Of a stretch of 64,000 bases of DNA, positions 1-64,000 are shown in pieces; positions within the stretch are counted from its first letter, which is position 1; each line of letters begins with the position of its first letter. The position numbers and the translations under genes are program-made. The DNA is from Fretibacterium sp. OH1220_COT-178 (GTDB taxonomy: Bacteria; Synergistota; Synergistia; Synergistales; Aminobacteriaceae), in contig NZ_RQYL01000005.1 of the NCBI RefSeq assembly GCF_003860125.1, positions 124,001-188,000 of the forward strand, read 5' to 3'. A model generated the notes under the pieces. That model saw only the letters and a list, made by a program, of their open reading frames with translations, did no database searches and was not told the origin of the DNA.

Positions 1-1203
1 GCCCTGGTGCTGGCCACCGTCGACAGCCGCGGCGGCGTCCCCTTGGGGGGGTATGCCCTTTTCTATACGACGCCGGAGCTGGCCCAGACCGTGTTGAGCA
101 TTGTCGCCGGTGCCTTCATCACCACGGCGATCTTCACCTTTTCGACGACCATGGTCGTCCTGACCATGTATTCCTCCCAATTCACTCCCCGCGTGGTGGA
201 GAATTTCCTGGACAACAGGACCACGATGAAGTCCTTCGGGCTCTTCCTCGGCGGATTCGTCTATGCCGTGACCTCCCTCATGTTCATGGATGCGGGCCGG
301 CAGAACGTCCGCGTTCTCGCTGCGGGGGCGGGGGTGCTCTACTCCATCGCGGGCCTGATCTATTTCCTCGTTTTCATCCACAACGTGTCGATGTTCATCC
401 AGGTCGACAACCTGATCCTGAGGCTGCACAGGCAGGCGTTGGAGGAGATCGAACGGTACCGCACCTTCGTGGAGCGCTGCCGGGCGGTTCCGTCGTCGGT
501 GGCGCAGGAAAGGCTGCGCCGCACCAGAGCTTTGTCCGTCCCCGGCTTGGCCGACGGCTTCATTCAGGAGATCGACCGGTCCAGGCTCGAGGAGATCGTG
601 GAGGAACACTCCCTGAACGTCTGCATCCGAAAGCTCGTCGGACAGCCCGTATCCAGGGATACGGAGATCTTGACCCTCCACTCCGGCCAGGACGAGGATT
701 TGGAGGACGACCTCGTCGAAAGGATACGGAGCTGCGTTCGGATAGGCAACAAGAGGACGCAGTCGCAGGACTTCGGCTTCGCAATCCAGAAAATCGTGGA
801 GATCGCTCTGAAGGCCCTTTCGCCCGGAATCAACGATCCCAACACGGCGGTCCATTGCCTGAAGTTCATCGGGCTGTCGCTGCGCGAGGTGGCGGGACTG
901 CGGGAGGGCTATCTCGTTCCGGAGGACATGGAGGGAGACGAATGCCTGTTTTTCAGGGCGCACGACCTTTCCGGTCTGCTGTTCGGGGCCTACCATCAGA
1001 TTGTCCTGTACGGGAAGGGCGACGTGACCATCGCCATGGAGGTGCTGCGGTCCCTGCGTTCGATCAAGACGGGAGCCTCGGAAAGCGGCGTCCGTACCGT
1101 CGAGGAGTATGCGGCTTACCTCTTTGAAAAGTGGACGGCCTGCAAATATGACGAGCTGGAGATGGACAGGCTCCGTGAGGCGTATCGGGACCTGTTGAGC
1201 TGA
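1..1203 (+). CDS. DUF2254 family membrane protein (5' end outside window)
   Basis: Resembles the DUF2254 family of predicted bacterial inner-membrane proteins, whose function is unknown. The reading frame is open to base 1, so the true start lies upstream. GTG at 7 is only the first possible start in the window. The visible protein begins near a membrane segment (residues about 28-55, rich in small and hydrophobic residues), then the motif region TMYSSQFTPR, then two further hydrophobic stretches (about 75-95 and 105-130). A soluble C-terminal half contains SPGINDPNTA, a conserved patch in this family. It ends 86 bases before a convergent gene, with a strong hairpin between them. The family assignment is fairly secure; no enzymatic role can be proposed. 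Confidence 0.8.
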   Translation, partial: ALVLATVDSRGGVPLGGYALFYTTPELAQTVLSIVAGAFITTAIFTFSTTMVVLTMYSSQFTPRVVENFLDNRTTMKSFGLFLGGFVYAVTSLMFMDAGRQNVRVLAAGAGVLYSIAGLIYFLVFIHNVSMFIQVDNLILRLHRQALEEIERYRTFVERCRAVPSSVAQERLRRTRALSVPGLADGFIQEIDRSRLEEIVEEHSLNVCIRKLVGQPVSRDTEILTLHSGQDEDLEDDLVERIRSCVRIGNKRTQSQDFGFAIQKIVEIALKALSPGINDPNTAVHCLKFIGLSLREVAGLREGYLVPEDMEGDECLFFRAHDLSGLLFGAYHQIVLYGKGDVTIAMEVLRSLRSIKTGASESGVRTVEEYAAYLFEKWTACKYDELEMDRLREAYRDLLS

Positions 1204-1246
1204 GGGGGCGAAACGCCGCGCGGACGGATTGCCTTTGCCCTTCCTT

Positions 1247-1287
1247 CCGAGCGGCGGAAGGCCGGAAACGCGCCCTCCGCCGCTCGG
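1247..1287. terminator. Hairpin between convergent genes
   Basis: A 12-bp perfect stem (1247-1258 with 1276-1287) separates two convergent genes. Neither side has a strong T run, so it may act as a bidirectional or weak terminator or only as an mRNA 3' end stabiliser. Confidence 0.5.
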
Positions 1288-1289
1288 GC

Positions 1290-2669
1290 TCACTTGCGTT
1301 TTCGAAGCGAAAGCCAGCGGTGGAGGACGTCGAGGGAGCTCCAAAGGTCCAGGCGGAGCCCCGTGACGAAGCAGTAGCTGGAGTTCCAGCCCGAGACGCC
1401 CGTCTCGGCGTCGCCGTTCATGTTGCGGTAGGAGAGGCAGGGCTGCCCCAGATTGCCGGGGTTGGCGATGGCCACCCCTTTGATCTCGTAGCCCCGCAGC
1501 CTCTCGTCCGTCCTGGTGAAGTACGTGTCCCGCGTCCCCCGGATCTCGATCTTCCGAGCTCCGTGCTCCTCGTCCCTGGGGATGGAGTAGGCGTGAAACG
1601 GAAAGACGCCCAGCCCCTCCAGAACGTTTTGGGCCGTGGTCCGGTACTGTTGTCCGAAGAGGACGGCGGAGGCCCCAGTGGCCAGGATCAGTTTGTTGTT
1701 CTGGACGCTCTTCAGGATCCCCTCCCGGAAGCCCGCGTTCGTCAGGATGCGTTCGGCGGTCGTATCGGCCAGGGCGTGGGGGAAATAGAGCATGTCGGCG
1801 GCCATCGGAAAGGGGTCGCGCGTGGGGTCGCAGGGGTGGGGGGTGCAGCCCATGGCGCGAAGGGCCTCGATGTTGCCCTCCCCCTCGAGCGAGATGTCCT
1901 GGCCTATGACGGCCACATTGAGGTGGCAGGACGGATATCTCAGCAGCTCCGGAGGCGTCCAGGGCTCGTTCAGGCGGGCCAGGGCCTCAATTACGGACCA
2001 CTCGACCTGGCGGACGGCGCTTCCCAGCTGCAGGGACGCACTCTTCAGCTGAAGCAGCTTCATGGAGGCCCCGTGCGGGGCCAGCTCGATCAGCGCCGGC
2101 ATGGCGCGCTCGACGTTCTTGGGGATGTAACCCAGGCTGAGGACGGGGGAGCGCCGGTTGTGCTCCTGTTCCAGGAGCTGGAAGTCCCTGGGGTTCTTGA
2201 CCGAGGCCAGGAGCAGCCCCTGCACCCTGTCCCGAACGGCCTCGTTGAGCGACGCGAATACGGACAGCGTGCGATTTGTGGTCGCCACGGCGGAGGTCGA
2301 AGCGTTCAGGATCGGAAGGATGCCGCAGTCCAGGACCTTTGCGAGCTCCTGGGGCTCGGGGTAGGTCTGGAACGTCCTTTCGTCCACGGCCTTTCCCAGC
2401 GGCACGGAGACCACGTTGATGGCGTCGGGCGCGGCCCTGCGCTGAAAGAGGGTCTTGAGGTTCCGGCCGCTGCCGGCACTGTAGGTGTCGATGCAGCAAA
2501 CGGGGGCGCCGGACAAAAGCTCCATCAGGCGCAGGTACTCCTCCCGCCGGCCGCTCATGAAGACGTTCACGCGCGCTCCGCGGCTGCGCAGGGCCTGGAT
2601 GAGCAGGAGGGAGGCCGGTACGCTCTTCTCCCCGATTTCGTCGGCGATGATCAGGCGGGGAAGGTTCAT
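1290..2669 (-). CDS. Degenerate CbiA/CobB-like protein
   Basis: About 459 residues with the overall plan of cobyrinate a,c-diamide synthase-type proteins: an N-terminal dethiobiotin-synthetase-like domain (PRLIIA start; a GLLLASVKN...PVLSLGYIP segment in the middle) and a C-terminal amidotransferase-like half. Both catalytic signatures look lost. There is no glycine/lysine P-loop after the first strand (ADEIGEKSVP instead of a GxGKT/S type loop), and the expected nucleophile Cys region reads LATGASAVLFG with no Cys. The start at 2669 is chosen because its ATG overlaps the stop of the upstream small gene (ATGA), implying translational coupling. An alternative in-frame start at 2702 adds 11 residues. 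No cobalamin genes are nearby, so a cobamide role is not supported. Likely a repurposed binding or scaffold protein. Confidence 0.6.
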   Translation of the reverse strand: MNLPRLIIADEIGEKSVPASLLLIQALRSRGARVNVFMSGRREEYLRLMELLSGAPVCCIDTYSAGSGRNLKTLFQRRAAPDAINVVSVPLGKAVDERTFQTYPEPQELAKVLDCGILPILNASTSAVATTNRTLSVFASLNEAVRDRVQGLLLASVKNPRDFQLLEQEHNRRSPVLSLGYIPKNVERAMPALIELAPHGASMKLLQLKSASLQLGSAVRQVEWSVIEALARLNEPWTPPELLRYPSCHLNVAVIGQDISLEGEGNIEALRAMGCTPHPCDPTRDPFPMAADMLYFPHALADTTAERILTNAGFREGILKSVQNNKLILATGASAVLFGQQYRTTAQNVLEGLGVFPFHAYSIPRDEEHGARKIEIRGTRDTYFTRTDERLRGYEIKGVAIANPGNLGQPCLSYRNMNGDAETGVSGWNSSYCFVTGLRLDLWSSLDVLHRWLSLRKRK

Positions 2670-3031
2670 GAACGCACCCCCGCGGCCGCGCTCTCCGGGC
2701 ACGGCTCCATCGGATTGTTCTTCAGGCGGATCGGAAAGTCCCGAGCGTCGGTCGCGATGGTGACGGACCGGGAGCCCCGGTCCCGCAGGCGGCGGAACTC
2801 CACGATGCCGATCCGGTTTCCCCTCGGGACGGGAGCGCGGTCCCTACGGCCCTTCTCGGGGAGCAGCCAGCGTCCGCCGACCTTGAAGGACTCGAGAAGG
2901 ATGGACGCGGCGCGAAAGCCGTGAGGGGCGACGCCATCCATTTCGACGGGGACGGTGCGGACGGATGGAGCCTGCCTGGAGCACGGTGCGTCGAAGTCGG
3001 GCGCCTGATACCGGGGGGGCTGAAAGGGCAT
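2666..3031 (-). CDS. Hypothetical protein coupled to CbiA-like gene
   Basis: A 121-residue protein not recognised. It is rich in Arg and Pro at both ends, with a central segment (about residues 25-90) that has a beta-strand character (SILLESFKVGGRW, NRIGIVEFRRL). No signal peptide or membrane segment. It is accepted as real because a good ribosome binding site (AGAGGTG, about 7 bases upstream) precedes the ATG and its TGA overlaps the ATG of the downstream CbiA-like gene. The two genes probably form a two-gene operon reading away from the ribokinase gene. Confidence 0.55.
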   Translation of the reverse strand: MPFQPPRYQAPDFDAPCSRQAPSVRTVPVEMDGVAPHGFRAASILLESFKVGGRWLLPEKGRRDRAPVPRGNRIGIVEFRRLRDRGSRSVTIATDARDFPIRLKNNPMEPCPESAAAGVRS

Positions 3032-3214
3032 TCAAATTCACCTCTGAACAGATATGGAGTCCTGTGTCGGCGACGATGGGGACGGAGGAGCGAGGGACCC
3101 TGCGCACTCGGCCGGAGGATTCCGTGTGTGGGGTGGGTGGTTCCTCGAGAAGCTTCCCCAAAGATATGGTATCATGACAAGATTGAAACCATCAAGCTGA
3201 AAGGGGTATTTTGT

Positions 3215-4183
3215 GTGGCCGCCATAGCAGTCGTCGGCTCTTTGAATATGGACCTGGTCATCCGGGCTCCGCGCCAGCCGCGTTTGGGGGAGACCCTTCT
3301 CGGGGGCTCGTTTGGCATGACCGGAGGAGGGAAAGGGGCCAATCAGGCCGTGGCCTGTGCCCGCCTCAGGGCCGAGTCCCACATGATCGGGTGCGTCGGA
3401 GACGACCATTTTGGCGCGAGGCTTCGGACGACGCTGACGGAAAGCCGGATCGGCTGCGACTGTCTCGAGACGCGCTCCGAGGCGGGGACGGGGGTCGCCG
3501 TCGTCACCGTGGCGGACGGGGGGGCCAGCACCATTGTGCTCTCCCAGGGGGCCAATGCCCTGCTCGACGAGGCGGTCCTGGAGCGGGCCAAGGAGCTGTT
3601 CAAAAAGGTCGACGCCGTTTTGTTCCAGCTGGAGAGCCCCCCCGAAGCCGTGGCCTTCGGGCTGAAGATGGCCCGTCGGACGGGGTGCCGGACCTTTCTG
3701 TCCGCGGACCCGCTTTTTCCGCTGCCCCCGGAGGCCTGGCACATGATCGACTGCCTGGTCCTGAACCAGACGGCCCTCGATTTCTACTCGCCGGGGCAAT
3801 CGAGCGGGGACGCGGTTCCGGAGCGGAAGATCGCGGACCTCGCGCAGCAGCTCATCGCCCGGGGCGTCAAGACGGTGGTGGTGACCCGAAGCGCCCGCGG
3901 GGGGATGGTGTTCTCCCGGGGGAAGTCCTTTGACTTTTTGCCCTTCAAGGTACAGGCTCTGGACTCCACGGGAGCCCGGGATGCCTTTTGTGCCGCGCTG
4001 AGCGTGGGGATCTCGGAGGGGATGCCGATCGAGCGGGCGGTTCGCTTTGCCGCCGCGGCCGGGGCCCTCGCCTGTACGCGGTTCGGCGCCCAGCCCTCCA
4101 TGCCCTGGCGGCACGAGGTGGAGGCCATGCTCGAGACGGATGGGGACCGCGGCGAAAGAGCTCCGGAGAGCGGAACCCGGTAG
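3215..4183 (+). CDS. Ribokinase/PfkB-family sugar kinase
   Basis: A 322-residue PfkB-fold kinase that would phosphorylate a sugar or nucleoside using ATP in the cytoplasm. The N-terminal ribokinase signature is present (GSLNMDLV, then GGGKGANQAVA near residues 36-46). The C-terminal catalytic signature reads STGARDAFCAAL, so the second glycine of the usual GAGD anion-hole motif is Arg while the catalytic Asp is kept. The start is GTG 3215 with AAAGGGG 9-10 bases upstream; the frame is open further upstream but without family similarity. No sugar transporter or ribose genes lie beside it, so the substrate is unknown. A Rho-independent terminator follows. Confidence 0.8.
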   Translation: MAAIAVVGSLNMDLVIRAPRQPRLGETLLGGSFGMTGGGKGANQAVACARLRAESHMIGCVGDDHFGARLRTTLTESRIGCDCLETRSEAGTGVAVVTVADGGASTIVLSQGANALLDEAVLERAKELFKKVDAVLFQLESPPEAVAFGLKMARRTGCRTFLSADPLFPLPPEAWHMIDCLVLNQTALDFYSPGQSSGDAVPERKIADLAQQLIARGVKTVVVTRSARGGMVFSRGKSFDFLPFKVQALDSTGARDAFCAALSVGISEGMPIERAVRFAAAAGALACTRFGAQPSMPWRHEVEAMLETDGDRGERAPESGTR

Positions 4184-4193
4184 ATATCCTCGA

Positions 4194-4222
4194 GGCCCGG
4201 GGCGCCGGGCCTTTCGTTTTTT
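4194..4222 (+). terminator. Rho-independent terminator after kinase gene
   Basis: A 7-bp GC stem (GGCCCGG / CCGGGCC, 4194-4200 with 4205-4211), loop GGCG, followed by a T-rich run TTTCGTTTTTT. Confidence 0.8.
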
Positions 4223-4237
4223 CGAGGGGGAGTCGTG

Positions 4238-5098
4238 ATGAAGCGATTCGAGAATCGGTCCTGCCCGGATCGGCCCGTTTCGTCCCACGGACGCTCGGGC
4301 TTGGTCCCCGGCGGCACGGTGGAGCTGTGCGTCTTCTCGGGGACGGGGAACAGCCTCATGATCGCCCGGGCCCTCGCCGATGCCCTGAGAGGAGAGGGGG
4401 TCTCCGCGAACCTGAGGGGGATGGAGGTCCCCCTGCCTCTTCTGGATCGGGGAACGGTCCTGGGGCTCGTCTTTCCCGTCGCGTGCTTTTCGACGTATCC
4501 GACGGTCTGGCGCTTCATACGGGCGCTTCCCCCCGGGGAGGGGCGGGATGTGTTCATCGCCGGGACCATGGGCGGCTACTCCGGAGGGATGCAGGCGCCC
4601 ATGGGCGAGGTCCTGAGGGCGAGGGGGTACCGGCCCGTCGGGGCCCGTTTCTTCGTGATGCCCGGAAACTACGACAACCGGACGATGCCGACGGAGCGGA
4701 ACGCGGCGCGGGTCGCCAGGGCGATGGAGGACCTCCGGCAGTTCGCCTCCGAGCTCGTCCGGGGCGAGGCCTCGGTCCGGTGCGGGATACCGCTGCTCTC
4801 CCGGTTCCTGTATCGCCTGTCCCAGACCCGGCGGCCGTGGGACTTTTTCTACAGGCTCTATCCGATCGCGGTCGACGGGGAGCGGTGCGTCCGGTGCGGC
4901 TGGTGTGCGGAGCACTGTCCCGAGGGGGCCATCACGATGGACCCCCTGCCGGCGATCGACCCGAAGGTCTGCCAGTCCTGCCAGCGCTGCATCGGCTTCT
5001 GTCCGGTCGGCGCGCTACACGTGCCCGGCAAGCCCGCGGAGCCCTACAGGGCGATGAGCCGGGAGGAGTTCGAGCACGATCTCCGGGGCTTCGGATAA
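4238..5098 (+). CDS. EFR1-type flavodoxin-ferredoxin fusion
   Basis: About 286 residues. The N-terminal half is flavodoxin-like with the FMN phosphate-binding loop FSGTGNS near residues 33-39. The C-terminal quarter has two [4Fe-4S] ferredoxin motifs, CVRCGWCAEHCP and CQSCQRCIGFCP. This domain order matches EFR1-family ferredoxins, cytoplasmic electron carriers of anaerobes. ATG 4238 is preferred over GTG 4235 because of spacing from GAGGGGG (4224-4230). Single gene between two terminator hairpins. The redox partner is not indicated by neighbours. Confidence 0.88.
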   Translation: MKRFENRSCPDRPVSSHGRSGLVPGGTVELCVFSGTGNSLMIARALADALRGEGVSANLRGMEVPLPLLDRGTVLGLVFPVACFSTYPTVWRFIRALPPGEGRDVFIAGTMGGYSGGMQAPMGEVLRARGYRPVGARFFVMPGNYDNRTMPTERNAARVARAMEDLRQFASELVRGEASVRCGIPLLSRFLYRLSQTRRPWDFFYRLYPIAVDGERCVRCGWCAEHCPEGAITMDPLPAIDPKVCQSCQRCIGFCPVGALHVPGKPAEPYRAMSREEFEHDLRGFG

Positions 5099-5103
5099 AG
5101 GGC

Positions 5104-5126
5104 GGGGGACCGTGTCCCGGTCCCCC
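5104..5126. terminator. Bidirectional hairpin terminator
   Basis: A 9-bp stem GGGGGACCG / CGGTCCCCC with a 5-base loop lies between the convergent EFR1 and ketopantoate reductase genes. No long T tract. Confidence 0.55.
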
Positions 5127-5138
5127 GTGCGGTGCGTT

Positions 5139-6080
5139 TCAGCTCGTTCTGCAGCAGGTTTTGAGCCCCTCGTAGAAGGTCTCGTAGGTCGGGGCGGGGA
5201 CGCCCCTGGCCCGGCCCTCGCGGCAGACGTGCCCCACCAGAAACTCCAGCTCCGTGACCCTTCCCTGTTCCTGGTCGAGCTGCATGGAGGTCTTCGTTCC
5301 GGGGGCGAAGCCCCGGGCCTTCTCGAGCGTCAGGTTTCCGATGTTCTCCGGCAGGTTCGTCCCCAGGGCGCGGGCCAGGTCCTCGGCCTCGCGGATCATG
5401 TCGATGACCGCCCCTCGTCCCGCCGGGTCGTCGAGCACCTCGTCGATGCTCTTGCGGTAGTACGTCGTGGCGGCCGCCAGGGGGGAGAGGAACAGGAACT
5501 TTGCCCACATCTCCACGTCGATGCGTTCCGTGAGGGTGACCTGAATGCCGCTGCGCTTGAGGACCTGTTCCAGGTCCGAGTGGCGCATGCGGTTCTCCGC
5601 CTCGCTGATGCCCTGTTTGCCGAAGATCAGGCGCTGCACGGCGCCCACCTGGCGGACGGCCCCGGGGGACACGATGTGCGAGGAGACGTAGATGCACCCG
5701 CCGAGGAGGTCGCAGGGCGGCAACGTCTTTTCGAGCGCTCCGAGGGCGGATACGCCGTTGAGCAGCGGGACGACGCGGGTGGAGGGCGCAACGAGCGGCG
5801 CGGTCGCCTGGGCCGCCTTCTCGAGCTGATGTCCTTTGGTGGCGAAGAGCAGGACGTCGGCGGTGCCCGCCTCCGCGGCGTCGCACGTCGCGAGCGAGGG
5901 CCGGACGACGATCGTCCCGTCCTGGGCCGTCAGGCTGAGGCCGTTCTCCCGGACGTTTTTCAGGGTCTCGCCCCGGCACCAGAAGACGACCCGATGCTCC
6001 GGATCGTCCGCCATGGCGGACGCCAGGCGACCGCCCACGATGCCTCCGACTCCGCCCAATCCGACGACGACGATTTTCAT
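5139..6080 (-). CDS. panE: 2-dehydropantoate 2-reductase
   Basis: A 313-residue ketopantoate reductase of the ApbA/PanE family, reducing 2-dehydropantoate to pantoate with NADPH in pantothenate/CoA synthesis. The N-terminal Rossmann motif VGLGGVGG is at residues 6-13, followed by the C-terminal helical domain with the conserved KFLFLSPLAA stretch (Lys probably catalytic). The start at 6080 is set by AAGGAGAG about 11 bases upstream; a longer frame to 6143 lacks similarity. No panB or panC nearby. Some ApbA homologues act on other 2-oxo acids, so pantoate is the likely but unproven substrate. Confidence 0.85.
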   Translation of the reverse strand: MKIVVVGLGGVGGIVGGRLASAMADDPEHRVVFWCRGETLKNVRENGLSLTAQDGTIVVRPSLATCDAAEAGTADVLLFATKGHQLEKAAQATAPLVAPSTRVVPLLNGVSALGALEKTLPPCDLLGGCIYVSSHIVSPGAVRQVGAVQRLIFGKQGISEAENRMRHSDLEQVLKRSGIQVTLTERIDVEMWAKFLFLSPLAAATTYYRKSIDEVLDDPAGRGAVIDMIREAEDLARALGTNLPENIGNLTLEKARGFAPGTKTSMQLDQEQGRVTELEFLVGHVCREGRARGVPAPTYETFYEGLKTCCRTS

Positions 6081-6117
6081 GACGGTTGTTCTCTCCTTCC
6101 TTAAGGGGACGCGGCCC

Positions 6118-6801
6118 TCATGGGTATGTGGCCTGGTCTCCAAGGTGCTGCAAAGTCAAGACCGCTTCGGGACTGAGACCGTAGAGGTCGATGCTCTCCG
6201 GCAGGGATCGCAGGGCCGGTGCCGGGGCCTGTCCCAGAAGGCCGTTCAATCGGGCGGCCGAAGTCGAGCGGAGCAGGTCCTCCTCGGTGCCGTACAGCGC
6301 CAGCAGTTCCTCGAAGAGCCAGGGCTCGCGGCGCAGGTGATGCTTCTGGAGCCGGGGTTCCGCGCGGTAGAAGGTCTTGAAGGGCACGATGTGCGCCCTG
6401 GGATAGTCCTTCCCGCAGAGGGCGTTGCGTTCGACGGCCGCCTGGGCCAGACGCCGTTCCTTCACGTCCCGAACGAAGATGCGGGGCGCCCGGCGCGGCG
6501 AGGTCTCCAGGGGCGAGGCACAGTACCAGTACATGAAGAGCTCCAGAAGCTGTCCGTAGCTGATTGCCCCGGGGTCGTACTCCGCCATCACGGCCTCGGT
6601 GTGGTCGCCGACATCGTCGTAGGTGGGGGAGGGGAAAGCTCCGCCCGCGTAGCCCACGCAGGTATGCCAGACCCCCCGCGTGATGCCGAGCCGCGCCTCC
6701 GAGCTCTTGAAACACCCCATGGAAAACAGCGCCACCTCGAGCCGAGCCGGCGCCATCGCGTCGATGCGTGGACTTCTTTCGGACAGTATCGTCCTCACCA
6801 A
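6118..6801 (-). CDS. MsrA-like protein with altered active-site motif
   Basis: A 227-residue homologue of peptide methionine-S-sulfoxide reductase. Conserved landmarks are the nucleophile region MGCF, VGYAGG and DHTEAV. The usual GCFW motif reads GCFK: the Trp that packs against the substrate methyl group is Lys, and this is directly confirmed from the codons. The C-terminus is about 40-60 residues longer than the catalytic core and carries no obvious resolving-Cys pair. The start is TTG 6801 with GGGAG 7 bases upstream; an internal ATG 15 codons on is possible. It may be a reductase with altered specificity or a diverged member; a fully standard MsrA call would be too strong. Confidence 0.7.
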   Translation of the reverse strand: MVRTILSERSPRIDAMAPARLEVALFSMGCFKSSEARLGITRGVWHTCVGYAGGAFPSPTYDDVGDHTEAVMAEYDPGAISYGQLLELFMYWYCASPLETSPRRAPRIFVRDVKERRLAQAAVERNALCGKDYPRAHIVPFKTFYRAEPRLQKHHLRREPWLFEELLALYGTEEDLLRSTSAARLNGLLGQAPAPALRSLPESIDLYGLSPEAVLTLQHLGDQATYP

Positions 6802-6941
6802 ACCGTCACTCCCAACTTTTTTGTCCCGGGAACGTCCGGGCGAGGCGGCAGCCCGCCCGTTTCAATCCCGCCCCCATTATCGCGCAGCGTGCCGGACGCG
6901 TCATCGTCATATCCCGCATCGGGACGACGGAAAGGAGAATG

Positions 6942-6982
6942 CGCAAGATGCCGAAGGGGGGCGCCCCATCCGGCATCTTGCG
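6942..6982 (-). terminator. Hairpin terminator after S9 peptidase
   Basis: A 12-bp perfect stem (CGCAAGATGCCG pairing with CGGCATCTTGCG) begins 7 bases beyond the stop of the S9 peptidase and is followed on the minus strand by a short pyrimidine tract. Confidence 0.6.
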
Positions 6983-6988
6983 GAAGCC

Positions 6989-8896
6989 TCAGCGCAGGTC
7001 CAGGTGCTTCTTGAGGAAATCGCCCATCTCGCGGTAGAAGTCGAAGCGGTTCTCCTCGTTGCGGAACCCGTGTCCCTCGTTGTCCTTCACCATGTAGACG
7101 ACGTCCTTGCCGGCCTTGCGGACGGCCTCGACGATCTGATCGGACTCCGAGCGCTTGACCCGAGGGTCGTTGGCGCCCTGGGCCACGAAGAGCGGGATCC
7201 GGATCCTGTCCGCGTGGAAGACGGGCGATATCGCCTCCAGCAGGGCCTTGTCCTTCTCGGGATGCCCGATCTCCTCGTACTCCATCTCCCGGAAGGGCTC
7301 CCAGTAGGGCGGGATGCTCTCGAGCAGCGTGAAGATGTTGGACGGCCCGACGTAGCTGACCGCGCAGGCGTAGAGGTCGGGCGTGAAGGCCGCGCCGGCC
7401 AGGGCCGCGTAGCCGCCGTAGCTCCCGCCGTAGATGGCCAGGCGCTTGGGGTCGGCGATGCCCCGTCCGATCAGCCATTCGACGCCGTCCGTGATGTCGT
7501 CCTGCATGGCGCGCCCCCACTGCTTGAAACCCGCCTGCCAGAACTTCTTTCCGTAGCCGGTGGAGCCGCGGAAGTTCACCTGCAGCACCGCCGCGCCGCG
7601 GTTGGCCAGGAACTGCGCCTCGGAGTCGAAGCCCCAGGTGTCCCGTGCGCTGGGGCCCCCGTGGGGGATCACCACGACGGGGAGGTCCCTGGAGGCGACC
7701 CCCAGGGGAAGGGTCAGGTAGCCGTGGATCGTCAGGCCGTCGCGGGAGGTGTATTGTATCGGCCGCATGGGGGCCATGGTGTTCTCCTTGAGCCAGGGCG
7801 AGTGGTCCGCCAGCTTCGTCAGGCTGTTGCTCTCCCGGTCGAAGAGGTAGGAGCCGCCGCGCGTCCGGTCGCCGTAGACCCTGACGATGACCCTCCGTTC
7901 GGCGTCGTCCATGTCGGTGACGGCGACCTCGTGGTCCGGGAAGAACTTCTCCAGGGTGTTCTGGAGCTCCTCCCGGTCCTTGTCGAAGAAATGGTAGCGG
8001 CTCCTGTCCGTGGTGTAGACGGCCCCCGTGACGACCTTTCTCTTTTTGGAGGAGATCAGGCTCGACACGTCTACCTCGGGGTGCTCGAAGACCAGGGAGA
8101 GCGTCTTGTTCGCGTCGGGGTCGAAGGTGTAGATGGCGATCTTGTCCCGATCGAGGTTCGAACCCACGTAGAGGAGCCTGTTGTCGTAGCTGAACATCAG
8201 GGGAAAGAAGGAGTCCTTGAAGTTGGTGGTGACCAGGGTCTTGAACTCGTCCTTCTCCGTGGGGCGATAGAGGAGCGACGCGTTGACGCCGTCCGTCTCG
8301 TAGGCCGCCCGGAGCCTGCCCTCGTGGTCGGTCATCCAGCCCGTGATGTTGCCGGGGTTCTCGGCGATCCGCGTCAGCTCGCCCGTGGCGAGCGTGCAGC
8401 GGTAGACGTCGAAGACCTCGGGGTTGCGCCGGTTCATCTCCAGGAGCATGTGCTCCGGATCCTCCTCCAGGTCGTCCAGCACCCCGGCCCGGACGCCGTC
8501 GAAGGGCGTGAGGTCCCGCGAGGCCTTGCCCTCGATGTCCGTCAGGTACACGTGGAAGTTCTCGTCCCCGCCCTTGTCCTGCATGTACACGATGCGGTCG
8601 CTGCCCTTCCAGAAGAAGCCCGCGATGTCGCGCTCCGTCGCGCCCGTCACGCGCCTCTCGTCGCCCGTGGCGATATCCCGGACGTAGACGTTCATCCGGC
8701 GCTCCCAGGGCTTGGCGAAGGCCAGCCTGGTGCCGTCGGGGGAGAGCGCGAAGGCGCCGACCTCGGGGTTCCGGAAGAAATCCTCCATCGGAAAGAGGGG
8801 CGGAACCCCCCCGCTTTCCGCGGCACACGCCGCACCCGAAACGGTCAGAACGCAGCTCAGGACAAAACCCAGGGAAAGCAGACCCGCAAAGCTCAT
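6989..8896 (-). CDS. Exported S9 family prolyl oligopeptidase-type peptidase
   Basis: A 635-residue serine peptidase of the S9 (acylaminoacyl-peptidase / prolyl oligopeptidase) family. A hydrophobic signal peptide (residues 1-26, ending around GAACAAE) points to export. An N-terminal beta-propeller-like region is followed by the alpha/beta-hydrolase domain with nucleophile GGSYGG, Asp in ANDPRV and His in NEGHGF, giving the full catalytic triad. The start at 8896 is fixed by AGGAGGT 7 bases upstream. It probably degrades peptides in the periplasm, feeding the peptide importer and M20 hydrolase encoded divergently a few hundred bases away. Confidence 0.9.
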   Translation of the reverse strand: MSFAGLLSLGFVLSCVLTVSGAACAAESGGVPPLFPMEDFFRNPEVGAFALSPDGTRLAFAKPWERRMNVYVRDIATGDERRVTGATERDIAGFFWKGSDRIVYMQDKGGDENFHVYLTDIEGKASRDLTPFDGVRAGVLDDLEEDPEHMLLEMNRRNPEVFDVYRCTLATGELTRIAENPGNITGWMTDHEGRLRAAYETDGVNASLLYRPTEKDEFKTLVTTNFKDSFFPLMFSYDNRLLYVGSNLDRDKIAIYTFDPDANKTLSLVFEHPEVDVSSLISSKKRKVVTGAVYTTDRSRYHFFDKDREELQNTLEKFFPDHEVAVTDMDDAERRVIVRVYGDRTRGGSYLFDRESNSLTKLADHSPWLKENTMAPMRPIQYTSRDGLTIHGYLTLPLGVASRDLPVVVIPHGGPSARDTWGFDSEAQFLANRGAAVLQVNFRGSTGYGKKFWQAGFKQWGRAMQDDITDGVEWLIGRGIADPKRLAIYGGSYGGYAALAGAAFTPDLYACAVSYVGPSNIFTLLESIPPYWEPFREMEYEEIGHPEKDKALLEAISPVFHADRIRIPLFVAQGANDPRVKRSESDQIVEAVRKAGKDVVYMVKDNEGHGFRNEENRFDFYREMGDFLKKHLDLR

Positions 8897-9077
8897 GAAC
8901 GAGACCTCCTGCAAAAATGGCGAAGATGGGCGTGCGCCGGCGGCGCGAGGAGGGGAGCGCTTGGCCGCGCCCCCCTCTTGCGTCCTGACGCATCTCTGCT
9001 ACTCTACAGGTTGGGATGTTTCGTGCCATGAGTTTTTATGCGGAACTTCCGCGAAAAAAAGGCGGGGGGCGATCGAT

Positions 9078-9242
9078 ATGACGATGGGGATGCCCGTTCC
9101 CGCGGCGGTGCTTTTCGGCTGCGCCGCGGTCATGGTCGTGATGGCGACGCGGCGCTGGCGGGCCGGATGGCGGGGCCGCGCCCTGCTGAACCTTATGATG
9201 GCCTTGTTTATGGCGATCTTTGCCTGGGGATACCTGGGGTAG
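9078..9242 (+). CDS. Small two-helix membrane protein
   Basis: A 54-residue protein with two hydrophobic segments (about 8-22 and 38-53) separated by a positively charged loop (RRWRAGWRGR). A purine-rich GGCGGGGGG site lies 8 bases before the ATG, and the gene ends 38 bases before the M20 hydrolase start, so the two are probably co-transcribed. No family recognised. It could be an accessory to the adjacent peptide metabolism genes or an unrelated small membrane protein. Confidence 0.5.
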   Translation: MTMGMPVPAAVLFGCAAVMVVMATRRWRAGWRGRALLNLMMALFMAIFAWGYLG

Positions 9243-9280
9243 CCTTGCCCAACAGGCATAATTCTTGGAGGGGTGTTGAT

Positions 9281-10462
9281 TTGGATATGGACGTCAAAAA
9301 AAGGGCCTCGGAGCTGAACGACTACGCCGTGGAGCTCCGCCGGGAGCTGCATGCCCACCCGGAGCTGGAGCACGATCTTCCCTTCACGGAGGGAGTGATC
9401 GTTCGGGAGCTGGAGAAGCTGAAGCTCGACGAGCTGCGCCCGGGGCTGGGACGAGGCCATGGGGTCTGCGCCACCCTGGTGGGGGGCAGGCCGGGGAGGA
9501 CGCTGGCGCTGCGCGCGGACATGGACGCGCTGCCGGTGAAGGAGGAGACGGGCCTGCCCTTCGCCGCCACGAACGGGTGCATGCACGCCTGTGGGCACGA
9601 CGCCCACGTGGCGATGCTGCTGACCGCGGCGCGGCTGCTCGCCGAGTCCCGGTCCGAGCTGGCGGGGTCGGTGCGCTTCATCTTTCAGCCCGCTGAGGAG
9701 ACCGTCGCGGGTGCCGTCTCCATGATCGAGAGCGGTGCGCTGGACAAGGTGGACGCGATCATCGGGCTCCACACCGGAAGCATCTGGGAGGGGCTCGAGC
9801 CCGGCCAGGTCGGCTGGCGGGTGGGCCCCATGATGGCCTCGACGACGACGATCAAGGTGGAGCTCCAGGGCCGGGGCGGGCACGGGGCCACGCCCCAGTT
9901 TACGGTGGACCCGATCGTGATGGCGGCGGAGGTCGTCTCCCAGCTCCAGACCCTGGTGAGCCGCGAGATCAGCCCCTTCGAGCCGGCCGTCGTCACCTTC
10001 GGCAGGATCGCGGGCGGCCGCGCCCACAACATCATCGCCGACACCTGCGAGCTCTTCGGGACGATGCGCTGCTTCAACACGAGGACCGACGCCTTTCTCA
10101 AGGAGCGTATCACCGCGACGGTCGAGGGCGTGGCGGCCTCCATGCGCGGCCGCGGGACGGTGACCTTCAGCGGGCACCTGCCCCCCGTGCTCAACGACGA
10201 GGCGATCGCCCTGAAGATGCGGGACGTGGTGAGGGAGACCCTGGGCGAGGGTGCGGAGCGCGAGGTCGCCCTGCCCTCCTCCGGCGCGGAGGACTTCGCC
10301 GAGTACCTCCAGAAGGTGCCGGGCGCGTTCTTCTACCACTGCTCCACCTTCGGCGACGAGCGCGACTACCCGCACCACAACGCCCGCTTCGACGTCAACG
10401 AATCCGTGCTCTGGACCGGCGCCGCCGCGATGGCCGCCTTCGCCCTCAAGTGGCAGGGGTGA
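9281..10462 (+). CDS. M20 family amidohydrolase/carboxypeptidase
   Basis: A 393-residue metal-dependent hydrolase of the M20D group (hippurate hydrolase / N-acyl amino acid amidohydrolase type). Metal-ligand motifs are visible: MHACGHDAH, PAEE, a GLH segment, and a C-terminal PHHNARFD. The dimerisation domain sits in the middle (RGGHGATP). The start is TTG 9281, with TTGGAGGGG 7 bases upstream; ATG 9287 would leave an overly long spacer. It probably removes N-acyl groups from amino acids or cleaves dipeptides in the cytoplasm. It lies just upstream of a peptide ABC importer, consistent with peptide catabolism. Confidence 0.88.
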   Translation: MDMDVKKRASELNDYAVELRRELHAHPELEHDLPFTEGVIVRELEKLKLDELRPGLGRGHGVCATLVGGRPGRTLALRADMDALPVKEETGLPFAATNGCMHACGHDAHVAMLLTAARLLAESRSELAGSVRFIFQPAEETVAGAVSMIESGALDKVDAIIGLHTGSIWEGLEPGQVGWRVGPMMASTTTIKVELQGRGGHGATPQFTVDPIVMAAEVVSQLQTLVSREISPFEPAVVTFGRIAGGRAHNIIADTCELFGTMRCFNTRTDAFLKERITATVEGVAASMRGRGTVTFSGHLPPVLNDEAIALKMRDVVRETLGEGAEREVALPSSGAEDFAEYLQKVPGAFFYHCSTFGDERDYPHHNARFDVNESVLWTGAAAMAAFALKWQG

Positions 10463-10734
10463 GCTGCAGGCAGGGGATCGGGGCGAACTGCGGGGAGTGA
10501 CGACGGAGGACGAGGAAAGCGCGCCCTCAAGGGGGCTGGATGCCTCAAGAGCCCTGAAACATCTGAAGGTGTTTGGTAAGCGAATCGGCTGAAGGCCTGG
10601 ATCATGAAGTTCTTCGTCGTCCTGGCGCGGGAACGCGCCGGAGGAGAGGCGGCGGCGTTTCCGGCAACGGTGAGGGGAACGCCGCTCTGTTGGGCGTTCC
10701 ATAAGCAGAAGGCACGAAAGGGGGAGGTGTTGCC

Positions 10735-11661
10735 TTGTTCTCTTACATTTTGAGAAAGGTTTTGTACACGATCCCGGTCCTGTGGGGGGTCGTCACGGTG
10801 GTGTTCCTGGTCGTCAACATCGTTCCGGGGGACCCCGTCACGATCATGACGGGACAGCGTGGGGACGAGCAGACTCTCGCCAAGATCCGTGCGGACATGG
10901 GGCTCGACCTTCCGATCGGTCGTCAGTATCTCCGTTTCATCGGGCAGCTCTGCTGCGGAGACCTGGGGACATCGTACCGCAACAACGAGCCGGTGACCTC
11001 GGCGATTGCGTCCCGTTTCGGGGCGACGGCCAAGCTGGCCTCGGGGGCTCTGCTTCTGGGCACCCTGCTGGGGGTCGGTGCTGGGGTTCTATCCGCAGTA
11101 AGGAAGTACTCGGTCTTCGACTATACCGCGATGCTGGTTGCCGTGGCGGGAGTGAGTGCGCCCGTATTCTGGGTGGGACTGCTCCTGCTCCTGCTCTTCG
11201 CCTACACCCTGGGCTGGGTTCCGGGTGTGGGCTACGGCGACGGCTCCTTCAAGTACCTGATTCTGCCCATGGTCACCCTCGGGGTCCGTCCTGCCGCCCT
11301 GACGGCGCGTCTGTCGCGGTCCTGTATGCTCGAGGTCCTGAGCCAGGATTATGTGCGCACGGCCAAGGCCAAGGGGCTGAGGAGGTTTACCGTGGTGGCC
11401 CGTCACGCTCTCAAGAACGCCATGATCCCGGTCGTTACGGTGATCGGGACGCAGATCTCCTCGCTCCTGTCCGGTGCGGTCCTCACGGAGAGCATCTTTG
11501 CCTGGCCCGGAGTGGGAAGGCTTTCTGTGGACTCGCTTCTGGCCAGGGACCTGCCCATGATCCGCGGCGTGGTGGTCTTCATGGCCGTGACCTTCCTTGT
11601 CACCAATCTGCTGGTCGACATCTCCTACGCCTTTCTTGATCCGAGGATCCGCTATGAGTGA
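10735..11661 (+). CDS. dppB: Peptide ABC transporter permease, DppB type
   Basis: A 308-residue inner-membrane permease with six predicted helices, belonging to the DppB/OppB family. The first helix near the N-terminus is followed by the conserved GQRGDEQTLAKIRADMGLD-type region, and the EAA loop is DYVRTAKAKGL. The start is TTG 10735, with GGGGGAGGTG just upstream. First gene of a five-gene dipeptide/oligopeptide uptake operon; it overlaps the next gene by 8 bases. Nickel-type importers share this fold, but the downstream ATPases and binding protein favour peptides. Confidence 0.92.
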   Translation: MFSYILRKVLYTIPVLWGVVTVVFLVVNIVPGDPVTIMTGQRGDEQTLAKIRADMGLDLPIGRQYLRFIGQLCCGDLGTSYRNNEPVTSAIASRFGATAKLASGALLLGTLLGVGAGVLSAVRKYSVFDYTAMLVAVAGVSAPVFWVGLLLLLLFAYTLGWVPGVGYGDGSFKYLILPMVTLGVRPAALTARLSRSCMLEVLSQDYVRTAKAKGLRRFTVVARHALKNAMIPVVTVIGTQISSLLSGAVLTESIFAWPGVGRLSVDSLLARDLPMIRGVVVFMAVTFLVTNLLVDISYAFLDPRIRYE

Positions 11662-12562
11662 CCGGACGGAGCGAGGCACCGCGCCGAGAAGGGGCGCGGT
11701 CGGCAACCTGTGGTACGAGGCCTGGCTGCGTTTTCGCCGCAACCGGCTGGCGATGCTGGGGCTGTTCATGATCGTTTTTCTTCTGCTGGTGGCGGTCCTG
11801 GCCCCTTACGTGGCGCCTTATGATCCTTACAAACAGCTGCTCTGGACCGAGGGGGCCAAGGCGAAGCTGGCGGCGCCCTCTCTGGGGCATCTCATGGGGA
11901 CGGATGCCTATGGCCGCGACATCCTGAGCCGTGTCATTCACGGTTCGCGCCTCTCACTCCAGATCGGACTTCTGGCTACCTTGGTCGCCTTGGCGGTCGG
12001 AGTGCCGCTCGGTGCTGTGGCGGGGTACTTCGGGGGCGTCGTGGACGATCTCATCTCGTGGCTGCTCAACGTGATCTTCGCCTTTCCCTTCATGCTCTTC
12101 GTCCTGGCTATCGTGGCGGTGCTCAACAATCCCAGCATGATCGTCGTGTTCACGGCCATAGGCCTGGTGAGCTGGGTTCAGATAGCCAGGGTGACGCGGG
12201 CGCAGTTTCTGTCACTGAGGGAGAGGGAGTACGTCGAGGCCGCACGCGCTCTGGGGCTTCCCGTCAGGACGATCCTCTTCAAACATATCCTGCCGAACAC
12301 CCTGGCGCCCGTGATCGTTCAGGCGACCTTGGGCATCGGGGGCATCATCCTGACGGAGGCGGGGTTGGCCTTTCTTGGGTTCGGGGCTCAGCCGCCCACT
12401 CCCAGCTGGGGGCTCATGGTCTCGGACGGTCAGCAGTATCTGGCGACGGGACAGTGGTGGTGGGCCGTCTTTCCCGGCCTTGCCATCATGTACACGGTGC
12501 TGGCGTTCAACTTTCTGGGGGACGGTCTGCGCGACGCGCTTGATGTCCGTCTGAAGCGCTAG
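11654..12562 (+). CDS. dppC: Peptide ABC transporter permease, DppC type
   Basis: A 302-residue partner permease (DppC/OppC family). The N-terminal OppC-type segment (WLRFRRNRLAMLGL) precedes the first helix, and the EAA loop reads YVEAARALGLP, which would contact the two ATPases. The ATG at 11654 sits inside the last codons of dppB (ATGAGTGA), indicating translational coupling. The protein ends 14 bases before the dppD start. Confidence 0.92.
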   Translation: MSDRTERGTAPRRGAVGNLWYEAWLRFRRNRLAMLGLFMIVFLLLVAVLAPYVAPYDPYKQLLWTEGAKAKLAAPSLGHLMGTDAYGRDILSRVIHGSRLSLQIGLLATLVALAVGVPLGAVAGYFGGVVDDLISWLLNVIFAFPFMLFVLAIVAVLNNPSMIVVFTAIGLVSWVQIARVTRAQFLSLREREYVEAARALGLPVRTILFKHILPNTLAPVIVQATLGIGGIILTEAGLAFLGFGAQPPTPSWGLMVSDGQQYLATGQWWWAVFPGLAIMYTVLAFNFLGDGLRDALDVRLKR

Positions 12563-12576
12563 TGGAGGGGTTCGGT

Positions 12577-13569
12577 ATGTCCTTACTTGAAATTTCCGAT
12601 CTCAAGACGTATTTCGACACCGATTCCGGTCTGGTCCGTGCCGTCGACGGGGTCTCCCTCTCGCTGGAACGGGGGCAGACGCTGGGTATCGTGGGGGAAT
12701 CCGGATGCGGCAAGAGCGTTCTTTCTCTCTCCGTCATGCGGCTTTTGCCGGAGCCCTCGGGGTATGTGGAGGCCGGGACGATCACCTTCGACGGGATGGA
12801 TGTCCTGGGGCTGGACGAGTCCGCCATGTGCGGCGTCCGCGGCAACCGGATTTCGATGATCTTTCAGGAGCCCATGACCAGTCTGAATCCCGTGATGACC
12901 GTCGGGGAACAGATCATGGAGCCCCTGATGCTGCATCGGGGCATGAGCCGCCGCGGGGCCTGCGCGGCTGCTGCGGAGATGCTGGCCAAGGTCCGGATCG
13001 CGGAGCCCGAGCAGCGTATGCGGGAGTACCCGCACCAGCTTTCCGGCGGCATGCGTCAGCGCGTGATGATCGCCATGGCCCTGGTGTGCAGTCCGGCCCT
13101 GCTGATCGCGGACGAACCGACGACCGCGCTGGACGTGACGGTTCAGGCCCAGATCCTGCGCCTGATGAACGACTTGAAACAGGAGACGGGGACCTCAATC
13201 CTCTTCATCACGCACGACCTCGGCGTCATCGCACAGATGGCGCAGCGCGTTTTGGTGATGTACGCGGGCCGGGCGGTGGAGGAGCAGGATGCGGTCCCCC
13301 TGTTTCGGAGCCCGCTGCACCCTTATACGCGCGGTCTGATGCGCGCCATCCCCGCTCTTGGGGGAGGGCAGAAGCGACTCGCCACGGTGCCGGGCGTCGT
13401 CCCCAGTCCTCTGAAGCGCATCGACGGCTGTCGATTTCACAACCGTTGTCCCCTTGCCTTTGACCTGTGCCGGAGCGAGGAGCCGCCGCTCTTCGGGTTC
13501 GAGAAGGGGGCTGCCGTCCGGTGTTGGCTGCATCGCGACGGCCGTCATGATTTTTCGGGGTGTGTCTAG
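12577..13569 (+). CDS. dppD: Peptide ABC transporter ATPase, DppD type
   Basis: A 330-residue ATP-binding subunit. Walker A is GESGCGKS, the Q-loop is followed by the SGGMRQR signature, and Walker B is ALLIADEPT. The oligopeptide-transporter C-terminal extension has the three-Cys motif [11 protein letters not shown] characteristic of DppD/OppD proteins. The start at 12577 is supported by GGAGGGG; an upstream in-frame GTG at 12562 overlaps the dppC stop and is less likely. It pairs with DppF to drive uptake. Confidence 0.93.
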
Positions 13570-13635
13570 CGTAGCTGCGGGCCCGTGGGGGAGGAGGCGC
13601 CGGTCTCGGCACGGTTCGGAAAAGGGGGAGGGAAT

Positions 13636-14595
13636 ATGTACCTGGATGTCCAGGGGCTGAAGAAGTATTTTCCGATATGCAAAGGGGTTTTCCGCAGGGT
13701 TGCGGGGCAGGTTCGGGCGGTCGATGGGGTGTCGTTCTCGGTGGAGAAGGGGCGTACGCTTGGCATCGTAGGGGAGTCCGGATGCGGAAAGACCACGGTT
13801 GGCCGGACTCTGATCCGTCTGATGGAGCCCACCGGGGGCAGCGTTCGTCTCGAGGGACGTGACGTGGGGGAACTGCTCCGTGAGCGGCCTAAGGATCTGC
13901 GCAGGCGGATGCAGATAATCTTCCAGGATCCCTATGGGAGCCTCAACCCCCGTCTCACGGTCAACGAGATCGTCGGGGAGGGAATCCGTTTCCATGGGCT
14001 GGCCGGGTCGGGGAATCTGGAGCGCAGCGTCGTCGCGGCGCTGGAGCAGGCGGGCCTTCAGCCGGAGCACCGATTCCGCTACCCCCATGAGTTCAGCGGG
14101 GGGCAGCGTCAACGCATCTGCATCGCGCGGGCCATAGCCGTGGACCCGGAGATCGTGGTCTGCGACGAGCCGGTCTCGGCGCTCGACGTCTCCATCCAGA
14201 GTCAGGTGCTGAACACGCTGAAGGACCTCCAGGAGCTTCGGGGCCTGACCTACATTTTCATCACGCACGACCTGTCCGTCGTGCGGTTCATAGCCGATCG
14301 TGTGGCCATCATGTACCTGGGCAAGCTCGTGGAGATCGCCCGGACGGAGGCCGTCTTTCGGAATCCCCTGCACCCCTACACACAGGCGCTCCTCGCGTCG
14401 GTTCCCATCCCGGATCCGTTGCGGAGGATGGAGCCCGAGCTGTTGGAGGGCGACATCCCCTCGCCGGTGTCCCCTCCTTCGGGCTGCCGCTTTCATACGC
14501 GCTGTCCCCGGGCCATGGACGTCTGTTCCTCCAGGGAGCCATCTTTGACGGACTGCGGAGAAGGGCATGAGGTCGCGTGTTTCCTCCTTTCGTGA
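13636..14595 (+). CDS. dppF: Peptide ABC transporter ATPase, DppF type
   Basis: A 319-residue second ATPase of the importer. Walker A is GESGCGKTT, the signature is FSGGQRQR, Walker B is [12 protein letters not shown], and the C-terminal Cys cluster ([11 protein letters not shown]) is again of the Opp/Dpp type. The start is set by GGGGGAGG 5 bases before ATG 13636. A T8 tract follows the stop but no clear stem is seen; a separate promoter precedes the binding-protein gene. Confidence 0.93.
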
Positions 14596-14613
14596 GGTTT
14601 TTTTTCGGTGCCC

Positions 14614-14642
14614 TTGGGAAGGTGTTTGTTCTGTGCTAAAAT
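14614..14642 (+). promoter_or_regulatory. Sigma-70-type promoter for binding-protein gene
   Basis: TTGGGA (14614-14619), a 17-base spacer ending in TGC (extended -10 context), then TAAAAT (14637-14642), 40 bases before the solute-binding-protein start. This would allow extra expression of the binding protein over the membrane components, a common need in such importers. Confidence 0.5.
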
Positions 14643-14681
14643 CTATGAAAATTGAATCATCATATTTCAGGAGGGAGAAGC

Positions 14682-16319
14682 ATGAGAAAAAGCGGTAGGA
14701 TCCTTTTGGCTGCACTGGTCTTTGGGTTTTTCTTCGTTGCCTGCGGTGTGGGGTGGGCTGCCGGGGCCGAGCCCCGGTACGGCGGGGTACTTACGTGGCG
14801 GCTGATCAACGAGCCGCCGGCACTGGATCCGGCGCATTCCGACATCACCACCTCCGCGCGCGGGACCAACCTGTTCTGCGAGCCTCTGGTCGACCTCGAT
14901 GATGATGGAATGCAGGTCGTTCCCGCCCTGGCCGAATCCTGGGATGTGAATGGGGACTCCACCATGTGGACGTTACGCCTCCGCAAGGGCGTCAAGTTCC
15001 ACAAAACCGCCTACAAAGGGGAGCCGACCGCCAACGGGGGGCGCGAGCTCACGGCGTCGGACGTCAAATACTCGTTCGAGCGTCTGATTCGCGAAAAATC
15101 CGCCCGTGCCTACTTTCTGAACTGCATCGAGGGGTATCAGGATTACTTCGACGGCAAGGCCAAGGAGTGGGCGGGCATCCAGGTCGTGGACGACCATACG
15201 GTGCGTTTCACGCTCTCCGCGCCCTATGCGCCGTTCCTGGCGGCACTCAGCTACACCGCCTACTGCATCGTCCCGCACGAGGACGCGGAGAAGCTGGGCA
15301 AGGACTTCAACTTCCGGCCCGTCGGGACCGGGCCCTTCGTGGTTTACGACTGGCAACACGACAACAAGGTGACCTTCAGGAGAAATCCGGACTACTGGAT
15401 GAGGGATTCGGCGGGCCGGGCACTTCCCTATCTGGACGGGGTGGAGCTGGTCGTCGTTCCGGACAGCAGCGTGGCCTATCTGGAGTTCCGCAAGGGGAAC
15501 CTGGATGTCCTCTCCGATGTCCCCACCGAGTTCTATGACGAGATCTCGAAGAACTACAAGGACCGTTTCCAGATGCGTCCGACGCTGGTGACCCAATACT
15601 ACGGCATGGCGGTGGAGAAGAAGCCGTTTGACGACGTGAGGGTGCGCCGGGCGATCAACTACGCGGTGAACCGCAAGGCGATCAACGAACTGGTCATGAG
15701 CAACGTGTTCATCGAGGGCAAGGGGGTTCTGCCCCCCGGGATGCCGGGGTACAACCCCGACCTCAAGTCCTACGGCTACGATCCGGACAAGGCGAGGGCG
15801 CTGCTGAAGGAGGCCGGATACGAGAAGGGGCTCTCCGTGACGCTCCAATACAACAACAACCCCCGCCACAAGCTGATCGGCGAGGCCGTTCAGGCACAGT
15901 TTGCGGAGGTCGGCATCAAGCTGGAGCTGCAATCCTCCGAGCTGGGGGCGCATTACGACGGGGTTCGCCGCGGGGACGTCCCCTTCTTCCGTGCGGCGTG
16001 GTCGGCGGATTATCCGGATCCGGACAACTTTCTGTACAACCTGTTCTGCTCCGACAACTTCGGCCCCAAGGGCAACTATGCTCGCTACAAGAACGATGAC
16101 GTGGATGAGTGGCTGAAGGAGGCCCGGACGATCTCGGACCCGCAGCGGCGCGTGGAGCTGTACCGCAAGGCGGAGCAGCAGATTGTGGACGACGCTCCCT
16201 GGGTGTTTCTGTTCTACGACACCACGAACCTAGTGGCGGGACCGAAACTGCATGACATCAAGCTGTCGTTCATCGGCGAACATAACACCTCTCTGACCGC
16301 GGTCTGGAAGGATGAGTGA
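14682..16319 (+). CDS. Peptide ABC transporter substrate-binding protein
   Basis: A 545-residue family 5 solute-binding protein (DppA/OppA type). The signal peptide (residues 1-31) contains a Cys in FFVACG, which could be a weak lipobox, but cleavage after the WAAGA segment by signal peptidase I is also plausible. Family features include YGGVLTW at the mature N-terminus, the SDVKYSFER region and the C-terminal DAPWVFLFY stretch. GGAGGG precedes ATG 14682. It delivers peptides to DppBCDF; the ligand class cannot be read from sequence alone. Confidence 0.9.
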   Translation: MRKSGRILLAALVFGFFFVACGVGWAAGAEPRYGGVLTWRLINEPPALDPAHSDITTSARGTNLFCEPLVDLDDDGMQVVPALAESWDVNGDSTMWTLRLRKGVKFHKTAYKGEPTANGGRELTASDVKYSFERLIREKSARAYFLNCIEGYQDYFDGKAKEWAGIQVVDDHTVRFTLSAPYAPFLAALSYTAYCIVPHEDAEKLGKDFNFRPVGTGPFVVYDWQHDNKVTFRRNPDYWMRDSAGRALPYLDGVELVVVPDSSVAYLEFRKGNLDVLSDVPTEFYDEISKNYKDRFQMRPTLVTQYYGMAVEKKPFDDVRVRRAINYAVNRKAINELVMSNVFIEGKGVLPPGMPGYNPDLKSYGYDPDKARALLKEAGYEKGLSVTLQYNNNPRHKLIGEAVQAQFAEVGIKLELQSSELGAHYDGVRRGDVPFFRAAWSADYPDPDNFLYNLFCSDNFGPKGNYARYKNDDVDEWLKEARTISDPQRRVELYRKAEQQIVDDAPWVFLFYDTTNLVAGPKLHDIKLSFIGEHNTSLTAVWKDE

Positions 16320-16390
16320 GCCTGGGGGGCCGTCCCCGTGGACGGGAAGGGCGGAAACGGACGAGCAAATCCCCCCGCTCAAGGCAACAA

Positions 16391-16435
16391 AATTGAAAGG
16401 TGCCGGCGCCAACGAGGTGCCGGCACCTTTCAATT
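16391..16435. terminator. 17-bp bidirectional terminator hairpin
   Basis: A perfect 17-bp stem (16391-16407 with 16419-16435) with an 11-base loop, with A-rich and T-rich flanks in the arms (AATTGAAAGG / CCTTTCAATT). It lies between the convergent binding-protein gene and hisS. The outer AATTGAAA/TTTCAATT arms recur in a second terminator at 49241-49296. Confidence 0.8.
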
Positions 16436-16445
16436 GGACTCGAGA

Positions 16446-17708
16446 CTATTTCTCGTCCGTTGCGATGAACTCCGGCACGGCCTCGGACGCCAGGGAGACC
16501 TGGGATCCGTCGGCCATGTTCTTGACGGTCACCGTGCCCTTCTCCATCTCCTCGGGGCCGATGATGCAGGCCCAGGCGGCGCCGGAGGCGCCCGCGCTCC
16601 TCATCTGGGACTTGAAGCCGCGCGCGGCGGCGTCCTGTTCGGCGGCGATCCCGTGCTGCCGCAGCCGGTGCGTCAGCACCTGGACGGCGCTCCGGGCGGA
16701 TTCGTCAAGGGCCACAGCATAGACCTTCGCCGAGGGGGCGCGGCCGAAGGAGCAGCCCTGCTCCTCCATCACGAGGACGATGCGGTCGAGCCCGCCCGCG
16801 AAGCCCACGCCCGGCAGGCGGGGCCCGCCGATGGCCTCGGACAGGTTGTCGTAGCGCCCGCCCCCGCAGACGGCGTTCTGCGCTCCGAGGTCGCCGGAGA
16901 GGATCTCATAGGCCGTCTTGGTGTAGTAGTCGAGCCCGCGCACCAGGCGCTTGTCCAGCCGGTAGGGGAAGTTCAGGCGCTCCAGCCCGGAGCGGACCTC
17001 CCGGAAGTGGTCCCGGCACTCCGGGCAGAGGTGGTCGTGGATGGACGGGGCGGCGTCCGCGACGGCCCCGCAGGAGGGGCTCTTGCAGTCCAGGATGCGC
17101 AGGGGGTTGCGCTCCATGCGTCCCACGCAGGTCTCGCAGAGCTCGCCCCTGCGGGCCTCGAAGTGCTCCAGCAGCGCCCTGCGGTAGACGGGGCGGCAGA
17201 CGGGGCACCCCACGGAGTTCAGGACCGCCTCCAGGTTCTTCAGCCCCAGCCGCCGGAAGATCTCCGCGGACAGGTCGATGATCTCGACGTCCGCGACGGG
17301 GCCGGGGATGCCCAAAAACTCCGCGTCGATCTGATAGAACTGGCGGTAGCGTCCCTTCTGGGGGCGCTCGTAGCGGAACATGGGCCCCCAGCACCACAGC
17401 TTGGCGAAGGCTCCCTGGGCGCAGAGCCCGTGCTCCAGCGCGGCGCGCACCATGCCCGCCGTGGCCTCCGGACGCAGGGTGACGCTGCGGTCCCCCCGGT
17501 CGACGAAGGTGTACATCTCCTTCTCCACGATGTCCGTGGTCTCGCCGACTCCGCGGGAGAACAGCTCCGTGTGCTCGAACAGGGGCAGATGGACCTCCGC
17601 GCAGCCGAAATCGGTCATCGTCTCGGCCGTCGTCCTCACCACGTAGGCCCACTTCCACGACTCGTCGGGCAGGATGTCCCGTACGCCTCTGGGCGCCTTG
17701 ATGTCCAT
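16446..17708 (-). CDS. hisS: Histidine--tRNA ligase
   Basis: A 420-residue class II aminoacyl-tRNA synthetase that charges tRNA-His. Visible features are the motif 1 region (RGVRDILPDE at the N-terminus), motif 2 (FRYERPQKGRYRQF), the His-binding stretch (RGLDYYTKTAYE) and a C-terminal anticodon-binding domain. A central insertion contains several Cys pairs (CPVC, CETC, CPEC), a likely zinc-binding insertion seen in many bacterial HisS proteins. ATG 17708 begins the conserved N-terminus; the ribosome site is weak (GGGG about 10 bases upstream). Single gene, divergent from the pilus cluster. Confidence 0.95.
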   Translation of the reverse strand: MDIKAPRGVRDILPDESWKWAYVVRTTAETMTDFGCAEVHLPLFEHTELFSRGVGETTDIVEKEMYTFVDRGDRSVTLRPEATAGMVRAALEHGLCAQGAFAKLWCWGPMFRYERPQKGRYRQFYQIDAEFLGIPGPVADVEIIDLSAEIFRRLGLKNLEAVLNSVGCPVCRPVYRRALLEHFEARRGELCETCVGRMERNPLRILDCKSPSCGAVADAAPSIHDHLCPECRDHFREVRSGLERLNFPYRLDKRLVRGLDYYTKTAYEILSGDLGAQNAVCGGGRYDNLSEAIGGPRLPGVGFAGGLDRIVLVMEEQGCSFGRAPSAKVYAVALDESARSAVQVLTHRLRQHGIAAEQDAAARGFKSQMRSAGASGAAWACIIGPEEMEKGTVTVKNMADGSQVSLASEAVPEFIATDEK

Positions 17709-18073
17709 CACGAACCAACCCCGTTTCCTTGCATTTTCGTAAAAAATGAATGGCAGGCAGATAGAAGCAGTATAACCCAAAAGGGGCGTTTTTTCAGTGC
17801 CGTTTGGGGCTTGAGTCGCCTCCGCGTTCGTCCGATACAAATTACATGTGGTGCTCCGCCTATTGAAGTGTTACAATCATGTTAAAATGCAAGGAAGTGC
17901 CCTTGAAAGAGAAAGGGATGCATAAGAGCGTGTCGGCCCCTGGCTCTTCAGGGGCACGTGGGTGATGGTCTTCCGCTGTTGGGATGGATCGACGGGTACT
18001 GAAACTAAGGCCCGGAAAGCCTGAGTCGGCGGAAGCCACGATTGTGGTGTATGTTTGTTGGGGGGTACGGGAA
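17709..18073. other. Divergent intergenic region hisS/pilB
   Basis: 365 bases between divergent genes, clearly less GC-rich in the first half. A 7-bp hairpin is at 17936-17955 (GCCCCTG / CAGGGGC). AT-rich hexamers around 17862-17885 could be promoter parts, but no pair has good spacing. I looked for c-di-GMP riboswitch signatures and found none. Confidence 0.4.
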
Positions 18074-20341
18074 ATGGCAACGTCGAGGAGACGGATAGGA
18101 GACATCCTGCTCGAGGCGCGCAGCATAACGCCCGAGGATCTTGAAAGGGGGTTGGCTGTCAAGGCCTCGGAGCCCGACAAGCGTCTGGGTACGATCTTGA
18201 TCGGGCTGGGCATCCTGACGGACCGTCAGGTGACGGAGGCTCTGGGTCTCCAGTTCATGCTCCCCGTGGTCAACGTGGGGGAGTACCTCGTCAACGTCAC
18301 GGCCCAGAATGCCCTGCCCCGTGAGCTCCTCGAGCGGCTGAACGCCTTTCCCCTGGAGTTTCAGAGCAACGATTCGGTCCTGCTCGTCGCGATATCCGAC
18401 CCCCTGGACGCCGCGACCCAGGCTGAGTTGCGCGAGAACTCCTCCCTGAAGCTCCGCTTTGCGCTGGCCCCCGCGGAGGAGATCCGTTGGGCGCTCAGCG
18501 GCGGGCAGAGCGCCCCGGCGGCGGCTCAGCCCCCGCAGCCGGCCCCTTCCCCTGCCGCAGCCGACGGGCGGGACGGGGCTGTCCCCATCGAGCTTCCGGC
18601 GCCGTCGCGCCCGGAGCCTCCCAAGGAAAGTCCCGTGGAGACCTCGGACGACACCTCCCTCATTCCGGCCTTTGCCGCCCTCCACGCGGCTCAGCCCAAA
18701 TTGGGGGACATCCTGGTTCAGGCGGGCGTCATCAACAACGAGCAGCTGACCCGGGCCCTTCAGGTTCAAAGGGATTCCGGAAAGAGGCTGGGCCAGATCT
18801 TCGTCTCGGAGGGGATCGTGTCCGAGGTTCGGCTTGCCGAGGCGCTCTCGACGCAGCTGAAGCTGCCCATGTTCACCCTCACCCGCTACCGCCCCATGCC
18901 GGAGGCCATCAAGATGGTGCCCCGGGCGGTCGCGGAGCGGCTGACCCTCATCCCTCTCGCGATCGTGGAGGACGACCTGCTGCTGGTGGCGATGGCCAAC
19001 CCGCTGGACCTGCTGGCCCAGGACGAGGTCCGGATGCTCACGGGCCGGAACCTGAAGGTGGGGATCGCGACGACCACCGATATCCTCCAGAACCTGGACC
19101 GCCTCTACAACCTCCAGGGCAGCCTGGAGGACGCGATCGTCGAGGTGGACCCCAGCCTGGAGGAGAACAAGGAGATCGACTTCGACTCCAGCGCCGACGA
19201 CGCCCCGGTCATTCAGCTGGTCAGCAATCTGCTGCAGCAGGCCGTGCGCGAGTCGGCCTCGGACATCCACGTCGAGGTCTATGAGAAGTCGGCGCGCGTG
19301 CGCTTCCGCGTGGACGGCCAGCTCTACACCGCGTTCGACTATCCCGTGGCGCTGCACCCCTCCGTCTCCGCCCGCCTCAAGATCATGAGCGGCATGGACA
19401 TCGCGGAGAAACGCAAACCGCAGGACGGCCGCATCCTGATCCGCGTGGACGGCCGGCGCATCGACCTGCGCGTCAGCGTCCTGCCCACGATGAACGGGGA
19501 GAAGGTCGTTCTGCGTATCCTGGACCAGGAGAGCTCCGCCGTGGGGCTGGACCGCCTGGGGCTCGAGGTCGACGACATGGAGAAGATCGAGATGTTCTGC
19601 ACCATGCCGTGGGGCATCATGCTGGTGACGGGTCCCACGGGAAGCGGAAAGTCGACGACGCTCTACTCCATGCTCCAGAGGATCAATCAGCCGGACGTCA
19701 ACATCATCACGGTCGAGGACCCGGTGGAGTTCTCCGTGGCGGGGATCAACCAGGTCCACGTCAACGAGAAGGCGGGCCTGACCTTCGAGTCCGCCCTGCG
19801 CTCCATCCTCCGCCAGGACCCCGACAAGGTGATGGTGGGAGAGATCCGCGACCAGAAGACCGCGCAGATCGCCATCCGCGCGGCCCTCACCGGGCACTTC
19901 GTGCTCTCGACCCTGCACACCAACGACGCGCCGAGCGCCGCCACCCGTATGATCGACATGGGGGTCCCGTCCTTTTTGGTCTCGGCGTCGCTGTCGGGCG
20001 TTATTGCCCAGCGCCTGGTCCGGCGCCTGTGCCCCCTGTGCCGGGAGGAGTACGAGCTGACCGCCAACATGTGCGAGACGCTGAACGTACCGGAGGGGAC
20101 CCACGCGTTCCGGCCCCGCGGCTGCAACGAGTGCCGGAACGGCTACAAGGGGCGGCGCGGCATCTACGAGATCATGGTGGTGGACGACGAGCTGCGGCGC
20201 ATGATCCTGGACGGGGTCAGCAACATCCAGCTCCGTGCGGAGGCCATCAATCGCGGGATGAAGACGCTGCGCCAATCGGGCATCAACGCGGCACTGGGGG
20301 GACACACCTCGCTGGAGGAGGTCTTCGCCACCACGCTTTAA
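18074..20341 (+). CDS. pilB: Type IV pilus extension ATPase PilB
   Basis: A 755-residue GspE/PilB-family hexameric ATPase that powers pilus assembly at the inner membrane. Two N-terminal MshEN-type domains are visible (about residues 5-65 and 205-270), each made of repeats beginning RxG or KLG/RLG and ending near a Gln, the layout known to bind c-di-GMP in related ATPases. A Pro/Ala-rich linker lies between them. The ATPase domain carries Walker A GPTGSGKSTT near residue 520, and the zinc-binding Cys set CPLC ... C ... CNEC is near the C-terminus. ATG 18074 is preferred over an upstream in-frame ATG at 17984 that lacks family similarity. First gene of the pilB-pilT-pilC-pilin set. Confidence 0.93.
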   Translation: MATSRRRIGDILLEARSITPEDLERGLAVKASEPDKRLGTILIGLGILTDRQVTEALGLQFMLPVVNVGEYLVNVTAQNALPRELLERLNAFPLEFQSNDSVLLVAISDPLDAATQAELRENSSLKLRFALAPAEEIRWALSGGQSAPAAAQPPQPAPSPAAADGRDGAVPIELPAPSRPEPPKESPVETSDDTSLIPAFAALHAAQPKLGDILVQAGVINNEQLTRALQVQRDSGKRLGQIFVSEGIVSEVRLAEALSTQLKLPMFTLTRYRPMPEAIKMVPRAVAERLTLIPLAIVEDDLLLVAMANPLDLLAQDEVRMLTGRNLKVGIATTTDILQNLDRLYNLQGSLEDAIVEVDPSLEENKEIDFDSSADDAPVIQLVSNLLQQAVRESASDIHVEVYEKSARVRFRVDGQLYTAFDYPVALHPSVSARLKIMSGMDIAEKRKPQDGRILIRVDGRRIDLRVSVLPTMNGEKVVLRILDQESSAVGLDRLGLEVDDMEKIEMFCTMPWGIMLVTGPTGSGKSTTLYSMLQRINQPDVNIITVEDPVEFSVAGINQVHVNEKAGLTFESALRSILRQDPDKVMVGEIRDQKTAQIAIRAALTGHFVLSTLHTNDAPSAATRMIDMGVPSFLVSASLSGVIAQRLVRRLCPLCREEYELTANMCETLNVPEGTHAFRPRGCNECRNGYKGRRGIYEIMVVDDELRRMILDGVSNIQLRAEAINRGMKTLRQSGINAALGGHTSLEEVFATTL

Positions 20342-20354
20342 CGGGCAACAAAAG

Positions 20355-20386
20355 GACGCCCCTCGAGGGGGCGTCGCATTTTATTT
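20355..20386 (+). terminator. Hairpin with T-rich tail between pilB and pilT
   Basis: An 8-bp stem (GACGCCCC / GGGGCGTC) with a 5-base loop, followed by GCATTTTATTT. Placed in the 61-base gap between pilB and pilT, it may partly terminate pilB transcripts and lower pilT expression. Confidence 0.6.
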
Positions 20387-20402
20387 CATGGGAGGTCTTG
20401 CC

Positions 20403-21488
20403 TTGCCTATCAGCTTGAGATCCCTGTTGGACGAGGTCATTGCAAGGGACGCCAGCGACCTGCACATCGGCGTGGGGGTCCCCCCGGCGATACGGATCGA
20501 CGGCCAGCTTCGCCACGTCGAGGGGGCGGGGGTGCCGACGGGCGCCGACATCGAGAAGGCCTTTCTGGAGGTGCTGTCGAAGGGCCAGTACGAAATCTTC
20601 AAGGCGTCGCGGGAGATGGACTTCAGTTTCGCCCACAGGGCGGCGAACGGCAAGGAGGCGCGTTTTCGCGGCAACTGCTTCCAGGAGGCCCACGGGCTGG
20701 CGGCCGCCTTCCGTCTGATCCCGGCCTACATCCGCTCGATCGACGATCTGGGGATTCCCTCCGTATTGAAGGAGATCGCCCGCAAGCGTCGCGGGCTCTT
20801 TCTGGTGACGGGGCCCACGGGCCACGGCAAGAGCACCACCCTGGCGGCGATCATCAAGGAGATCAACGCCACCCGTTACGAGCACATCATCACAATCGAG
20901 GACCCCATCGAGTACGTGCACCGTTCGGACCGCTGCCTGGTGCACCAGCGGGAGGTGGGGTCGGACACGGCGAGCTTCGCCGAGGGCCTGAGGCGCGCCC
21001 TGCGCCAGGACCCGGACGTGATCCTGATCGGCGAGCTTCGGGACCTGGAGACCATCTCGGCGGCGGTCACGGCAGCGGAGACGGGGCACTTGGTTCTGGG
21101 CACGCTCCACACTCAGGACGCGGCGCAGTCCATCGACCGCCTGATCGACGTCTTTCCGCCCCACCAGCAGCAGCAGATCCGGGTGCAGCTGGCGTCGGTC
21201 CTGGTGGGCATCTGTTCGCAGCAGCTCATCCCGAAGGGGACCACCGGCGGACGGATCTGCGCCACGGAGCTCCTGATCGCCAACCCTGCGGTGCGCAACT
21301 GCATCCGGGAAGGAAAGATCAGCCAGATCAAGACCGTGATCCAGACGGGGGCCGGCATCGGGATGCACACGATGGAGCAGAAGCTCTCGGAGTTTGTCAA
21401 AAACAGAATACTGCCCCTGGACGCTGCTTTGGCCTACGCCTACGATCCCCAGGACCTTCAGAGGATCCTGATGATGCAGGCGGGCTAG
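20403..21488 (+). CDS. pilT: Type IV pilus retraction ATPase PilT
   Basis: A 361-residue PilT ATPase that depolymerises the pilus. Visible features: Walker A (GPTGHGKSTT), Asp box and Walker B (DPDVILIGELRD), and the His-box region with GTLHTQDAAQSIDRLIDVFP. The AIRxNLRE-like C-terminal signature appears in diverged form. TTG 20403 is preferred because GGAGGT lies 6 bases upstream; an ATG at 20388 would place that site inside the gene. Confidence 0.93.
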   Translation: MPISLRSLLDEVIARDASDLHIGVGVPPAIRIDGQLRHVEGAGVPTGADIEKAFLEVLSKGQYEIFKASREMDFSFAHRAANGKEARFRGNCFQEAHGLAAAFRLIPAYIRSIDDLGIPSVLKEIARKRRGLFLVTGPTGHGKSTTLAAIIKEINATRYEHIITIEDPIEYVHRSDRCLVHQREVGSDTASFAEGLRRALRQDPDVILIGELRDLETISAAVTAAETGHLVLGTLHTQDAAQSIDRLIDVFPPHQQQQIRVQLASVLVGICSQQLIPKGTTGGRICATELLIANPAVRNCIREGKISQIKTVIQTGAGIGMHTMEQKLSEFVKNRILPLDAALAYAYDPQDLQRILMMQAG

Positions 21489-21515
21489 CGCGGCCCGGAC
21501 GGATTGGAGGCCCAC

Positions 21516-22757
21516 ATGAATTTCAAGTACAGAGGCCGTTCCGCGGACGGCAGCGTCGTCGAGGGGCAGGTGGATGCGGACACCCAGGATATGGCCCTGG
21601 ACATCCTGAAGCAACGGGGCGTTCTGGTTCTGGCGATCAACGCGGCCGGGTCCGGAGGAGATGCAGGCAGCGTCTCGCGGCGCTCCACCGAGGGCATGTC
21701 GCTCTTGGACAAACTGAAGCGTATCGGGACGGTGCCCGGGAAGACCAAGATGGTCTTCTTCCGCCAGCTCGCCACGATGATCAAGGCGGGGCTGAGCCTG
21801 ACCATGGCGCTCGACATCATCGCGGAGCAGGAGAAGAACCTGATCTTCCAGGACGTCCTGCTGGACGTCAAGGCCAGCATCGACCGGGGTGTCTCCCTGA
21901 GCCAGGCCATGAAGCAGCACAAGGAGTTCAACACCATGATGATCTCGCTGGTGCAGGCGGGCGAGGAAGGGGGGCTTCTGGACGAGTCCCTGGAGCGCGT
22001 GGCGAGCCTGCTGGAGAAGCAGGCGGCCCTGAGGGGCAAGATCAAGTCCGCCATGTTCTACCCCACCTTCGTCATCCTGTTCGCGATCGGCGTGGTGGTG
22101 GTCTTCATCGCGTTCATCCTGCCGAAGTTCAAGCAGGTCTTCGCGGGGATGAACATCGAGCTGCCGATGCTGACGCAGATCATGTTCGAGGTGGGGGACT
22201 ACTGCCAGGAGAACTGGAAGCTGATCGTGGGGGTGACGTTCGCCGTGATCACGGCCCTGGTCTGGATGATGAAGAGTCCTGTGACCAAGCCCTTCATGGA
22301 CCGGCTGAAGCTCAAGCTGCCGGTGGTCAAGAGCCTGGTGTTCAAGTCCTCCATGGCCCGGGCCACCCAGACCCTGGCGTCCCTGGTCACTGCGGGTGTG
22401 CCCATCCTGAGGGGGCTCGAGATGTCGGAGGAGGTGGCAGGCAACGACGTGATCCGCGTCGGGTTCGCCGACTTGCAGGCCGCGGCCAAGGCGGGCCTGC
22501 ACTTGGGCGACGCCGCCAAGCAGGCCAAAGTGTTTCCCCCTTTGGTGTGTCAGATGATGCGCATCGGCGAGGAAACGGGCCACCTGGACGACATGTTGGA
22601 GCGCGTGGCGACTTGGTACGACCAGGAGCTGGACGAACAGATCAAGGCCATGACCTCTTTGATGGAGCCCATCATGATCGTGATCGTGGGCGGAATCGTG
22701 GCCCTGATCGCAATGGCCATCTTCGGCCCCATCACAGCGGCAATTTCGCAGTTCTGA
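21516..22757 (+). CDS. pilC: Type IV pilus inner-membrane platform protein PilC
   Basis: A 413-residue GspF/PilC-family platform protein. It starts with the family hallmark FKYRGRSADG (YxxxxxxG type) and has two GspF domains, each with a cytoplasmic helical bundle. Membrane segments are near residues 185-210, 235-255 and 385-410. The repeated motif MIKAGLSLTMAL / LVTAGVPILRGL marks the two domains. GGAGG precedes ATG 21516. It connects PilB/PilT motors to pilin assembly. Confidence 0.93.
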   Translation: MNFKYRGRSADGSVVEGQVDADTQDMALDILKQRGVLVLAINAAGSGGDAGSVSRRSTEGMSLLDKLKRIGTVPGKTKMVFFRQLATMIKAGLSLTMALDIIAEQEKNLIFQDVLLDVKASIDRGVSLSQAMKQHKEFNTMMISLVQAGEEGGLLDESLERVASLLEKQAALRGKIKSAMFYPTFVILFAIGVVVVFIAFILPKFKQVFAGMNIELPMLTQIMFEVGDYCQENWKLIVGVTFAVITALVWMMKSPVTKPFMDRLKLKLPVVKSLVFKSSMARATQTLASLVTAGVPILRGLEMSEEVAGNDVIRVGFADLQAAAKAGLHLGDAAKQAKVFPPLVCQMMRIGEETGHLDDMLERVATWYDQELDEQIKAMTSLMEPIMIVIVGGIVALIAMAIFGPITAAISQF

Positions 22758-22807
22758 TGGAGTGATGTCTGTTCGGATAAAGTCAGTGGATTGGGTCTTA
22801 GGACCTA

Positions 22808-22835
22808 TTGCATTTGATGCAAAAATCCCTATACT
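22808..22835 (+). promoter_or_regulatory. Candidate promoter for pilin gene
   Basis: TTGCAT (22808-22813), a 16-base spacer, TATACT (22830-22835), 53 bases before the pilin ATG. The region is locally AT-rich, in contrast to its flanks, which suits a strongly expressed structural gene with its own promoter. Confidence 0.45.
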
Positions 22836-22888
22836 TATTGTCATCAAGCCCTAGGTATCAAGGGCTAAATTTAAAGGAGGAATTTTCC

Positions 22889-23374
22889 ATGAATATGCGT
22901 AAAGGTTTCACCCTCGTCGAGCTTCTGATCGTCATCGTCATCATCGGTATTTTGGCGGCTGCTATGTTGCTTTCCAGCGGTTCGGCGACAGCTTCTGCAG
23001 AGGCCTCCAACGTCGTCAGCAACCTGCGTAGCCTGAAGGCCGCTGCTCTGATGTTCTACATGACCAGCATGGATGACGTCGAGGCTGAGAACGGTAAGGT
23101 GCCCGCAAAATTTGATTTTGAGAAACACTTGGCTATCTATACCGATAACCCCAGCAAGTACAAAAAGACGGAGTATGCTTTGGTTTCGGATACTAACAAG
23201 AAATGGTATGTGGGTTATGACCTGAGCAAGGTCCCCAGCAGCACGAAGGATGAGGTGGCGGCAAAGCTGATCGGTAAGAGGAAATCGCTGGGGCTTATGG
23301 GCTCGGCGGCTTTGGGTAGCGCTCCTAAAGCCGAGTACAACAACGAAAACGTTATATGGATGATCGCCCGTTAG
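22889..23374 (+). CDS. Type IV major pilin (prepilin)
   Basis: A 161-residue prepilin. It has the short basic leader MNMRKG, cleavage expected between Gly6 and Phe7, Glu5 of the mature protein, and the long hydrophobic N-terminal helix (TLVELLIVIVIIGILAA). The C-terminal globular part has no cysteines, so no disulfide-bounded D-region. An excellent AAAGGAGG ribosome site lies 8 bases before the ATG. The gene is less GC-rich than its neighbours, typical of pilins. It ends with a strong terminator. Confidence 0.93.
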   Translation: MNMRKGFTLVELLIVIVIIGILAAAMLLSSGSATASAEASNVVSNLRSLKAAALMFYMTSMDDVEAENGKVPAKFDFEKHLAIYTDNPSKYKKTEYALVSDTNKKWYVGYDLSKVPSSTKDEVAAKLIGKRKSLGLMGSAALGSAPKAEYNNENVIWMIAR

Positions 23375-23396
23375 TTCTGAAAAGTTCAGGCGCTTT

Positions 23397-23429
23397 GCGA
23401 AGGATCCCGCGAGGGGTCCTTCGCTTTTT
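23397..23429 (+). terminator. Rho-independent terminator after pilin
   Basis: A 12-bp stem with one G-T pair (23397-23408 with 23413-23424), loop GCGA, then five T residues. Confidence 0.85.
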
Positions 23430-23509
23430 GTGTCTTTTGAAAACCTCCGGCACAGCCGGGGGTTCATGTAGCTTCCGGCCATGAGAATTGTTTTCCCTCG
23501 AGTAAAGAG

Positions 23510-23538
23510 TGTAAGAAAGTCAAGGGTTATTTACAAAA
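23510..23538 (+). repeat. Left terminal inverted repeat of IS481-like element
   Basis: Starts TGTAAGAAAGTC and continues AAGGGTTATTTACAAAA. It matches the reverse complement of 24378-24406 at 22 of 29 positions. Confidence 0.75.
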
Positions 23539-24331
23539 TCCTGGCTGAAAAATATAAACAGAGCTTTTCTCCCGGTGTCAAATTACCCAGAGCTTTGTGA
23601 GGTTTGACCCAGTTGTAGTCATTGACGAAACGGGCCAGTGATTTTCTGCGAAGCTCCGGAGACTCGAAATGCTCCTTATCGTGCCACATCTCCATCAAGG
23701 TCCGTATGACCCGTTCCGCCATTGGTCTTCGGTGTTGCCGGGCGCGTGAACTTCTGCCCGATACCCTTTCTCATGCACAGCTCCGCAAAAGCGTGATGCT
23801 CCGGATTCCCTTGAAATTCTTTGCCGTTGTCCGTATAGGCTGTCTCAATCGTATAGGCGCATTCCTCCAGGACTTGACCCGGAAAGCTCCCTGCGGAAGC
23901 GGCTGTCTTGTCCGGCAGGATTGCCGCATAGAGCTCACGGCTGTAGTCGTCGATCGCCACGAAAAGATAATCTCGCGGGTCGGTATTGACCTGTCCCTTC
24001 AGTAAAGGCAGACGCTTGCAGTCAAGGTGAAGCATTTCTCCCGGATAGCTTTTGTTGTAGCGTTTGGCCTCCTTTTTCAATCTGGCTTCAATTGTCTTTC
24101 TACTTTGGCAAGACGTTTCATGTCCCAGGCCAGAGTGCGGAAACGAGCATTACAGCTGTTGTGAATAGAGAAATCCCGTTTGTGGCCTCGTGCCAAAATC
24201 TTATAGATGGTCGGACGGGAGACGTGATATTCCTCGGCCAGCGAAGCAACGCGTATGTGTTCTGTGTGATGCCTCCGGTAAATCTCCTCTCGTTGCTGGG
24301 GTGTCAGTTTTGTGCGTTTGTGGACGTTCAT
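23531..24331 (-). pseudogene. IS481-type DDE transposase, two frameshifts
   Basis: Three consecutive frames together make one transposase. The N-terminal helix-turn-helix part (24331-24077: LTPQQREEIYRRHH, SRPTIYKIL) runs out at a stop near 24080. The DDE core follows (24080-23676: LHLDCKRLPLL, FVAIDDYSREL, AYTDNGKEFQ). The C-terminal part (23722-23531: AERVIRTLMEMW ... FVNDYNWVKPHKAL) is in another frame. Loss of one A near 24088 and a small deletion near 23725 explain the two shifts. The element is therefore unable to make an intact transposase. Confidence 0.85.
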
Positions 24332-24377
24332 TTCGGGCGGCTCCTTCCCGGGCGTTTGCCTCCTGCAACCTCACCCG

Positions 24378-24406
24378 GTTTGTAAACAACCCTAGATTGT
24401 TCTACA
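24378..24406 (-). repeat. Right terminal inverted repeat of IS481-like element
   Basis: On the minus strand starts TGTAGAACAATC and continues TAGGGTTGTTTACAAAC, the partner of the left repeat. Confidence 0.75.
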
Positions 24407-24415
24407 CAGTAGATC

Positions 24416-25741
24416 TCAGAACTTGCTCTTCCGGGTCACCCACCAAGGGGCCATGGACGTGTCGGCATGGCCATGGCCCCACAGTTCCCAGAATGTCGCA
24501 AAACAGCTGTTCAATCGGGTCACGAAGGCAAAAAGAGGAAAAAGGGGCAGCCACACGGTCAGTTTGAGATCTTCGCGAAGGCGCTCCGAGAGCATCAGCA
24601 CTGAGGAGATCCAGATAAACAAGGTCAGCGTCAGGTAGAAAAGGTAGACCAGAACCATCAGGGACACAGCCACCCGGATGGGAAAGGCGATGAAGAGGTA
24701 GACGGTATAGATCAGAAGCAGGATGGGCATCATGATCTGAAACATCAATCCGGACAGGATTTGATAGAGGAAGTTGGGCCACCCCAGGATCCGTGGGGAA
24801 AAGGCTTTGCGGTGCTTTCTGAAATAGATGAAGGAGAGGTCCCCGTCCCAGCGCAGGCGCTGCCGCAGAAAGCCCAGCATCGACACGGGCACGTCGGTGT
24901 GCCCTATCGCCTCGGAGTCGAAGACGATGCGCATCTTTTTCCCCTGGCGCCCGAAATAGCTCTTGACCCGCAGGGTCAGGTCCAGATCCTCGGCCGTTCC
25001 GGCATCCCATCCCACGATCAGCTCCAGGATGGAACGCCGGAAGATGCCGAACGCGCCCGAGATGTTGTTCACCAGGTTGAACTCGCTGAGCCCGGTCTTG
25101 CTGGCGTGGATGGACAGAAAGTATTCGATGGCCTGCATGCGGGTCACGATGCTCGCCCGGACGTTGCGGACGCGCAGGGAGCCGGCTACGCACGCGACGG
25201 AGGGGTCCTGGAAATGCCGGGTCGCCCGCTCCACCATGTTGTTGTCGAACGAGGTATCGCCGTCCAAAGCCATGATGACTTTTCCTGTGGAGAATTTCAG
25301 CCCGGTGTTCAGGGTGGATACCCGCCCGCCCCTCTGCCATTTGGGGACCACGATGATGCTGCGATTTGCGTGGGCCGAGACGAAACCGCGCATGGCCTGT
25401 GCGGCATCGTAGGTGTCCCGGTTCTGATCGGCACCGTCGATCACCACGACGAGCTGGATCGAGCCGGGGTAGATCTGCGTACAGAGCGACCGAATCGTCT
25501 TGCGGATCTCCGCCCCCTCGCTGTAGCAGGTGACGATGCAGCTGACGGACGGGTACCAGGCGGTACGGTCCCGCTCCCCCCATCGGCGGATGGTCGCGCG
25601 CACCACGCCCAGGAAGACCATCAGATAGACGGGTACCTCGAAGAACAGGACGAAGGGGATAAACTTCCAAAGCACCGTCATGTCGGCCCGGACGATGGGA
25701 GTGAGGAAATTCCAAGAAAAAAGCTCCGACAGAGCCTCCAT
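24416..25741 (-). CDS. Membrane-bound family 2 glycosyltransferase (exopolysaccharide synthase)
   Basis: A 441-residue processive GT2 synthase resembling cellulose/PNAG/alginate synthases. Two N-terminal membrane segments (about 24-50) precede the cytoplasmic GT-A domain with DGD at 160-162, the ED acid pair at 251-252 and QRLRW at 294-298, the signature of processive synthases. Three to four hydrophobic segments follow (about 325-425). The substrate sugar is unknown. The gene starts 6 bases after the stop of the zinc-ribbon/GGDEF-like gene and is the last gene of the operon before the IS element. There is no PilZ domain, so c-di-GMP control, if any, must come from a partner protein. Confidence 0.88.
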   Translation of the reverse strand: MEALSELFSWNFLTPIVRADMTVLWKFIPFVLFFEVPVYLMVFLGVVRATIRRWGERDRTAWYPSVSCIVTCYSEGAEIRKTIRSLCTQIYPGSIQLVVVIDGADQNRDTYDAAQAMRGFVSAHANRSIIVVPKWQRGGRVSTLNTGLKFSTGKVIMALDGDTSFDNNMVERATRHFQDPSVACVAGSLRVRNVRASIVTRMQAIEYFLSIHASKTGLSEFNLVNNISGAFGIFRRSILELIVGWDAGTAEDLDLTLRVKSYFGRQGKKMRIVFDSEAIGHTDVPVSMLGFLRQRLRWDGDLSFIYFRKHRKAFSPRILGWPNFLYQILSGLMFQIMMPILLLIYTVYLFIAFPIRVAVSLMVLVYLFYLTLTLFIWISSVLMLSERLREDLKLTVWLPLFPLFAFVTRLNSCFATFWELWGHGHADTSMAPWWVTRKSKF

Positions 25742-25747
25742 GGCGTC

Positions 25748-27151
25748 CTACCCCTTGTCGCCCAACCGGGCGCTCAGCTCGAAGAGAAGGTCCTTCGCCC
25801 CAATGATTTTCTCCCTGCCCTCCTGCCGAAAATCGTCCGGAAAGGAGCAGGAGGCGACCCCCATCTCCAGGCGCGGGGCGTCCTCGACCGAGACCAGATC
25901 CCGAAGGGACTCCAAGCGCTTGAGAACGTTTCCGGCCTGGGCCCCGGAGGTTCGGGGCAGAAGGAACCAAAGGGTGTCCAGCGTGGAGCGCGACGTCACG
26001 TCCGTCAGGCGCAGCAGCTCCTTCAGACGCGAGACGATGGCGTCCATCAGCTGGACCATGCGGTGGTTGCCCAGGGCGTCGGCTATGGACTCGAGGTTGA
26101 CGAAGCGCAGCACCAGCAGGGTGAAGGTCTGCTCCGGGTAGCGCCGCACAAAGTGCAGGTTCCATCCCAGAAATTGCTCGAAGTAGGGGAATGTGACGTT
26201 TCCCAGCCTGTCCAGCAGGGCATAGGCAACCTCCATCTTGCCCACTCGTGCGGAGATGCGTCCCTTGTCGGTGATGCGCCAGGAATGAAAGCTGCGGGGA
26301 ACGAGCTCCCCCGGAAGGCTGGCCGTGCCGCACCCGTAACAGGAGGCGAGGACCTGGGGCTCGACGAAGTTGCTCCTGCACGTCGAACAGAGCATGGATT
26401 CCAAGGGGTGGTCGTAGTCGCTGCCTAGATGCCTCAGACGAGTCCGGCAGTGCATGCAGCGCATTCCCTCATTCTTCAGCAGGTCCTCCATCGCCGAGAT
26501 CCGGCCGCAGGTGAAGCAGTGCACCAGCTCCTTGGTCGCTATCTCGATGCTGTGGCATTCGGGGCACACATCGATGAAGTTCAGGTGCGGCGAGTTGCAC
26601 TTCGGACAGACGCGGATACGGGCGACGAGGCGTCCCGACGCGATCTGGCCCTGGTCCTGCATCTCCTGGATCCAGTGATAGGCATCCATTCCGTCGTCCG
26701 CGAAGCATTCCGCAAGGGGGTACCCGTAGATCGCCGGCGTCAAGGCGTCGGGGACGGGCTCCAGTTCCCTGTCCCTGCGCGAATAGAGCCACCCCAGCAA
26801 TCGGAAGTCCGCCCCGGAAAGGGGCGCCTCGTGGTCGATCTCCTCCAGAACGTCCAGGATCGGACGGGCGGCGGAGATGGCCTCCTCCGGATCGAGAACC
26901 GGCCCGTCGGCGAGGGCCGACGCTCGGGGAGGCTGCTTGCAGGTGAAGAAAACGGGGGCCGCAAAGGTGTGCGGATTCCGGCGTATCGCCTCCGCCGTCC
27001 TCAGAGCGAGTTCCGGGTCGTTTCCGTCCAGGATGAAGGCGTTGGCGTCGCCGTCGAGGAGGTCCGAGGGCGAGTTTGCCTCGCGCAGCCACTCGCGAGC
27101 GGGGAGCACCGCGTGGGCGTCGAGTTTTAAACGGGCAAAACGCGGTTCCAT
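25748..27151 (-). CDS. Zinc-ribbon protein with degenerate GGDEF domain and I-site
   Basis: 467 residues, no signal peptide. Residues 1-105 look like an atypical receiver fold. Residues 182-275 hold five CxxC pairs (CPKC, CPEC, CFTC, CMHC, CSTC, plus CYGC), probably several zinc ribbons; the arrangement recalls TackOD1-type metal-binding proteins, though that name is tentative. Residues 320-465 resemble a GGDEF domain, but the active-site position reads TLDTL (390-394), so it should not make c-di-GMP. RLTD at 381-384 lies exactly five residues before it, the spacing of the inhibitory RxxD I-site of diguanylate cyclases. Predicted c-di-GMP receptor for the adjacent synthase, like PelD. Its ATG is 1 base after the HlyD stop. 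Confidence 0.75.
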   Translation of the reverse strand: MEPRFARLKLDAHAVLPAREWLREANSPSDLLDGDANAFILDGNDPELALRTAEAIRRNPHTFAAPVFFTCKQPPRASALADGPVLDPEEAISAARPILDVLEEIDHEAPLSGADFRLLGWLYSRRDRELEPVPDALTPAIYGYPLAECFADDGMDAYHWIQEMQDQGQIASGRLVARIRVCPKCNSPHLNFIDVCPECHSIEIATKELVHCFTCGRISAMEDLLKNEGMRCMHCRTRLRHLGSDYDHPLESMLCSTCRSNFVEPQVLASCYGCGTASLPGELVPRSFHSWRITDKGRISARVGKMEVAYALLDRLGNVTFPYFEQFLGWNLHFVRRYPEQTFTLLVLRFVNLESIADALGNHRMVQLMDAIVSRLKELLRLTDVTSRSTLDTLWFLLPRTSGAQAGNVLKRLESLRDLVSVEDAPRLEMGVASCSFPDDFRQEGREKIIGAKDLLFELSARLGDKG

Positions 27152-27152
27152 A

Positions 27153-28247
27153 TCAGAGCCCCTCCGTTTCGTTTACGAATCGCTTCAAAATCCCGGGAAG
27201 CCGGACTCCCCAGCGAACGATGAGGGGCAGTCCCTCGATCAGGTATTCGGAGGGAATGGGGGATATGGGCGTCAGAAGGACGCGTATCGTTCTCTTGGAT
27301 CCGGCAAAGGTCATGAACTCTCCCGGTATCGCCTGGGTTTCGGTCGGGAGCCGGTCGATACGGGCGGGAAGGGAGACCTTTCCGGGAAAACGTACCTCGA
27401 CCATGGCGTCCTTGCGGATGAAGGGCAACGCCTCGTTGTCTGCGAATACGACGATGGAGATGGAATCGGGGTCGACGATCGTGGCCAGCGGCACCCCCTG
27501 GGTCAGGGTCTCCCCGGGAGTGACGCCGATATGGAGAATTTTCCCATCCACGGGACTGATGACTTCGAGGGGAACGACCTGAGCCTCCAGGATCTCGATC
27601 TCGGCCTCCATCTGACGGCGCTCGGCACGCATGGTGTCCAAGTTGCGCTGCGCCTGAAGCAAAAGAGCTCTGTGCTCCTCCCGTTCCCGGATCAGATCCG
27701 CCCTGGCCCGGTCCTCCGCCTGGCGAGCCAGCCGAAGATCGGCCTCCGTCGCAGCCCGATTGCGCAGAAGCTCCTCAACTTTTTTCCTGTCCTTCTCCGC
27801 CTGATTCAGGACCTCGGAGGCCAGAGCGATTGCCCCTCCCGACACTGTCGGACGGCCGGGAAGGACATCTCCGGAAAGCCCCATGGCCTGCAGTCTGGCA
27901 CGGAGAAGGGCGAGACGCTCGTACTTCGCATCCAAAGCATCGTCCTCGACGTGAAACAGGATGTCGCCCTTCCTGACCTCGCTGCCCACCGGGAAGGGGA
28001 CCTCGATGATCGTTCCCGTCTTGGGCATGGTGATCGATGTCCTCTTCATTAGAAGCGAAGCGGGAGAGTTGACGACGAACCACGGCAATACGGATCGATA
28101 AAGGAAAAAAATCAATGGGCTGAAAACCAGAAACAAAATGACGTACCAACGCAACCAGGGAACCACCCGTTTTCCCGGCGCGTATTCCACCCGTACATCC
28201 TTCCGGATCGTGGCTTTGCCGCGATCCGGACCTAACGAAAAATTCAT
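27153..28247 (-). CDS. HlyD-family periplasmic adaptor
   Basis: A 364-residue membrane-fusion protein. A cytoplasmic N-terminal tail is followed by one membrane helix (about 34-58), a first biotinyl-lipoyl half (TGTIIEVPFPVGSEVRKGDIL), a long coiled coil (about 110-215, rich in Glu/Arg/Leu), the second lipoyl half (VISPVDGKILHIGVTPGETL) and a beta-barrel domain. This would bridge the inner-membrane synthase and the TolC-like channel. The start at 28247 is set by AAGGAGAG 8 bases upstream. Similar adaptors serve both type I secretion and polysaccharide export; no ABC exporter ATPase is present here, favouring the latter. Confidence 0.88.
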   Translation of the reverse strand: MNFSLGPDRGKATIRKDVRVEYAPGKRVVPWLRWYVILFLVFSPLIFFLYRSVLPWFVVNSPASLLMKRTSITMPKTGTIIEVPFPVGSEVRKGDILFHVEDDALDAKYERLALLRARLQAMGLSGDVLPGRPTVSGGAIALASEVLNQAEKDRKKVEELLRNRAATEADLRLARQAEDRARADLIREREEHRALLLQAQRNLDTMRAERRQMEAEIEILEAQVVPLEVISPVDGKILHIGVTPGETLTQGVPLATIVDPDSISIVVFADNEALPFIRKDAMVEVRFPGKVSLPARIDRLPTETQAIPGEFMTFAGSKRTIRVLLTPISPIPSEYLIEGLPLIVRWGVRLPGILKRFVNETEGL

Positions 28248-28291
28248 GTCTTCTCTCCTTAGCTCGTCAACAAGTCGGCAGGCTTCTGCAG

Positions 28292-30655
28292 CTACTTGGA
28301 CATCAGAATATAGTCCTCCCGAGACTGAACGATCAGTCCGGCGAAGTTCGACAGTCCCTCGGTTCCGATGCTCTCCCGAAGCCTCTGCATACGTTTCTCG
28401 AAGCCGTCCCGGCCGGCTTCGAAATAACTCTCCGACCGCGACAGTCCCTTCTCCACACTCTGCACCAGGGCAAAGCGCAATCGCGGATGCGCTCGGCATA
28501 TGGCCTTGAATCGATCTGCCACCGCATCCATGTTCGTGGAATAGATCATGACGGCAAGGTCCGAAATTCCCATTTCCACCAAGGCTCCGGCCATTTTCTC
28601 CCCCAGCTCGCCCTCGAGGTAGCGGGGGTGGACAACGAGCTCGATGGGGCGTCCTACGACGATGAGGGCCATTCTGAGGGTGTCCAGCAGGTGCGTCGAA
28701 AGGGTGTCCCGATTCCGCTCCGCGTTCGGCAGCATGTCGGGTTCCAGATCCAGATGAACGCTCCGGAAGGGGAAGGGGGCGAGAAAACGAAGCACGCCCT
28801 CCAGGCCCTCGCGGGCCTCAGGCAGAATCCAGGCGGGATCGCCCAGCAGAAGATCCACGATGACCCCCTCCCGGGAAGCGTGACGCAAAAGCGCCCGAAG
28901 CCCTTCGGCCCCCTCGGAGTTGCGCAGTCCCTGAACTTCCTGGGGCGAAAACGAGAGGAGAATTCGGTCAAAGCCGTCGCGCTTCAGGCGTGCAAGGGAT
29001 TCCGTCCGTGTCGCCTCGCTCAGGAGGGGGGCGGCACGCCAGGCATAGACGGCTTTACGGTTCTGAAGGGGTTTGGGTGCCGGTGCAGTGGGAGCATCCT
29101 CTGGCTTGTTCCGATTCGCAAGGGCCATCTCCGGACTCTGCAGCGGTTTGACGGACTTGGATGCCGGATGGGGTGAGGATGACGGCATCCGTCCCTCCCC
29201 TGACTGCGGCATGGCAGCGGCCGGAGCCCTTGGGGGAAGAGAGGGAAGCTCCGGGTGCGGAAGGGGCGGAAAGGCCAGCAACAGGTCGCGGCGCTCCGTG
29301 TCCCCGAGGGGGAAGACGCGCGATTCGTCCTCGTCTCCCTCGGAGGCAAAAAAGGCCAGCAGCTCGATATAGGTCTGAAGTGCCAGGGATTCCGCATCGA
29401 TGACGTCCATTGCCGTACGCAGCAACGCGTAGCGTCCTCGCTGCAGCTGCTCGAAGGTGTCGCCGGGGAGGGACTGGAAGCGCAGCGTCCGTTCCCTGAC
29501 GTTGGCCTGGGCGGCCTCCAGGCGGGTTGTGCCGACGCGCAGGGACTCCCGCGCGTAGTCGTTCCACAGCAGCTGTTCCTCGAAGTTGTCCTGAAGACGC
29601 ATCTCGGTGCTGACGACGTCCCACCGTGCGCGCTCGAGGTCGGACTGGGCGGCCTCCCGCGCTCCGTCCGACCGGGAGGAGAGGGAGCCGAACGGCTCCC
29701 TGACGCTCAATCCCACATGGGCTCCCGCCCCCCAGGTCCCCGGGAAATCCCGGGCCGCCGTCAGGCCCATATCGAGGTGGGCATCGCGGTCGTTCCGCTT
29801 CGCCAATCCTGCGATCTCCTCGTGGAGACGGACCGCCTCCTCCCTTCCGCGCAGCTCGGGGTGGCCGGACAAGCGCAGGGCCAGCTCGGACATCCCGGGC
29901 AGAAGGGGTCGCTCCACCCTCTCCGGAAGATCCCACCTCCGGCCCGTTGCCGCCGCGATCGTTGCAAGGGCGCGGGAGACGTTGAGCTTCGAGGCGACGA
30001 TATCCCTTCGCACCATATCGAAGGCCGAGGCGAACTCCAGGAGGTCGGAGTCCAGGAGCAGGTGTTTTCCCGCCCGTTCGGAGAGAATGCCCAGGACCCG
30101 CGCCTCGTCCGCCAGGAACGTCTCCAGAATGGGCCGGCGTTTTCCCTCCGACCACAGCACGGCATAAGCCTTCCGCAGCGCAAGAAGATTGTTGTAGCGG
30201 ATCAGCTCCGAGCGGTACCGGCTCTCCGTCCGCGCCAGATCCGCCCTTATTCGCTCTATTTTCTGCCGCGTCCATGTGCCCAGCAGGGGGAAGGATACCC
30301 CGACCGTTCCGCTGAGCTTGCCGTAGGCGTGACGTTCGTCGTCCGTCGCCGAGAGAGGCTCGTCGCTATAGCCGTAGGTGACCCCCGCAAAGAGGCGGGG
30401 GGAGAGGCGCTCGGCCTCCACCTGCAGGATATGTCCGTCACGCGCCAGGGCGGCCAGGGCCGCGAGCGCCTCCGGTCCGTCGCCGATCCCAGGTTCGAGC
30501 TGCTCGAGAGGGGGCAGTTCCCTCCGATCGGAGAGGCGGGGGGCGGCCTCCGTTCCGGTTTCCCCTGCAAAGGCGCTCTCCGCAAAGCACAGACAGGCAC
30601 AGAAGCAGAACAGGATGGCTTGTAACGCCGAAGCTTTCTTGTTCATTTCCGACAT
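28292..30655 (-). CDS. TolC-like outer-membrane protein fused to TIM-barrel-like domain
   Basis: 787 residues with a signal peptide (1-30, ending SAFAGE). Residues about 60-450 resemble TolC/outer-membrane efflux proteins: long amphipathic helices, a paired repeat structure, and GVSFPLLGTW / GLSVREPFGS strands placed like the two beta-barrel contributions. A Pro/Ser/Ala-rich linker spans about 470-530. The last 254 residues (from about 534) form a TIM-barrel-like unit with alternating strands (RILLSF, VIVDLLLGD, VHLDLEPDML, LVVHPRY, AVMIYSTN). HLDLEP at 634-639 could hold a glycosidase acid. The start at 30655 has GGAGG 9 bases upstream. First gene of the four-gene operon. The fusion is unusual; the hydrolase role is an inference. 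Confidence 0.8.
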   Translation of the reverse strand: MSEMNKKASALQAILFCFCACLCFAESAFAGETGTEAAPRLSDRRELPPLEQLEPGIGDGPEALAALAALARDGHILQVEAERLSPRLFAGVTYGYSDEPLSATDDERHAYGKLSGTVGVSFPLLGTWTRQKIERIRADLARTESRYRSELIRYNNLLALRKAYAVLWSEGKRRPILETFLADEARVLGILSERAGKHLLLDSDLLEFASAFDMVRRDIVASKLNVSRALATIAAATGRRWDLPERVERPLLPGMSELALRLSGHPELRGREEAVRLHEEIAGLAKRNDRDAHLDMGLTAARDFPGTWGAGAHVGLSVREPFGSLSSRSDGAREAAQSDLERARWDVVSTEMRLQDNFEEQLLWNDYARESLRVGTTRLEAAQANVRERTLRFQSLPGDTFEQLQRGRYALLRTAMDVIDAESLALQTYIELLAFFASEGDEDESRVFPLGDTERRDLLLAFPPLPHPELPSLPPRAPAAAMPQSGEGRMPSSSPHPASKSVKPLQSPEMALANRNKPEDAPTAPAPKPLQNRKAVYAWRAAPLLSEATRTESLARLKRDGFDRILLSFSPQEVQGLRNSEGAEGLRALLRHASREGVIVDLLLGDPAWILPEAREGLEGVLRFLAPFPFRSVHLDLEPDMLPNAERNRDTLSTHLLDTLRMALIVVGRPIELVVHPRYLEGELGEKMAGALVEMGISDLAVMIYSTNMDAVADRFKAICRAHPRLRFALVQSVEKGLSRSESYFEAGRDGFEKRMQRLRESIGTEGLSNFAGLIVQSREDYILMSK

Positions 30656-30697
30656 CTTGCGGTTCCTCCGAATACGTGCGCGTCAAAAATTTGGGAC

Positions 30698-30706
30698 ATT
30701 ATAGCA
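30698..30706 (-). promoter_or_regulatory. Extended -10 promoter for exopolysaccharide operon
   Basis: On the minus strand TGCTATAAT, a perfect extended -10, lies about 45 bases upstream of the first gene start. The -35 region is poor, as allowed for extended -10 promoters, which may point to an activator. Confidence 0.5.
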
Positions 30707-30709
30707 AAG

Positions 30710-31120
30710 CCCCAGAATAGCGCTGGAATAAGGATTGACAGGCGTAATAAAGGCCTTCGGCGGTCGTGTTGCGCCGATCCTCGGGCCGACGGATTCTGGG
30801 TTTGCGCCTTGGGGCGGAAAAGTACTGAAACGATAAGCGTTTGGGCCTCCGGCCGTTCGGGGAGGTCGGGAATCCTTTTTTGTCCTGTCCTCAGGACGGT
30901 TTGGGCAATTTGGACTTGAAGGGATGGGTACAACGAATCATTCAATTGCAAAGAAGGACGGAGTTTTTTCAAGCAATATCACTAATTTTTTCTAGGGGAT
31001 ATTACGTAAAAAGAAACCCTGTCCGGTGCGGTATTGGGGCAAAAAGCGAGGGAGGCGACAAGGGCAAGCCTCCGCTTCAAGCGTTCCTTTGTCCCTCGGT
31101 GGCGGCCTGCATGGGGTAAA
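30710..31120. other. Intergenic region without recognised gene
   Basis: About 410 bases between the exopolysaccharide promoter and the terminator of the DJ-1 region. AT-rich patches occur at 30955-31010 (T6 and A5 runs). No convincing coding frame, tRNA or riboswitch was seen; the longest plus-strand frame (30841-31119) lacks a ribosome site and family features. Confidence 0.4.
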
Positions 31121-31126
31121 AAACGG

Positions 31127-31164
31127 AGGAGGGCCGCAACGCCTTCAGGCGTCCCGGCCCTCCT
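31127..31164 (-). terminator. Rho-independent terminator of DJ-1 operon
   Basis: A 10-bp stem AGGAGGGCCG / CGGCCCTCCT enclosing an inner hairpin (ACGCC / GGCGT), followed on the minus strand by CCGTTTTTTA. Confidence 0.85.
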
Positions 31165-31184
31165 GTCGCACCCTCGGGTGAGGG

Positions 31185-31466
31185 CTAGCGACCGGTCTTG
31201 AGCATCAGGGCGTCGAACTTGCCGCCGCGCTCGTCCACGTACAGGTTGGCCTCCGCCTCGGCGGCGGGGCAGTACTGCATCGGGGCGGCGATCGTACCGG
31301 AGGCGGCCACCTCGCGGATCTTGGCGTCCTGCTCCTCCTTGGTCTTCAGGCCGTACTTGGCCATGATCGGGCGCATCTTGCTCAGCAGGATGATCCCCGA
31401 CTGGAAGTTCATGAAATCCTTCTCCCCCGCCTCCTGAATGCAGCGGGAGAACTCCTCGTTCGTCAT
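31185..31466 (-). CDS. Hypothetical 93-residue protein
   Basis: A small acidic to neutral protein, no membrane segment. It is helix-rich at the N-terminus (MTNEEFSRCIQEAGEK) and Ala/Glu-rich later (PAAEAEANLYVDERGG), with two cysteines (residues 9 and about 66). A GGTGGAGAG site precedes the ATG. It lies 44 bases downstream of the DJ-1 gene in the same direction and just before a strong terminator, so it is probably co-transcribed with it. No family recognised. Confidence 0.6.
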   Translation of the reverse strand: MTNEEFSRCIQEAGEKDFMNFQSGIILLSKMRPIMAKYGLKTKEEQDAKIREVAASGTIAAPMQYCPAAEAEANLYVDERGGKFDALMLKTGR

Positions 31467-31510
31467 CTCTCTCCACCTCAAACTTTCCCGTGTTCCGGCC
31501 TTGAGCCGCC

Positions 31511-32059
31511 TCAACGGACCAAAGGGATAAGGAACGCCTCCGCCACCTGTTCGGCGATGTCCCTGCCCCTCAGGAGCTCCAGCAGGCGCAGCGCGAAGAA
31601 CGGCGTCACCGCAGGGCCCTTTGCGGTCGTGACGTGCCCGTCCGTCTCCACGATCTCCGTGCCGACCGAAGCGCCCGTCAGCCAGGACTCCATGCCGGGG
31701 TAGCAGACGGCGCGCCTGCCCTTCAGAATTCCGGCCTTGCCGAACACCGCCGGGGCCGCGCAGATGGCGGCCAAAGGCTTCCTCTCGCCGTCGTAGCGCT
31801 TGACCAGCTCCAGAAGGCCCGCGTGATCGGTGTAGGCGATCGTCCCGCCGGGGATCACCAGCATGTCGAACGTCCGGTCCTTCACGTCCCCGAACAGGGC
31901 GTCCGCAACGACGGGGACGGAATGCTTGCCCGTCACCCGCTCGTTCCCCGTGAGGGAGACCGTCGTCACGTCCACCTCCCCGCGCCGCAGGATGTCCACG
32001 GTCGTCAGGGCCTCCGTCTCCTCGAAGCCGTCGATCAGAAACAACGCAACCTTCGCCAT
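31511..32059 (-). CDS. DJ-1/PfpI family protein
   Basis: A 182-residue flavodoxin-fold protein of the DJ-1/YajL group. The nucleophilic Cys lies in AICAAPAVFG and the conserved Glu in FEETEAL, the pair that tunes Cys reactivity in DJ-1. Members act as chaperones, glyoxalases or deglycases; which applies here cannot be told. GGGAGG is placed about 10 bases before ATG 32059. Followed by the small hypothetical gene. Confidence 0.88.
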   Translation of the reverse strand: MAKVALFLIDGFEETEALTTVDILRRGEVDVTTVSLTGNERVTGKHSVPVVADALFGDVKDRTFDMLVIPGGTIAYTDHAGLLELVKRYDGERKPLAAICAAPAVFGKAGILKGRRAVCYPGMESWLTGASVGTEIVETDGHVTTAKGPAVTPFFALRLLELLRGRDIAEQVAEAFLIPLVR

Positions 32060-32192
32060 AAGGGCTCACCTCCCGAGCACACATTTTCCCCCGAGGGGGC
32101 CGATCCGGCAAGCGCCTTTCCACTGCCGTTCGTGTCGGGGAACGCGGCGGATCCCAAAGCACGCCGCCTCCGTCGTTTATTCTCCCGATGAC

Positions 32193-32220
32193 GAGAGGGG
32201 CCGGAGAACCGGCCCCTCTC
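32193..32220. terminator. Hairpin downstream of pirin gene
   Basis: A 12-bp perfect stem GAGAGGGGCCGG / CCGGCCCCTCTC with an AGAA loop, starting 22 bases past the pirin stop. There is no T run on either side, so it may stabilise a 3' end or terminate weakly. Confidence 0.5.
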
Positions 32221-32241
32221 GAGGAAAACAGCCAACGGCAA

Positions 32242-33129
32242 TCAAAAATTCAAGTCCCCGAACATGCCGCTCTGGAAATCGCGGTGCGCCTGGTGCACCT
32301 CCTCCAGCGTGTTCATCACGAAGGGGCCGGAAGCCGCCACGGGCTCGTTCAACGGCTCTCCGCTCAACATAAGGAAGGATGCGCTTTCGCTTACGCCCTT
32401 CAGTCGAATGGCGCCCTCCTCGTGCGAGAACAGCACGAAATCCCCGTGTTCGAATCGCTTGTCCCCGTTGATCTCGATCGTTCCGTCGATGAGCAGCAGC
32501 CCGGTATTGAAGCCCGCGGGCTCCATGCAATCCAGAACGCCCCCCTCCTTCAGAGTTCCGCGGTAGACGTTCATGGGGGAGAAGGTCCTGGCCGGACCCT
32601 TGACGCCAAAGGCCGAACCCGCAACGACCGATACGCTTCCCTTGCCCTCCGGCAATGCGTAGCTTCCCATGTCCTTCTTCTCCAGGGCCTGGTAGTCGGG
32701 AGCGGTCATCTTGTCCTTGCGCGGAAGATTGACCCAGAGCTGCACCATGTGAAACACGCGCCCCTGCTTGGCGTATTCCCTCTCATGGTACTCCTTGTGA
32801 AGGATTCCCGAACCGGCGGTCATCCACTGCACATCCCCGGGTTCGATCACTCCGCGGTTGCCCTTGTTGTCGTGATGCTCCACCTTGCCGGCGAAGGCGA
32901 AGGTTACGGTCTCGAACCCACGATGCGGGTGCGCTCCCACGCCTACCGGAACAGACGTCGGCTCGAAGTAGCGGGGCGCGTTGTAGTCCAGCAGCAGAAA
33001 CGGCGAAAATCTCTGAAAGAATTCCTGCCCCCTGCCCGTGGGGAAGTACTGGTTCACCCAAAAACCGTCGCCGACCCAATGAGGGGACGCTCCTCTGAAA
33101 CTCTGTTCGATCGTTCTGAAGCCCGACAT
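32242..33129 (-). CDS. Pirin family bicupin protein
   Basis: A 295-residue two-domain cupin of the pirin family. The N-terminal cupin carries the metal-ligand motif GAHPHRGFETV, followed by TAGSGILHKEYHE; the C-terminal cupin is metal-free in most members. Bacterial pirins include quercetin dioxygenase-like enzymes and redox-linked regulators. GGGAGG precedes the start at 33129. The gene lies 73 bases downstream of a MarR-type regulator in the same direction, suggesting control by it. Confidence 0.9.
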   Translation of the reverse strand: MSGFRTIEQSFRGASPHWVGDGFWVNQYFPTGRGQEFFQRFSPFLLLDYNAPRYFEPTSVPVGVGAHPHRGFETVTFAFAGKVEHHDNKGNRGVIEPGDVQWMTAGSGILHKEYHEREYAKQGRVFHMVQLWVNLPRKDKMTAPDYQALEKKDMGSYALPEGKGSVSVVAGSAFGVKGPARTFSPMNVYRGTLKEGGVLDCMEPAGFNTGLLLIDGTIEINGDKRFEHGDFVLFSHEEGAIRLKGVSESASFLMLSGEPLNEPVAASGPFVMNTLEEVHQAHRDFQSGMFGDLNF

Positions 33130-33202
33130 GATGAAATCCTCCCTGTACAACAGCACACAAAAAGTACAACGGTCGTCTATAGCGCTTCGGGTTGCGGCCC
33201 GT

Positions 33203-33610
33203 TCAGTAAAGTCGCCGCAGGAGCCCGATCAGTACCATTTTCTCAACATCCTCCAAACCTCCGAAAAAATCTTCAATCACCCCATCGTGCTCCGGCATCA
33301 GCTCCGCCAGGAGACGTTCCCCGTCCTCCGTCAGGTTCAGGTAGCAGATCCTGCGGTCGCGCTCGCAGGGAGCTCGGAGGATCAACCCCCTCCCGACCAG
33401 CTTGTCCACGATATACGTCATGCTCCCGCTCGTAACCAGGATGCGCTCCGCAATGCACTGGATGGGCTGTGGTCCCAGGGCGCTCAGCGCCTCCAGAACG
33501 CCGAACTCCGTCAGCCCCAGACAGTGCGCCTCCGCCAGCAAGGCAATCCGTCGCTTCAGGCACTCGCTGCTCCTCATCAGGGACTCCAGCAAACGGAAGT
33601 TTTCATGCAT
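33203..33610 (-). CDS. MarR family transcriptional regulator
   Basis: A 135-residue winged-helix repressor. The DNA-binding part includes LTEFGVLEALSALG, the recognition helix region ILVTSGSMTYIVDKLVGRGL, and the wing with ERDRRICYLNLTEDG, all standard for MarR. The start at 33610 has a GGGAG site. A palindromic operator lies 15-36 bases upstream, so autoregulation is likely, along with control of the downstream pirin gene. MarR proteins often sense phenolics or oxidants via Cys; two Cys are near the N-terminal helices (positions 17 and 30). Confidence 0.9.
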   Translation of the reverse strand: MHENFRLLESLMRSSECLKRRIALLAEAHCLGLTEFGVLEALSALGPQPIQCIAERILVTSGSMTYIVDKLVGRGLILRAPCERDRRICYLNLTEDGERLLAELMPEHDGVIEDFFGGLEDVEKMVLIGLLRRLY

Positions 33611-33624
33611 CTTATGCCGCTCCC

Positions 33625-33646
33625 AATATCTTGAATTAAAGATATT
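33625..33646. promoter_or_regulatory. MarR-type palindromic operator
   Basis: A perfect inverted repeat AATATCTT - 6 bases - AAGATATT, centred 25 bases upstream of the marR ATG, in the expected promoter position. It is AT-rich within a GC-rich setting. Length and symmetry fit MarR-family operators. Confidence 0.65.
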
Positions 33647-33712
33647 CTATCGCGGGGTTTCCTCCGCGTCAAGGGGAGGGGCCCCCGGCTTGGCCGGAAA
33701 AAGGGCCAAAAG

Positions 33713-33750
33713 GAACGGGGTGCGCAAAAGGTCTCTTGCGCACCCCGTTC
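33713..33750 (-). terminator. Terminator of murein-peptide operon
   Basis: A 15-bp perfect stem (33713-33727 with 33736-33750) with an 8-base loop, beginning 39 bases past the YkfC-like gene stop. On the minus strand it is followed by CTTTTGGCCCTTTTT. Confidence 0.75.
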
Positions 33751-33788
33751 TTCAATTATGAGTTCGCTTCGGGGGGCCTCCCGGGCTC

Positions 33789-35036
33789 TCAGCGCTGCGG
33801 CACGACGATGGGACGGGCCATCTCGACGAGGCCGCTGTCGATGGTCTTTCCGTCGGGGCGCCAGCCGGCGTCGTTCACCAGCACGATGGCGGGGCGATAG
33901 CTTCCGGGCTTGGTATAGAAGTACGTCGGGACGTCCTTGTGGGTCGATTTCGGCGCGTCGTAGAGCATGCGGCGCGTCCTGCCGATCTCGACGGCCGGCC
34001 CGTCCCTGCCCTCGGGGTAGAGGATCGCCCGGTTGGGGGCGTAGCCGTCCGCACGGACGTAGAAGCGGTACCCCGTGACATCCTCCGAGACGAAGGGGAG
34101 GGCGTAGAAATCCCTCACCACGATCTCCTCGGGCCTCTCGGGATAGGCCGTGCCCCAGGCGTAAATCGCCGACGGCCTGGCGAGGTCCTCGCGATAGTCC
34201 GGCGTGCCGGGGAGCAGGGAGTTGATCCGGGTGTCGTAGGAGGCGCCGTTGGCGTGGATGTACCTTCCGTCCCCCAGGTAGAGCCCGACGTGCCCGTTCC
34301 AGAAGATCAGATCGCCCGGCTTCGCCCGGGCCAGGGTCTCCGGCGTGTGCCGGTCGTCGGACGCGCCCTCCAGGTGCATCAGGGCGATCGGGTAGCCCGC
34401 CTCGGGACGGGAGTTCCGGTAGATGTCGAGCCCGTTCAGCCTGTAGACCATGGACGTGAACCCGGAGCAGTCCGCGCCGTAGGGCGTCTTGCCGCCCCAG
34501 CGGTAGCTCGTCCCGAGGTAAAGCCGGGCGTCCGCGCCCAGGTTCGCGCGGGTCTGCGCCTCGTCCAGGGCGCCCCACGTCCTGACGGGGCGCACCATCT
34601 CCCTGCGGATCCAGCCCGCGGCCCCGCCAAAGAGCTCGGCCCGGAGCCAGCGGGCGTCCTCGGAGTCGGGGGGCCCGACCCTCAGGACCGCCCCGCGCGG
34701 CAGGGTGACGAGCGGCGGATAGGCCGTGGTGTCCGGGCCGGGAAGCACGTCGGCGAAGGGGGCGATCACCTGGTGCGCTGCGGACTCGCGCCATGCGTCG
34801 GCCTCGGCCTTCGAGACGATCCCGAGGTACGTTTCCTCGATCAGGGTCTCGTAGCCGTACTGCATCCGGACCGAGTAGAGGCCCTTTTCGTCCTTGTCCT
34901 TCAAAATCTCCCCGACCATGCCGTAGAGCACCTCGTCGTCCCGCTCGCCGCCGTACAGCGTGGGGGCCACGGGGGAGGTCACGACGGCCCGGCGGCCGGA
35001 ACGGCAGGGCGTCCCGGGAAGGGCCGCCCTGTTCAT
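33789..35036 (-). CDS. YkfC-like NlpC/P60 murein peptide endopeptidase
   Basis: A 415-residue cysteine peptidase. Two SH3-like segments (about 20-75 and 95-150) precede an NlpC/P60 domain with catalytic Cys190 (GADCSGF), His249 (GHVGLYLG) and His261 (YIHANG). An extra C-terminal domain (about 310-415) follows. No signal peptide, matching YkfC-type gamma-D-glutamyl-L-diamino acid endopeptidases that work on imported murein peptides in the cytoplasm. Last gene of an operon that also encodes an Ala-Glu epimerase, so the pathway murein peptide to L-Ala-D-Glu to L-Ala-L-Glu is implied. Confidence 0.88.
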   Translation of the reverse strand: MNRAALPGTPCRSGRRAVVTSPVAPTLYGGERDDEVLYGMVGEILKDKDEKGLYSVRMQYGYETLIEETYLGIVSKAEADAWRESAAHQVIAPFADVLPGPDTTAYPPLVTLPRGAVLRVGPPDSEDARWLRAELFGGAAGWIRREMVRPVRTWGALDEAQTRANLGADARLYLGTSYRWGGKTPYGADCSGFTSMVYRLNGLDIYRNSRPEAGYPIALMHLEGASDDRHTPETLARAKPGDLIFWNGHVGLYLGDGRYIHANGASYDTRINSLLPGTPDYREDLARPSAIYAWGTAYPERPEEIVVRDFYALPFVSEDVTGYRFYVRADGYAPNRAILYPEGRDGPAVEIGRTRRMLYDAPKSTHKDVPTYFYTKPGSYRPAIVLVNDAGWRPDGKTIDSGLVEMARPIVVPQR

Positions 35037-35103
35037 CGTCCCCTCCCGGGCGACTGCTGGGAACGCCGGGAAAGATGTCCTTTTGCGGTCCGCATCCCGA
35101 GGA

Positions 35104-36300
35104 TCAGACGCCCGCGATCAGGGCGAGCATCTTGGCGACGGCCAGCCCGCCGAATGTCCCGAAGACGTAGCCCATCAGGGCCATCAGGACGCCGATGGGC
35201 ACGAGCGTCTCCTTGTAGGCCGCCGCGACCAGCGGGGCGGACGCCACCGCGCCGATGTTGGCCAGGCTCGCCGTGGCGCAGGTGAAGAGGTCCAGGCGGA
35301 AGATCTTGGCCAGAACGGCCATCAGGACGGCGTGGACCGCAAGGATGAAGAAGCCCGCCATCAGGTAGTACGGGGCGTCCGTCAGCTCCTTGAAGCTGGC
35401 CCGGGAGGCGATGAGGCAGATCATCAGATAGAGCAGGGACATGGAGACCTGCGGGCTGCCCGGCACCCTTCCCAGGGGCGTCATGGCGCAGACGATGCCC
35501 AGAATCGTGGCGATCACCACCGACAGGGTGCTGACGGACAGGAAGTCGCTCTTGCCGAAGGCCTCGATGAGCTTGGGCGAAAGTATGGCGGCGGAGGCCG
35601 AGGCGACGGCGGAGGCCATGAACCCCAGCCCGAACAGGAGCGCGATGTCCGCGGCCTCGATGTTGGTCCGGGCCCTCTCCTGGTTCGCGGCGAGCTGGGT
35701 GCCGAGCTCGTCGATCAGGTGCGTGTCCGATCGGGTCCACCGGTTGAACGCGTGGGCCAGGGGAACGGTCGCCAACAGCAGGATCACCCAGATGGAGTAG
35801 TTGACGTTGTCGATGAGCAGCGTGTAGCCCATCGCCGAGTCGTCGATGCCGAGCGCCCCCTGGATGGCGACCATGTTGGCCGTCCCGCCGATCCAGCTGC
35901 CCGCGAGGGCGCCGAAGGTCTTCCAGGCCTCCGGGGCGAAGCCGCCCTTCATGAAGTGGAACATCACGCCGAACCCCGCCATGATGGTGAAGGTGGCGCA
36001 GAAGAAGCCCAGCAGCATCCGCGGCCCCAGCCGCAGGATCTTCTTGATGTCGCAGCGCAGAAGCATGACGAAGATCATCGCGGGGATGATGTGCCCCCGC
36101 ACGGTCCGGTAGGCCGTTCGGATCTCGTCGTTGCCCGCCCACAGGTCGAACGTCGCGAAGATCATGCAGCCGATGTAGAGGACGACCGGCGTGGGAACGT
36201 ATTTGAAGAACGCCGTGTCCTTGTACCTCATCTCCAGGCTGGCCACGATCCCCGCGAACAGCGTCAGGGACGCGATGTACATGAAACCACTGGTAATCAT
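35104..36300 (-). CDS. DUF819 family membrane protein
   Basis: A 398-residue integral membrane protein with 9-11 hydrophobic segments, matching the DUF819 (YjcL-like) family. Function is unproven; it resembles secondary transporters in layout, with an internal repeat (SWIGGTANMVAIQGALG near the middle, ATASLANIGAVASAPLVAAA near the end). GGAGGTGACGG precedes ATG 36300. Sitting between the serine hydrolase and YkfC genes, it may move murein peptides or amino acids. Confidence 0.85.
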   Translation of the reverse strand: MITSGFMYIASLTLFAGIVASLEMRYKDTAFFKYVPTPVVLYIGCMIFATFDLWAGNDEIRTAYRTVRGHIIPAMIFVMLLRCDIKKILRLGPRMLLGFFCATFTIMAGFGVMFHFMKGGFAPEAWKTFGALAGSWIGGTANMVAIQGALGIDDSAMGYTLLIDNVNYSIWVILLLATVPLAHAFNRWTRSDTHLIDELGTQLAANQERARTNIEAADIALLFGLGFMASAVASASAAILSPKLIEAFGKSDFLSVSTLSVVIATILGIVCAMTPLGRVPGSPQVSMSLLYLMICLIASRASFKELTDAPYYLMAGFFILAVHAVLMAVLAKIFRLDLFTCATASLANIGAVASAPLVAAAYKETLVPIGVLMALMGYVFGTFGGLAVAKMLALIAGV

Positions 36301-36321
36301 TCCGTCACCTCCGAAATTTTT

Positions 36322-37110
36322 TCATGGTCGTTTGAAGCGTTCGTAGACGATGCCGCCGACGCGGGCGCAGAGGCGGCATCCCGAGAGGCGGTCGGGCAGG
36401 CCGGCGGTCAGCGCTGCCACGATCACGGGCCGGTCGGAGCGGTGGAAGAGGATGCCGGCGTCGTGCTCGTGGCCCGGAAGCTCGCCCGTCTTGTGCGCCA
36501 GAAGGGGCTCCAGGTCGTCGGCGTCCTCGAAGGGGATCTCCGCGGGAAGCTTTCCGACGTTCTTCTGGACCGACAGGAGGTCCAGCATGCGCCCTCCGCG
36601 CTGCGCGATCCGCGCCAGCAGTTCCCCCACCTCTCGGGCACAGGTGTAGTTGTCAAGTCCCCGCCGCCGCGCCTCGAAATCCAGCATCTTTCTTCCCAGA
36701 ACCGTCTTGATGCAGCCCAGACGCCGGATGGACGCGTTCACGGCGTCGATGCCCAGCCGATCGATCAGGGCGTTCGTCGCCGTGTTGTCGCTCACCGAGA
36801 GCATCAGAAGCGCCAGGTCCTCCAGGCGCAGGCGTGCTCCCGGGGAGGCGCGGTGCAGCACGCCTCCCTCGGCCACGGCACCCGGGGAAAGGGTCGTCTC
36901 CTCGAGGAGGTCGAGATCCCCGGAGTCGGCGCGCTCGAAAAGATGCCAGAGGACGAAGAGCTTGATGAGGCTGGCGGAGGGAAGACGCTCGTCCGCGCGG
37001 TGCCCGAACGTCTCCCCTCCCGCAGGCTCCAGGACGAAAACCGAGGCGACGGCCGGAAAATCGAGGCAGGTCCGCTCCAGTTCCTCCGTCCAGCCCCTCA
37101 CGGAGCTCAA
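36322..37110 (-). CDS. Class A beta-lactamase-like serine hydrolase, no signal peptide
   Basis: A 262-residue penicillin-recognising fold protein. Motifs are SASLIK (nucleophile Ser, SxxK), SDN (SDNTATN) and KTG (HKTGELPG). The omega-loop ExxLN of true class A beta-lactamases is replaced by an EARRRGLDN stretch, and there is no signal peptide, so antibiotic resistance is unlikely. A cytoplasmic peptidase, esterase or amidase acting on murein peptides is more plausible. The TTG start overlaps the stop of the upstream permease gene (TTGA). Confidence 0.8.
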   Translation of the reverse strand: MSSVRGWTEELERTCLDFPAVASVFVLEPAGGETFGHRADERLPSASLIKLFVLWHLFERADSGDLDLLEETTLSPGAVAEGGVLHRASPGARLRLEDLALLMLSVSDNTATNALIDRLGIDAVNASIRRLGCIKTVLGRKMLDFEARRRGLDNYTCAREVGELLARIAQRGGRMLDLLSVQKNVGKLPAEIPFEDADDLEPLLAHKTGELPGHEHDAGILFHRSDRPVIVAALTAGLPDRLSGCRLCARVGGIVYERFKRP

Positions 37111-38411
37111 AGCAGATACCCTCGCAGCAGGGCGTAGATCGTGGTGAAGAGGACGATCAGCCAGCCGTTGCAGAGCACCGACTTGAGGTCGTCGGACCGG
37201 GCCAGGCCCATCTGTCCCTGCATGTCGCCCTCGGGGATCGCGAAGGAGGTCATCTGGGACCCCACCAGCAGCACGATGACCCAGACGGTCATGGGGATGC
37301 TCATCGACCGGGCCAGGGGCAGGAACATCTTGTTCAGCACCTCCGCCTGGGCCACCGCGGCCCCGGGAACGCCGAAGACGCCCACGAGGGTCGTCATGGC
37401 GACGAAGGCGGCGCTGCTGCTCTCCTGCACGTAGGGGGCCAGGAACCGGGAGATGGCCTCGAAGGCCCCGGCCGCGGAGATGAAGTTGATGAACGGATCC
37501 AGGAGGACGAAGAAGAAGAAAAGCCAGATCAGGTTCTTGGCGCCCTCACAGATCGCGTCGATGATCTCCGTGACCCCGAGCTTGCCGGCGATCCCGGTCA
37601 GAAACGCGGTGACGCCCATGATCGGCAGCACGAAGGTCGAGCCGCCGCCTATGGCGATCCCGTACCCGACCAAGGTCACCATCGAGACGAGGAACACGGC
37701 CGCGGCGCGCGAGGCCGTGCGCGGGTCCGCGGGATGTGTGGCGACCGCCGTCCCCTCCGTTGCCTCGTAGCTGTTCCTGCCGCGGTACCTTCTCTGCACC
37801 ACGCCGGCCCAGATGAACGTGGTGATCCACATGATGACGGAGACCGGGATCCCGGCGTTCAGGAGCACCTGGGGGTAGGAGAGCCCGGTGAATTCCATCA
37901 GGGCGACCATCGGCGGGGTGAAGGGCCCGAGGAACAGCCCCGTCGCCCCGGCGCCGTGCAGCAGCACGGCCATGGCGTTGGGGGTGACGCCCACGGACGC
38001 CGCGATGGGGATCAGGATGGGGGCCAGAATCGCGTTGCCCCCCGCCATGGTGCCGAGCAGGCTCACGATGACGACCGAGCAGATCATGACCACGGCGAAG
38101 GCCTTGCGCTCGGAGTCGACCTTCATCCGGCTGGTCACCATCGTCACGAGAATGTGGACGACCCCCGTGCGCTTGAGGACCTGGCCCAAGCCTCCGCCCA
38201 GGAGGATGATCATCCCGATGTAGCCCAGAAAGGACCCCAGCCCTCCGCGAATCCCCTGGGCCACCTCCATGATCCCGTGCCCGCCGATGACGGCCGCGGA
38301 CAGGATTCCGACGAGCACGGCGAAGATCTGGCCGTACCGGCTGAAACAGAGCGCGATATAGAGCACCAAAGGCAGCAGTCCCCACAGGGACGGCGATGCC
38401 GCAGCTTCCAT
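37107..38411 (-). CDS. Ion-transporter superfamily permease (GntP/NhaC-like)
   Basis: A 434-residue polytopic membrane protein with about 11-12 helices and a duplicated layout: MAGGNAILAPILIPIAASVGV in the first half, and TTLVGVFGVPGAAVAQAEV in the second. These are typical of the IT superfamily of symporters for carboxylates and amino acids; the subfamily is not certain. The start at 38411 has GGGAGG 8 bases upstream. Between epimerase and serine hydrolase genes, it may import murein dipeptides, L-Ala-Glu or glutamate. Confidence 0.75.
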   Translation of the reverse strand: MEAAASPSLWGLLPLVLYIALCFSRYGQIFAVLVGILSAAVIGGHGIMEVAQGIRGGLGSFLGYIGMIILLGGGLGQVLKRTGVVHILVTMVTSRMKVDSERKAFAVVMICSVVIVSLLGTMAGGNAILAPILIPIAASVGVTPNAMAVLLHGAGATGLFLGPFTPPMVALMEFTGLSYPQVLLNAGIPVSVIMWITTFIWAGVVQRRYRGRNSYEATEGTAVATHPADPRTASRAAAVFLVSMVTLVGYGIAIGGGSTFVLPIMGVTAFLTGIAGKLGVTEIIDAICEGAKNLIWLFFFFVLLDPFINFISAAGAFEAISRFLAPYVQESSSAAFVAMTTLVGVFGVPGAAVAQAEVLNKMFLPLARSMSIPMTVWVIVLLVGSQMTSFAIPEGDMQGQMGLARSDDLKSVLCNGWLIVLFTTIYALLRGYLL

Positions 38412-38472
38412 GGACAAATTCCTCCCTTTCCCGAATCGATCCCAAAAACGACGCCTGCAAGCTCCCCGCCGG

Positions 38473-39576
38473 CTATCCCTTGACGCTCTCTTTCCAGTCC
38501 ACGCCCTCGACCGCATCGATGCCCAGTCCCGGGGCATCGGTGAGGCTCAGGACGGCTCCGTCGTAGCGCACACCCCCCTTCACGGGATCGGAGGCGCAGA
38601 GGATCGGCGGGTCCAGGTCGTACTTGGTCACGACCCGGCGTGCCGTCGCCAGATGGGCTGCGGCCGTGACGGAGACCTTGCTCTCCATCATGGCGCCGAT
38701 CATGCACTCCATTCCGGCCGACTCGGCCATGGCGCAGATCCTCAGGGCGCCCGAGAGCCCGCCGCTCTTCATCAGCTTGATGTTGAGCATGTCCGCGGCG
38801 CGCATCGCGATCAGGCGTATCGCGTCGCGCGGGGAACAGACGGACTCGTCGGCCAGGATGATCGTGTCGACGGCGTCGGTCACCCGCTTCAGCCCCTCGA
38901 CGTCGTGGCGGGCCACCGGCTGTTCGACCAGCTCGATGTCCAGCCCTTCGTCCTCCATATGGCGGATGATGCGGATCGCCTCCTTCGGCGTCCAGCCCTG
39001 GTTGGCGTCGACCCGGAGCAGAACGTCCGGCCCCACCTCCCTGCGCACGGCGCCGATCCGCTCCATGTCCAGGCGGAAGTCGACCCCCACCTTGATCTTC
39101 AGCGCGTCGTAACCGTCGCGGACCGCCTCGGCGGCGTCCCTCGCCATCTCGTCCGGCGCGTTCAGGCTGATGGTGTAGTCGGTCGCAAAGGTTCGCTTCG
39201 TCCCCCCCCAGAGGCGGTATAGGGGCTGTCCGCAGAGCTTGCCCCAGAGGTCGTGCAGGGCGATGTCCGCGGCCGCCTTGGCCGAGGTGTTGCCCACCGC
39301 GGAACGCTCGACGGCCGTCAGGGCGTCGTGCAGCTCGCTCACGTCGCGGCCCAGCAGCGCCGGGGCGATCCGCGTGGCGAGCGTGCAGGCGATCGACCCG
39401 TCGGTATCCCCGGTGATGGCCGCGGTGGGGGGGGCCTCGCCGTAGCCGACGGTACCCGAATCCGTCGCGAGCGCCACGATGTTCGTGGTCACGACGTCGG
39501 TGCTTCGAAGCGCCGTCCTGAAAGGTTTTTTGAGGGGGATGGACAGCGTGCCCAGACTCATCTCGGTGATTATCAT
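38473..39576 (-). CDS. L-Ala-D/L-Glu epimerase (dipeptide epimerase)
   Basis: A 367-residue enolase-superfamily enzyme of the muconate lactonising group. Catalytic features: KIKVG (base Lys), metal ligands in RVDANQGW, VEQP and LADES, and the second catalytic Lys in IKLMKSGG. It resembles YcjG/YkfB, which epimerise L-Ala-D-Glu from peptidoglycan to L-Ala-L-Glu so that ordinary peptidases can use it. AGGAGAGG precedes ATG 39576. First gene of the five-gene murein-peptide operon, which supports this specificity over other dipeptides. Confidence 0.88.
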   Translation of the reverse strand: MIITEMSLGTLSIPLKKPFRTALRSTDVVTTNIVALATDSGTVGYGEAPPTAAITGDTDGSIACTLATRIAPALLGRDVSELHDALTAVERSAVGNTSAKAAADIALHDLWGKLCGQPLYRLWGGTKRTFATDYTISLNAPDEMARDAAEAVRDGYDALKIKVGVDFRLDMERIGAVRREVGPDVLLRVDANQGWTPKEAIRIIRHMEDEGLDIELVEQPVARHDVEGLKRVTDAVDTIILADESVCSPRDAIRLIAMRAADMLNIKLMKSGGLSGALRICAMAESAGMECMIGAMMESKVSVTAAAHLATARRVVTKYDLDPPILCASDPVKGGVRYDGAVLSLTDAPGLGIDAVEGVDWKESVKG

Positions 39577-40301
39577 GAACGATCCTCTCCTCTTAGGTGT
39601 GTTCCCGAGAACAAAAAACGGACAACTGCCCTACCTTGAGGTAAGACCGTCATCCGCTGGATTTTTCTCACGTGAACGGAGGAAGGACGAACGCTGTCTC
39701 GGGGCTTCCGTCCGGAAAATGGCGCCCGTCGAGAGCGGCGGCTTCTCCGCCGATGAGGAAAGCAGCCTGTGAACAAAGCGTTTCGCTGGGACATTTTATC
39801 TCACGAGAGCGGGCTTTTGTCAATGAAAAGGGCGCTGGCGCGCGAAGAGGAAAGGCTCGGCAAGAAAAAAACGTCGCGCCGGTCGAAAGCGGCTTCCTGG
39901 ACTTCCCGGGAGCGGGAACCTGGACTGCGCCCGCGGAGATTCATCGCCGTCCGTTTGGCGACATTTGCGGTTCTGCGGGCGAAATGCGTCGGGCGAGTAT
40001 CGCAAAGGGCAACTCCCGTTGCGCCCTCCTGGCGCGTCTCGTGGCGGCGTTGCGGAATATCGACGGGGGCTTGCCCGGACGCCATAGCGAATGCGGTCCT
40101 GGGGGCATTCTGCATTTTCAGCCGCTGGCCGAAGCGGCTTGCATTTTCCCCGAAATGCCCTAAAATGTTTGCCCAGCTTCGAAGTAAGCCGGCAAAGACC
40201 AAAAGCAAAACATTCCTCTCGCGCTGAGGCAACCTGTCCGGGAATAGGCGAAGCGGCAGTACCGAGCATCAAACTATTTCGCGGTGTGGGGGGAATGTGA
40301 A
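39577..40301. other. Long divergent intergenic region with short direct repeat
   Basis: 725 bases between the epimerase and nhaC starts. No frame has a family match. A short direct repeat is visible: GCGCCCGTCGAGAGCGGC near 39721 and GCGCCGGTCGAAAGCGGC near 39874, both followed by GCTTC or a similar sequence. Several frames cross the region on both strands (for example 39672-40163), but base composition and lack of ribosome sites argue against coding. It may hold divergent promoters or a small RNA that I cannot identify. Confidence 0.4.
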
Positions 40302-41885
40302 GTGGCGCCGTCGTGCCGTCGGCCGGGGCTTTTTGCGGCCATTGTCGTTTTGCTTGTCTGTGCGTTGATCGTCAGCTTCGGGGTGGTCGACATCCAGCTG
40401 GAGTCGGGCCTTCGTATCGGTCTGGGCCTCCCGGCCCAGGTCCCGTTGCTCTTCGCGGCGGCCTTCGCCGCGCTGGTCGGGGTTCTCGTCCTCAAGGTCT
40501 CCTGGCTCGAGCTGGAGCGCGGCATCTGCGCCGCCATTCAGGTCTCCATCCAGGCCATTCTGATCCTCGTGCTCGTAGGCTGTCTGGTCGGCTCGTGGAT
40601 CCACAGCGGCGTGGTGGCCACCATGATCTACTACGGGCTCGACATCATGAATCCCCATTACTTTTACTGTGCGGCACTCCTCATCAGCATCGTGGTCTCC
40701 CTGGCGACGGGCTGCTGCTGGACCACGAGCAGCACCGTGGGCGTGGCCCTCATCGGCATCAGCGCCGGACTCGGGCTCCCTCTGCCCGTATCCGCCGGAT
40801 TCATCATCTCGGGCGCCTATTTCGGGGACAAGATGTCGCCGCTGTCCGACACCACCAATCTCGCCCCCGCGGTCTCCGGCAGCGAGCTTTTCGAACACAT
40901 CCGCGCAATGATGTGGACGACCGTTCCCACGCTGTTGATCACCGTGGGAATTTCGCTCCTCATGGGCAATGCCGCCCAGGACATGGACAACAGCCGCGTC
41001 GGACTGATCCAGAGCATGATGTCGGCGGAATTCCGCATCTCCGCCTGGGGCTTCGTTCCCCCCGCGGTGATCCTGGTCATGGCGTTGCTGAAGGTTCCCG
41101 CCATACCCGGAATCGTGGCGGGGCTTTGTGCGGGAGTGCTCCTCTCCCTGACTCAGGGCGCGTCGCTTCGCGAGGCCATGAACGTCCTTTTCTCCGGCTA
41201 TGAGCCGACTCAGTTGGGCGCCTTCGCCGCCGCCGTCACCCCCGAGGCCGTTCGGGAGGCGGCCTCCGGGGCCGGGGCGTTCCTCTCCGCGTCGACCGAT
41301 CCGGCCGCGTTCTCCGAGGTCGGCCGTCTCCTGACCCAGCTCTTCACCCGCGGGGGCATGACCTCGATGCTGGAGACGATCTGCCTGATCGTCGTCGCGC
41401 TCTCCCTGGGCGGCATCATGGAGATGTGCGGATTCCTGGACGCCATCCTGGAGGCCCTGATGCGCCGCGTCCGGTCCGTGTTCGGGCTCGTCGCCTCCGT
41501 GATCGGGTCGTCCTTCATCGCCAACGTCTTCCTGAGCGAACAGTACCTGGCGATCATCGTACCGGGCCGCATGTTCCGCAGGGCCTTCGAGGAGCGCTCC
41601 TGGGACGGCCGCAAACTGGCGCCCGTGATGCTCTCCCGCTCGCTCGAGGACAGCGGGACCATGACGTCCGTCCTCGTTCCCTGGAACACCTGCGGTGTGT
41701 ACGTCTCGGCCGTTCTGGGCGTCCCGACCCTGGCCTACGCCCCCTATTGCTTTCTCAACTGGCTGAACCCGATCGTCGCGCTCCTTCTGACCTGGTTCGG
41801 CGTCGCCGTGATTTGGCAGAGGACGGAGCCGCGTCTCGAGTCCGTCATGGATGCGGCCCTGGCGGCGGAGGGGGCCGTCGAGTAG
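40302..41885 (+). CDS. nhaC: Na+/H+ antiporter NhaC
   Basis: A 527-residue inner-membrane antiporter of the NhaC family with about 11-12 helices. Family landmarks are TGCCWTTSSTVGVALIGI, the GDKMSPLSDTTNLAPA motif in the first half, and SRSLEDSGTMTSVLVPWNTCG in the second. It would exchange Na+ for H+, relevant to amino-acid fermenters using Na+ gradients. GTG 40302 is chosen because GGGGGGAA lies 7-8 bases upstream; GTG 40284 lacks such a site. Confidence 0.92.
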   Translation: MAPSCRRPGLFAAIVVLLVCALIVSFGVVDIQLESGLRIGLGLPAQVPLLFAAAFAALVGVLVLKVSWLELERGICAAIQVSIQAILILVLVGCLVGSWIHSGVVATMIYYGLDIMNPHYFYCAALLISIVVSLATGCCWTTSSTVGVALIGISAGLGLPLPVSAGFIISGAYFGDKMSPLSDTTNLAPAVSGSELFEHIRAMMWTTVPTLLITVGISLLMGNAAQDMDNSRVGLIQSMMSAEFRISAWGFVPPAVILVMALLKVPAIPGIVAGLCAGVLLSLTQGASLREAMNVLFSGYEPTQLGAFAAAVTPEAVREAASGAGAFLSASTDPAAFSEVGRLLTQLFTRGGMTSMLETICLIVVALSLGGIMEMCGFLDAILEALMRRVRSVFGLVASVIGSSFIANVFLSEQYLAIIVPGRMFRRAFEERSWDGRKLAPVMLSRSLEDSGTMTSVLVPWNTCGVYVSAVLGVPTLAYAPYCFLNWLNPIVALLLTWFGVAVIWQRTEPRLESVMDAALAAEGAVE

Positions 41886-42000
41886 CCTCCCTTGCCGCGG
41901 AGACGTTTTTGTTTCCCCGCTTCGTCCACGGCTTCCGCGGGATCGCCCGGACTTTTCGTTGGAGATCGTGCCCTGCAGGGATTTCCGGGTGGGGCAAAAG

Positions 42001-42009
42001 TGGTACAAT
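42001..42009 (+). promoter_or_regulatory. Extended -10 promoter for S8 protease gene
   Basis: TGGTACAAT matches an extended -10 element (TGnTAnAAT class), 188 bases before the protease start, in the 311-base gap after nhaC. The -35 is weak. The rest of this gap shows no gene. Confidence 0.4.
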
Positions 42010-42196
42010 ATTTTCCGTGCAGATCTCTTAATCATGCCGTCCGATCGGCCTTTCCGCCGAGGGCGGAGGGGTGGCCGCGGTCGGAGCGGGGGTGTTCTTG
42101 CTCTTCGTCCCGGCGCTTTTCTGCGCTGGGGTGCCGACGCAGCCCGGGGCCATTCATCCGCAGACGGACGAAACGCTGGGGAGTGTTTCATTCTTG

Positions 42197-43918
42197 ATGA
42201 GAAAGCTGAATGCTCTGATCTTCTGCTGTCTGCTCGTGTTTTCGACTTCGGGACCGTCGGAAGCGGAAATCGAGCGTGCGGGCGAGGCTCTCGTCCTGTT
42301 GCGAAACGCGGAGGGAGATCGTTTGACGCGCTTTTCGTCCATGCACGGGACGGCTCAGTACCGTGCGGCCTCGGTAGCCGCCGCGTCGGGGGCGCGGGTC
42401 GTCAGGACCTTCGGGGCGCTTTCCGAGGCCGCCGACGAGGTCTTCGTTCTGGTGCGCGCGGAGGGCAGGACCACCGAGCAGCTGATCGCCTCGCTGAGGA
42501 CAAACGACAACGTCCTTGCCGCCTCTCCGAACCGCAGGGTCTGCGCTGCGGGCAAGGTCCCCGGCGATCCTTTTTTCGGCAGGCTTTGGGGGATGGCGGA
42601 CATAGACGCCCCTCTCGCGTGGCTCGAAACGACGGGGGATGCCGCCATTCACGTCGCGGTGCTGGACACGGGAATCGCGAGCGGACACGAGGACCTGGGG
42701 GCCAACGTCGATGCCGCCAGAAGCCGCAATTACCTTTCGGCTTTGGACAGCTACGAGGACGACATGGGGCACGGGACCCACGTGAGCGGCATCATCGGGG
42801 CCATAGGCGATAACGGGAAGGGTGTTGCGGGCGTCAATTGGAAGGTCCGGATCATCGCCTGCAAGGTGCTGAACGCTTATGGCGAGGGATCGTCCGCCGA
42901 GATCGTGCAGGCGATCGACGACCTGCTCGCCATGCTCGGGAGCGATCCCGGGATGAAGATCGCGGCGGTCAACCTGTCCCTGGGGGGATATGCCGACCAG
43001 GCCCCCGAGGATATGAAGGCCCTTTCCGTGGAATGGCGGGCCTACAAGGTTCTGGACGATACGAACCGAACGCTCATCGTCGTTGCGGCCGGAAACGAGG
43101 GGCTGGAGGTCGGCAGGCCCGCGCCGTTCGACGATCCCCTGAAGCTCGGCAGGTTCCGGAAGGGGGACTACTGCTATCCCGCCTCCTTCGTCGGCCTCAA
43201 AAACATGGTCGTCGTGGGAGCGGTGGGGCGGAACGGAAGCGCGGCCTCCTTCTCCAACTGGAGCCAGACAAAGGTGGATGTCGTGGCTCCCGGGGTGGAT
43301 ATCTACAGCACGACCCCTCCGGGGGTTCTCCCTCCCCACCGATTGATCCCCTATGGCCTGTACGAGGCCGATTCGGGCACCTCCATGGCCGCTCCTCATG
43401 TGGCTGGGGCGGCTGGGTTGCTGGTGTCGAAGTACCCCTCTGTGGGTGCGGACGCAATCAAGGCCGCCATTCTCAACGGGGCGAAGGCGGGCGTCAACCC
43501 CGTGGCCGCACCCTATGACAACAAGGGACCGTACCGCAACGCCAATCCGGGGGGACAAAAGCTCTCCGCACACGGGCTCCTCAACCTGAAGGGCTCTCTC
43601 GACTGGCTGAGCGCGCATCACCACCAGTTTCCAGCCCCGGGGCCGGCGCCGAAGCCAGGGCCGACGCCGCAGCCGGGACCTGCCCCAGAGCCGGGACCGA
43701 ATCCGCAGCCGGACCCGGATCCGTGGCCGTCCCCATTGCCTGACCCCAAACCCCTCCCGGAGCCCCCGCCTCCCTCCTCGCCGCAGGGGCCCGGCGCGCG
43801 TTCGGGAGGCGGGGGGTGCGATGCCGGTGTTGCGAATTTCTGGCTGGCCGGAGCGGTTCTCCTGCCCGCGGCGATATGGAGGCGGCGCGAAGGAGCCCAA
43901 GCGCGCCGGGCGTCTTGA
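42197..43918 (+). CDS. Surface S8 subtilisin-like protease with Synerg-CTERM tail
   Basis: 573 residues. The signal peptide (1-23, MRKLNALIFCCLLVFS) is followed by an inhibitor-like propeptide (about 25-120). The subtilase domain carries Asp157 (VLDTGI), His192 (GHGTHVSG) and Ser396 (GTSMAAPHVAG). A Pro-rich linker (about 475-535, alternating PxPxP) leads to a GGGGCDAG motif, one membrane helix and an Arg-rich tail, the layout of the Synerg-CTERM sorting signal. The protease is therefore probably displayed on the cell envelope and supplies peptides. The start at 42197 begins the signal peptide; GGGGAG is about 12 bases upstream, somewhat far. Confidence 0.88.
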   Translation: MRKLNALIFCCLLVFSTSGPSEAEIERAGEALVLLRNAEGDRLTRFSSMHGTAQYRAASVAAASGARVVRTFGALSEAADEVFVLVRAEGRTTEQLIASLRTNDNVLAASPNRRVCAAGKVPGDPFFGRLWGMADIDAPLAWLETTGDAAIHVAVLDTGIASGHEDLGANVDAARSRNYLSALDSYEDDMGHGTHVSGIIGAIGDNGKGVAGVNWKVRIIACKVLNAYGEGSSAEIVQAIDDLLAMLGSDPGMKIAAVNLSLGGYADQAPEDMKALSVEWRAYKVLDDTNRTLIVVAAGNEGLEVGRPAPFDDPLKLGRFRKGDYCYPASFVGLKNMVVVGAVGRNGSAASFSNWSQTKVDVVAPGVDIYSTTPPGVLPPHRLIPYGLYEADSGTSMAAPHVAGAAGLLVSKYPSVGADAIKAAILNGAKAGVNPVAAPYDNKGPYRNANPGGQKLSAHGLLNLKGSLDWLSAHHHQFPAPGPAPKPGPTPQPGPAPEPGPNPQPDPDPWPSPLPDPKPLPEPPPPSSPQGPGARSGGGGCDAGVANFWLAGAVLLPAAIWRRREGAQARRAS

Positions 43919-43943
43919 CACCTTTGTGGCGGGGTGCTATTCT
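43915..43943 (+). promoter_or_regulatory. Consensus sigma-70 promoter of trp leader
   Basis: TTGACA (43915-43920), exactly 17 bases, TATTCT (43938-43943). The -35 overlaps the stop codon of the protease gene. Transcription would start about 43950, giving a leader of about 265 bases before trpB. Confidence 0.75.
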
Positions 43944-43977
43944 TCCTCCAAAGGTTGTTTCGACTAGGGCGAATTCG

Positions 43978-44052
43978 ATGAGGATGATGAAGACCATGGA
44001 CAGGATAACGGTGCGGCTTGAGAATATCGGCATGTGGTGGTGGCAGCCCTGA
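43978..44052 (+). CDS. trpL: trp operon leader peptide
   Basis: A 24-codon frame ending ...GMWWWQP, with three consecutive Trp codons at 44035-44043 followed by two codons and a TGA. ATG 43978 gives 24 residues; ATG 43996 would give 18, and either keeps the Trp run. The peptide has no function beyond sensing charged tRNA-Trp: the ribosome position on the Trp codons decides which RNA hairpin forms downstream. Confidence 0.85.
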   Translation: MRMMKTMDRITVRLENIGMWWWQP

Positions 44053-44134
44053 AAGCTGCCCTCTGTCCGTACGTATCCTAAGTGAGACCAGCGCTTGGAG
44101 GCCGGAGGGGACAATGAAACCCTCCGGCCCTTTT
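44042..44134 (+). promoter_or_regulatory. Transcription attenuator controlling trpB
   Basis: Region 1:2 hairpin GGCAGC (44042-44047) / GCTGCC (44055-44060) overlaps the leader stop codon. The 3:4 terminator is a 10-bp stem GGCCGGAGGG (44100-44109) / CCCTCCGGCC (44120-44129), followed by CTTTT. CCCTC (44059-44063) can instead pair with GAGGG (44105-44109), giving an antiterminator when a ribosome stalls on the Trp codons and frees region 2. This is the classical trp attenuation layout. Confidence 0.8.
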
Positions 44135-44213
44135 ATACCCGTTTCAGAGAGCGAACCTGCTCGGGGCCGATTCAGGCCCCGAGCTTTTTCATTTCAAAGG
44201 GAGGACGAAGAAG

Positions 44214-45410
44214 ATGACGCACTGTGAAAAAGAAGCTATGAGCACGGGATTTTTCGGAGAGTACGGCGGTCAGTTCATCCCCGATCCCCTGAAGAAGCGC
44301 CTGGACGGTCTGGCGGAGGCCTTCCGGGACGCCATGGCGGATCCTTCGTTCGAGCGGGAGTACCTTCGGCTGCTCAAGGACTTTGTCGGTCGTCCCACGG
44401 CGCTGACGGAGTGCCGCAACATCTCGAAAGATCTGGGCGGGGGGCGCCTCTTTTTGAAGCGGGAGGACCTGAACCACAGCGGAGCCCACAAGATCAACAA
44501 CTGCATCGGTCAGATTCTGCTGGCCAAGCGTATGGGGGCGAAGCGCGTCATCGCGGAGACGGGCGCGGGGATGCACGGGACGGCCAGCGCGATGGCGGCC
44601 GCGCTCTTCGGGATGGACTGCACGGTGTACATGGGGGCCGTGGACGTGGAGCGGCAGAGGCCCAACGTCGAGCGGATGCGGGCGATGGGGACCCGCGTCG
44701 TGGCGGTGACCGACGGACAGCAGACCCTCAAGGAGGCCGTGGACAAGGCCTTGGACGTCTATGTCTCGGAGCCGGACACGTTCTACCTTCTGGGCTCCGC
44801 CGTGGGGCCGCACCCGTATCCCTCCATCGTCCGGGAGTTTCAGAGCGTCATCGGCCGCGAGGCACGGGAACAGTTTCTGGAGCGCACGGGACGCCTTCCG
44901 GACTTCGCCGTGGCCTGCGTGGGGGGCGGCAGCAACGCCATCGGCCTCTTCTCGGGCTTCCTGGAGGACTCCGAGGTGCGCCTGGTCGGGGTCGAGCCGG
45001 ACGGGCGGGGGACGGGCAAGCTGGGCGACCATGCGGCGACGCTTGCCTTCGGTGCCCCGAAGGTCTTTCAGGGGTTCCGAAGCTACGTCCTTACGGACGG
45101 GGCCGGAGAGGCCGCTCCGGTCCACTCCATCTCCGCGGGGCTCGACTACCCCGGTGTGGGGCCGGAGCACGCCCACCTGAAGGACACGGGACGTGCGCGC
45201 TACGAGCGGGTCAGCGACGAGGAGGCGCTCTCGGCCTTCCGTACCCTCTGCCGCAGGGAGGGCATCCTGCCTGCGCTCGAGAGCAGCCACGCGCTGGCCT
45301 ATGCCCTGCGCGTCCTGCCGGGGCTCGAGAAAAACGAGACGGTCCTGGTCAACCTCTCGGGCCGCGGGGATAAGGATTTTCACGTCATCCCGGAGGCGTA
45401 CAAGAGCTGA
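44214..45410 (+). CDS. trpB: Tryptophan synthase beta chain, orphan
   Basis: A 398-residue PLP enzyme joining indole and L-serine to make tryptophan. PLP Lys lies in LNHSGAHKINN, the phosphate cup is CVGGGSNAIG, and the C-terminal region is LESSHALAYAL. The carboxylate-binding loop reads ETGAGMHG where the usual sequence is ETGAGQHG, a Gln to Met change. No trpA or other trp gene lies in the window, so it may salvage exogenous indole or pair with a distant alpha chain. GGGAGGA precedes ATG 44214; a second ATG at 44238 is possible. Regulated by the upstream attenuator. Confidence 0.92.
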   Translation: MTHCEKEAMSTGFFGEYGGQFIPDPLKKRLDGLAEAFRDAMADPSFEREYLRLLKDFVGRPTALTECRNISKDLGGGRLFLKREDLNHSGAHKINNCIGQILLAKRMGAKRVIAETGAGMHGTASAMAAALFGMDCTVYMGAVDVERQRPNVERMRAMGTRVVAVTDGQQTLKEAVDKALDVYVSEPDTFYLLGSAVGPHPYPSIVREFQSVIGREAREQFLERTGRLPDFAVACVGGGSNAIGLFSGFLEDSEVRLVGVEPDGRGTGKLGDHAATLAFGAPKVFQGFRSYVLTDGAGEAAPVHSISAGLDYPGVGPEHAHLKDTGRARYERVSDEEALSAFRTLCRREGILPALESSHALAYALRVLPGLEKNETVLVNLSGRGDKDFHVIPEAYKS

Positions 45411-45448
45411 GGGCCTGACGGGCCGCTGAGCCAGCGGGCAGGACGCGC

Positions 45449-45454
45449 TATAAT
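45449..45454 (+). promoter_or_regulatory. Candidate -10 element for HAD/thpR operon
   Basis: A perfect TATAAT, 75 bases before the HAD gene start, in the short gap after trpB. No good -35 at 16-18 bases. Confidence 0.35.
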
Positions 45455-45529
45455 GAAGGCTTGGGAAAGGGCTCGGACCTTCCGGGCGTTTCCTTTCGCA
45501 CCTTCAAGGGGAAAGGCGGGCTGAGGCGG

Positions 45530-46189
45530 TTGATCGCTGCGGTTATCTTCGATATGGACGGATTGATGTTCGACACGGAGGCCCTGAACATGAAGGGCTG
45601 GATGGAAGCCGGACGCCGGCATGGCTACGAGATGACGGAGGAGGTCGTGTACGGCCACATCGGCGCCAATCTTGCCACCACTCGGCGCCTGATGACCGAG
45701 CACTTCGGGCCCGGTTTCGATTTCGACGCCGTACGGGCGGACCGGGTGGCGTGGGCCTTCGCTCAGATCGAACGGAACGGCATGCCCGAAAAGCCCGGGC
45801 TTCGGGAATTGCTTGCCTGGCTGAGAGGAAAGGCGCTGAGGACGGCCATAGCCACGTCCAGCGAACGGCGATTTGTCGATTTTTACCTGGCGCACGCCGA
45901 TCTGGGGCATTCCTTCGACGCGATCGTCACCGGCGACCGGGTGGCTCGGAGCAAGCCGGCCCCCGACATCTTTCTTCAGGCCGCCTCCGAGCTTTGCGCC
46001 ACGCCCGCGGACTGCGTGGTCCTGGAGGACTCCTACAACGGCATCAAAGCGGCCCATGCGGCGGGGATGCGCCCGGTGATGATCCCGGACCTGCTTCCGC
46101 CGATCCCCGAGGTGGAGCCCCTCCTCTACGGGCGGGTGGACTCCCTGAGCGGCGTCATCCCGATCCTGGAGGCACTGGACCGTGCCTGA
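45530..46189 (+). CDS. HAD family hydrolase, beta-phosphoglucomutase-like
   Basis: A 219-residue HAD-superfamily phosphatase or phosphomutase. Motif I is FDMDGLMFDTE, motif II ATSSE, motif III Lys in RSKPAPD, and motif IV VLEDSYNG. The helical cap after motif I is of the C1 type seen in beta-phosphoglucomutases and sugar-phosphate phosphatases. The TTG start at 45530 begins at the usual N-terminus; the ribosome site (GAGGCGG) is very close, and an upstream start at 45461 cannot be excluded. Overlaps thpR by 8 bases. Confidence 0.85.
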   Translation: MIAAVIFDMDGLMFDTEALNMKGWMEAGRRHGYEMTEEVVYGHIGANLATTRRLMTEHFGPGFDFDAVRADRVAWAFAQIERNGMPEKPGLRELLAWLRGKALRTAIATSSERRFVDFYLAHADLGHSFDAIVTGDRVARSKPAPDIFLQAASELCATPADCVVLEDSYNGIKAAHAAGMRPVMIPDLLPPIPEVEPLLYGRVDSLSGVIPILEALDRA

Positions 46190-46724
46190 TGTCGAGGATC
46201 GGATCCGGGCCTTCGTCGCGGTGCTGCCGCCCGAGTCGGTTGCGCGGGATATGGAGCGCCTGCTGGACCGTCTGCGTCCTCTGGCGCGCTGCCGCTGGGT
46301 GACGCAGGCGCAGCTCCATGTCACGCTGCGCTTTCTGGGCGAACTGCCGCCGTCCGCCGTCGATCGCGTCCGTCTCGGGCTTGCAGAGGTGAATGTCGAG
46401 CCGTTCGAGATCGAGCTGAACCGAGCCGGGGCCTTTCCCAACCTGGACCGGCCGCGTGCGCTCTGGCTGGCCGGGGACCGCGGAATGACCGAGCTGACGG
46501 ACCTGGCGCGGCGGGTGGACGACGCCCTGTTCGCCCTGGGGATAGCCAGGGAGGAGCGCCCTTTCAAGCCGCACCTGACCCTGGCGCGGTCGGACGGGTC
46601 GCCTCCGCCCCCCGCCCTGCTGGAGGCGTTCCGGAGCGTGCCGTCCTTTTCCTGGAGCTGCGCCGGTTTCTCGCTGATGCGCAGTCGCCTGATGCCGGGA
46701 GGGGCGGTCTACACGAAATTGTGA
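46182..46724 (+). CDS. thpR: RNA 2',3'-cyclic phosphodiesterase ThpR
   Basis: A 180-residue member of the 2H phosphoesterase/LigT family. The two catalytic HxTx motifs are HVTL (N-terminal half) and HLTL (C-terminal half), with the RAFVAVLPP opening typical of the family. It opens 2',3'-cyclic phosphates on RNA ends. GTG 46182 overlaps the HAD gene end, indicating coupling. A long bidirectional terminator follows. Confidence 0.9.
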   Translation: MPDVEDRIRAFVAVLPPESVARDMERLLDRLRPLARCRWVTQAQLHVTLRFLGELPPSAVDRVRLGLAEVNVEPFEIELNRAGAFPNLDRPRALWLAGDRGMTELTDLARRVDDALFALGIAREERPFKPHLTLARSDGSPPPPALLEAFRSVPSFSWSCAGFSLMRSRLMPGGAVYTKL

Positions 46725-46732
46725 CCCCAGAT

Positions 46733-46784
46733 AAAAAGAGAGAGGCCTGCCCCCGTTGAATAAGGGGCAGGCCTCTCTCTTTTT
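46733..46784. terminator. 21-bp bidirectional terminator
   Basis: A perfect 21-bp stem (46733-46753 with 46764-46784) and a 10-base loop. The arms begin AAAAA and end TTTTT, so it should work for both the thpR transcript and the convergent chemoreceptor transcript. Confidence 0.9.
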
Positions 46785-46818
46785 ACCTGGCGTCAAGTTG
46801 GTTTCGTACCGCCGGGAG

Positions 46819-49038
46819 TCAGCCTTTGGACGGGGGCAGGGCGCCCCGGGGCTCGGTCCCCTCCCCCTTGCCGTCATACCGGAAGAGGCCGAGCAGTTCC
46901 TCCAAGCGCGCGACGCCCTCGGTCATCCTCTGGGCCTCTCCGGCCACGTTCTCGCTGGCCGTGGCGGTATCCGTCGTGGCGCGCTTGATGTTCTCGAGCG
47001 TATCGCCCACCTCCGACGTCGCGCCGGTCACCAGCCCGATGGACTCGGCCATCTCGCTGCTCGAGGCCGCCTGCTCCTCCGCCGCGGCCGCGATGGTCTG
47101 CATGTGTCCACTCAAAGCGTTGACCTCGTCGAGGCTTTTCCTCAGGCTCTCCTGGGCCTCGCCGGATTTCCGCACCGTCTCGTCGAGCAGGGTCTCGAGG
47201 TCGCGAACGACCGAGCTCGCCTTGTCGGCGTCGCCCTCGAGGCCCGCGATGAGCTTCTGGATTTCCTGGGCGGCGTGTCCGGACTCCTCCGCCAGCTTGC
47301 GCACCTCCTCGGCGACGACCGCAAAGCCTCGTCCCGCTTCTCCGGCCCGTGCGGCCTCGATGGCCGCGTTCAGGGCCAGCAGGTTCGTCTGGTCGGCGAT
47401 GCCCGTGATGGTGGAGACGAACCCGGCGATGGACTCCACGGAGCCGTTGACCTTGCGGATGGACTCCCCGCCGGTACGGGAACGCTCTCCGGCCTGACGG
47501 ACCTTCTCGACCGCCTCGTTCACCTCCACGGTGGCCTTCTCGGTCAGGTCGGCGGTGCGTGCGGCGATGCCCGCGCCCTCCTCTGCGGACTGGGCCGTGG
47601 CGGTCGCGGCGTGCGAGACCTCCTCCACGCCCGTATTCGTGCGCATCAACGAGCTCGAGTTCTCCTCGGAGAGTCGTGCTACCTCGTCGACGGAGGCCTT
47701 GACCTCCTCCATCGAGGCGACGGCCTCCTCGGAGATGGCCGCGAGGTTCTGGGCGGAATCGGCGAAGCTGTGCGCCTGGTCGTTCAGCTTGTGCAGCATG
47801 TCCACGATGCTGTGCTTCAGCTGGGAGTAGCTGCGGGTCATGTCGCCTATCTCGTCCTTGTAGTCGTACAGCCAGAGCTTGGAGTTATCGGTCGAGAAGT
47901 TGAGGGTGGAGGCCCGTTTCAGGAGCTCTCCGAAGGCATTGATGGGCCGAAGGATGCGCCCGGTGAGCCAGTAGACCACACCGGAGATCAGGAGCAGTCC
48001 CAGGAGGGCGGCCAGGATCGTGTTGCGGGTCATGGCCCGGGACTCCGAGAGCATGTCCTCCACCGGGACCATGGCGTTGAGGGAAAGTGTCTGCTTGGCG
48101 GGAGGGAGGTGCACCGGCGTGTACGTCTTCAGTGCCGTCCCCTTTGTGGAGGTGGAATGGGCGTATTGGAAGTACTCCTTGCCCTCCTTGATGCTCCGAA
48201 GGACCGTGTCGACGTTCGGCTGCCCCTGGATGAGCTCGCCAAGCTGCCGGCCGATGTAGTCACCGACAGTGGCGTAGATCACAAAACCGTCGTCGTCCAT
48301 CAGCATAATGGCTGCACGGTCGCTGATGATGCGGAGTTTTTTCAGCTCCTCCTGGATGATCTCGTAGTCCAGGTCGATGCCTACGACGCCGATGAGCTTG
48401 TCCTTGGCGTTTCTGATGGGGACGGAGATACTGGTGATCAAGGTCTTTGTCCCGTTTTCGAAGGTGAAGAACTGCGGGTTGCCGACGGTGGTCTCGCCCG
48501 TTCTGAGGGGAACGGTATAGTAATCTCCGCTGCCGGGAGCATAGATCGTCTCCGGGGTCACGTCGCGAGTACGGATGGCTTTGCCGTCCCTCTCCACGAA
48601 GGATGCGGTGAACTGCCCCGTTTTGCCGTACCACCCGTCGTCGATGAAGTCCTTGTCCCGGCCGTCGAAGGCGTCTGGCTCAAAGGCCAGCCACATGGAG
48701 GCAATCTCGGGTTTCTGGAGGACCCCAGCCTCGAGCAACGCGGTCACGGTGTTCCGAGCGCTTCCCAAGCTGCTGTCGATACGGGGGATGGCGCCTGCGA
48801 TCGTCGTCAGGATATTGATGTTGCTCGTGAACGTGTCCGTGATGGTGAGCGCGGCCGCCTTGGAGGAGGCCAGGGTGAGGGCCTCGGCGTCGCGCGATAC
48901 CTTGGCCGAGGAGGACACGGCCACGTAGGCGATGACGGCGGAAAAGATGACGAATACGACGGACAAAATGCTCAGGAGCATTCTGCCCCTCAAACGCAGG
49001 GCTCCGGGACGGGACGAACAGGAACGGCAGAAGAACAT
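46819..49038 (-). CDS. Methyl-accepting chemotaxis protein, dCache sensor
   Basis: A 739-residue transmembrane chemoreceptor. N-terminal helix about 20-42, periplasmic double-Cache-like sensor about 45-345 ([23 protein letters not shown] and [10 protein letters not shown] are typical), second helix about 350-372, HAMP, then the long cytoplasmic coiled coil. The signalling tip contains [21 protein letters not shown], the invariant MCP hairpin. AGGAGG precedes ATG 49038. The ligand is unknown; dCache receptors often bind amino acids. No che genes nearby. Confidence 0.92.
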
Positions 49039-49240
49039 CAAAATCGATTCCTCCTTATGGATTTGGTGTGGGGTATCGGTCAACGTAAGGCTGAAGTTTA
49101 TCCAATCAAAAATTATACATGTTTTTTTGCCTTTGGTTGAGAAAAGAAATGGTCGGAATGCTTTGGAGTTTGGCAACAGTATTTTGGGTGCAGTCGCTCG
49201 ACTGAACTGCCGAGTCAGATTCCGGGAACACAGCGCCGGC

Positions 49241-49296
49241 CAATTGAAAAAGCCCGGGTTCTCCCCGACAAGGGAGAACCCGGGCTTTTTCAATTG
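49241..49296. terminator. 25-bp perfect terminator hairpin
   Basis: Arms 49241-49265 and 49272-49296 are perfectly complementary over 25 bases with a 6-base loop. A5 and T5 runs are inside the arms next to the GC core, so it works on either strand. It closes the ankyrin gene transcript on the minus strand and shares outer CAATTGAAA/TTTCAATTG arms with the hairpin at 16391. Confidence 0.85.
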
Positions 49297-49341
49297 GGCA
49301 AGGGGCGAAGTGCGATTCGACGCCCCGTATTCTCCGCCCGG

Positions 49342-49842
49342 CTAGTTCTTCGCTCCGGCCTCCTGCAGCAGCTTGACGATGGCCGCTCCGGCCTCGGAGA
49401 AGCTCCTCTCACGGGCTTCCATCAAAGCCGTTTCGCCGTCCTCGTTCCTGATGGTGACGTCGGCTCCGGCCTTCAGCAGAAGGGCGACGACCTCCGGGTT
49501 GGAGTTGCTGTCCGCGGCCTTGATCAAAGCCGTATCCCCGTCCTCGTCCCTGGCATTGACGTCGGCCCCCGCATGCAGCAGGAGTGCGGTAACCTCGGGG
49601 TTGGGGTTCTTTTCCGCCGCCTTCATCAAAGCCGTCTCGTGATCGTCGTCCCTGGCATTGACGTTCGCCCCGGCCTCGATGGCCGACCGCACGGCTTCCG
49701 GGGTTCCCCTGGCGCAAAGCTTGATGAATGCGATGTCGGAGCTTGCCCAGACGGGAGAAACCGGCAAAGCCAAGGCCACGGCCAAAATCGTCAAAAACAG
49801 CCCGGGAAGAAAACGATTTTTACGGAAAAAACTGGTCGACAT
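49342..49842 (-). CDS. Exported ankyrin repeat protein
   Basis: A 166-residue protein. The signal peptide (1-33, ending VWASSD) indicates export. About four ankyrin repeats follow, with regular ANVNARDDDHETALMKAAE, ADVNARDEDGDTALIKAAD and ADVTIRNEDGETALMEARE units spaced 34-35 residues apart. The acidic DED variants in the beta-turns are uniform, suggesting recent repeat duplication. A GAGGTGAAG site precedes the ATG. A protein-binding role in the periplasm is likely; the partner is unknown. Confidence 0.85.
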   Translation of the reverse strand: MSTSFFRKNRFLPGLFLTILAVALALPVSPVWASSDIAFIKLCARGTPEAVRSAIEAGANVNARDDDHETALMKAAEKNPNPEVTALLLHAGADVNARDEDGDTALIKAADSNSNPEVVALLLKAGADVTIRNEDGETALMEARERSFSEAGAAIVKLLQEAGAKN

Positions 49843-49938
49843 AATGCTTCACCTCATGTTTTATTCTTGAGCCAAAACGATGGACTCAGCTTGCGCATAG
49901 TATACATGGGAAATATCCGAATAAATGAGCTGAAAAGC

Positions 49939-50307
49939 CTATTTTGTAAGGTGCTTGGATGACTCCTGAGGGGAACGGAAGAGCGTATGCCTGTCGCTGT
50001 AAATCTCCATAGGCAGGCCGTATCGTTCCAGGCCGATACTGAGAGCGGCGACATATCCTGTGGTGCTCTCGTTCTTGGAGAACCAGGCGCCGACGACCCG
50101 TCCTCTGGCGTCATCGATGTAGGCGTGGAGGGCAGCATAGCCCTTCCCCTTGCCGAACCACTCGAACTTTGAGGCATCGGTCTGCCGGAGCATGCCTGCG
50201 TATAGGGTGGACCGAATGTTTGATGAAGCCCCTGAGCTCGAAGACGCAGATCGAAGATTTGCTTTCTCGCTTATAGCGTAGCTACAATTTTCACTGAACA
50301 ACGACAC
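49939..50307 (-). pseudogene. ISNCY/IS1202-like transposase fragment
   Basis: Residues about 40-113 match the catalytic-core start of an integrase-like transposase (RQTDASKFEWFG, YIDDARGRVVGAWF, YGLPMEIYSDRHTLFR), with the two acidic residues of a DDE set. The rest of the gene (N-terminal DNA-binding part and C-terminal third) is missing, and the flanking residues look degenerate. No terminal repeats were found. A relic next to the small-RNA locus. Confidence 0.7.
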
Positions 50308-50323
50308 AGTCGGTGTTCTGCGA

Positions 50324-50352
50324 TTGACATTCCCTTGCCGGTAAGGTATAAA
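50324..50352 (+). promoter_or_regulatory. Near-perfect sigma-70 promoter of small RNA
   Basis: TTGACA (50324-50329), 17-base spacer, TATAAA (50347-50352). This is among the best promoter matches in the window, and no protein gene follows within 640 bases. Confidence 0.75.
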
Positions 50353-50358
50353 AACCGT

Positions 50359-50580
50359 AAACGGCCCTGCGATACTTTCGGGAGAGGAGGAAGAACCGAA
50401 TGCGGCGTTGCGGATTCACCTGAGGAAGAGTTTTGGGTGCACGGGATGCATGCCGTGGTGGGATTCCTTCCCTGAAGGAGCCGTCCGTTCGGGCCATACT
50501 CTTCAAAGATTGACGTGTCTGTTTTGTGCGTCGTATCCGTTGTTTTTTGAGGGGAGGCCGCACGGCCTCTCCTGTTTTTT
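50359..50580 (+). ncRNA. Candidate structured small RNA, possibly 6S-like
   Basis: A transcript of about 220 nt is defined by the promoter at 50324-50352 and a terminator at 50551-50580. Internal pairings are nested like a long irregular rod: GATAC (50371-50375) with GTATC (50533-50537), CCGAA (50396-50400) with TTCGG (50488-50492), CACC (50417-50420) with GGTG (50457-50460), and an apical CACGG / CCGTG hairpin (50440-50457). Unpaired internal stretches lie between. This rod with a large internal loop resembles 6S RNA in shape, but sequence signatures are not decisive. No start codon with a ribosome site opens a convincing frame. tRNA, SRP RNA, RNase P RNA and tmRNA signatures were looked for and not found. 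Confidence 0.5.
50551..50580 (+). terminator. Terminator of small RNA
   Basis: Stem GGGGAGGCCG / CGGCCTCTCC with one G-T pair, followed by TGTTTTTTTT. Confidence 0.85.
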
Positions 50581-50709
50581 TTCTCCCTTATGTCACAAGG
50601 ATATCCCGTTTTCACGAGACTCTGTGAAGAGTTGCACGTCGCCTGCTTACCCGAATCACACGATATAGCCCAGGAGAACCTATTTCTATCCAAAGAGTTG
50701 CACTCGTAA

Positions 50710-50830
50710 GGTGAGCCTTGTGCTCGATCTGGAGGGGTGCGGCAATCCGCAGGGAGGAAACGGATGTGGAACCGTCCCCGTGCTCTTGGTGGATTGCCGA
50801 TATCTTCCGAGGGGGGACAGTATGCTGGAG
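50710..50830 (+). promoter_or_regulatory. Structured leader upstream of yedF (candidate cis-regulatory RNA)
   Basis: In the 417 bases between the small-RNA terminator and yedF there is no credible gene, but there is marked secondary structure. A 9-bp stem CGGCAATCC (50740-50748) / GGATTGCCG (50791-50799) encloses nested pairs GCA/TGC, GGG/CCC and ACGG/CCGT. CGGCAATCC could alternatively form a local TGCGG/CCGCA hairpin, so two states are possible. Further hairpins lie at 889-908 and a 14-base palindrome at 937-950 (add 50000). No known riboswitch consensus could be matched by eye. Confidence 0.35.
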
Positions 50831-50997
50831 TTCCAGGAGAAAAGTTTTTCCGCGCTCACAATCCTGTTTCGAGCAAAAGTTTTTGTTTCGGAGCACTGCT
50901 TGGCTCCGCTCTCGGGACAGGCCATGCCGCCCTCTTCGCCGCATGCGGCGGTCTTCTGAAAAAATGGGGGTGCTCATGATTTTTAGGAGGGGTTTTT

Positions 50998-51600
50998 ATG
51001 ATAACGGTCAATGCTATGGGGAAAAACTGTCCGGAGCCGGTCATCATGACGCGGGCCGCGCTGAAGCAAGGCGTTTCGGAGCTTGAAGTCCTGGTGGACA
51101 ATGCCGTCGCGGTCTCGAACGTCACCCGGCTTCTGGAGGGACAGGGATTTCGGGTCCTCTGCCAGGGGAACGAGGGCGAGTACCGGCTGACCGCCGATAA
51201 GGGGAGCTCGGACGTGACGGGGACCTTGTCGTCGCCCCCCTCATCGAAGCGATCTCGGGGCGGTGCCCGCCTGGCCGTCCTGATCGCCGGAAGGACTCTT
51301 GGGCGCGAGGATCGAGAACTGGGAGAGGTTTTGATCAAGGGCTTTCTGGGCACCCTCTCCAAGCTCGAAACACCCCCCGCGACGGTAGCCCTCATGAACG
51401 AGGGGGTCAAGCTGGCTTTGTCCGACGCCTCCACCTGCGATCACCTGAAGGATCTGGAGGGTGCGGGAACGAATATCCTGGTCTGCGGCACCTGCACGAA
51501 CCATTTTGGCATAACCGAACGCGTCGGCGTGGGGACAATCTCCAACATGTTCGAGATCCTCGAGGCGATCACGGGGGCGGACAAGATTCTCAGTGTTTAA
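50998..51600 (+). CDS. yedF: YedF-type sulfurtransferase-like protein
   Basis: 200 residues, two domains. The N-terminal TusA/SirA-like domain carries the CPxP motif (NCPEP at residues 10-14), whose Cys carries persulfide or selenide in the family. The C-terminal DsrE-like domain has CGTCTNHFGI (Cys pair) near residues 162-171. YedF proteins are linked to selenium metabolism in other bacteria by co-occurrence. AGGAGGGG is 5-6 bases before ATG 50998. First gene of the sulfur/selenium-reductase cluster. Confidence 0.88.
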   Translation: MITVNAMGKNCPEPVIMTRAALKQGVSELEVLVDNAVAVSNVTRLLEGQGFRVLCQGNEGEYRLTADKGSSDVTGTLSSPPSSKRSRGGARLAVLIAGRTLGREDRELGEVLIKGFLGTLSKLETPPATVALMNEGVKLALSDASTCDHLKDLEGAGTNILVCGTCTNHFGITERVGVGTISNMFEILEAITGADKILSV

Positions 51601-51649
51601 CGGTTAGGTGATCTCAGGTTTCAAACTTTAATTTGAGGAGGGGGCTGAA

Positions 51650-52846
51650 TTGCAGGAGAGTCTTTCCGGGGCCTCGGTCTACTTGAACAACGCGGCGACG
51701 ACGTGGCCGAAGCCGCCCTGCGTTGGGGAAGCGATGGCGGGTTTTCTGGCCCGCGGGGGCGCAAATCTCGGCCGCGGGACCTCCTCGTCCCGCGACATGG
51801 GGACTCTGAACGCGGTGCTGGACTGCCGGCTCCGCCTGGCCAGGCTGTTGGGGGGCTACGAGGGCGGGGATCCGCGGTACGTCACCTTCTGTCCCAACGT
51901 GACGGAGGCGCTGAATGTCGTGTTGCGCGGCTTTCTGCGTCCCGGTATGAGCGTGTTGACCACCTCCATGGAGCACAACGCCGTGGTCCGGCCCCTCAGA
52001 ACGCTCGAGCCGTCCGGCGTGAAGGTGACGTTCCTGCCCTGCGGGAGCGAGGGCACGCTGGATCCTCGGACGCTCGCGGACGCGCTCGCGTCACGGCGTT
52101 ACGACCTGATGGTCCTGGCCCATGCCAGCAACGTCTGTGGCACGATCCAGCCCCTGGAGGCGGTCGCAGGGCTCTGCGCGGATGCGGGGATTCCGCTGGT
52201 TCTGGACAGCGCGCAGACCGCGGGGGTGCTTCCTCTCGACGCGGCATCCCTGGGCCTGGCGGCCCTCTGCTTCACGGGGCATAAGGGGCTGATGGGGCCG
52301 CAGGGGATCGGTGGGATCCTCTGGCGGCCGGACTTCGCCGCGCAGGTCGAACCTCTGGTCACCGGTGGGACCGGGAGCTACTCCCATGTCGAGACGCAGC
52401 CGGAGGATCTCCCCGACAAGTTCGAGTCGGGGACCCCGAACCTGCCGGGAGTCGTCGGACTTCATGCTGCATTGGGCTGGATCGGGGATACGGGAATTCA
52501 AAGGATTGCCGAGCGCGAACGTGAGCTGGGGGGCATGCTGTTGGAGGGCCTTTCCCGCGTGGAGGGCATCTCGCTCTCCGGGAAGGGGGATATGGAGGGC
52601 CGGCTCCCGGTGTTCTCGTTCAACATCGAGGGGCTGGACAACGGCCTCTTGGCCGACGCGCTCTCTCGTGAGGGGTTCGAGACCCGTCCGGGCCTGCATT
52701 GTGCGCCCATCGCCCACAGGACCTTGGGGAGCTTCCCGCAGGGCGGCCTGAGGGTCTCCCCGGGGTACTTCACGAGGCCCGGCCAGCTGACCGAATTCCT
52801 GGGGGCGTTGACTGCGACTGCGGCACGGCTGAAGAGGGGACGTTGA
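51650..52846 (+). CDS. Class V aminotransferase, cysteine desulfurase-like
   Basis: A 398-residue PLP enzyme of the NifS/SufS superfamily. The pyridoxal Lys is in CFTGHKGLMGPQG. YLNNAATTWPKP at the N-terminus and SMEHNAVVRPL are family marks, and the active-site Cys is in RPGLHCAPIAHR, matching group II (SufS/CsdB) rather than IscS. It could release sulfur from cysteine or selenium from selenocysteine and hand it to YedF, encoded 49 bases upstream. TTG 51650 has GGAGGGGG just upstream. Confidence 0.88.
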   Translation: MQESLSGASVYLNNAATTWPKPPCVGEAMAGFLARGGANLGRGTSSSRDMGTLNAVLDCRLRLARLLGGYEGGDPRYVTFCPNVTEALNVVLRGFLRPGMSVLTTSMEHNAVVRPLRTLEPSGVKVTFLPCGSEGTLDPRTLADALASRRYDLMVLAHASNVCGTIQPLEAVAGLCADAGIPLVLDSAQTAGVLPLDAASLGLAALCFTGHKGLMGPQGIGGILWRPDFAAQVEPLVTGGTGSYSHVETQPEDLPDKFESGTPNLPGVVGLHAALGWIGDTGIQRIAERERELGGMLLEGLSRVEGISLSGKGDMEGRLPVFSFNIEGLDNGLLADALSREGFETRPGLHCAPIAHRTLGSFPQGGLRVSPGYFTRPGQLTEFLGALTATAARLKRGR

Positions 52847-52907
52847 AGGCGGGAATGCAGGGGGGCTCGATCCGGCCTCGTTCAAAACTGGGGAGGTGGG
52901 GCGGCAC

Positions 52908-53663
52908 ATGCACTATGCGGGCATCGACATCGGCTCCACGGCGAGCAAGGCCGTGGTCATGAATGCCTCGAAAGATGAAATTCTGGCCCGGAAGCTCATG
53001 CCCAGCGGGTGGAACGGCCGGGAGACCGCTGAGGAGATCCTGACCTGGCTGCTCTCCCTGGGCTATGCCCGGGAGGAGCTCCGCATCACGGCCACGGGGT
53101 ACGGGCGCGTCTCCGTTCCCTATGCCGACGATACCCTGACGGAGATCACCTGCCACGGCAAGGGGGCCTGTTTCCTCGGAGGGGAGGACCTCACCGTGGT
53201 CGACATCGGAGGCCAGGACACCAAGGTGATCCTCGTAAGGAACGGCCGCGTCGTGGATTTCATCATGAACGACAAATGTTCCGCGGGGACGGGCAAGTTT
53301 CTGGAGATCATGGCCAACCGCATGGGCGTCACCTTGCCCGAGCTGTTCGAGCTGGCCGAGCGCGGACGGGAGATCGTGATTTCCTCGATGTGTACGGTCT
53401 TCGCCGAGTCGGAGATCGTCAGCCTGATGGGCCTGGGCACGCCTCGGGAGGACATCGCCTGCGGAGCCGTCGGATCCGTCGTCGCCAAGGTCGCGGTGCA
53501 GGTGGCCCGGAAGGCTGCGGCAGAGGACTACTTTCTCACTGGGGGCTTCTGCGACAGTGCCATGATGCTGCGCAAGCTGTCCGAGGCCCTGAACGCGCCG
53601 GTGCGTACGGGGCCGGACGCCCGGTTCGCTGGGGCCATCGGAGCCGCCCTTCTGGGACGATGA
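52908..53663 (+). CDS. Acyl-CoA dehydratase-type activase (ATP-driven electron injector)
   Basis: A 251-residue ASKHA-fold ATPase similar to HgdC and to the reductase of the double-cubane protein. Motifs: GIDIGSTASKA (phosphate 1), VDIGGQDTK (phosphate 2), and Cys in NDKCSAGTG and SSMCTVFAESE, which hold the subunit-bridging [4Fe-4S] cluster. It uses ATP to push electrons to a low potential. The start at 52908 is chosen as the conserved N-terminus; GTG 52896 is also in frame. Overlaps the next gene by ATGA. Confidence 0.9.
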   Translation: MHYAGIDIGSTASKAVVMNASKDEILARKLMPSGWNGRETAEEILTWLLSLGYAREELRITATGYGRVSVPYADDTLTEITCHGKGACFLGGEDLTVVDIGGQDTKVILVRNGRVVDFIMNDKCSAGTGKFLEIMANRMGVTLPELFELAERGREIVISSMCTVFAESEIVSLMGLGTPREDIACGAVGSVVAKVAVQVARKAAAEDYFLTGGFCDSAMMLRKLSEALNAPVRTGPDARFAGAIGAALLGR

Positions 53664-54556
53664 GTCGTTTCGAGGCGCTGGAGGCACTGGAAGAGCAGCG
53701 TCGGGAGGCTTATGTCCGAGCCGTTCTGCGGGCCGCGGAGTCCAACGATGTTGTGGGATACATCGGGAGCCGTGTTCCGGTGGAACTCTTTCACGCCCTG
53801 GGGCTCATGGCCCTTCCCGTGTACGGCGTGGATGGGGAGATCCTGAAACACTCCAGGGAAAAGGGGCTCTGCCCCCTCGTCGATGCCACCCTGACCTATG
53901 CCAGGACGGACCGGTGCCCGCTGATCCACAGCTCCCGCCTGATCGTCGTCGACGACGCATGCCCGATCATGGCCCGTGAGATTGCCGGGCTCTCGGACCA
54001 GGAGGTCCATGTTTATCGCGTCGAGGACCCCATGAGGATGGAGCTCCTGATCGAGAAGCTGGAGCACGTCTACGGGCGCGGCTTTGACGAGGATGCCCTG
54101 AATGTCGCGACAGATGAATCCAGGCAGCTGACCGCTCTGACCGCCCGATTGAAATACCATTCCGATCTGGACGGACGGAGCGTCTACGTCCTGGAATACT
54201 ACCTGAACTTCCTGTCCGTACCGGAGCGTTTCGAGGTCCTCCGCCGGGCGTCGCGGACGGCGGCGTTCTCGGAGGAACCGATCGACTTCCTCCCGGTCCG
54301 CGTCCAGAGCGGGGCGGGAATCTATCGTCAACTCGATCGGAAACTGCACGGAACCTCCTACCGCATCATGGAGGGCGACGGATGCCAGGGGTGCGTCCAG
54401 GAGGTTGTGGGTGGAGAAGGGAGGGATTTTCTGCGGTTCAAGTACGATCGAAGAAAAGAGATGGCTGGCATTTACGACTACGTGTACCCGTTCTGTCCTT
54501 TTGGAGAGGGGAGAGAACTTGGGTACGAAGCTGAATTTTCCGGGGGAGGGGATTGA
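53660..54556 (+). CDS. Small 2-hydroxyacyl-CoA dehydratase family protein
   Basis: A 298-residue HgdB/BcrC-related protein, shorter than usual members (about 380-430). Cys-containing segments are GLCPLVDA, DRCPLIHSS, DDACPIMAREI, GDGCQGCVQE and YPFCPFG, enough for a [4Fe-4S] cluster, so it probably is a cluster-binding partner of the activase. ATG 53660 lies within the activase stop (ATGA). Whether it forms a heterodimer with the following 425-residue protein or is a separate acceptor cannot be told. Confidence 0.75.
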   Translation: MSRFEALEALEEQRREAYVRAVLRAAESNDVVGYIGSRVPVELFHALGLMALPVYGVDGEILKHSREKGLCPLVDATLTYARTDRCPLIHSSRLIVVDDACPIMAREIAGLSDQEVHVYRVEDPMRMELLIEKLEHVYGRGFDEDALNVATDESRQLTALTARLKYHSDLDGRSVYVLEYYLNFLSVPERFEVLRRASRTAAFSEEPIDFLPVRVQSGAGIYRQLDRKLHGTSYRIMEGDGCQGCVQEVVGGEGRDFLRFKYDRRKEMAGIYDYVYPFCPFGEGRELGYEAEFSGGGD

Positions 54557-54559
54557 GTT

Positions 54560-55837
54560 ATGGCGGATTACAAGGCGATGTGGGAAGGTCTGGGCATGGA
54601 CGTGGCGACGCACGATCTGCTGTGCGAGGCGTTGCCGCAGGCATTCGGGGATGTCTACCTGTCGCAGGAGAACAGGCCGGAGGGTATGGACTACTTCAAC
54701 ATGGTCGTGGCCGAGATCCACGGGATCCGTCCGATGGAGCTGATCGAGCACCAGAAGAAGGGGGGCAAGGTCGTCGGGTCCTTCTGCATCCACGTCCCGG
54801 ACGAGGTTGTGGTGGCCGCAGGAGCCATCGCGACCGGGCTGTGCAGCGGTTCTCAGTTCTGGGTCCCCGGGGGCGAGAAGAAGCTCCCCACCGCAACCTG
54901 TCCGCTCATCAAGGCATCGCTGGGTGCGCGCTTCGACCGAACCTGTCCATTTTTCCGCCTCGCGGACCTGTTCGTCGGGGAGACGACCTGCGACGGGAAG
55001 AAGAAGGCCTGGGAGATCCTGGGCGAGGATGCGCCCATGCACATCATGGACATCCCTCAGATGAAGCGGGAGAAGGACTACGCCCATTGGAGGGACGAGA
55101 TCCACGGCTATATCCGCAGACTGGAGGAACTCACGGGCAGCAGGGTCACCGAGACGAGCCTCCATGATGCCATCGTCCTGCTGAATGAGAAGCGCCGTGT
55201 CCTTCAGCGGCTCGCGGACTTTCGCAAACTGGACGCCGTGCCCATCAGCGGGAAGGACGTCCTGCTGATCACGCAGATCGCCTTTTACGACGATCCCGCG
55301 CGGTTCACCTCGATGGTCGGCAAGCTCTGCGACGAGCTGGACGAGCGGGCCCGTGCCGGAGTGTCCGTGTTCCCCAAAGGCGCAAAGCGCATCCTGCTCA
55401 CGGGGACGCCGCTCTCCATTCCCAACTGGAAGCTGCACCACATCGTCGAAGGTCTCGGCGGAGCCGTCGTGTGCGAGGAGATGTGTACCGGCATCCGTTA
55501 TTACGAGCGGTACGTGGACGAGAGCGGCAGGACCCTGGACGAGATGGTGACGCACCTGACGGAGCGCTACCTGGGCGGCATCCACTGCGCCTGCTTCACC
55601 CCCAACGCGGAGCGCGTGGACGACATCCTGCGCCTGGCCCGCGAGTACCGCGCGGATGGTGTCATCGACGTCAACCTGAAATTCTGCAACATCTACGATA
55701 CCGAGGGCTACTTCGTGGAGCGTGCCCTGAACGACGCGGGGGTTCCCGTTCTGGGCATCGAGACCGATTACACGGACCAGGATGCGGAACAGCTCAAGAC
55801 CCGTATCGGGGCGTTCCTGGAAATGCTGGGCAGCTGA
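54560..55837 (+). CDS. Double-cubane-cluster type anaerobic reductase
   Basis: A 425-residue protein of the 2-hydroxyacyl-CoA dehydratase D-component family, closest in pattern to the single-chain double-cubane ([8Fe-9S]) proteins. Signature stretches are DVYLSQENRPEGMDYFN, CPLIKASLG, TCPFFRLADLFVGETTCDGKKKAWE, VCEEMCTGIRY and the C-terminal LKTRIGAFLEML. Conserved Cys residues occur in each half. Such proteins receive electrons from an activase and reduce small molecules at very negative potential; the natural substrate is unknown. GGGGGAGGG lies 9 bases before ATG 54560. Confidence 0.85.
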   Translation: MADYKAMWEGLGMDVATHDLLCEALPQAFGDVYLSQENRPEGMDYFNMVVAEIHGIRPMELIEHQKKGGKVVGSFCIHVPDEVVVAAGAIATGLCSGSQFWVPGGEKKLPTATCPLIKASLGARFDRTCPFFRLADLFVGETTCDGKKKAWEILGEDAPMHIMDIPQMKREKDYAHWRDEIHGYIRRLEELTGSRVTETSLHDAIVLLNEKRRVLQRLADFRKLDAVPISGKDVLLITQIAFYDDPARFTSMVGKLCDELDERARAGVSVFPKGAKRILLTGTPLSIPNWKLHHIVEGLGGAVVCEEMCTGIRYYERYVDESGRTLDEMVTHLTERYLGGIHCACFTPNAERVDDILRLAREYRADGVIDVNLKFCNIYDTEGYFVERALNDAGVPVLGIETDYTDQDAEQLKTRIGAFLEMLGS

Positions 55838-56098
55838 ATGATGGATGCGCGGCATTACGTGCTCTTCCCGGACGTCGCCAATGCCAAGGCCCTTTACGGA
55901 CTGATGAAAACGGCCGGCATGCGCTGCACCTTCGCTCCGACGCCTCGCGAGGCCGATCGGTGCTGCGGGTTGGCGGTCCTCTATCAGGACGCCGGCGATC
56001 GGGAGCGCATCGAGCGCATGGCTGCGGAGAACTCCGTCCGGCTGCTGCGTTTCTTCGACGGCGCCGCCGGGGATCCGGATCGCATGAAGTTCTGCTGA
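55838..56098 (+). CDS. DUF3343 small protein (putative Se/S carrier)
   Basis: An 86-residue DUF3343 protein. A conserved Cys pair lies in DRCCGLAVLY, there is a further Cys at position 28 (MRCTF), and the C-terminus is FC, so the last residue is Cys. DUF3343 genes often occur beside yedF and selenium-related genes, and a carrier role for persulfide or selenide is suspected. The ATG directly follows the stop of the reductase gene (ATG 55838 or 55841). Last gene of the cluster, followed by a terminator. Confidence 0.82.
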   Translation: MMDARHYVLFPDVANAKALYGLMKTAGMRCTFAPTPREADRCCGLAVLYQDAGDRERIERMAAENSVRLLRFFDGAAGDPDRMKFC

Positions 56099-56103
56099 GA
56101 AAG

Positions 56104-56134
56104 GCGGAAGGGGCCGCCAGGCAGCCCCTTCCGC
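56104..56134. terminator. Bidirectional hairpin after DUF3343
   Basis: An 11-bp perfect stem GCGGAAGGGGC / GCCCCTTCCGC with a 9-base loop between convergent operons. Only a short T-rich tail. Confidence 0.65.
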
Positions 56135-56155
56135 AGTTTGTGCGTCATGGTGCCG

Positions 56156-56848
56156 CTAGGTTGTTGCCGGTGACGAACCGATTCCTAGGTCTTCCAGATA
56201 CCTCCGCGTCGCTGTGCCGCGTTCGTGATGCTCCTCCAGAAAGGCGCGCAGATCGTCGGGGGTGTCGAGGTCCCGGTATTCGTCCGTCTCCGCGCAGAGG
56301 CATCCCGCATTTCGGGCCCGCTCCAGCGTGCCGAGCCGGACGCCGCCGCTCCCCCAGGGCACGGAGAGGTCGAAGAGCTCCGGGATCGCCCGCGTAAGGC
56401 CGATAAGCCAGTAGCCGCCGTCGGGCGTAGGCCCCAGGACGACATCGGCCTCCGCCAACAGGTCGAAAGCCCTGCCGATGCTGGCGGGACGCATGTGGGG
56501 GATGTCCGTCCCGACGATGGCCGCCCGCTCGTACCCCGCCTCGAGGGCATCCCGGGCCGCGGCGAGCATTCGGTCCCCGAGGCTCTTCCCCCGCTGCTCC
56601 CGAAGCGTGAAGGCGGAGGGGATCAGGCTGGCATACGCCTCGGGCCGCCCGCTGCCCGTCCAGTAGAGGAAGAGATCCGCGCGGTCCCGGAGCTCCAGGG
56701 ATGCGGCAAACGCATCGGCCCAGAAGCATCGGTGCAGGGCCTCCCGCTGGGGCTCATCCAAAATCGGGGAGAGGCGCGTCTTGGTCTCCGTGCCGACGGG
56801 CAGCCGGGAGAAGAGGATCAGGGCCTCGGATTTTTTTCCCTGTTTCAT
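56156..56848 (-). CDS. TIGR04282-type glycosyltransferase (DUF2064)
   Basis: A 230-residue GT-A-like nucleotide-sugar or nucleotidyl transferase of the DUF2064/TIGR04282 group, a family often found beside arsenosugar genes. Motifs: ILFSRLPVGTETKTRLSP at the N-terminus, VGTDIPHM, and GPTPDGGYWLIGL, the metal/nucleotide site. ATG 56848 overlaps the stop of the upstream glycosyltransferase (ATGA). The arsenic link is by family name only. Confidence 0.85.
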   Translation of the reverse strand: MKQGKKSEALILFSRLPVGTETKTRLSPILDEPQREALHRCFWADAFAASLELRDRADLFLYWTGSGRPEAYASLIPSAFTLREQRGKSLGDRMLAAARDALEAGYERAAIVGTDIPHMRPASIGRAFDLLAEADVVLGPTPDGGYWLIGLTRAIPELFDLSVPWGSGGVRLGTLERARNAGCLCAETDEYRDLDTPDDLRAFLEEHHERGTATRRYLEDLGIGSSPATT

Positions 56849-57561
56849 TGTCTCGTGTCGCGTCCTTTCTCCCCGCGCCGTCCCTCGTAAAGGGTCCTCA
56901 GCGTCTCGGTCGATACCCCCAGAATGTAGAGCGCCTTGATCATGTGGATCTTCATCAACGTCCTCAGCCGTCCGTTTCGGATGAAGCGTCGGGCCGAGGT
57001 CCCCACCGGCGTCTCCAGCGCCCGGATCAGTCCCCTGCGGTGCAGGGGCCGCAGGCGCCGCGCGAGCTCCCAATCCTCCATCAGGGCGAGGGGGGCGTAC
57101 CCCCCGAGCGATTCGAAGACGTCCCGCCTCAGGAAGAGGGCTTGATCTCCGAAGATCAGGCCGAACCGTCGGGCCCTCGTGTGCGAGGTGCGCTCCACGA
57201 AGCGCATGAATCGGTCGTCCGCGTCGTAGAAGTGGAGCCGGAAGAAGCCGCCGGAGCAGCCCTCCGAAAGGGCGCGTTCGATGTCGGCGAGGCTCGAGGG
57301 GGCGACGCGGGAGTCCCCGTGCACGAACCACAGCACGTTGCCCCGCGCCGCACGGGCCCCCGTGTTCATCTGGAGGGCCCGGCCCCGGTCGCAACGGACG
57401 ACGCGGACTCCGGGCACGGTCTCCGCCGCCTCGGGCGTGCCGTCCGTGCTGCCGCCGTCGGCGACGACGATTTCCTTGTCGCCCGAAAGGGCGGACAGCG
57501 CTTCGAGCAGTGCCGTGATGCGCGCGCGCTCGTTCAGGGTGGGGACGACGATCGAGATCAT
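56845..57561 (-). CDS. TIGR04283-type family 2 glycosyltransferase
   Basis: A 238-residue soluble GT2 protein. It starts ISIVVPTLNE, then VVADGGSTDGT (nucleotide site), VHGDSRV (metal DxD equivalent) and a late MEDWELARRL acid. It matches the TIGR04283 group that co-occurs with TIGR04282. ATG 57561 overlaps the stop of the CCG protein gene. Product sugar unknown. Confidence 0.87.
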   Translation of the reverse strand: MISIVVPTLNERARITALLEALSALSGDKEIVVADGGSTDGTPEAAETVPGVRVVRCDRGRALQMNTGARAARGNVLWFVHGDSRVAPSSLADIERALSEGCSGGFFRLHFYDADDRFMRFVERTSHTRARRFGLIFGDQALFLRRDVFESLGGYAPLALMEDWELARRLRPLHRRGLIRALETPVGTSARRFIRNGRLRTLMKIHMIKALYILGVSTETLRTLYEGRRGEKGRDTRQ

Positions 57562-58556
57562 GACGCTGCGGCCGGCCGCGACCCCGCGGCCGGTGTCGGT
57601 CCTGCACTCGTGCTCTCCGTGCCCTGTCCCCTCGCGTCTCGGGACGGAAGCTCCGAAGCCCTGAGCACGCTTCCCAGCAGGCGCCGGGTCCTCCAGCGGT
57701 TGAACCAGCTCCGGAGCGAACGGTCCGGGGGCGGAGTGGGGTGGCCCGGCCGGCCGTTGCCGAAGACCAGGTCGAGGAGGTGCAGGCTCTCGCGTCCACC
57801 CGTCCGCATGGCCGAGCGGCACGAGGCGCAGTAGGACACGACCGTCCCGCAGGGCGACTCCGCCGCGCGCCTTTTCATGGCCTCACGCCCCAGCTTCGCG
57901 TCGCCCGCCGCGATCATCGGGGCGCAGCCGCAGCAGCGGGCCCGGTCTCGGGCATATTCCATCTCGCGGACGGCAACGCCCAGCTCCGACAGGATCGCGC
58001 GCACGCTTTCGTAGATCTCCGGGACGTCCCGGGTGGTGCAGGAGTCCTGGACCGAGACCTCGAGTCCCCGAGCGCTCCCGTGCCGCCCCTCGGGAAGCCC
58101 CGTATCCCGAAGGATCGTCCAGAGCGAGCGCACCCGCCGTCCCCCGTCGAACTGCCGGAAGATGGCGTAGCAGTTCTGACAGGCGACGATCACCTCCTCC
58201 GCGCCCATCCGGTCCAGGTCATGCCGCACCGTATCGAAGCGTTTTTGAAACTCCCCGGCCATGCTCATGAGCTTCAGCGGTTTGCCGCAGCACTTGAGGA
58301 GCACGCCGACGTCCTCCAGACGGCCGCTCAGGTATCGCCAGGCCGACAGGACGTGCTCCGGAGCGTAAGCGGACAGGCTGCATCCCGGAAAGAACACGCG
58401 CTTCGCCCGCCCTTCCGCGGTGCCGTCCGATCCGGTGGCACGGCAGAAAAACGGGGAGAAGGCCAGACGCTGATGCAGGCGCATGGTCCGATGGAAGGGA
58501 CGAGGACCCCTTATGGATAAGGCGTCGCCCGTCCGTGGCTGCAAGACGCTAGGCAT
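57558..58556 (-). CDS. CCG-domain Fe-S oxidoreductase-like protein
   Basis: 332 residues with two Cys-rich CCG-type modules as in heterodisulfide reductase HdrB-like proteins: FFPGCSLSAY ... LLKCCGKPLK ... VACQNCYAIF, and VQDSCTTRD ... ARCCGCAPM ... VVSYCASCRSAM. Each probably binds a [4Fe-4S] or non-cubane cluster. The N-terminal 45 residues and Pro/Arg-rich C-terminal 60 residues lie outside the conserved region. The ATG overlaps the end of the TVP38 gene by 8 bases, with GAGGG 7 bases before. An electron-transfer role for the glycosyltransferase/TVP38 cluster is inferred. Confidence 0.82.
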   Translation of the reverse strand: MPSVLQPRTGDALSIRGPRPFHRTMRLHQRLAFSPFFCRATGSDGTAEGRAKRVFFPGCSLSAYAPEHVLSAWRYLSGRLEDVGVLLKCCGKPLKLMSMAGEFQKRFDTVRHDLDRMGAEEVIVACQNCYAIFRQFDGGRRVRSLWTILRDTGLPEGRHGSARGLEVSVQDSCTTRDVPEIYESVRAILSELGVAVREMEYARDRARCCGCAPMIAAGDAKLGREAMKRRAAESPCGTVVSYCASCRSAMRTGGRESLHLLDLVFGNGRPGHPTPPPDRSLRSWFNRWRTRRLLGSVLRASELPSRDARGQGTESTSAGPTPAAGSRPAAAS

Positions 58557-59229
58557 CCGTTTCCCTCACGTAGCGCCGACGCAGGCGGAGCCCCGCCGCG
58601 GAGACGAGGGCGGCCAGAGCTCCGGCCAGGATCAGGTAAAGCGTTCGGTTCTCCGCGTCCCCCAGCCCCGCGGCTCCCAGGGTGAAGAAGGCCACGCCGG
58701 GCGCCATGAAGAGGAAGGTGTAAAGGGTGTAGGGCCAGAGCCCGATGCCCGTGATCCCGTAGGCGAAATTTTGCAGGTTGTAGGGGAAGATCGGCACCAG
58801 GCGGGTGACCATCAGGAGCACGATACCGCTCCGTTCGGCGTCCTCGAACAGGATGCGATTTAGGCATCGGTTGCGCTCCACCCAGGGCCGGACGGCGTCC
58901 CCCAGGAAATAACGTCCGGTCAGGAAGGCCAGGACCGCCCCCAACGTGGCTGCGACGAGACACAGGAAGGAACCCAGGACGGGGCCGAAGAGAAGTCCGG
59001 CGACGACGGCGAAGGTCGCGCCCGGGAGGGCCAGGAGGACGCAGCCGGCAGCCGTTGCTGCGACATAGATCAGCGAAGCCCTCAGGATATCCTCGTGCAC
59101 CGCCTCCCGCAAAACCTCCAGGGCGCCCGGTCCCGACAGGAAATCCGACCAGCCGTAGCGGCGGTTCAGAAGCAGGACGGAGCCCATGGCCGCGAGCAGG
59201 ATCAGAGGTTTGCCGTATCGTCCCGGCAT
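58549..59229 (-). CDS. TVP38/TMEM64 (VTT domain) membrane protein, first copy
   Basis: A 226-residue membrane protein with about five hydrophobic segments. The VTT core appears as LPGATFAVVAGLLFGPVLGSFL, a GRYFLGD patch, and RLVPIFPYNLQNFAYG. This family includes DedA-like proteins and lipid scramblases. The start 59229 lies inside the 3' end of the second copy (28-base overlap); no good ribosome site is seen, so coupling is probable. Function unknown. Confidence 0.82.
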   Translation of the reverse strand: MPGRYGKPLILLAAMGSVLLLNRRYGWSDFLSGPGALEVLREAVHEDILRASLIYVAATAAGCVLLALPGATFAVVAGLLFGPVLGSFLCLVAATLGAVLAFLTGRYFLGDAVRPWVERNRCLNRILFEDAERSGIVLLMVTRLVPIFPYNLQNFAYGITGIGLWPYTLYTFLFMAPGVAFFTLGAAGLGDAENRTLYLILAGALAALVSAAGLRLRRRYVRETDA

Positions 59230-59969
59230 GGGGTTTGGGTGGCGCGTTTTTTCCTCTCCGCATAAACCTGCTTCAGCAGGACGATCAGGATCGAGAGCGC
59301 GAAGAGGATGAGCAGCCCCGTAACCATCAGCTTGGCACCGCCCGTCAGCATTCCTCCGACGTAGGAGTAGACGATCGTGGCGGGAAGCTGCCCCACCCCC
59401 GTGGCGATGAAGAAGGAGCGGAACGTCATGGAGGTGAGTCCCGCGGCGTAGCTGACGATATCGAACGAGACGAACGGCAGGAGCCGTGCGATGAGCACGC
59501 TCTGGGTACCGTGCCGTTCGAAGAAGGCGTCGATGGAGCGAAGGGCGGTCCTGCTGGAGAGCCTTTCCACCACGTCGCGGCCGAGAATGCGGGCGATATG
59601 GAAGCAGACGGCGGCCCCGGCCATGGCGCTGGACCAGGAGAGGATGGCTCCGCGCCACCAGCCGAAGAGGTTGGCGTTGGCGAAGGTGATCAGAAAGGCC
59701 GGGAGGGGCGCCATGACGGACTGGAACACCATCAAAAAGAAGGAGACTGCGGCGGCCATGGGCCCGTAACGCTCGACGAAGCTGCGCACCGCGGCGAAGT
59801 CGCCGCTCGCGAAGGCGGCGAAGATGGAGTCGATGATGCCCCGGTACGCCGGATGGAGGAAGTAGGCTGCGATTGCTCCTGCGAACAGGAGCAGCAGGAT
59901 CACTTTGCCATGGCCGGTCAAGTTGTTTTTTTTATGTGTTTCTGCGGGAACGGGATGCATTTCGTTCAT
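59202..59969 (-). CDS. TVP38/TMEM64 (VTT domain) membrane protein, second copy
   Basis: 255 residues, one N-terminal membrane helix then the VTT core: APLPAFLITFANANLFGWW, GRDVVERL, RLLPFVSFDIVSYAAGLTSM. It is distinct in sequence from its neighbour copy, so not a recent duplicate. AGGAGG lies 10 bases before ATG 59969, making it the first gene of the five-gene overlapping operon. A pair of VTT proteins could act together in the membrane, perhaps in lipid or metabolite transport. Confidence 0.84.
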   Translation of the reverse strand: MNEMHPVPAETHKKNNLTGHGKVILLLLFAGAIAAYFLHPAYRGIIDSIFAAFASGDFAAVRSFVERYGPMAAAVSFFLMVFQSVMAPLPAFLITFANANLFGWWRGAILSWSSAMAGAAVCFHIARILGRDVVERLSSRTALRSIDAFFERHGTQSVLIARLLPFVSFDIVSYAAGLTSMTFRSFFIATGVGQLPATIVYSYVGGMLTGGAKLMVTGLLILFALSILIVLLKQVYAERKKRATQTPCRDDTANL

Positions 59970-60816
59970 GTCAAGCGGTCCTCCTGACGAGAAGCTCCGT
60001 CCTTGGCCGGACGGCAACACAGGGCCCTCCTGAACGGAAAGACCGTCCAGAAGGTCTTTCCGGCATTGGAGGAGGGATCCGGCCGCCGAGCCGCAAAAGG
60101 CTCTACTTTTTGGGGGAGAGATTGAGGGAAGGGGCCGGATTTTCAGTGCTGGCTGCGGCATAAGCGCGCACACCGTGCAGCGGATGCAAAGCGCGTCATG
60201 TAAAGACGGTCACGGCCTTTCCCTCCTGTCGTGTTGAAATGGATCGAGCGTGAAAAGATGCCGTGCCCATTTTACACTGTACGAAGGAGAATGGCGAATG
60301 CCTTGAACCCGGCGGGAAATTCGGAGCCTTTTGCCCATTTCTCCATTCTGGAGTTTCTGCTATACTTTTTTACGAAGGCGGAGTTTTTCCGCCGGGGAAA
60401 TATTTTTTTCCGCATTTCCATAGAAACGGGGAAGGGGGCGAACGGGATATGGCCTCGGCATTCACATGACGCGGCAGGGTGCTTTGCACGGGTTGCATCC
60501 TGAACGATAGGTACGGTTTCCCGTTTTTCGTCTGCCCGGAACGCGAGTCCCCGGCTTCTGTTTTTTGATCCCTTCCATCCACTGATTCGTTGACCTGGGA
60601 GACTTTGGCGGCAGGCCTGGCGGCCTGTGTTTCGTTGTGGCCGTGTTTTCCCGCTTAACGTGAAATCCCGTATTTTCGGAAAGCAGGAGGGGCCTTGTGC
60701 CCTTCCCGCACAGACCGTTCGTGTCGGATGCCTCTTTATCGTCGAGGGGTTGTCGGCGGCTGGAGTTGCCTGGCCGCTACGCTGTATGTTTCGAAGGATT
60801 GAGGAGAGTGGAATTC
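59970..60816. other. Divergent intergenic region, TVP38 operon / rhodanese
   Basis: About 850 bases. A 10-bp hairpin CGGAAAGACC / GGTCTTTCCG lies at 60035-60062. TGCTATACT at 60358-60366 is a possible extended -10 promoter on the plus strand, followed by a GGCGGA / TCCGCC hairpin and T-rich runs to about 60420. A frame at 60231-60503 has no ribosome site or family features. Otherwise nothing recognised. Confidence 0.4.
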
Positions 60817-61281
60817 ATGAAGAAGTTCAACCGGTCGTCGCTTGTGGCGTTGTTCGTCCTGTGTTTTGCGGTATCGGCTCAGGCCTTTTGGGGGCCGAAG
60901 ATCGAGGGCGTGGATCAGGCCTATGTGAAGGAGAAGGTGGGGCAGCCGGGATTCGTGCTGGTGGATGTCCGGACCGAGGAGGTCTACAACGGCAAGGCCC
61001 CGCGCGAGGGGATCCCCGGCGGGCATATCCCCGGAGCGGTCAACTTCCCCCTGGACAAGCTGAAGGAGCCCGGGGCTGCGGAGGCCCTGGAGAAGGCCGG
61101 CATCGTCAAGGACGCCGAGATCATCGTCTACTGCAATACCGGAAACCAGAGCGGCAAGTTTGCCAAGGCGCTGGTTAAGGACTTTGGATTCGATGCCGGC
61201 AAGGTGAAGAACTACGAGGGGAGCATCACGGAATGGAGCAAGGACCCGGCCAACAAGCTGGAGCCGGAAAATCACGAGTAG
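60817..61281 (+). CDS. Periplasmic rhodanese-like protein
   Basis: 154 residues. The signal peptide (1-23, ending VSAQAF) directs it to the periplasm. The rhodanese domain has VLVDVRTEEVY, GGHIPGAVNFPL (substrate-loop side) and the catalytic loop YCNTGNQSG with nucleophile Cys. It may move sulfane sulfur or act on thiosulfate. GAGGAGAG precedes ATG 60817. A strong terminator follows. Confidence 0.9.
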   Translation: MKKFNRSSLVALFVLCFAVSAQAFWGPKIEGVDQAYVKEKVGQPGFVLVDVRTEEVYNGKAPREGIPGGHIPGAVNFPLDKLKEPGAAEALEKAGIVKDAEIIVYCNTGNQSGKFAKALVKDFGFDAGKVKNYEGSITEWSKDPANKLEPENHE

Positions 61282-61294
61282 GCGCTTCGTTTCG

Positions 61295-61330
61295 GCGGGG
61301 GAAGGAGAGGGCGGTTCTCTCCTCCCCCGC
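61295..61330 (+). terminator. Terminator after rhodanese gene
   Basis: A 14-bp stem with one bulged A (GCGGGGGAAGGAGAG / CTCTCCTCCCCCGC), followed by TTTGTTTGT. Confidence 0.8.
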
Positions 61331-61364
61331 TTTGTTTGTGGGACTTACACGAGGAGGGAAGCGC

Positions 61365-63821
61365 ATGGTCGGGTGCAGGATGAATGTCAAGAAGACGGCG
61401 CTTGCGATGCTTGCGATCTGTTTTGCCTTCGCGTCCCCTGGGGATGCGAAGGTGTATCACGTCAACGCCTCGGCCGTCGCGAGCGGGGACGGCAACAGCT
61501 GGTCGGCCCCGCTGGACGAGGCCGGGTTTGCCGCGGCCCTGAACGGGGCCGCTTCGGGGGATGAGTTCTGGATTGCCGCCGGCAGCTACCGGCCCGTGGT
61601 TCCGGCGTCGACGGACGCGGTCACGGCGGCGGAGCAGGGGAAGTCCTTCACGCTCAGGGACGGTGTGGCCCTCTACGGGGGCTTTTCGGGGAGCGAGAGG
61701 ACCCGGGAGCAGCGTAATCCCGACAGGCACGCTGCGGTGCTGACCGGAGACCTGGCCTTGGACGACGTTCGGGACGCGCAGGGCGTCACCCTCAGCGCGG
61801 ACGTGATTCAGGGGAAGAACAGCAAAAACGTCCTGAAGGCCGCGAACGCAAAAGGGGTTCGGCTGGACGGGATCGTGGTGTCGGGAGGAGATCAGGGGGT
61901 GGGAGCTGGGCTGAGCCTTGGCCGAAGCGATATGGTGATTCAAAACTGTCTGTTTCAGGGAAATCGCGCCGTATCCTTTGGAGGAGGCATCAATGCCGTG
62001 GCCTCTTCTCTCGATATCCGCTCCAGCCGTTTTCTGGAGAACCGGGGCGGGCCGAACAGTCATGGAGGGGCCGTCAACAGTGTGCAGACGAACCTCAGGA
62101 TTGTCGACTCGTCTTTCGAGAACAACCGCACAGGTTCGGATACGTCCGGGAACAAAGCGGGCAATGGCGGTGCGGTCCAATTCAGCGACAAGAAGGGGGG
62201 AGACAAAACCCTGTCCGTCGAGGGGTGCCGCTTCCGCAATAACTTTGCGGGTGCCGGTGGAGGCGGACTCTATGTCCAGAACGCCGGTACGGACGTGACG
62301 GTGCGGGGCTCCCTGTTCAAAGGAAACCGGACGGCCCATAACGGTGGAGCGGTTCGTTTTTCCACCTCCACCAACATCCTTGTCGAATCCTGTTTGTTCG
62401 AGGACAACGCAACGGTTATCGAGGGCGGCGCCATCTACAACTCGGAGGTCGGCAGCGGGGACCGGGGAATGACGATCCGCGCCTGCACCTTCTCCGGAAA
62501 CAGGACCTACGACGACGTTCATGTCTCCGACCCCAACAAGGGGTCGGGAGGGGCGGTCTACAACGGCGTCTCCAGCCCGACGATCGTCAACTGCACCTTC
62601 ACGGACAACGGGGCGAAGTACGGCGGGGCGCTCTTCAACCGGACGGGCAGCTACCCGCTCCTCATCAACTGCACCTTCCTCGGCAACAGGGCCAGAGCCC
62701 AAGGGGGCGAAGGCGGGGAGGGCAGCTCCGTCTACAACACCGGATGCACGGGAGGCGTCTGCAAACCGGGGGGCGGGCGCATCGTTGCCTTCAACAGCAT
62801 CTTCTGGGACGACGGGACGGGCGAGATCGTCAGCAATGGGGACTCCGGAGCCGCGCTCTACCGCTCGATCGTCCGTGGAGGTGCTGTCCGGGGCGGCGCG
62901 GTGGCCCTGTCGGAGGTGGCCTCGGACGACCCGCAGCTCTCCCCTCCGGGGAGCCACGGCGGTGCCGTCCCCACCTGTCCGCCGGCCTGGGGCAGCCCCG
63001 CCCGGGACAGAGGGCGGAGCGTCGGAGCCCTGACCTCCGCGGACGTCGTGTCGGCCGACGTGTTCTGGCGGGACTGGACATCGTGTGCCGTCCCGGCCGT
63101 CGACGCCCGCGGCATTGCGCGTCCGCAGTTCGCAGGCGTCGATATCGGCGCCGTGGAGTTATCGTCCGCACCGCAGCCGGCTCCCGGTCCGAATCCGACC
63201 CCTGCGCCTCGACCCGAGCCGCAGCCGAAGCCAAAGCCGAAACCTCAGCCGAACCCGGAACCCAAGCCGGAGCCCAAACCGATTCAGGAGAGGCCCATCA
63301 CGGAGGCTCCTGTGGAGGCTCCCATCGATGCCGGGTACGACGCTCCCGGGGCTTGGAGGCTGTCCGTCGGGGAGGTCGGGATCGACGGGACGGCCGAGGT
63401 CAGCATTGAAGTCCGGCTCAAGCCCGTTCCGCGCAGGCTCTCCCGCCTTCACGTCGAGACGCGGAACTTCGTCGAGGCGAGCACCTCCGTATTCCTGAAC
63501 GGTACTCCCGTTTCGCTCTCCAGCTCGGTGCGCGGCGAAAGCCCGGCGGGGCTTTACGAGTACGTTCTGAAGGTCCGCGGTCGGGTCCGTGGTGAGGCCC
63601 TGGACGGCACTGCGGAGCAGCGTGCGGCTTTGACCGCGCTGACCTACAGGTTGGAGGGGGATGAGAGTCCGACGCGGCTGAAATTTGGCGGCGACGGAGT
63701 TCCCCTGAGCGCTATGAAAAGAGAAGCGGGGGGCGGCAGCGGGTGCGACTCGGGGGTGGGCGTCTTTGCCCTGATGCTCGCGGTGTTTCTCGCACGGCAC
63801 CGTCTCGGGCGGTCCTCATGA
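61365..63821 (+). CDS. Surface beta-helix protein with Pmp-like repeats and Synerg-CTERM tail
   Basis: 818 residues. Signal peptide about 1-28 (AMLAICFAFASPGDA). Residues about 30-560 form a right-handed beta-helix with many GGA[IVL] and FxxN repeats, as in chlamydial polymorphic membrane proteins (for example HGGAVNS, NGGAVRF, EGGAIYN; FENN, FKGN, FSGN). A Pro/Lys-rich linker at about 600-645 is followed by a beta-sandwich-like domain, then GGGSGCDSG, a membrane helix and a basic tail matching Synerg-CTERM. No autotransporter barrel is present. GGAGGG lies 7 bases before ATG 61365. Likely an adhesin or glycan-interacting surface protein. Confidence 0.85.
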   Translation: MVGCRMNVKKTALAMLAICFAFASPGDAKVYHVNASAVASGDGNSWSAPLDEAGFAAALNGAASGDEFWIAAGSYRPVVPASTDAVTAAEQGKSFTLRDGVALYGGFSGSERTREQRNPDRHAAVLTGDLALDDVRDAQGVTLSADVIQGKNSKNVLKAANAKGVRLDGIVVSGGDQGVGAGLSLGRSDMVIQNCLFQGNRAVSFGGGINAVASSLDIRSSRFLENRGGPNSHGGAVNSVQTNLRIVDSSFENNRTGSDTSGNKAGNGGAVQFSDKKGGDKTLSVEGCRFRNNFAGAGGGGLYVQNAGTDVTVRGSLFKGNRTAHNGGAVRFSTSTNILVESCLFEDNATVIEGGAIYNSEVGSGDRGMTIRACTFSGNRTYDDVHVSDPNKGSGGAVYNGVSSPTIVNCTFTDNGAKYGGALFNRTGSYPLLINCTFLGNRARAQGGEGGEGSSVYNTGCTGGVCKPGGGRIVAFNSIFWDDGTGEIVSNGDSGAALYRSIVRGGAVRGGAVALSEVASDDPQLSPPGSHGGAVPTCPPAWGSPARDRGRSVGALTSADVVSADVFWRDWTSCAVPAVDARGIARPQFAGVDIGAVELSSAPQPAPGPNPTPAPRPEPQPKPKPKPQPNPEPKPEPKPIQERPITEAPVEAPIDAGYDAPGAWRLSVGEVGIDGTAEVSIEVRLKPVPRRLSRLHVETRNFVEASTSVFLNGTPVSLSSSVRGESPAGLYEYVLKVRGRVRGEALDGTAEQRAALTALTYRLEGDESPTRLKFGGDGVPLSAMKREAGGGSGCDSGVGVFALMLAVFLARHRLGRSS

Positions 63822-64000
63822 GTTGGAAGATCGCGCCCGCAATCGCCGATATTTTACGTCGGGGAGGCGATGGCGAGGGATTGAATCACGATCAGGCGGT
63901 CGCGCTCCTCTCCCTTCCTCTCGGATCGCGGGAGGTCGCCGCCCTCATGCAGGCGGCCGATGCGCTCTCGCGGACACAGTTCGGGGAGAAGGCGGAGAAC
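63818..64000 (+). CDS. Probable radical SAM protein, N-terminus only
   Basis: The gene runs off the window. The ATG overlaps the stop of the beta-helix gene (ATGA). The 61 visible residues include LNHDQAVALLSLPLGSREV and a later QAADALSRTQFGEKAEN, resembling the N-terminal helical region of biotin synthase/HydE/ThiH-type radical SAM enzymes (helix, LL, then AxxLxxxxFG) before the CxxxCxxC motif, which would lie beyond the edge. The call rests on this short pattern only. Confidence 0.45.
   Translation, partial: MSWKIAPAIADILRRGGDGEGLNHDQAVALLSLPLGSREVAALMQAADALSRTQFGEKAEN

Follow-up and report, generated by a model that had tools for sequence, protein, structure and literature searches.

The window, a stretch of 64,000 nucleotides from Fretibacterium sp. 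OH1220_COT-178, contains at positions 24416-30655 a four-gene operon on the minus strand that encodes, in order, a TolC-like outer-membrane factor fused to a TIM barrel (gene 1), a HlyD-family adaptor (gene 2), a zinc-ribbon/GGDEF protein (gene 3) and a family-2 glycosyltransferase (GT2) synthase (gene 4). The intergenic gaps of 44 (TolC-TIM/HlyD), 1 (HlyD/zinc-ribbon-GGDEF) and 6 bases (zinc-ribbon-GGDEF/GT2), like the order and strand, match the ORF coordinates, as the initial annotation had described. Promoter and terminator scans returned fewer matches than in shuffled sequence, an Rfam search for a c-di-GMP riboswitch or other RNA upstream of the operon gave no match, and a search of PHROGs returned nothing useful. 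Type IV pilus genes adjoin the operon in the window, and TackOD1, a domain found in gene 3, is reported from thaumarchaeal pilus loci. A link between the operon and the pilus genes was considered and dropped; because the pilus neighbours are not conserved in other cassettes, we take them as incidental.

Gene 4 (24416..25741, minus strand) encodes a predicted processive GT2 synthase (Pfam Glycos_transf_2, 1.5e-18) with one N-terminal and several C-terminal membrane helices. Its motifs D102, D160xD162, E251-D252 and Q294xxR297W298 (residue numbers throughout are those of the window proteins) reproduce the D, DxD, ED and Q(Q/R)xRW of the processive membrane glycosyltransferases in synthase-dependent systems. 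Across 142 rows, some of which are repeat loci from one genome, the D, DxD, D and QxxRW are invariant and the Glu of ED is kept in 138. The initial annotation had allowed that this enzyme might prove to be a known protein-glycosylation enzyme; the invariant motifs point instead to a processive synthase. GT2s linked to TackOD1 form a single clade of their own (95/90), with PgaC/IcaA and NodC outside it.

Gene 2 (27153..28247, minus strand) encodes a HlyD-family periplasmic adaptor, identified by Pfam HlyD_3 (1.3e-11) and by alignment, with a single N-terminal membrane helix at residues 28-60 by hydropathy. Gene 1 (28292..30655, minus strand; ORF with ribosome-binding site; Pfam OEP, 4.4e-6) begins with a signal peptide (residues 1 to about 30), and its only hydrophobic stretch spans residues 6-33. 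The TolC/OEP part (about residues 30-455; 29291..30568, minus strand) matches PF02321 in two stretches and is kept in the alignment; a Pro-rich linker joins it to a C-terminal (beta/alpha)8 barrel (28295..29056, minus strand) that alignment, AlphaFold and Foldseek together portray as glycoside-hydrolase-like and that is predicted to be periplasmic. AlphaFold returns a confident barrel (pLDDT 95.4), in which the invariant residues D636 and E638 (strand 4), H676 (strand 5), M703 (strand 6), S733 and E735 (strand 7) and Q777 (strand 8) all lie at a glycosidase-like active site; the D, E, H and E are retained in 88-89 of 89 rows. Foldseek matches the barrel to GH20, GH18 and GH10 folds alike, with TM scores of about 0.6, and the naming of a glycoside hydrolase family was therefore dropped. 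In none of 31 members did Pfam give a match to the barrel worth keeping, and the TolC-TIM sequence had no match in the PDB.

Gene 3 (25748..27151, minus strand) encodes a protein without membrane helices, predicted to be cytosolic, in which Pfam and alignments identify a weakly receiver-like N-terminus, a TackOD1 domain and a degenerate GGDEF domain. The domain initially described as a zinc ribbon corresponds to Pfam TackOD1 (PF18551, 1.4e-58; residues 114-293; 26273..26812, minus strand), which scores 198 bits against a curated cut-off of 32 and whose Cys/His motifs are invariant, the Cys residues across 31 rows. The degenerate GGDEF (residues about 300-440; 25832..26254, minus strand; Pfam GGDEF, 4.1e-7) has the RxxD of an I-site (R381-D384), as proposed in the initial annotation, and TLDTL in place of the GGDEF motif. 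Among 106 distinct pseudo-GGDEF domains aligned over 141 columns, only four columns are invariant: a Phe, R337, R381 and D384. The I-site triad R337, R381 and D384 is thus present in 106/106 and the active-site motif GG(D/E)EF in 0/106, and we rejected a role for gene 3 as a diguanylate cyclase. WspR binds c-di-GMP through R242xxD245 together with R198, the equivalent of R337, and the 44-residue spacing of its two arginines is that of R337 and R381. Retention of the triad alongside loss of the catalytic motif strengthens the earlier prediction that gene 3 is a c-di-GMP receptor. Eight further GGDEF proteins are encoded in the same genome and could be the source of c-di-GMP. Of 31 members, PelD_GGDEF (PF16963) matches only 5. 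In Rhodobacteraceae M382 and alphaproteobacterial relatives, no GGDEF is detectable, and the alphaproteobacterial relatives carry a true receiver domain on TackOD1.

The four-gene unit is present in 13/13 Synergistota loci inspected and is far from confined to that phylum, so that the conservation of gene order on which the initial proposal leaned is borne out. In a genome scan, most of 80 loci contain the unit in one of two orders, TolC-HlyD-Tack-GT2 or Tack-GT2-TolC-HlyD, with carriers in Pseudomonas, Nitrosomonas, Marinobacter, Halomonas-type bacteria and Ralstonia and in MAGs of other phyla. A sample of Pseudomonadota picked by TackOD1 alone shows GT2 adjoining TackOD1 in 16/16 loci. Since the gene set is kept across phyla, its arrangement is not due to chance; the GT2, Tack, HlyD and TIM trees correlate pairwise with r of 0.85-0.96, against a null maximum of 0.17, and the four-gene set is a real, mobile unit. 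In about 11 of the 80 cassettes (Pseudomonas-type, Synechococcus) the TIM protein has no TolC part, and some lineages, namely Plesiomonas and Rhodobacteraceae, have Tack-GT2-HlyD only; a TolC partner must therefore come from elsewhere in these cases. No fifth gene is conserved in the cassettes; the flanking genes that recur do so mostly in close relatives. galE lies 3' of HlyD in one Rhodobacteraceae plasmid only.

A search of open-access papers found no prior description of this gene set, and a 2020 survey of synthase-dependent types lists cellulose, acetylated cellulose, PNAG, Pel and alginate (PMC7112194). The four proteins contain no PilZ, TPR, PelG or ABC component, as the initial annotation had noted in setting the operon apart from Pel, PNAG, alginate and cellulose. 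Without PilZ in the operon (two weak matches occur elsewhere in the genome) it does not resemble the cellulose system (BcsA-PilZ, BcsB, BcsC), nor, without PilZ, TPR or porin, the alginate system (Alg8, Alg44 PilZ, AlgK/AlgE). Pel (PelA-G; Pseudomonas aeruginosa, Bacillus cereus) likewise has a hydrolase in its operon and a degenerate GGDEF with RxxD; PelD, whose I-site is intact, controls its glycosyltransferase after translation (PMC7112168). However, in Pel the glycosyltransferase is PelF (GT4), alongside PelG and PelB/PelC, and PelD is membrane-bound and carries GAF, whereas the present operon combines a GT2, HlyD-TolC and a TackOD1 protein with neither transmembrane nor GAF segments; PelF and PelG are absent from it and from the conserved cassette genes. 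Listeria PssA-E and Bacillus Yda also combine a GT2 synthase and a c-di-GMP receptor of the degenerate-GGDEF kind (Kd 0.79 uM for PssE; PMC4125290) but are Gram-positive and have no HlyD, outer-membrane channel or TackOD1. Similar in its export parts is cyanobacterial Xcs (XcsA-XcsB-TolC), in which a GT2, a HlyD-like adaptor and a TolC-like channel form a proposed tripartite polysaccharide exporter, a model that by its own statement lacks validation (PMC12430437); Xcs differs in the PilZ on XcsA, its partly scattered genes, the endoglucanase XcsC and its cellulose synthase clade. Archaeal REC-TackOD1 proteins have PF18551 as an output domain whose function has been called obscure (PMC5847659), and in six loci sampled, all from Halobacteriota, there is neither a GGDEF nor a neighbouring GT2. 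On our profiles, a Sinorhizobium pSymB pair reaches only 39 bits for its GT2 and 15 bits for its HlyD-like protein; we take the pair to be BgsA (GT2) and the HlyD-like BgsB of Bgs. In Bgs, which makes a c-di-GMP-activated mixed-linkage glucan, the GT2 also adjoins a HlyD-like adaptor, but there is no TackOD1.

We consider it likely that the operon represents a synthase-dependent exopolysaccharide system of a type not described before, which c-di-GMP gates as it does Pel, with HlyD-TolC export and a tethered periplasmic hydrolase. The cassette supplies an outer-membrane partner and a periplasmic bridge, and motifs, conservation and tree agreement support the initial suggestion that GT2, adaptor and channel may constitute a synthase-dependent export path. 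The inner-membrane GT2 would polymerize a nucleotide sugar and extrude the chain, while the TackOD1 protein on the cytosolic side would restrain it. Binding of c-di-GMP at the I-site of the catalytically inactive GGDEF domain would switch the synthase on; a c-di-GMP dimer probably bridges two pseudo-GGDEF domains, because the second arginine, equivalent to WspR R198, is also invariant. The chain would then pass through HlyD into the TolC-like channel, whose tethered TIM barrel may trim or clear periplasmic polymer. PgaB, PelA, BcsZ and AlgL perform such trimming or clearing in their own systems. Weighing against this reading are the cassettes that have no TolC part, the Rhodobacteraceae M382 and alphaproteobacterial proteins in which no GGDEF is detectable, and the six archaeal TackOD1 loci that have no GT2 beside them.

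An unlikely alternative is that gene 3 is blind to c-di-GMP, the pseudo-GGDEF being a dimerization or scaffold domain and TackOD1 being otherwise controlled, for example by a phosphorelay. The weakly receiver-like N-terminus of the window protein and the alphaproteobacterial relatives with a true receiver in place of a GGDEF would fit such control. A scaffold, however, would not be expected to keep precisely those three residues that contact c-di-GMP in every domain while nearly all else varies, and PelD and PssE bind c-di-GMP through a like remnant. We also think it improbable that the operon is a diverged PNAG (Pga) operon in which a PgaC-like synthase works with substitute export parts to make poly-beta-1,6-GlcNAc. 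PNAG systems (PgaABCD/IcaADBC) likewise use a processive GT2 of the PgaC/NodC/HAS superfamily; the GT2 finds its best NCBIfam match in PgaC_IcaA, the fold of the TIM barrel is like that of GH18/GH20 hexosaminidases, and the nearest non-TackOD1 GT2s include fusions to deacetylase and GH18. Yet the match, at 131 bits, is far under the cut-off of 422.3, identity to E. coli PgaC is only 23%, PgaC and IcaA fall outside the TackOD1-linked clade, the regulator differs, and the four genes and the cassettes inspected include no PgaA, PgaB/IcaB deacetylase or PgaD. As the GT2 is a distant relative of PgaC, the initial statement that the parts are not PNAG homologues should be read as non-membership of the PgaC/IcaA clade.

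Very improbable, in our estimate, is that HlyD and TolC-TIM form a drug or protein efflux set placed by chance next to a GT2 that serves to glycosylate proteins or lipids. Both families do serve efflux and type I secretion, and the adaptor reaches 75 bits on RND_mfp, below the cut-off of 94.9. Nevertheless, the four genes include no ABC, RND or MFS pump and none recurs in the cassettes, which speaks against the drug-efflux possibility raised initially; moreover, the trees of the adaptor and the TIM barrel agree with that of the GT2 (r 0.96), and the processive QxxRW is present in all GT2 rows.

If the exopolysaccharide reading is correct, the operon would make and export a surface sugar polymer in response to c-di-GMP, the bacterial 'settle down' signal, and would add an exopolysaccharide type absent from the 2020 survey (PMC7112194). 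GT2-HlyD-TolC export, so far only proposed, for cyanobacterial cellulose (PMC12430437), would gain an example encoded in a single operon, and TackOD1, the domain of obscure function (PMC5847659), would gain a first role. A further addition would be a family of predicted c-di-GMP receptors whose site is defined and can be mutated. More tentatively, TackOD1 might serve as the general regulatory module of a single GT2 polymerase clade, with inputs exchanged by domain swap: in most bacteria a pseudo-GGDEF bridged by a c-di-GMP dimer, in some alphaproteobacteria a receiver that can be phosphorylated. The machine would then export an as yet chemically uncharacterized polysaccharide through HlyD-TolC in several phyla. 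Carriers of the unit include common species of Pseudomonas and Stutzerimonas, whose biofilm polymers have been heavily studied.

The four open reading frames that the initial annotation proposed as an exopolysaccharide synthesis and export operon with a c-di-GMP receptor were recovered on the minus strand at the same positions, with the same gaps of 44, 1 and 6 bases. Gene 1 (28292-30655) encodes a TolC/OEP region (Pfam, 4.4e-6) preceded by a signal peptide and followed by a distinct C-terminal domain; gene 2 (27153-28247) an HlyD adaptor with a single membrane helix; gene 3 (25748-27151) a TackOD1 protein (PF18551, 198 bits; cut-off 32) with a weak GGDEF match; and gene 4 (24416-25741) a GT2 whose top NCBIfam match, PgaC, falls far under its cut-off. 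The 2.86-Mb Synergistota genome has one TackOD1 gene and eight other GGDEF proteins. No recognised RNA elements were found near the operon. Just 3' of the GT2 gene lies an integrase-type transposase fragment (23676-24080, minus strand; rve-like, by eye), with no intact element seen there. On the opposite strand, pilB, pilT, pilC and a type IV pilin gene adjoin the operon (17984-23374, plus strand), a neighbourhood not conserved in the other cassettes compared.

The GGDEF-like domain of gene 3 can be aligned to PleD and other cyclases, and its AlphaFold model (pLDDT 89.5) retrieves GGDEF domains in structure searches. None of 106 distinct family members retains GG[DE]EF, and the Asp that binds metal in true cyclases has likewise disappeared; across these members 4 of 141 columns are invariant, namely F324, R337, R381 and D384 (window numbering). 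In WspR, c-di-GMP is contacted by R242xxD245 and by R198 from a neighbouring domain (PMC2270323), and the spacing is 44 residues both for R198-R242 and for R337-R381. Invariant R337, R381 and D384, together with this WspR-like spacing, suggest that what selection keeps in the pseudo-GGDEF domain is a complete two-sided I-site, at which a c-di-GMP dimer would probably bridge two such proteins. Comparable GGDEF remnants in PelD (PMC7112168) and PssE (PMC4125290) bind c-di-GMP and are required for polymer synthesis.

AlphaFold confidently predicts a (beta/alpha)8 barrel for the C-terminal domain of gene 1 (pLDDT 95.4). Pfam has no named family for it, and its Foldseek matches are enzymes of GH20, GH18 and GH10 (TM about 0.6; best E 2e-8). 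Alignment and model place invariant residues at the C-terminal strand ends: D636 and E638 after strand 4, H676 after 5, M703 after 6, S733 and E735 after 7 and Q777 after 8, with the D, the E and the second E retained in 88-89 of 89 rows. Some Pseudomonas encode the barrel on its own, and its N-terminus there is signal-like. A predicted periplasmic glycosidase is the natural reading.

TackOD1-linked GT2s form one clade (support 95/90), outside which fall PgaC, IcaA, NodC and GH18-deacetylase-GT2 fusions. Fusion GT2s from two loci are among its closest outside relatives; there, GH18, polysaccharide deacetylase and GT2 occur in single proteins (L204 1802-5251, L206 1907-5209). Given the observed genes, their conservation and the predicted fold, the GT2 would polymerise and extrude a chain, gated by the TackOD1 protein with c-di-GMP as input; the chain would pass outward via HlyD and the TolC-like part, and the barrel would trim it, all of these being predicted activities. 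The initial proposal that the parts are not Pel, PNAG, alginate or cellulose homologues in the usual arrangement was borne out by comparison with these four systems, since the operon lacks defining features of each. It resembles Pel in its predicted I-site receptor and putative hydrolase, Listeria Pss in its GT2 and predicted I-site receptor, and cyanobacterial cellulose in a predicted export route that has been proposed for that system (PMC12430437). A 2020 survey of synthase-dependent systems named only cellulose, acetylated cellulose, PNAG, Pel and alginate (PMC7112194). TackOD1 function has been termed obscure (PMC5847659); searches of open-access papers yielded nothing further on this domain and no prior description of the four-gene set.

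Gene 3 homologues occur in 32 of 188 Synergistota genomes, and the four-gene order is identical in all 13 loci inspected there. When one genome per species was scanned with the gene 3 protein, 128 relatives were found. Among the best 80 loci, the order was TackOD1-GT2-TolC/TIM barrel-HlyD in 46, TolC/TIM-HlyD-TackOD1-GT2 in 15 and TackOD1-GT2-TIM-HlyD in 11, the remainder being mainly variants or truncated at contig ends; TolC is absent in part of the family. Cultured carriers include Pseudomonas, Stutzerimonas, Marinobacter, Vreelandella, Ralstonia and Nitrosomonas, and the cassette also occurs on MAG contigs of Desulfobacterota, Acidobacteriota, Planctomycetota, Bacillota and Cyanobacteria, some of which may be wrongly binned. 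Two 6-kb contigs labelled Oscillospiraceae and Methanomethylovorans (L062, L063) are probably misbinned; their cassettes are close to Synergistota ones. Across 73 loci and the window, pairwise distances from the GT2, TackOD1, HlyD and TIM trees show correlations of 0.85-0.96 (permutation maximum 0.17), a measure that would rise under vertical descent alone too; it is the patchy spread across phyla that argues for transfer of the cassette as a block. The cassette of a Synechococcus lacustris MAG (L119 4029-12592) stands next to a gene typical of cyanobacteria, which by eye is apparently acsF of chlorophyll synthesis. Its GT2 clusters with those of Pseudomonas, and this cassette is probably a recent transfer.

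Because the scan was seeded with the window's own gene 3 protein and thus biased to its own kind, a sample of 398 evenly drawn Pseudomonadota genomes was searched with TackOD1 only, at the Pfam cut-off. Sixteen loci in 15 genomes scored above it, and a GT2 directly adjoined TackOD1 in every one (15/15 without the one Pseudomonas genome that had served as sample centre and whose cassette was already known). In Halobacteriota, 0/6 loci had a GT2 neighbour (L154-L158 are such TackOD1 proteins); archaeal TackOD1 must therefore have a different partner, and its role there may differ. A TackOD1-GT2-HlyD trio recurs on plasmids of Plesiomonas and Rhodobacteraceae, and a more distant one on those of Phyllobacterium, Aminobacter, Methylocystis, Roseibium and Palleronia; the Roseibium and Palleronia versions have a true receiver domain on TackOD1 in place of GGDEF. 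Two alphaproteobacterial plasmids have consecutive receiver-TackOD1, GT2 and HlyD genes (L135 6086-10160, L137 5903-10120) with Hpt proteins and sensor kinases nearby, a candidate phosphorelay-fed version of the module. A Rhodobacteraceae plasmid (L133 8902-13524) bears a TackOD1-GT2-HlyD-galE operon, in which the presence of galE is a hint that this lineage uses galactose or GalNAc as precursor.
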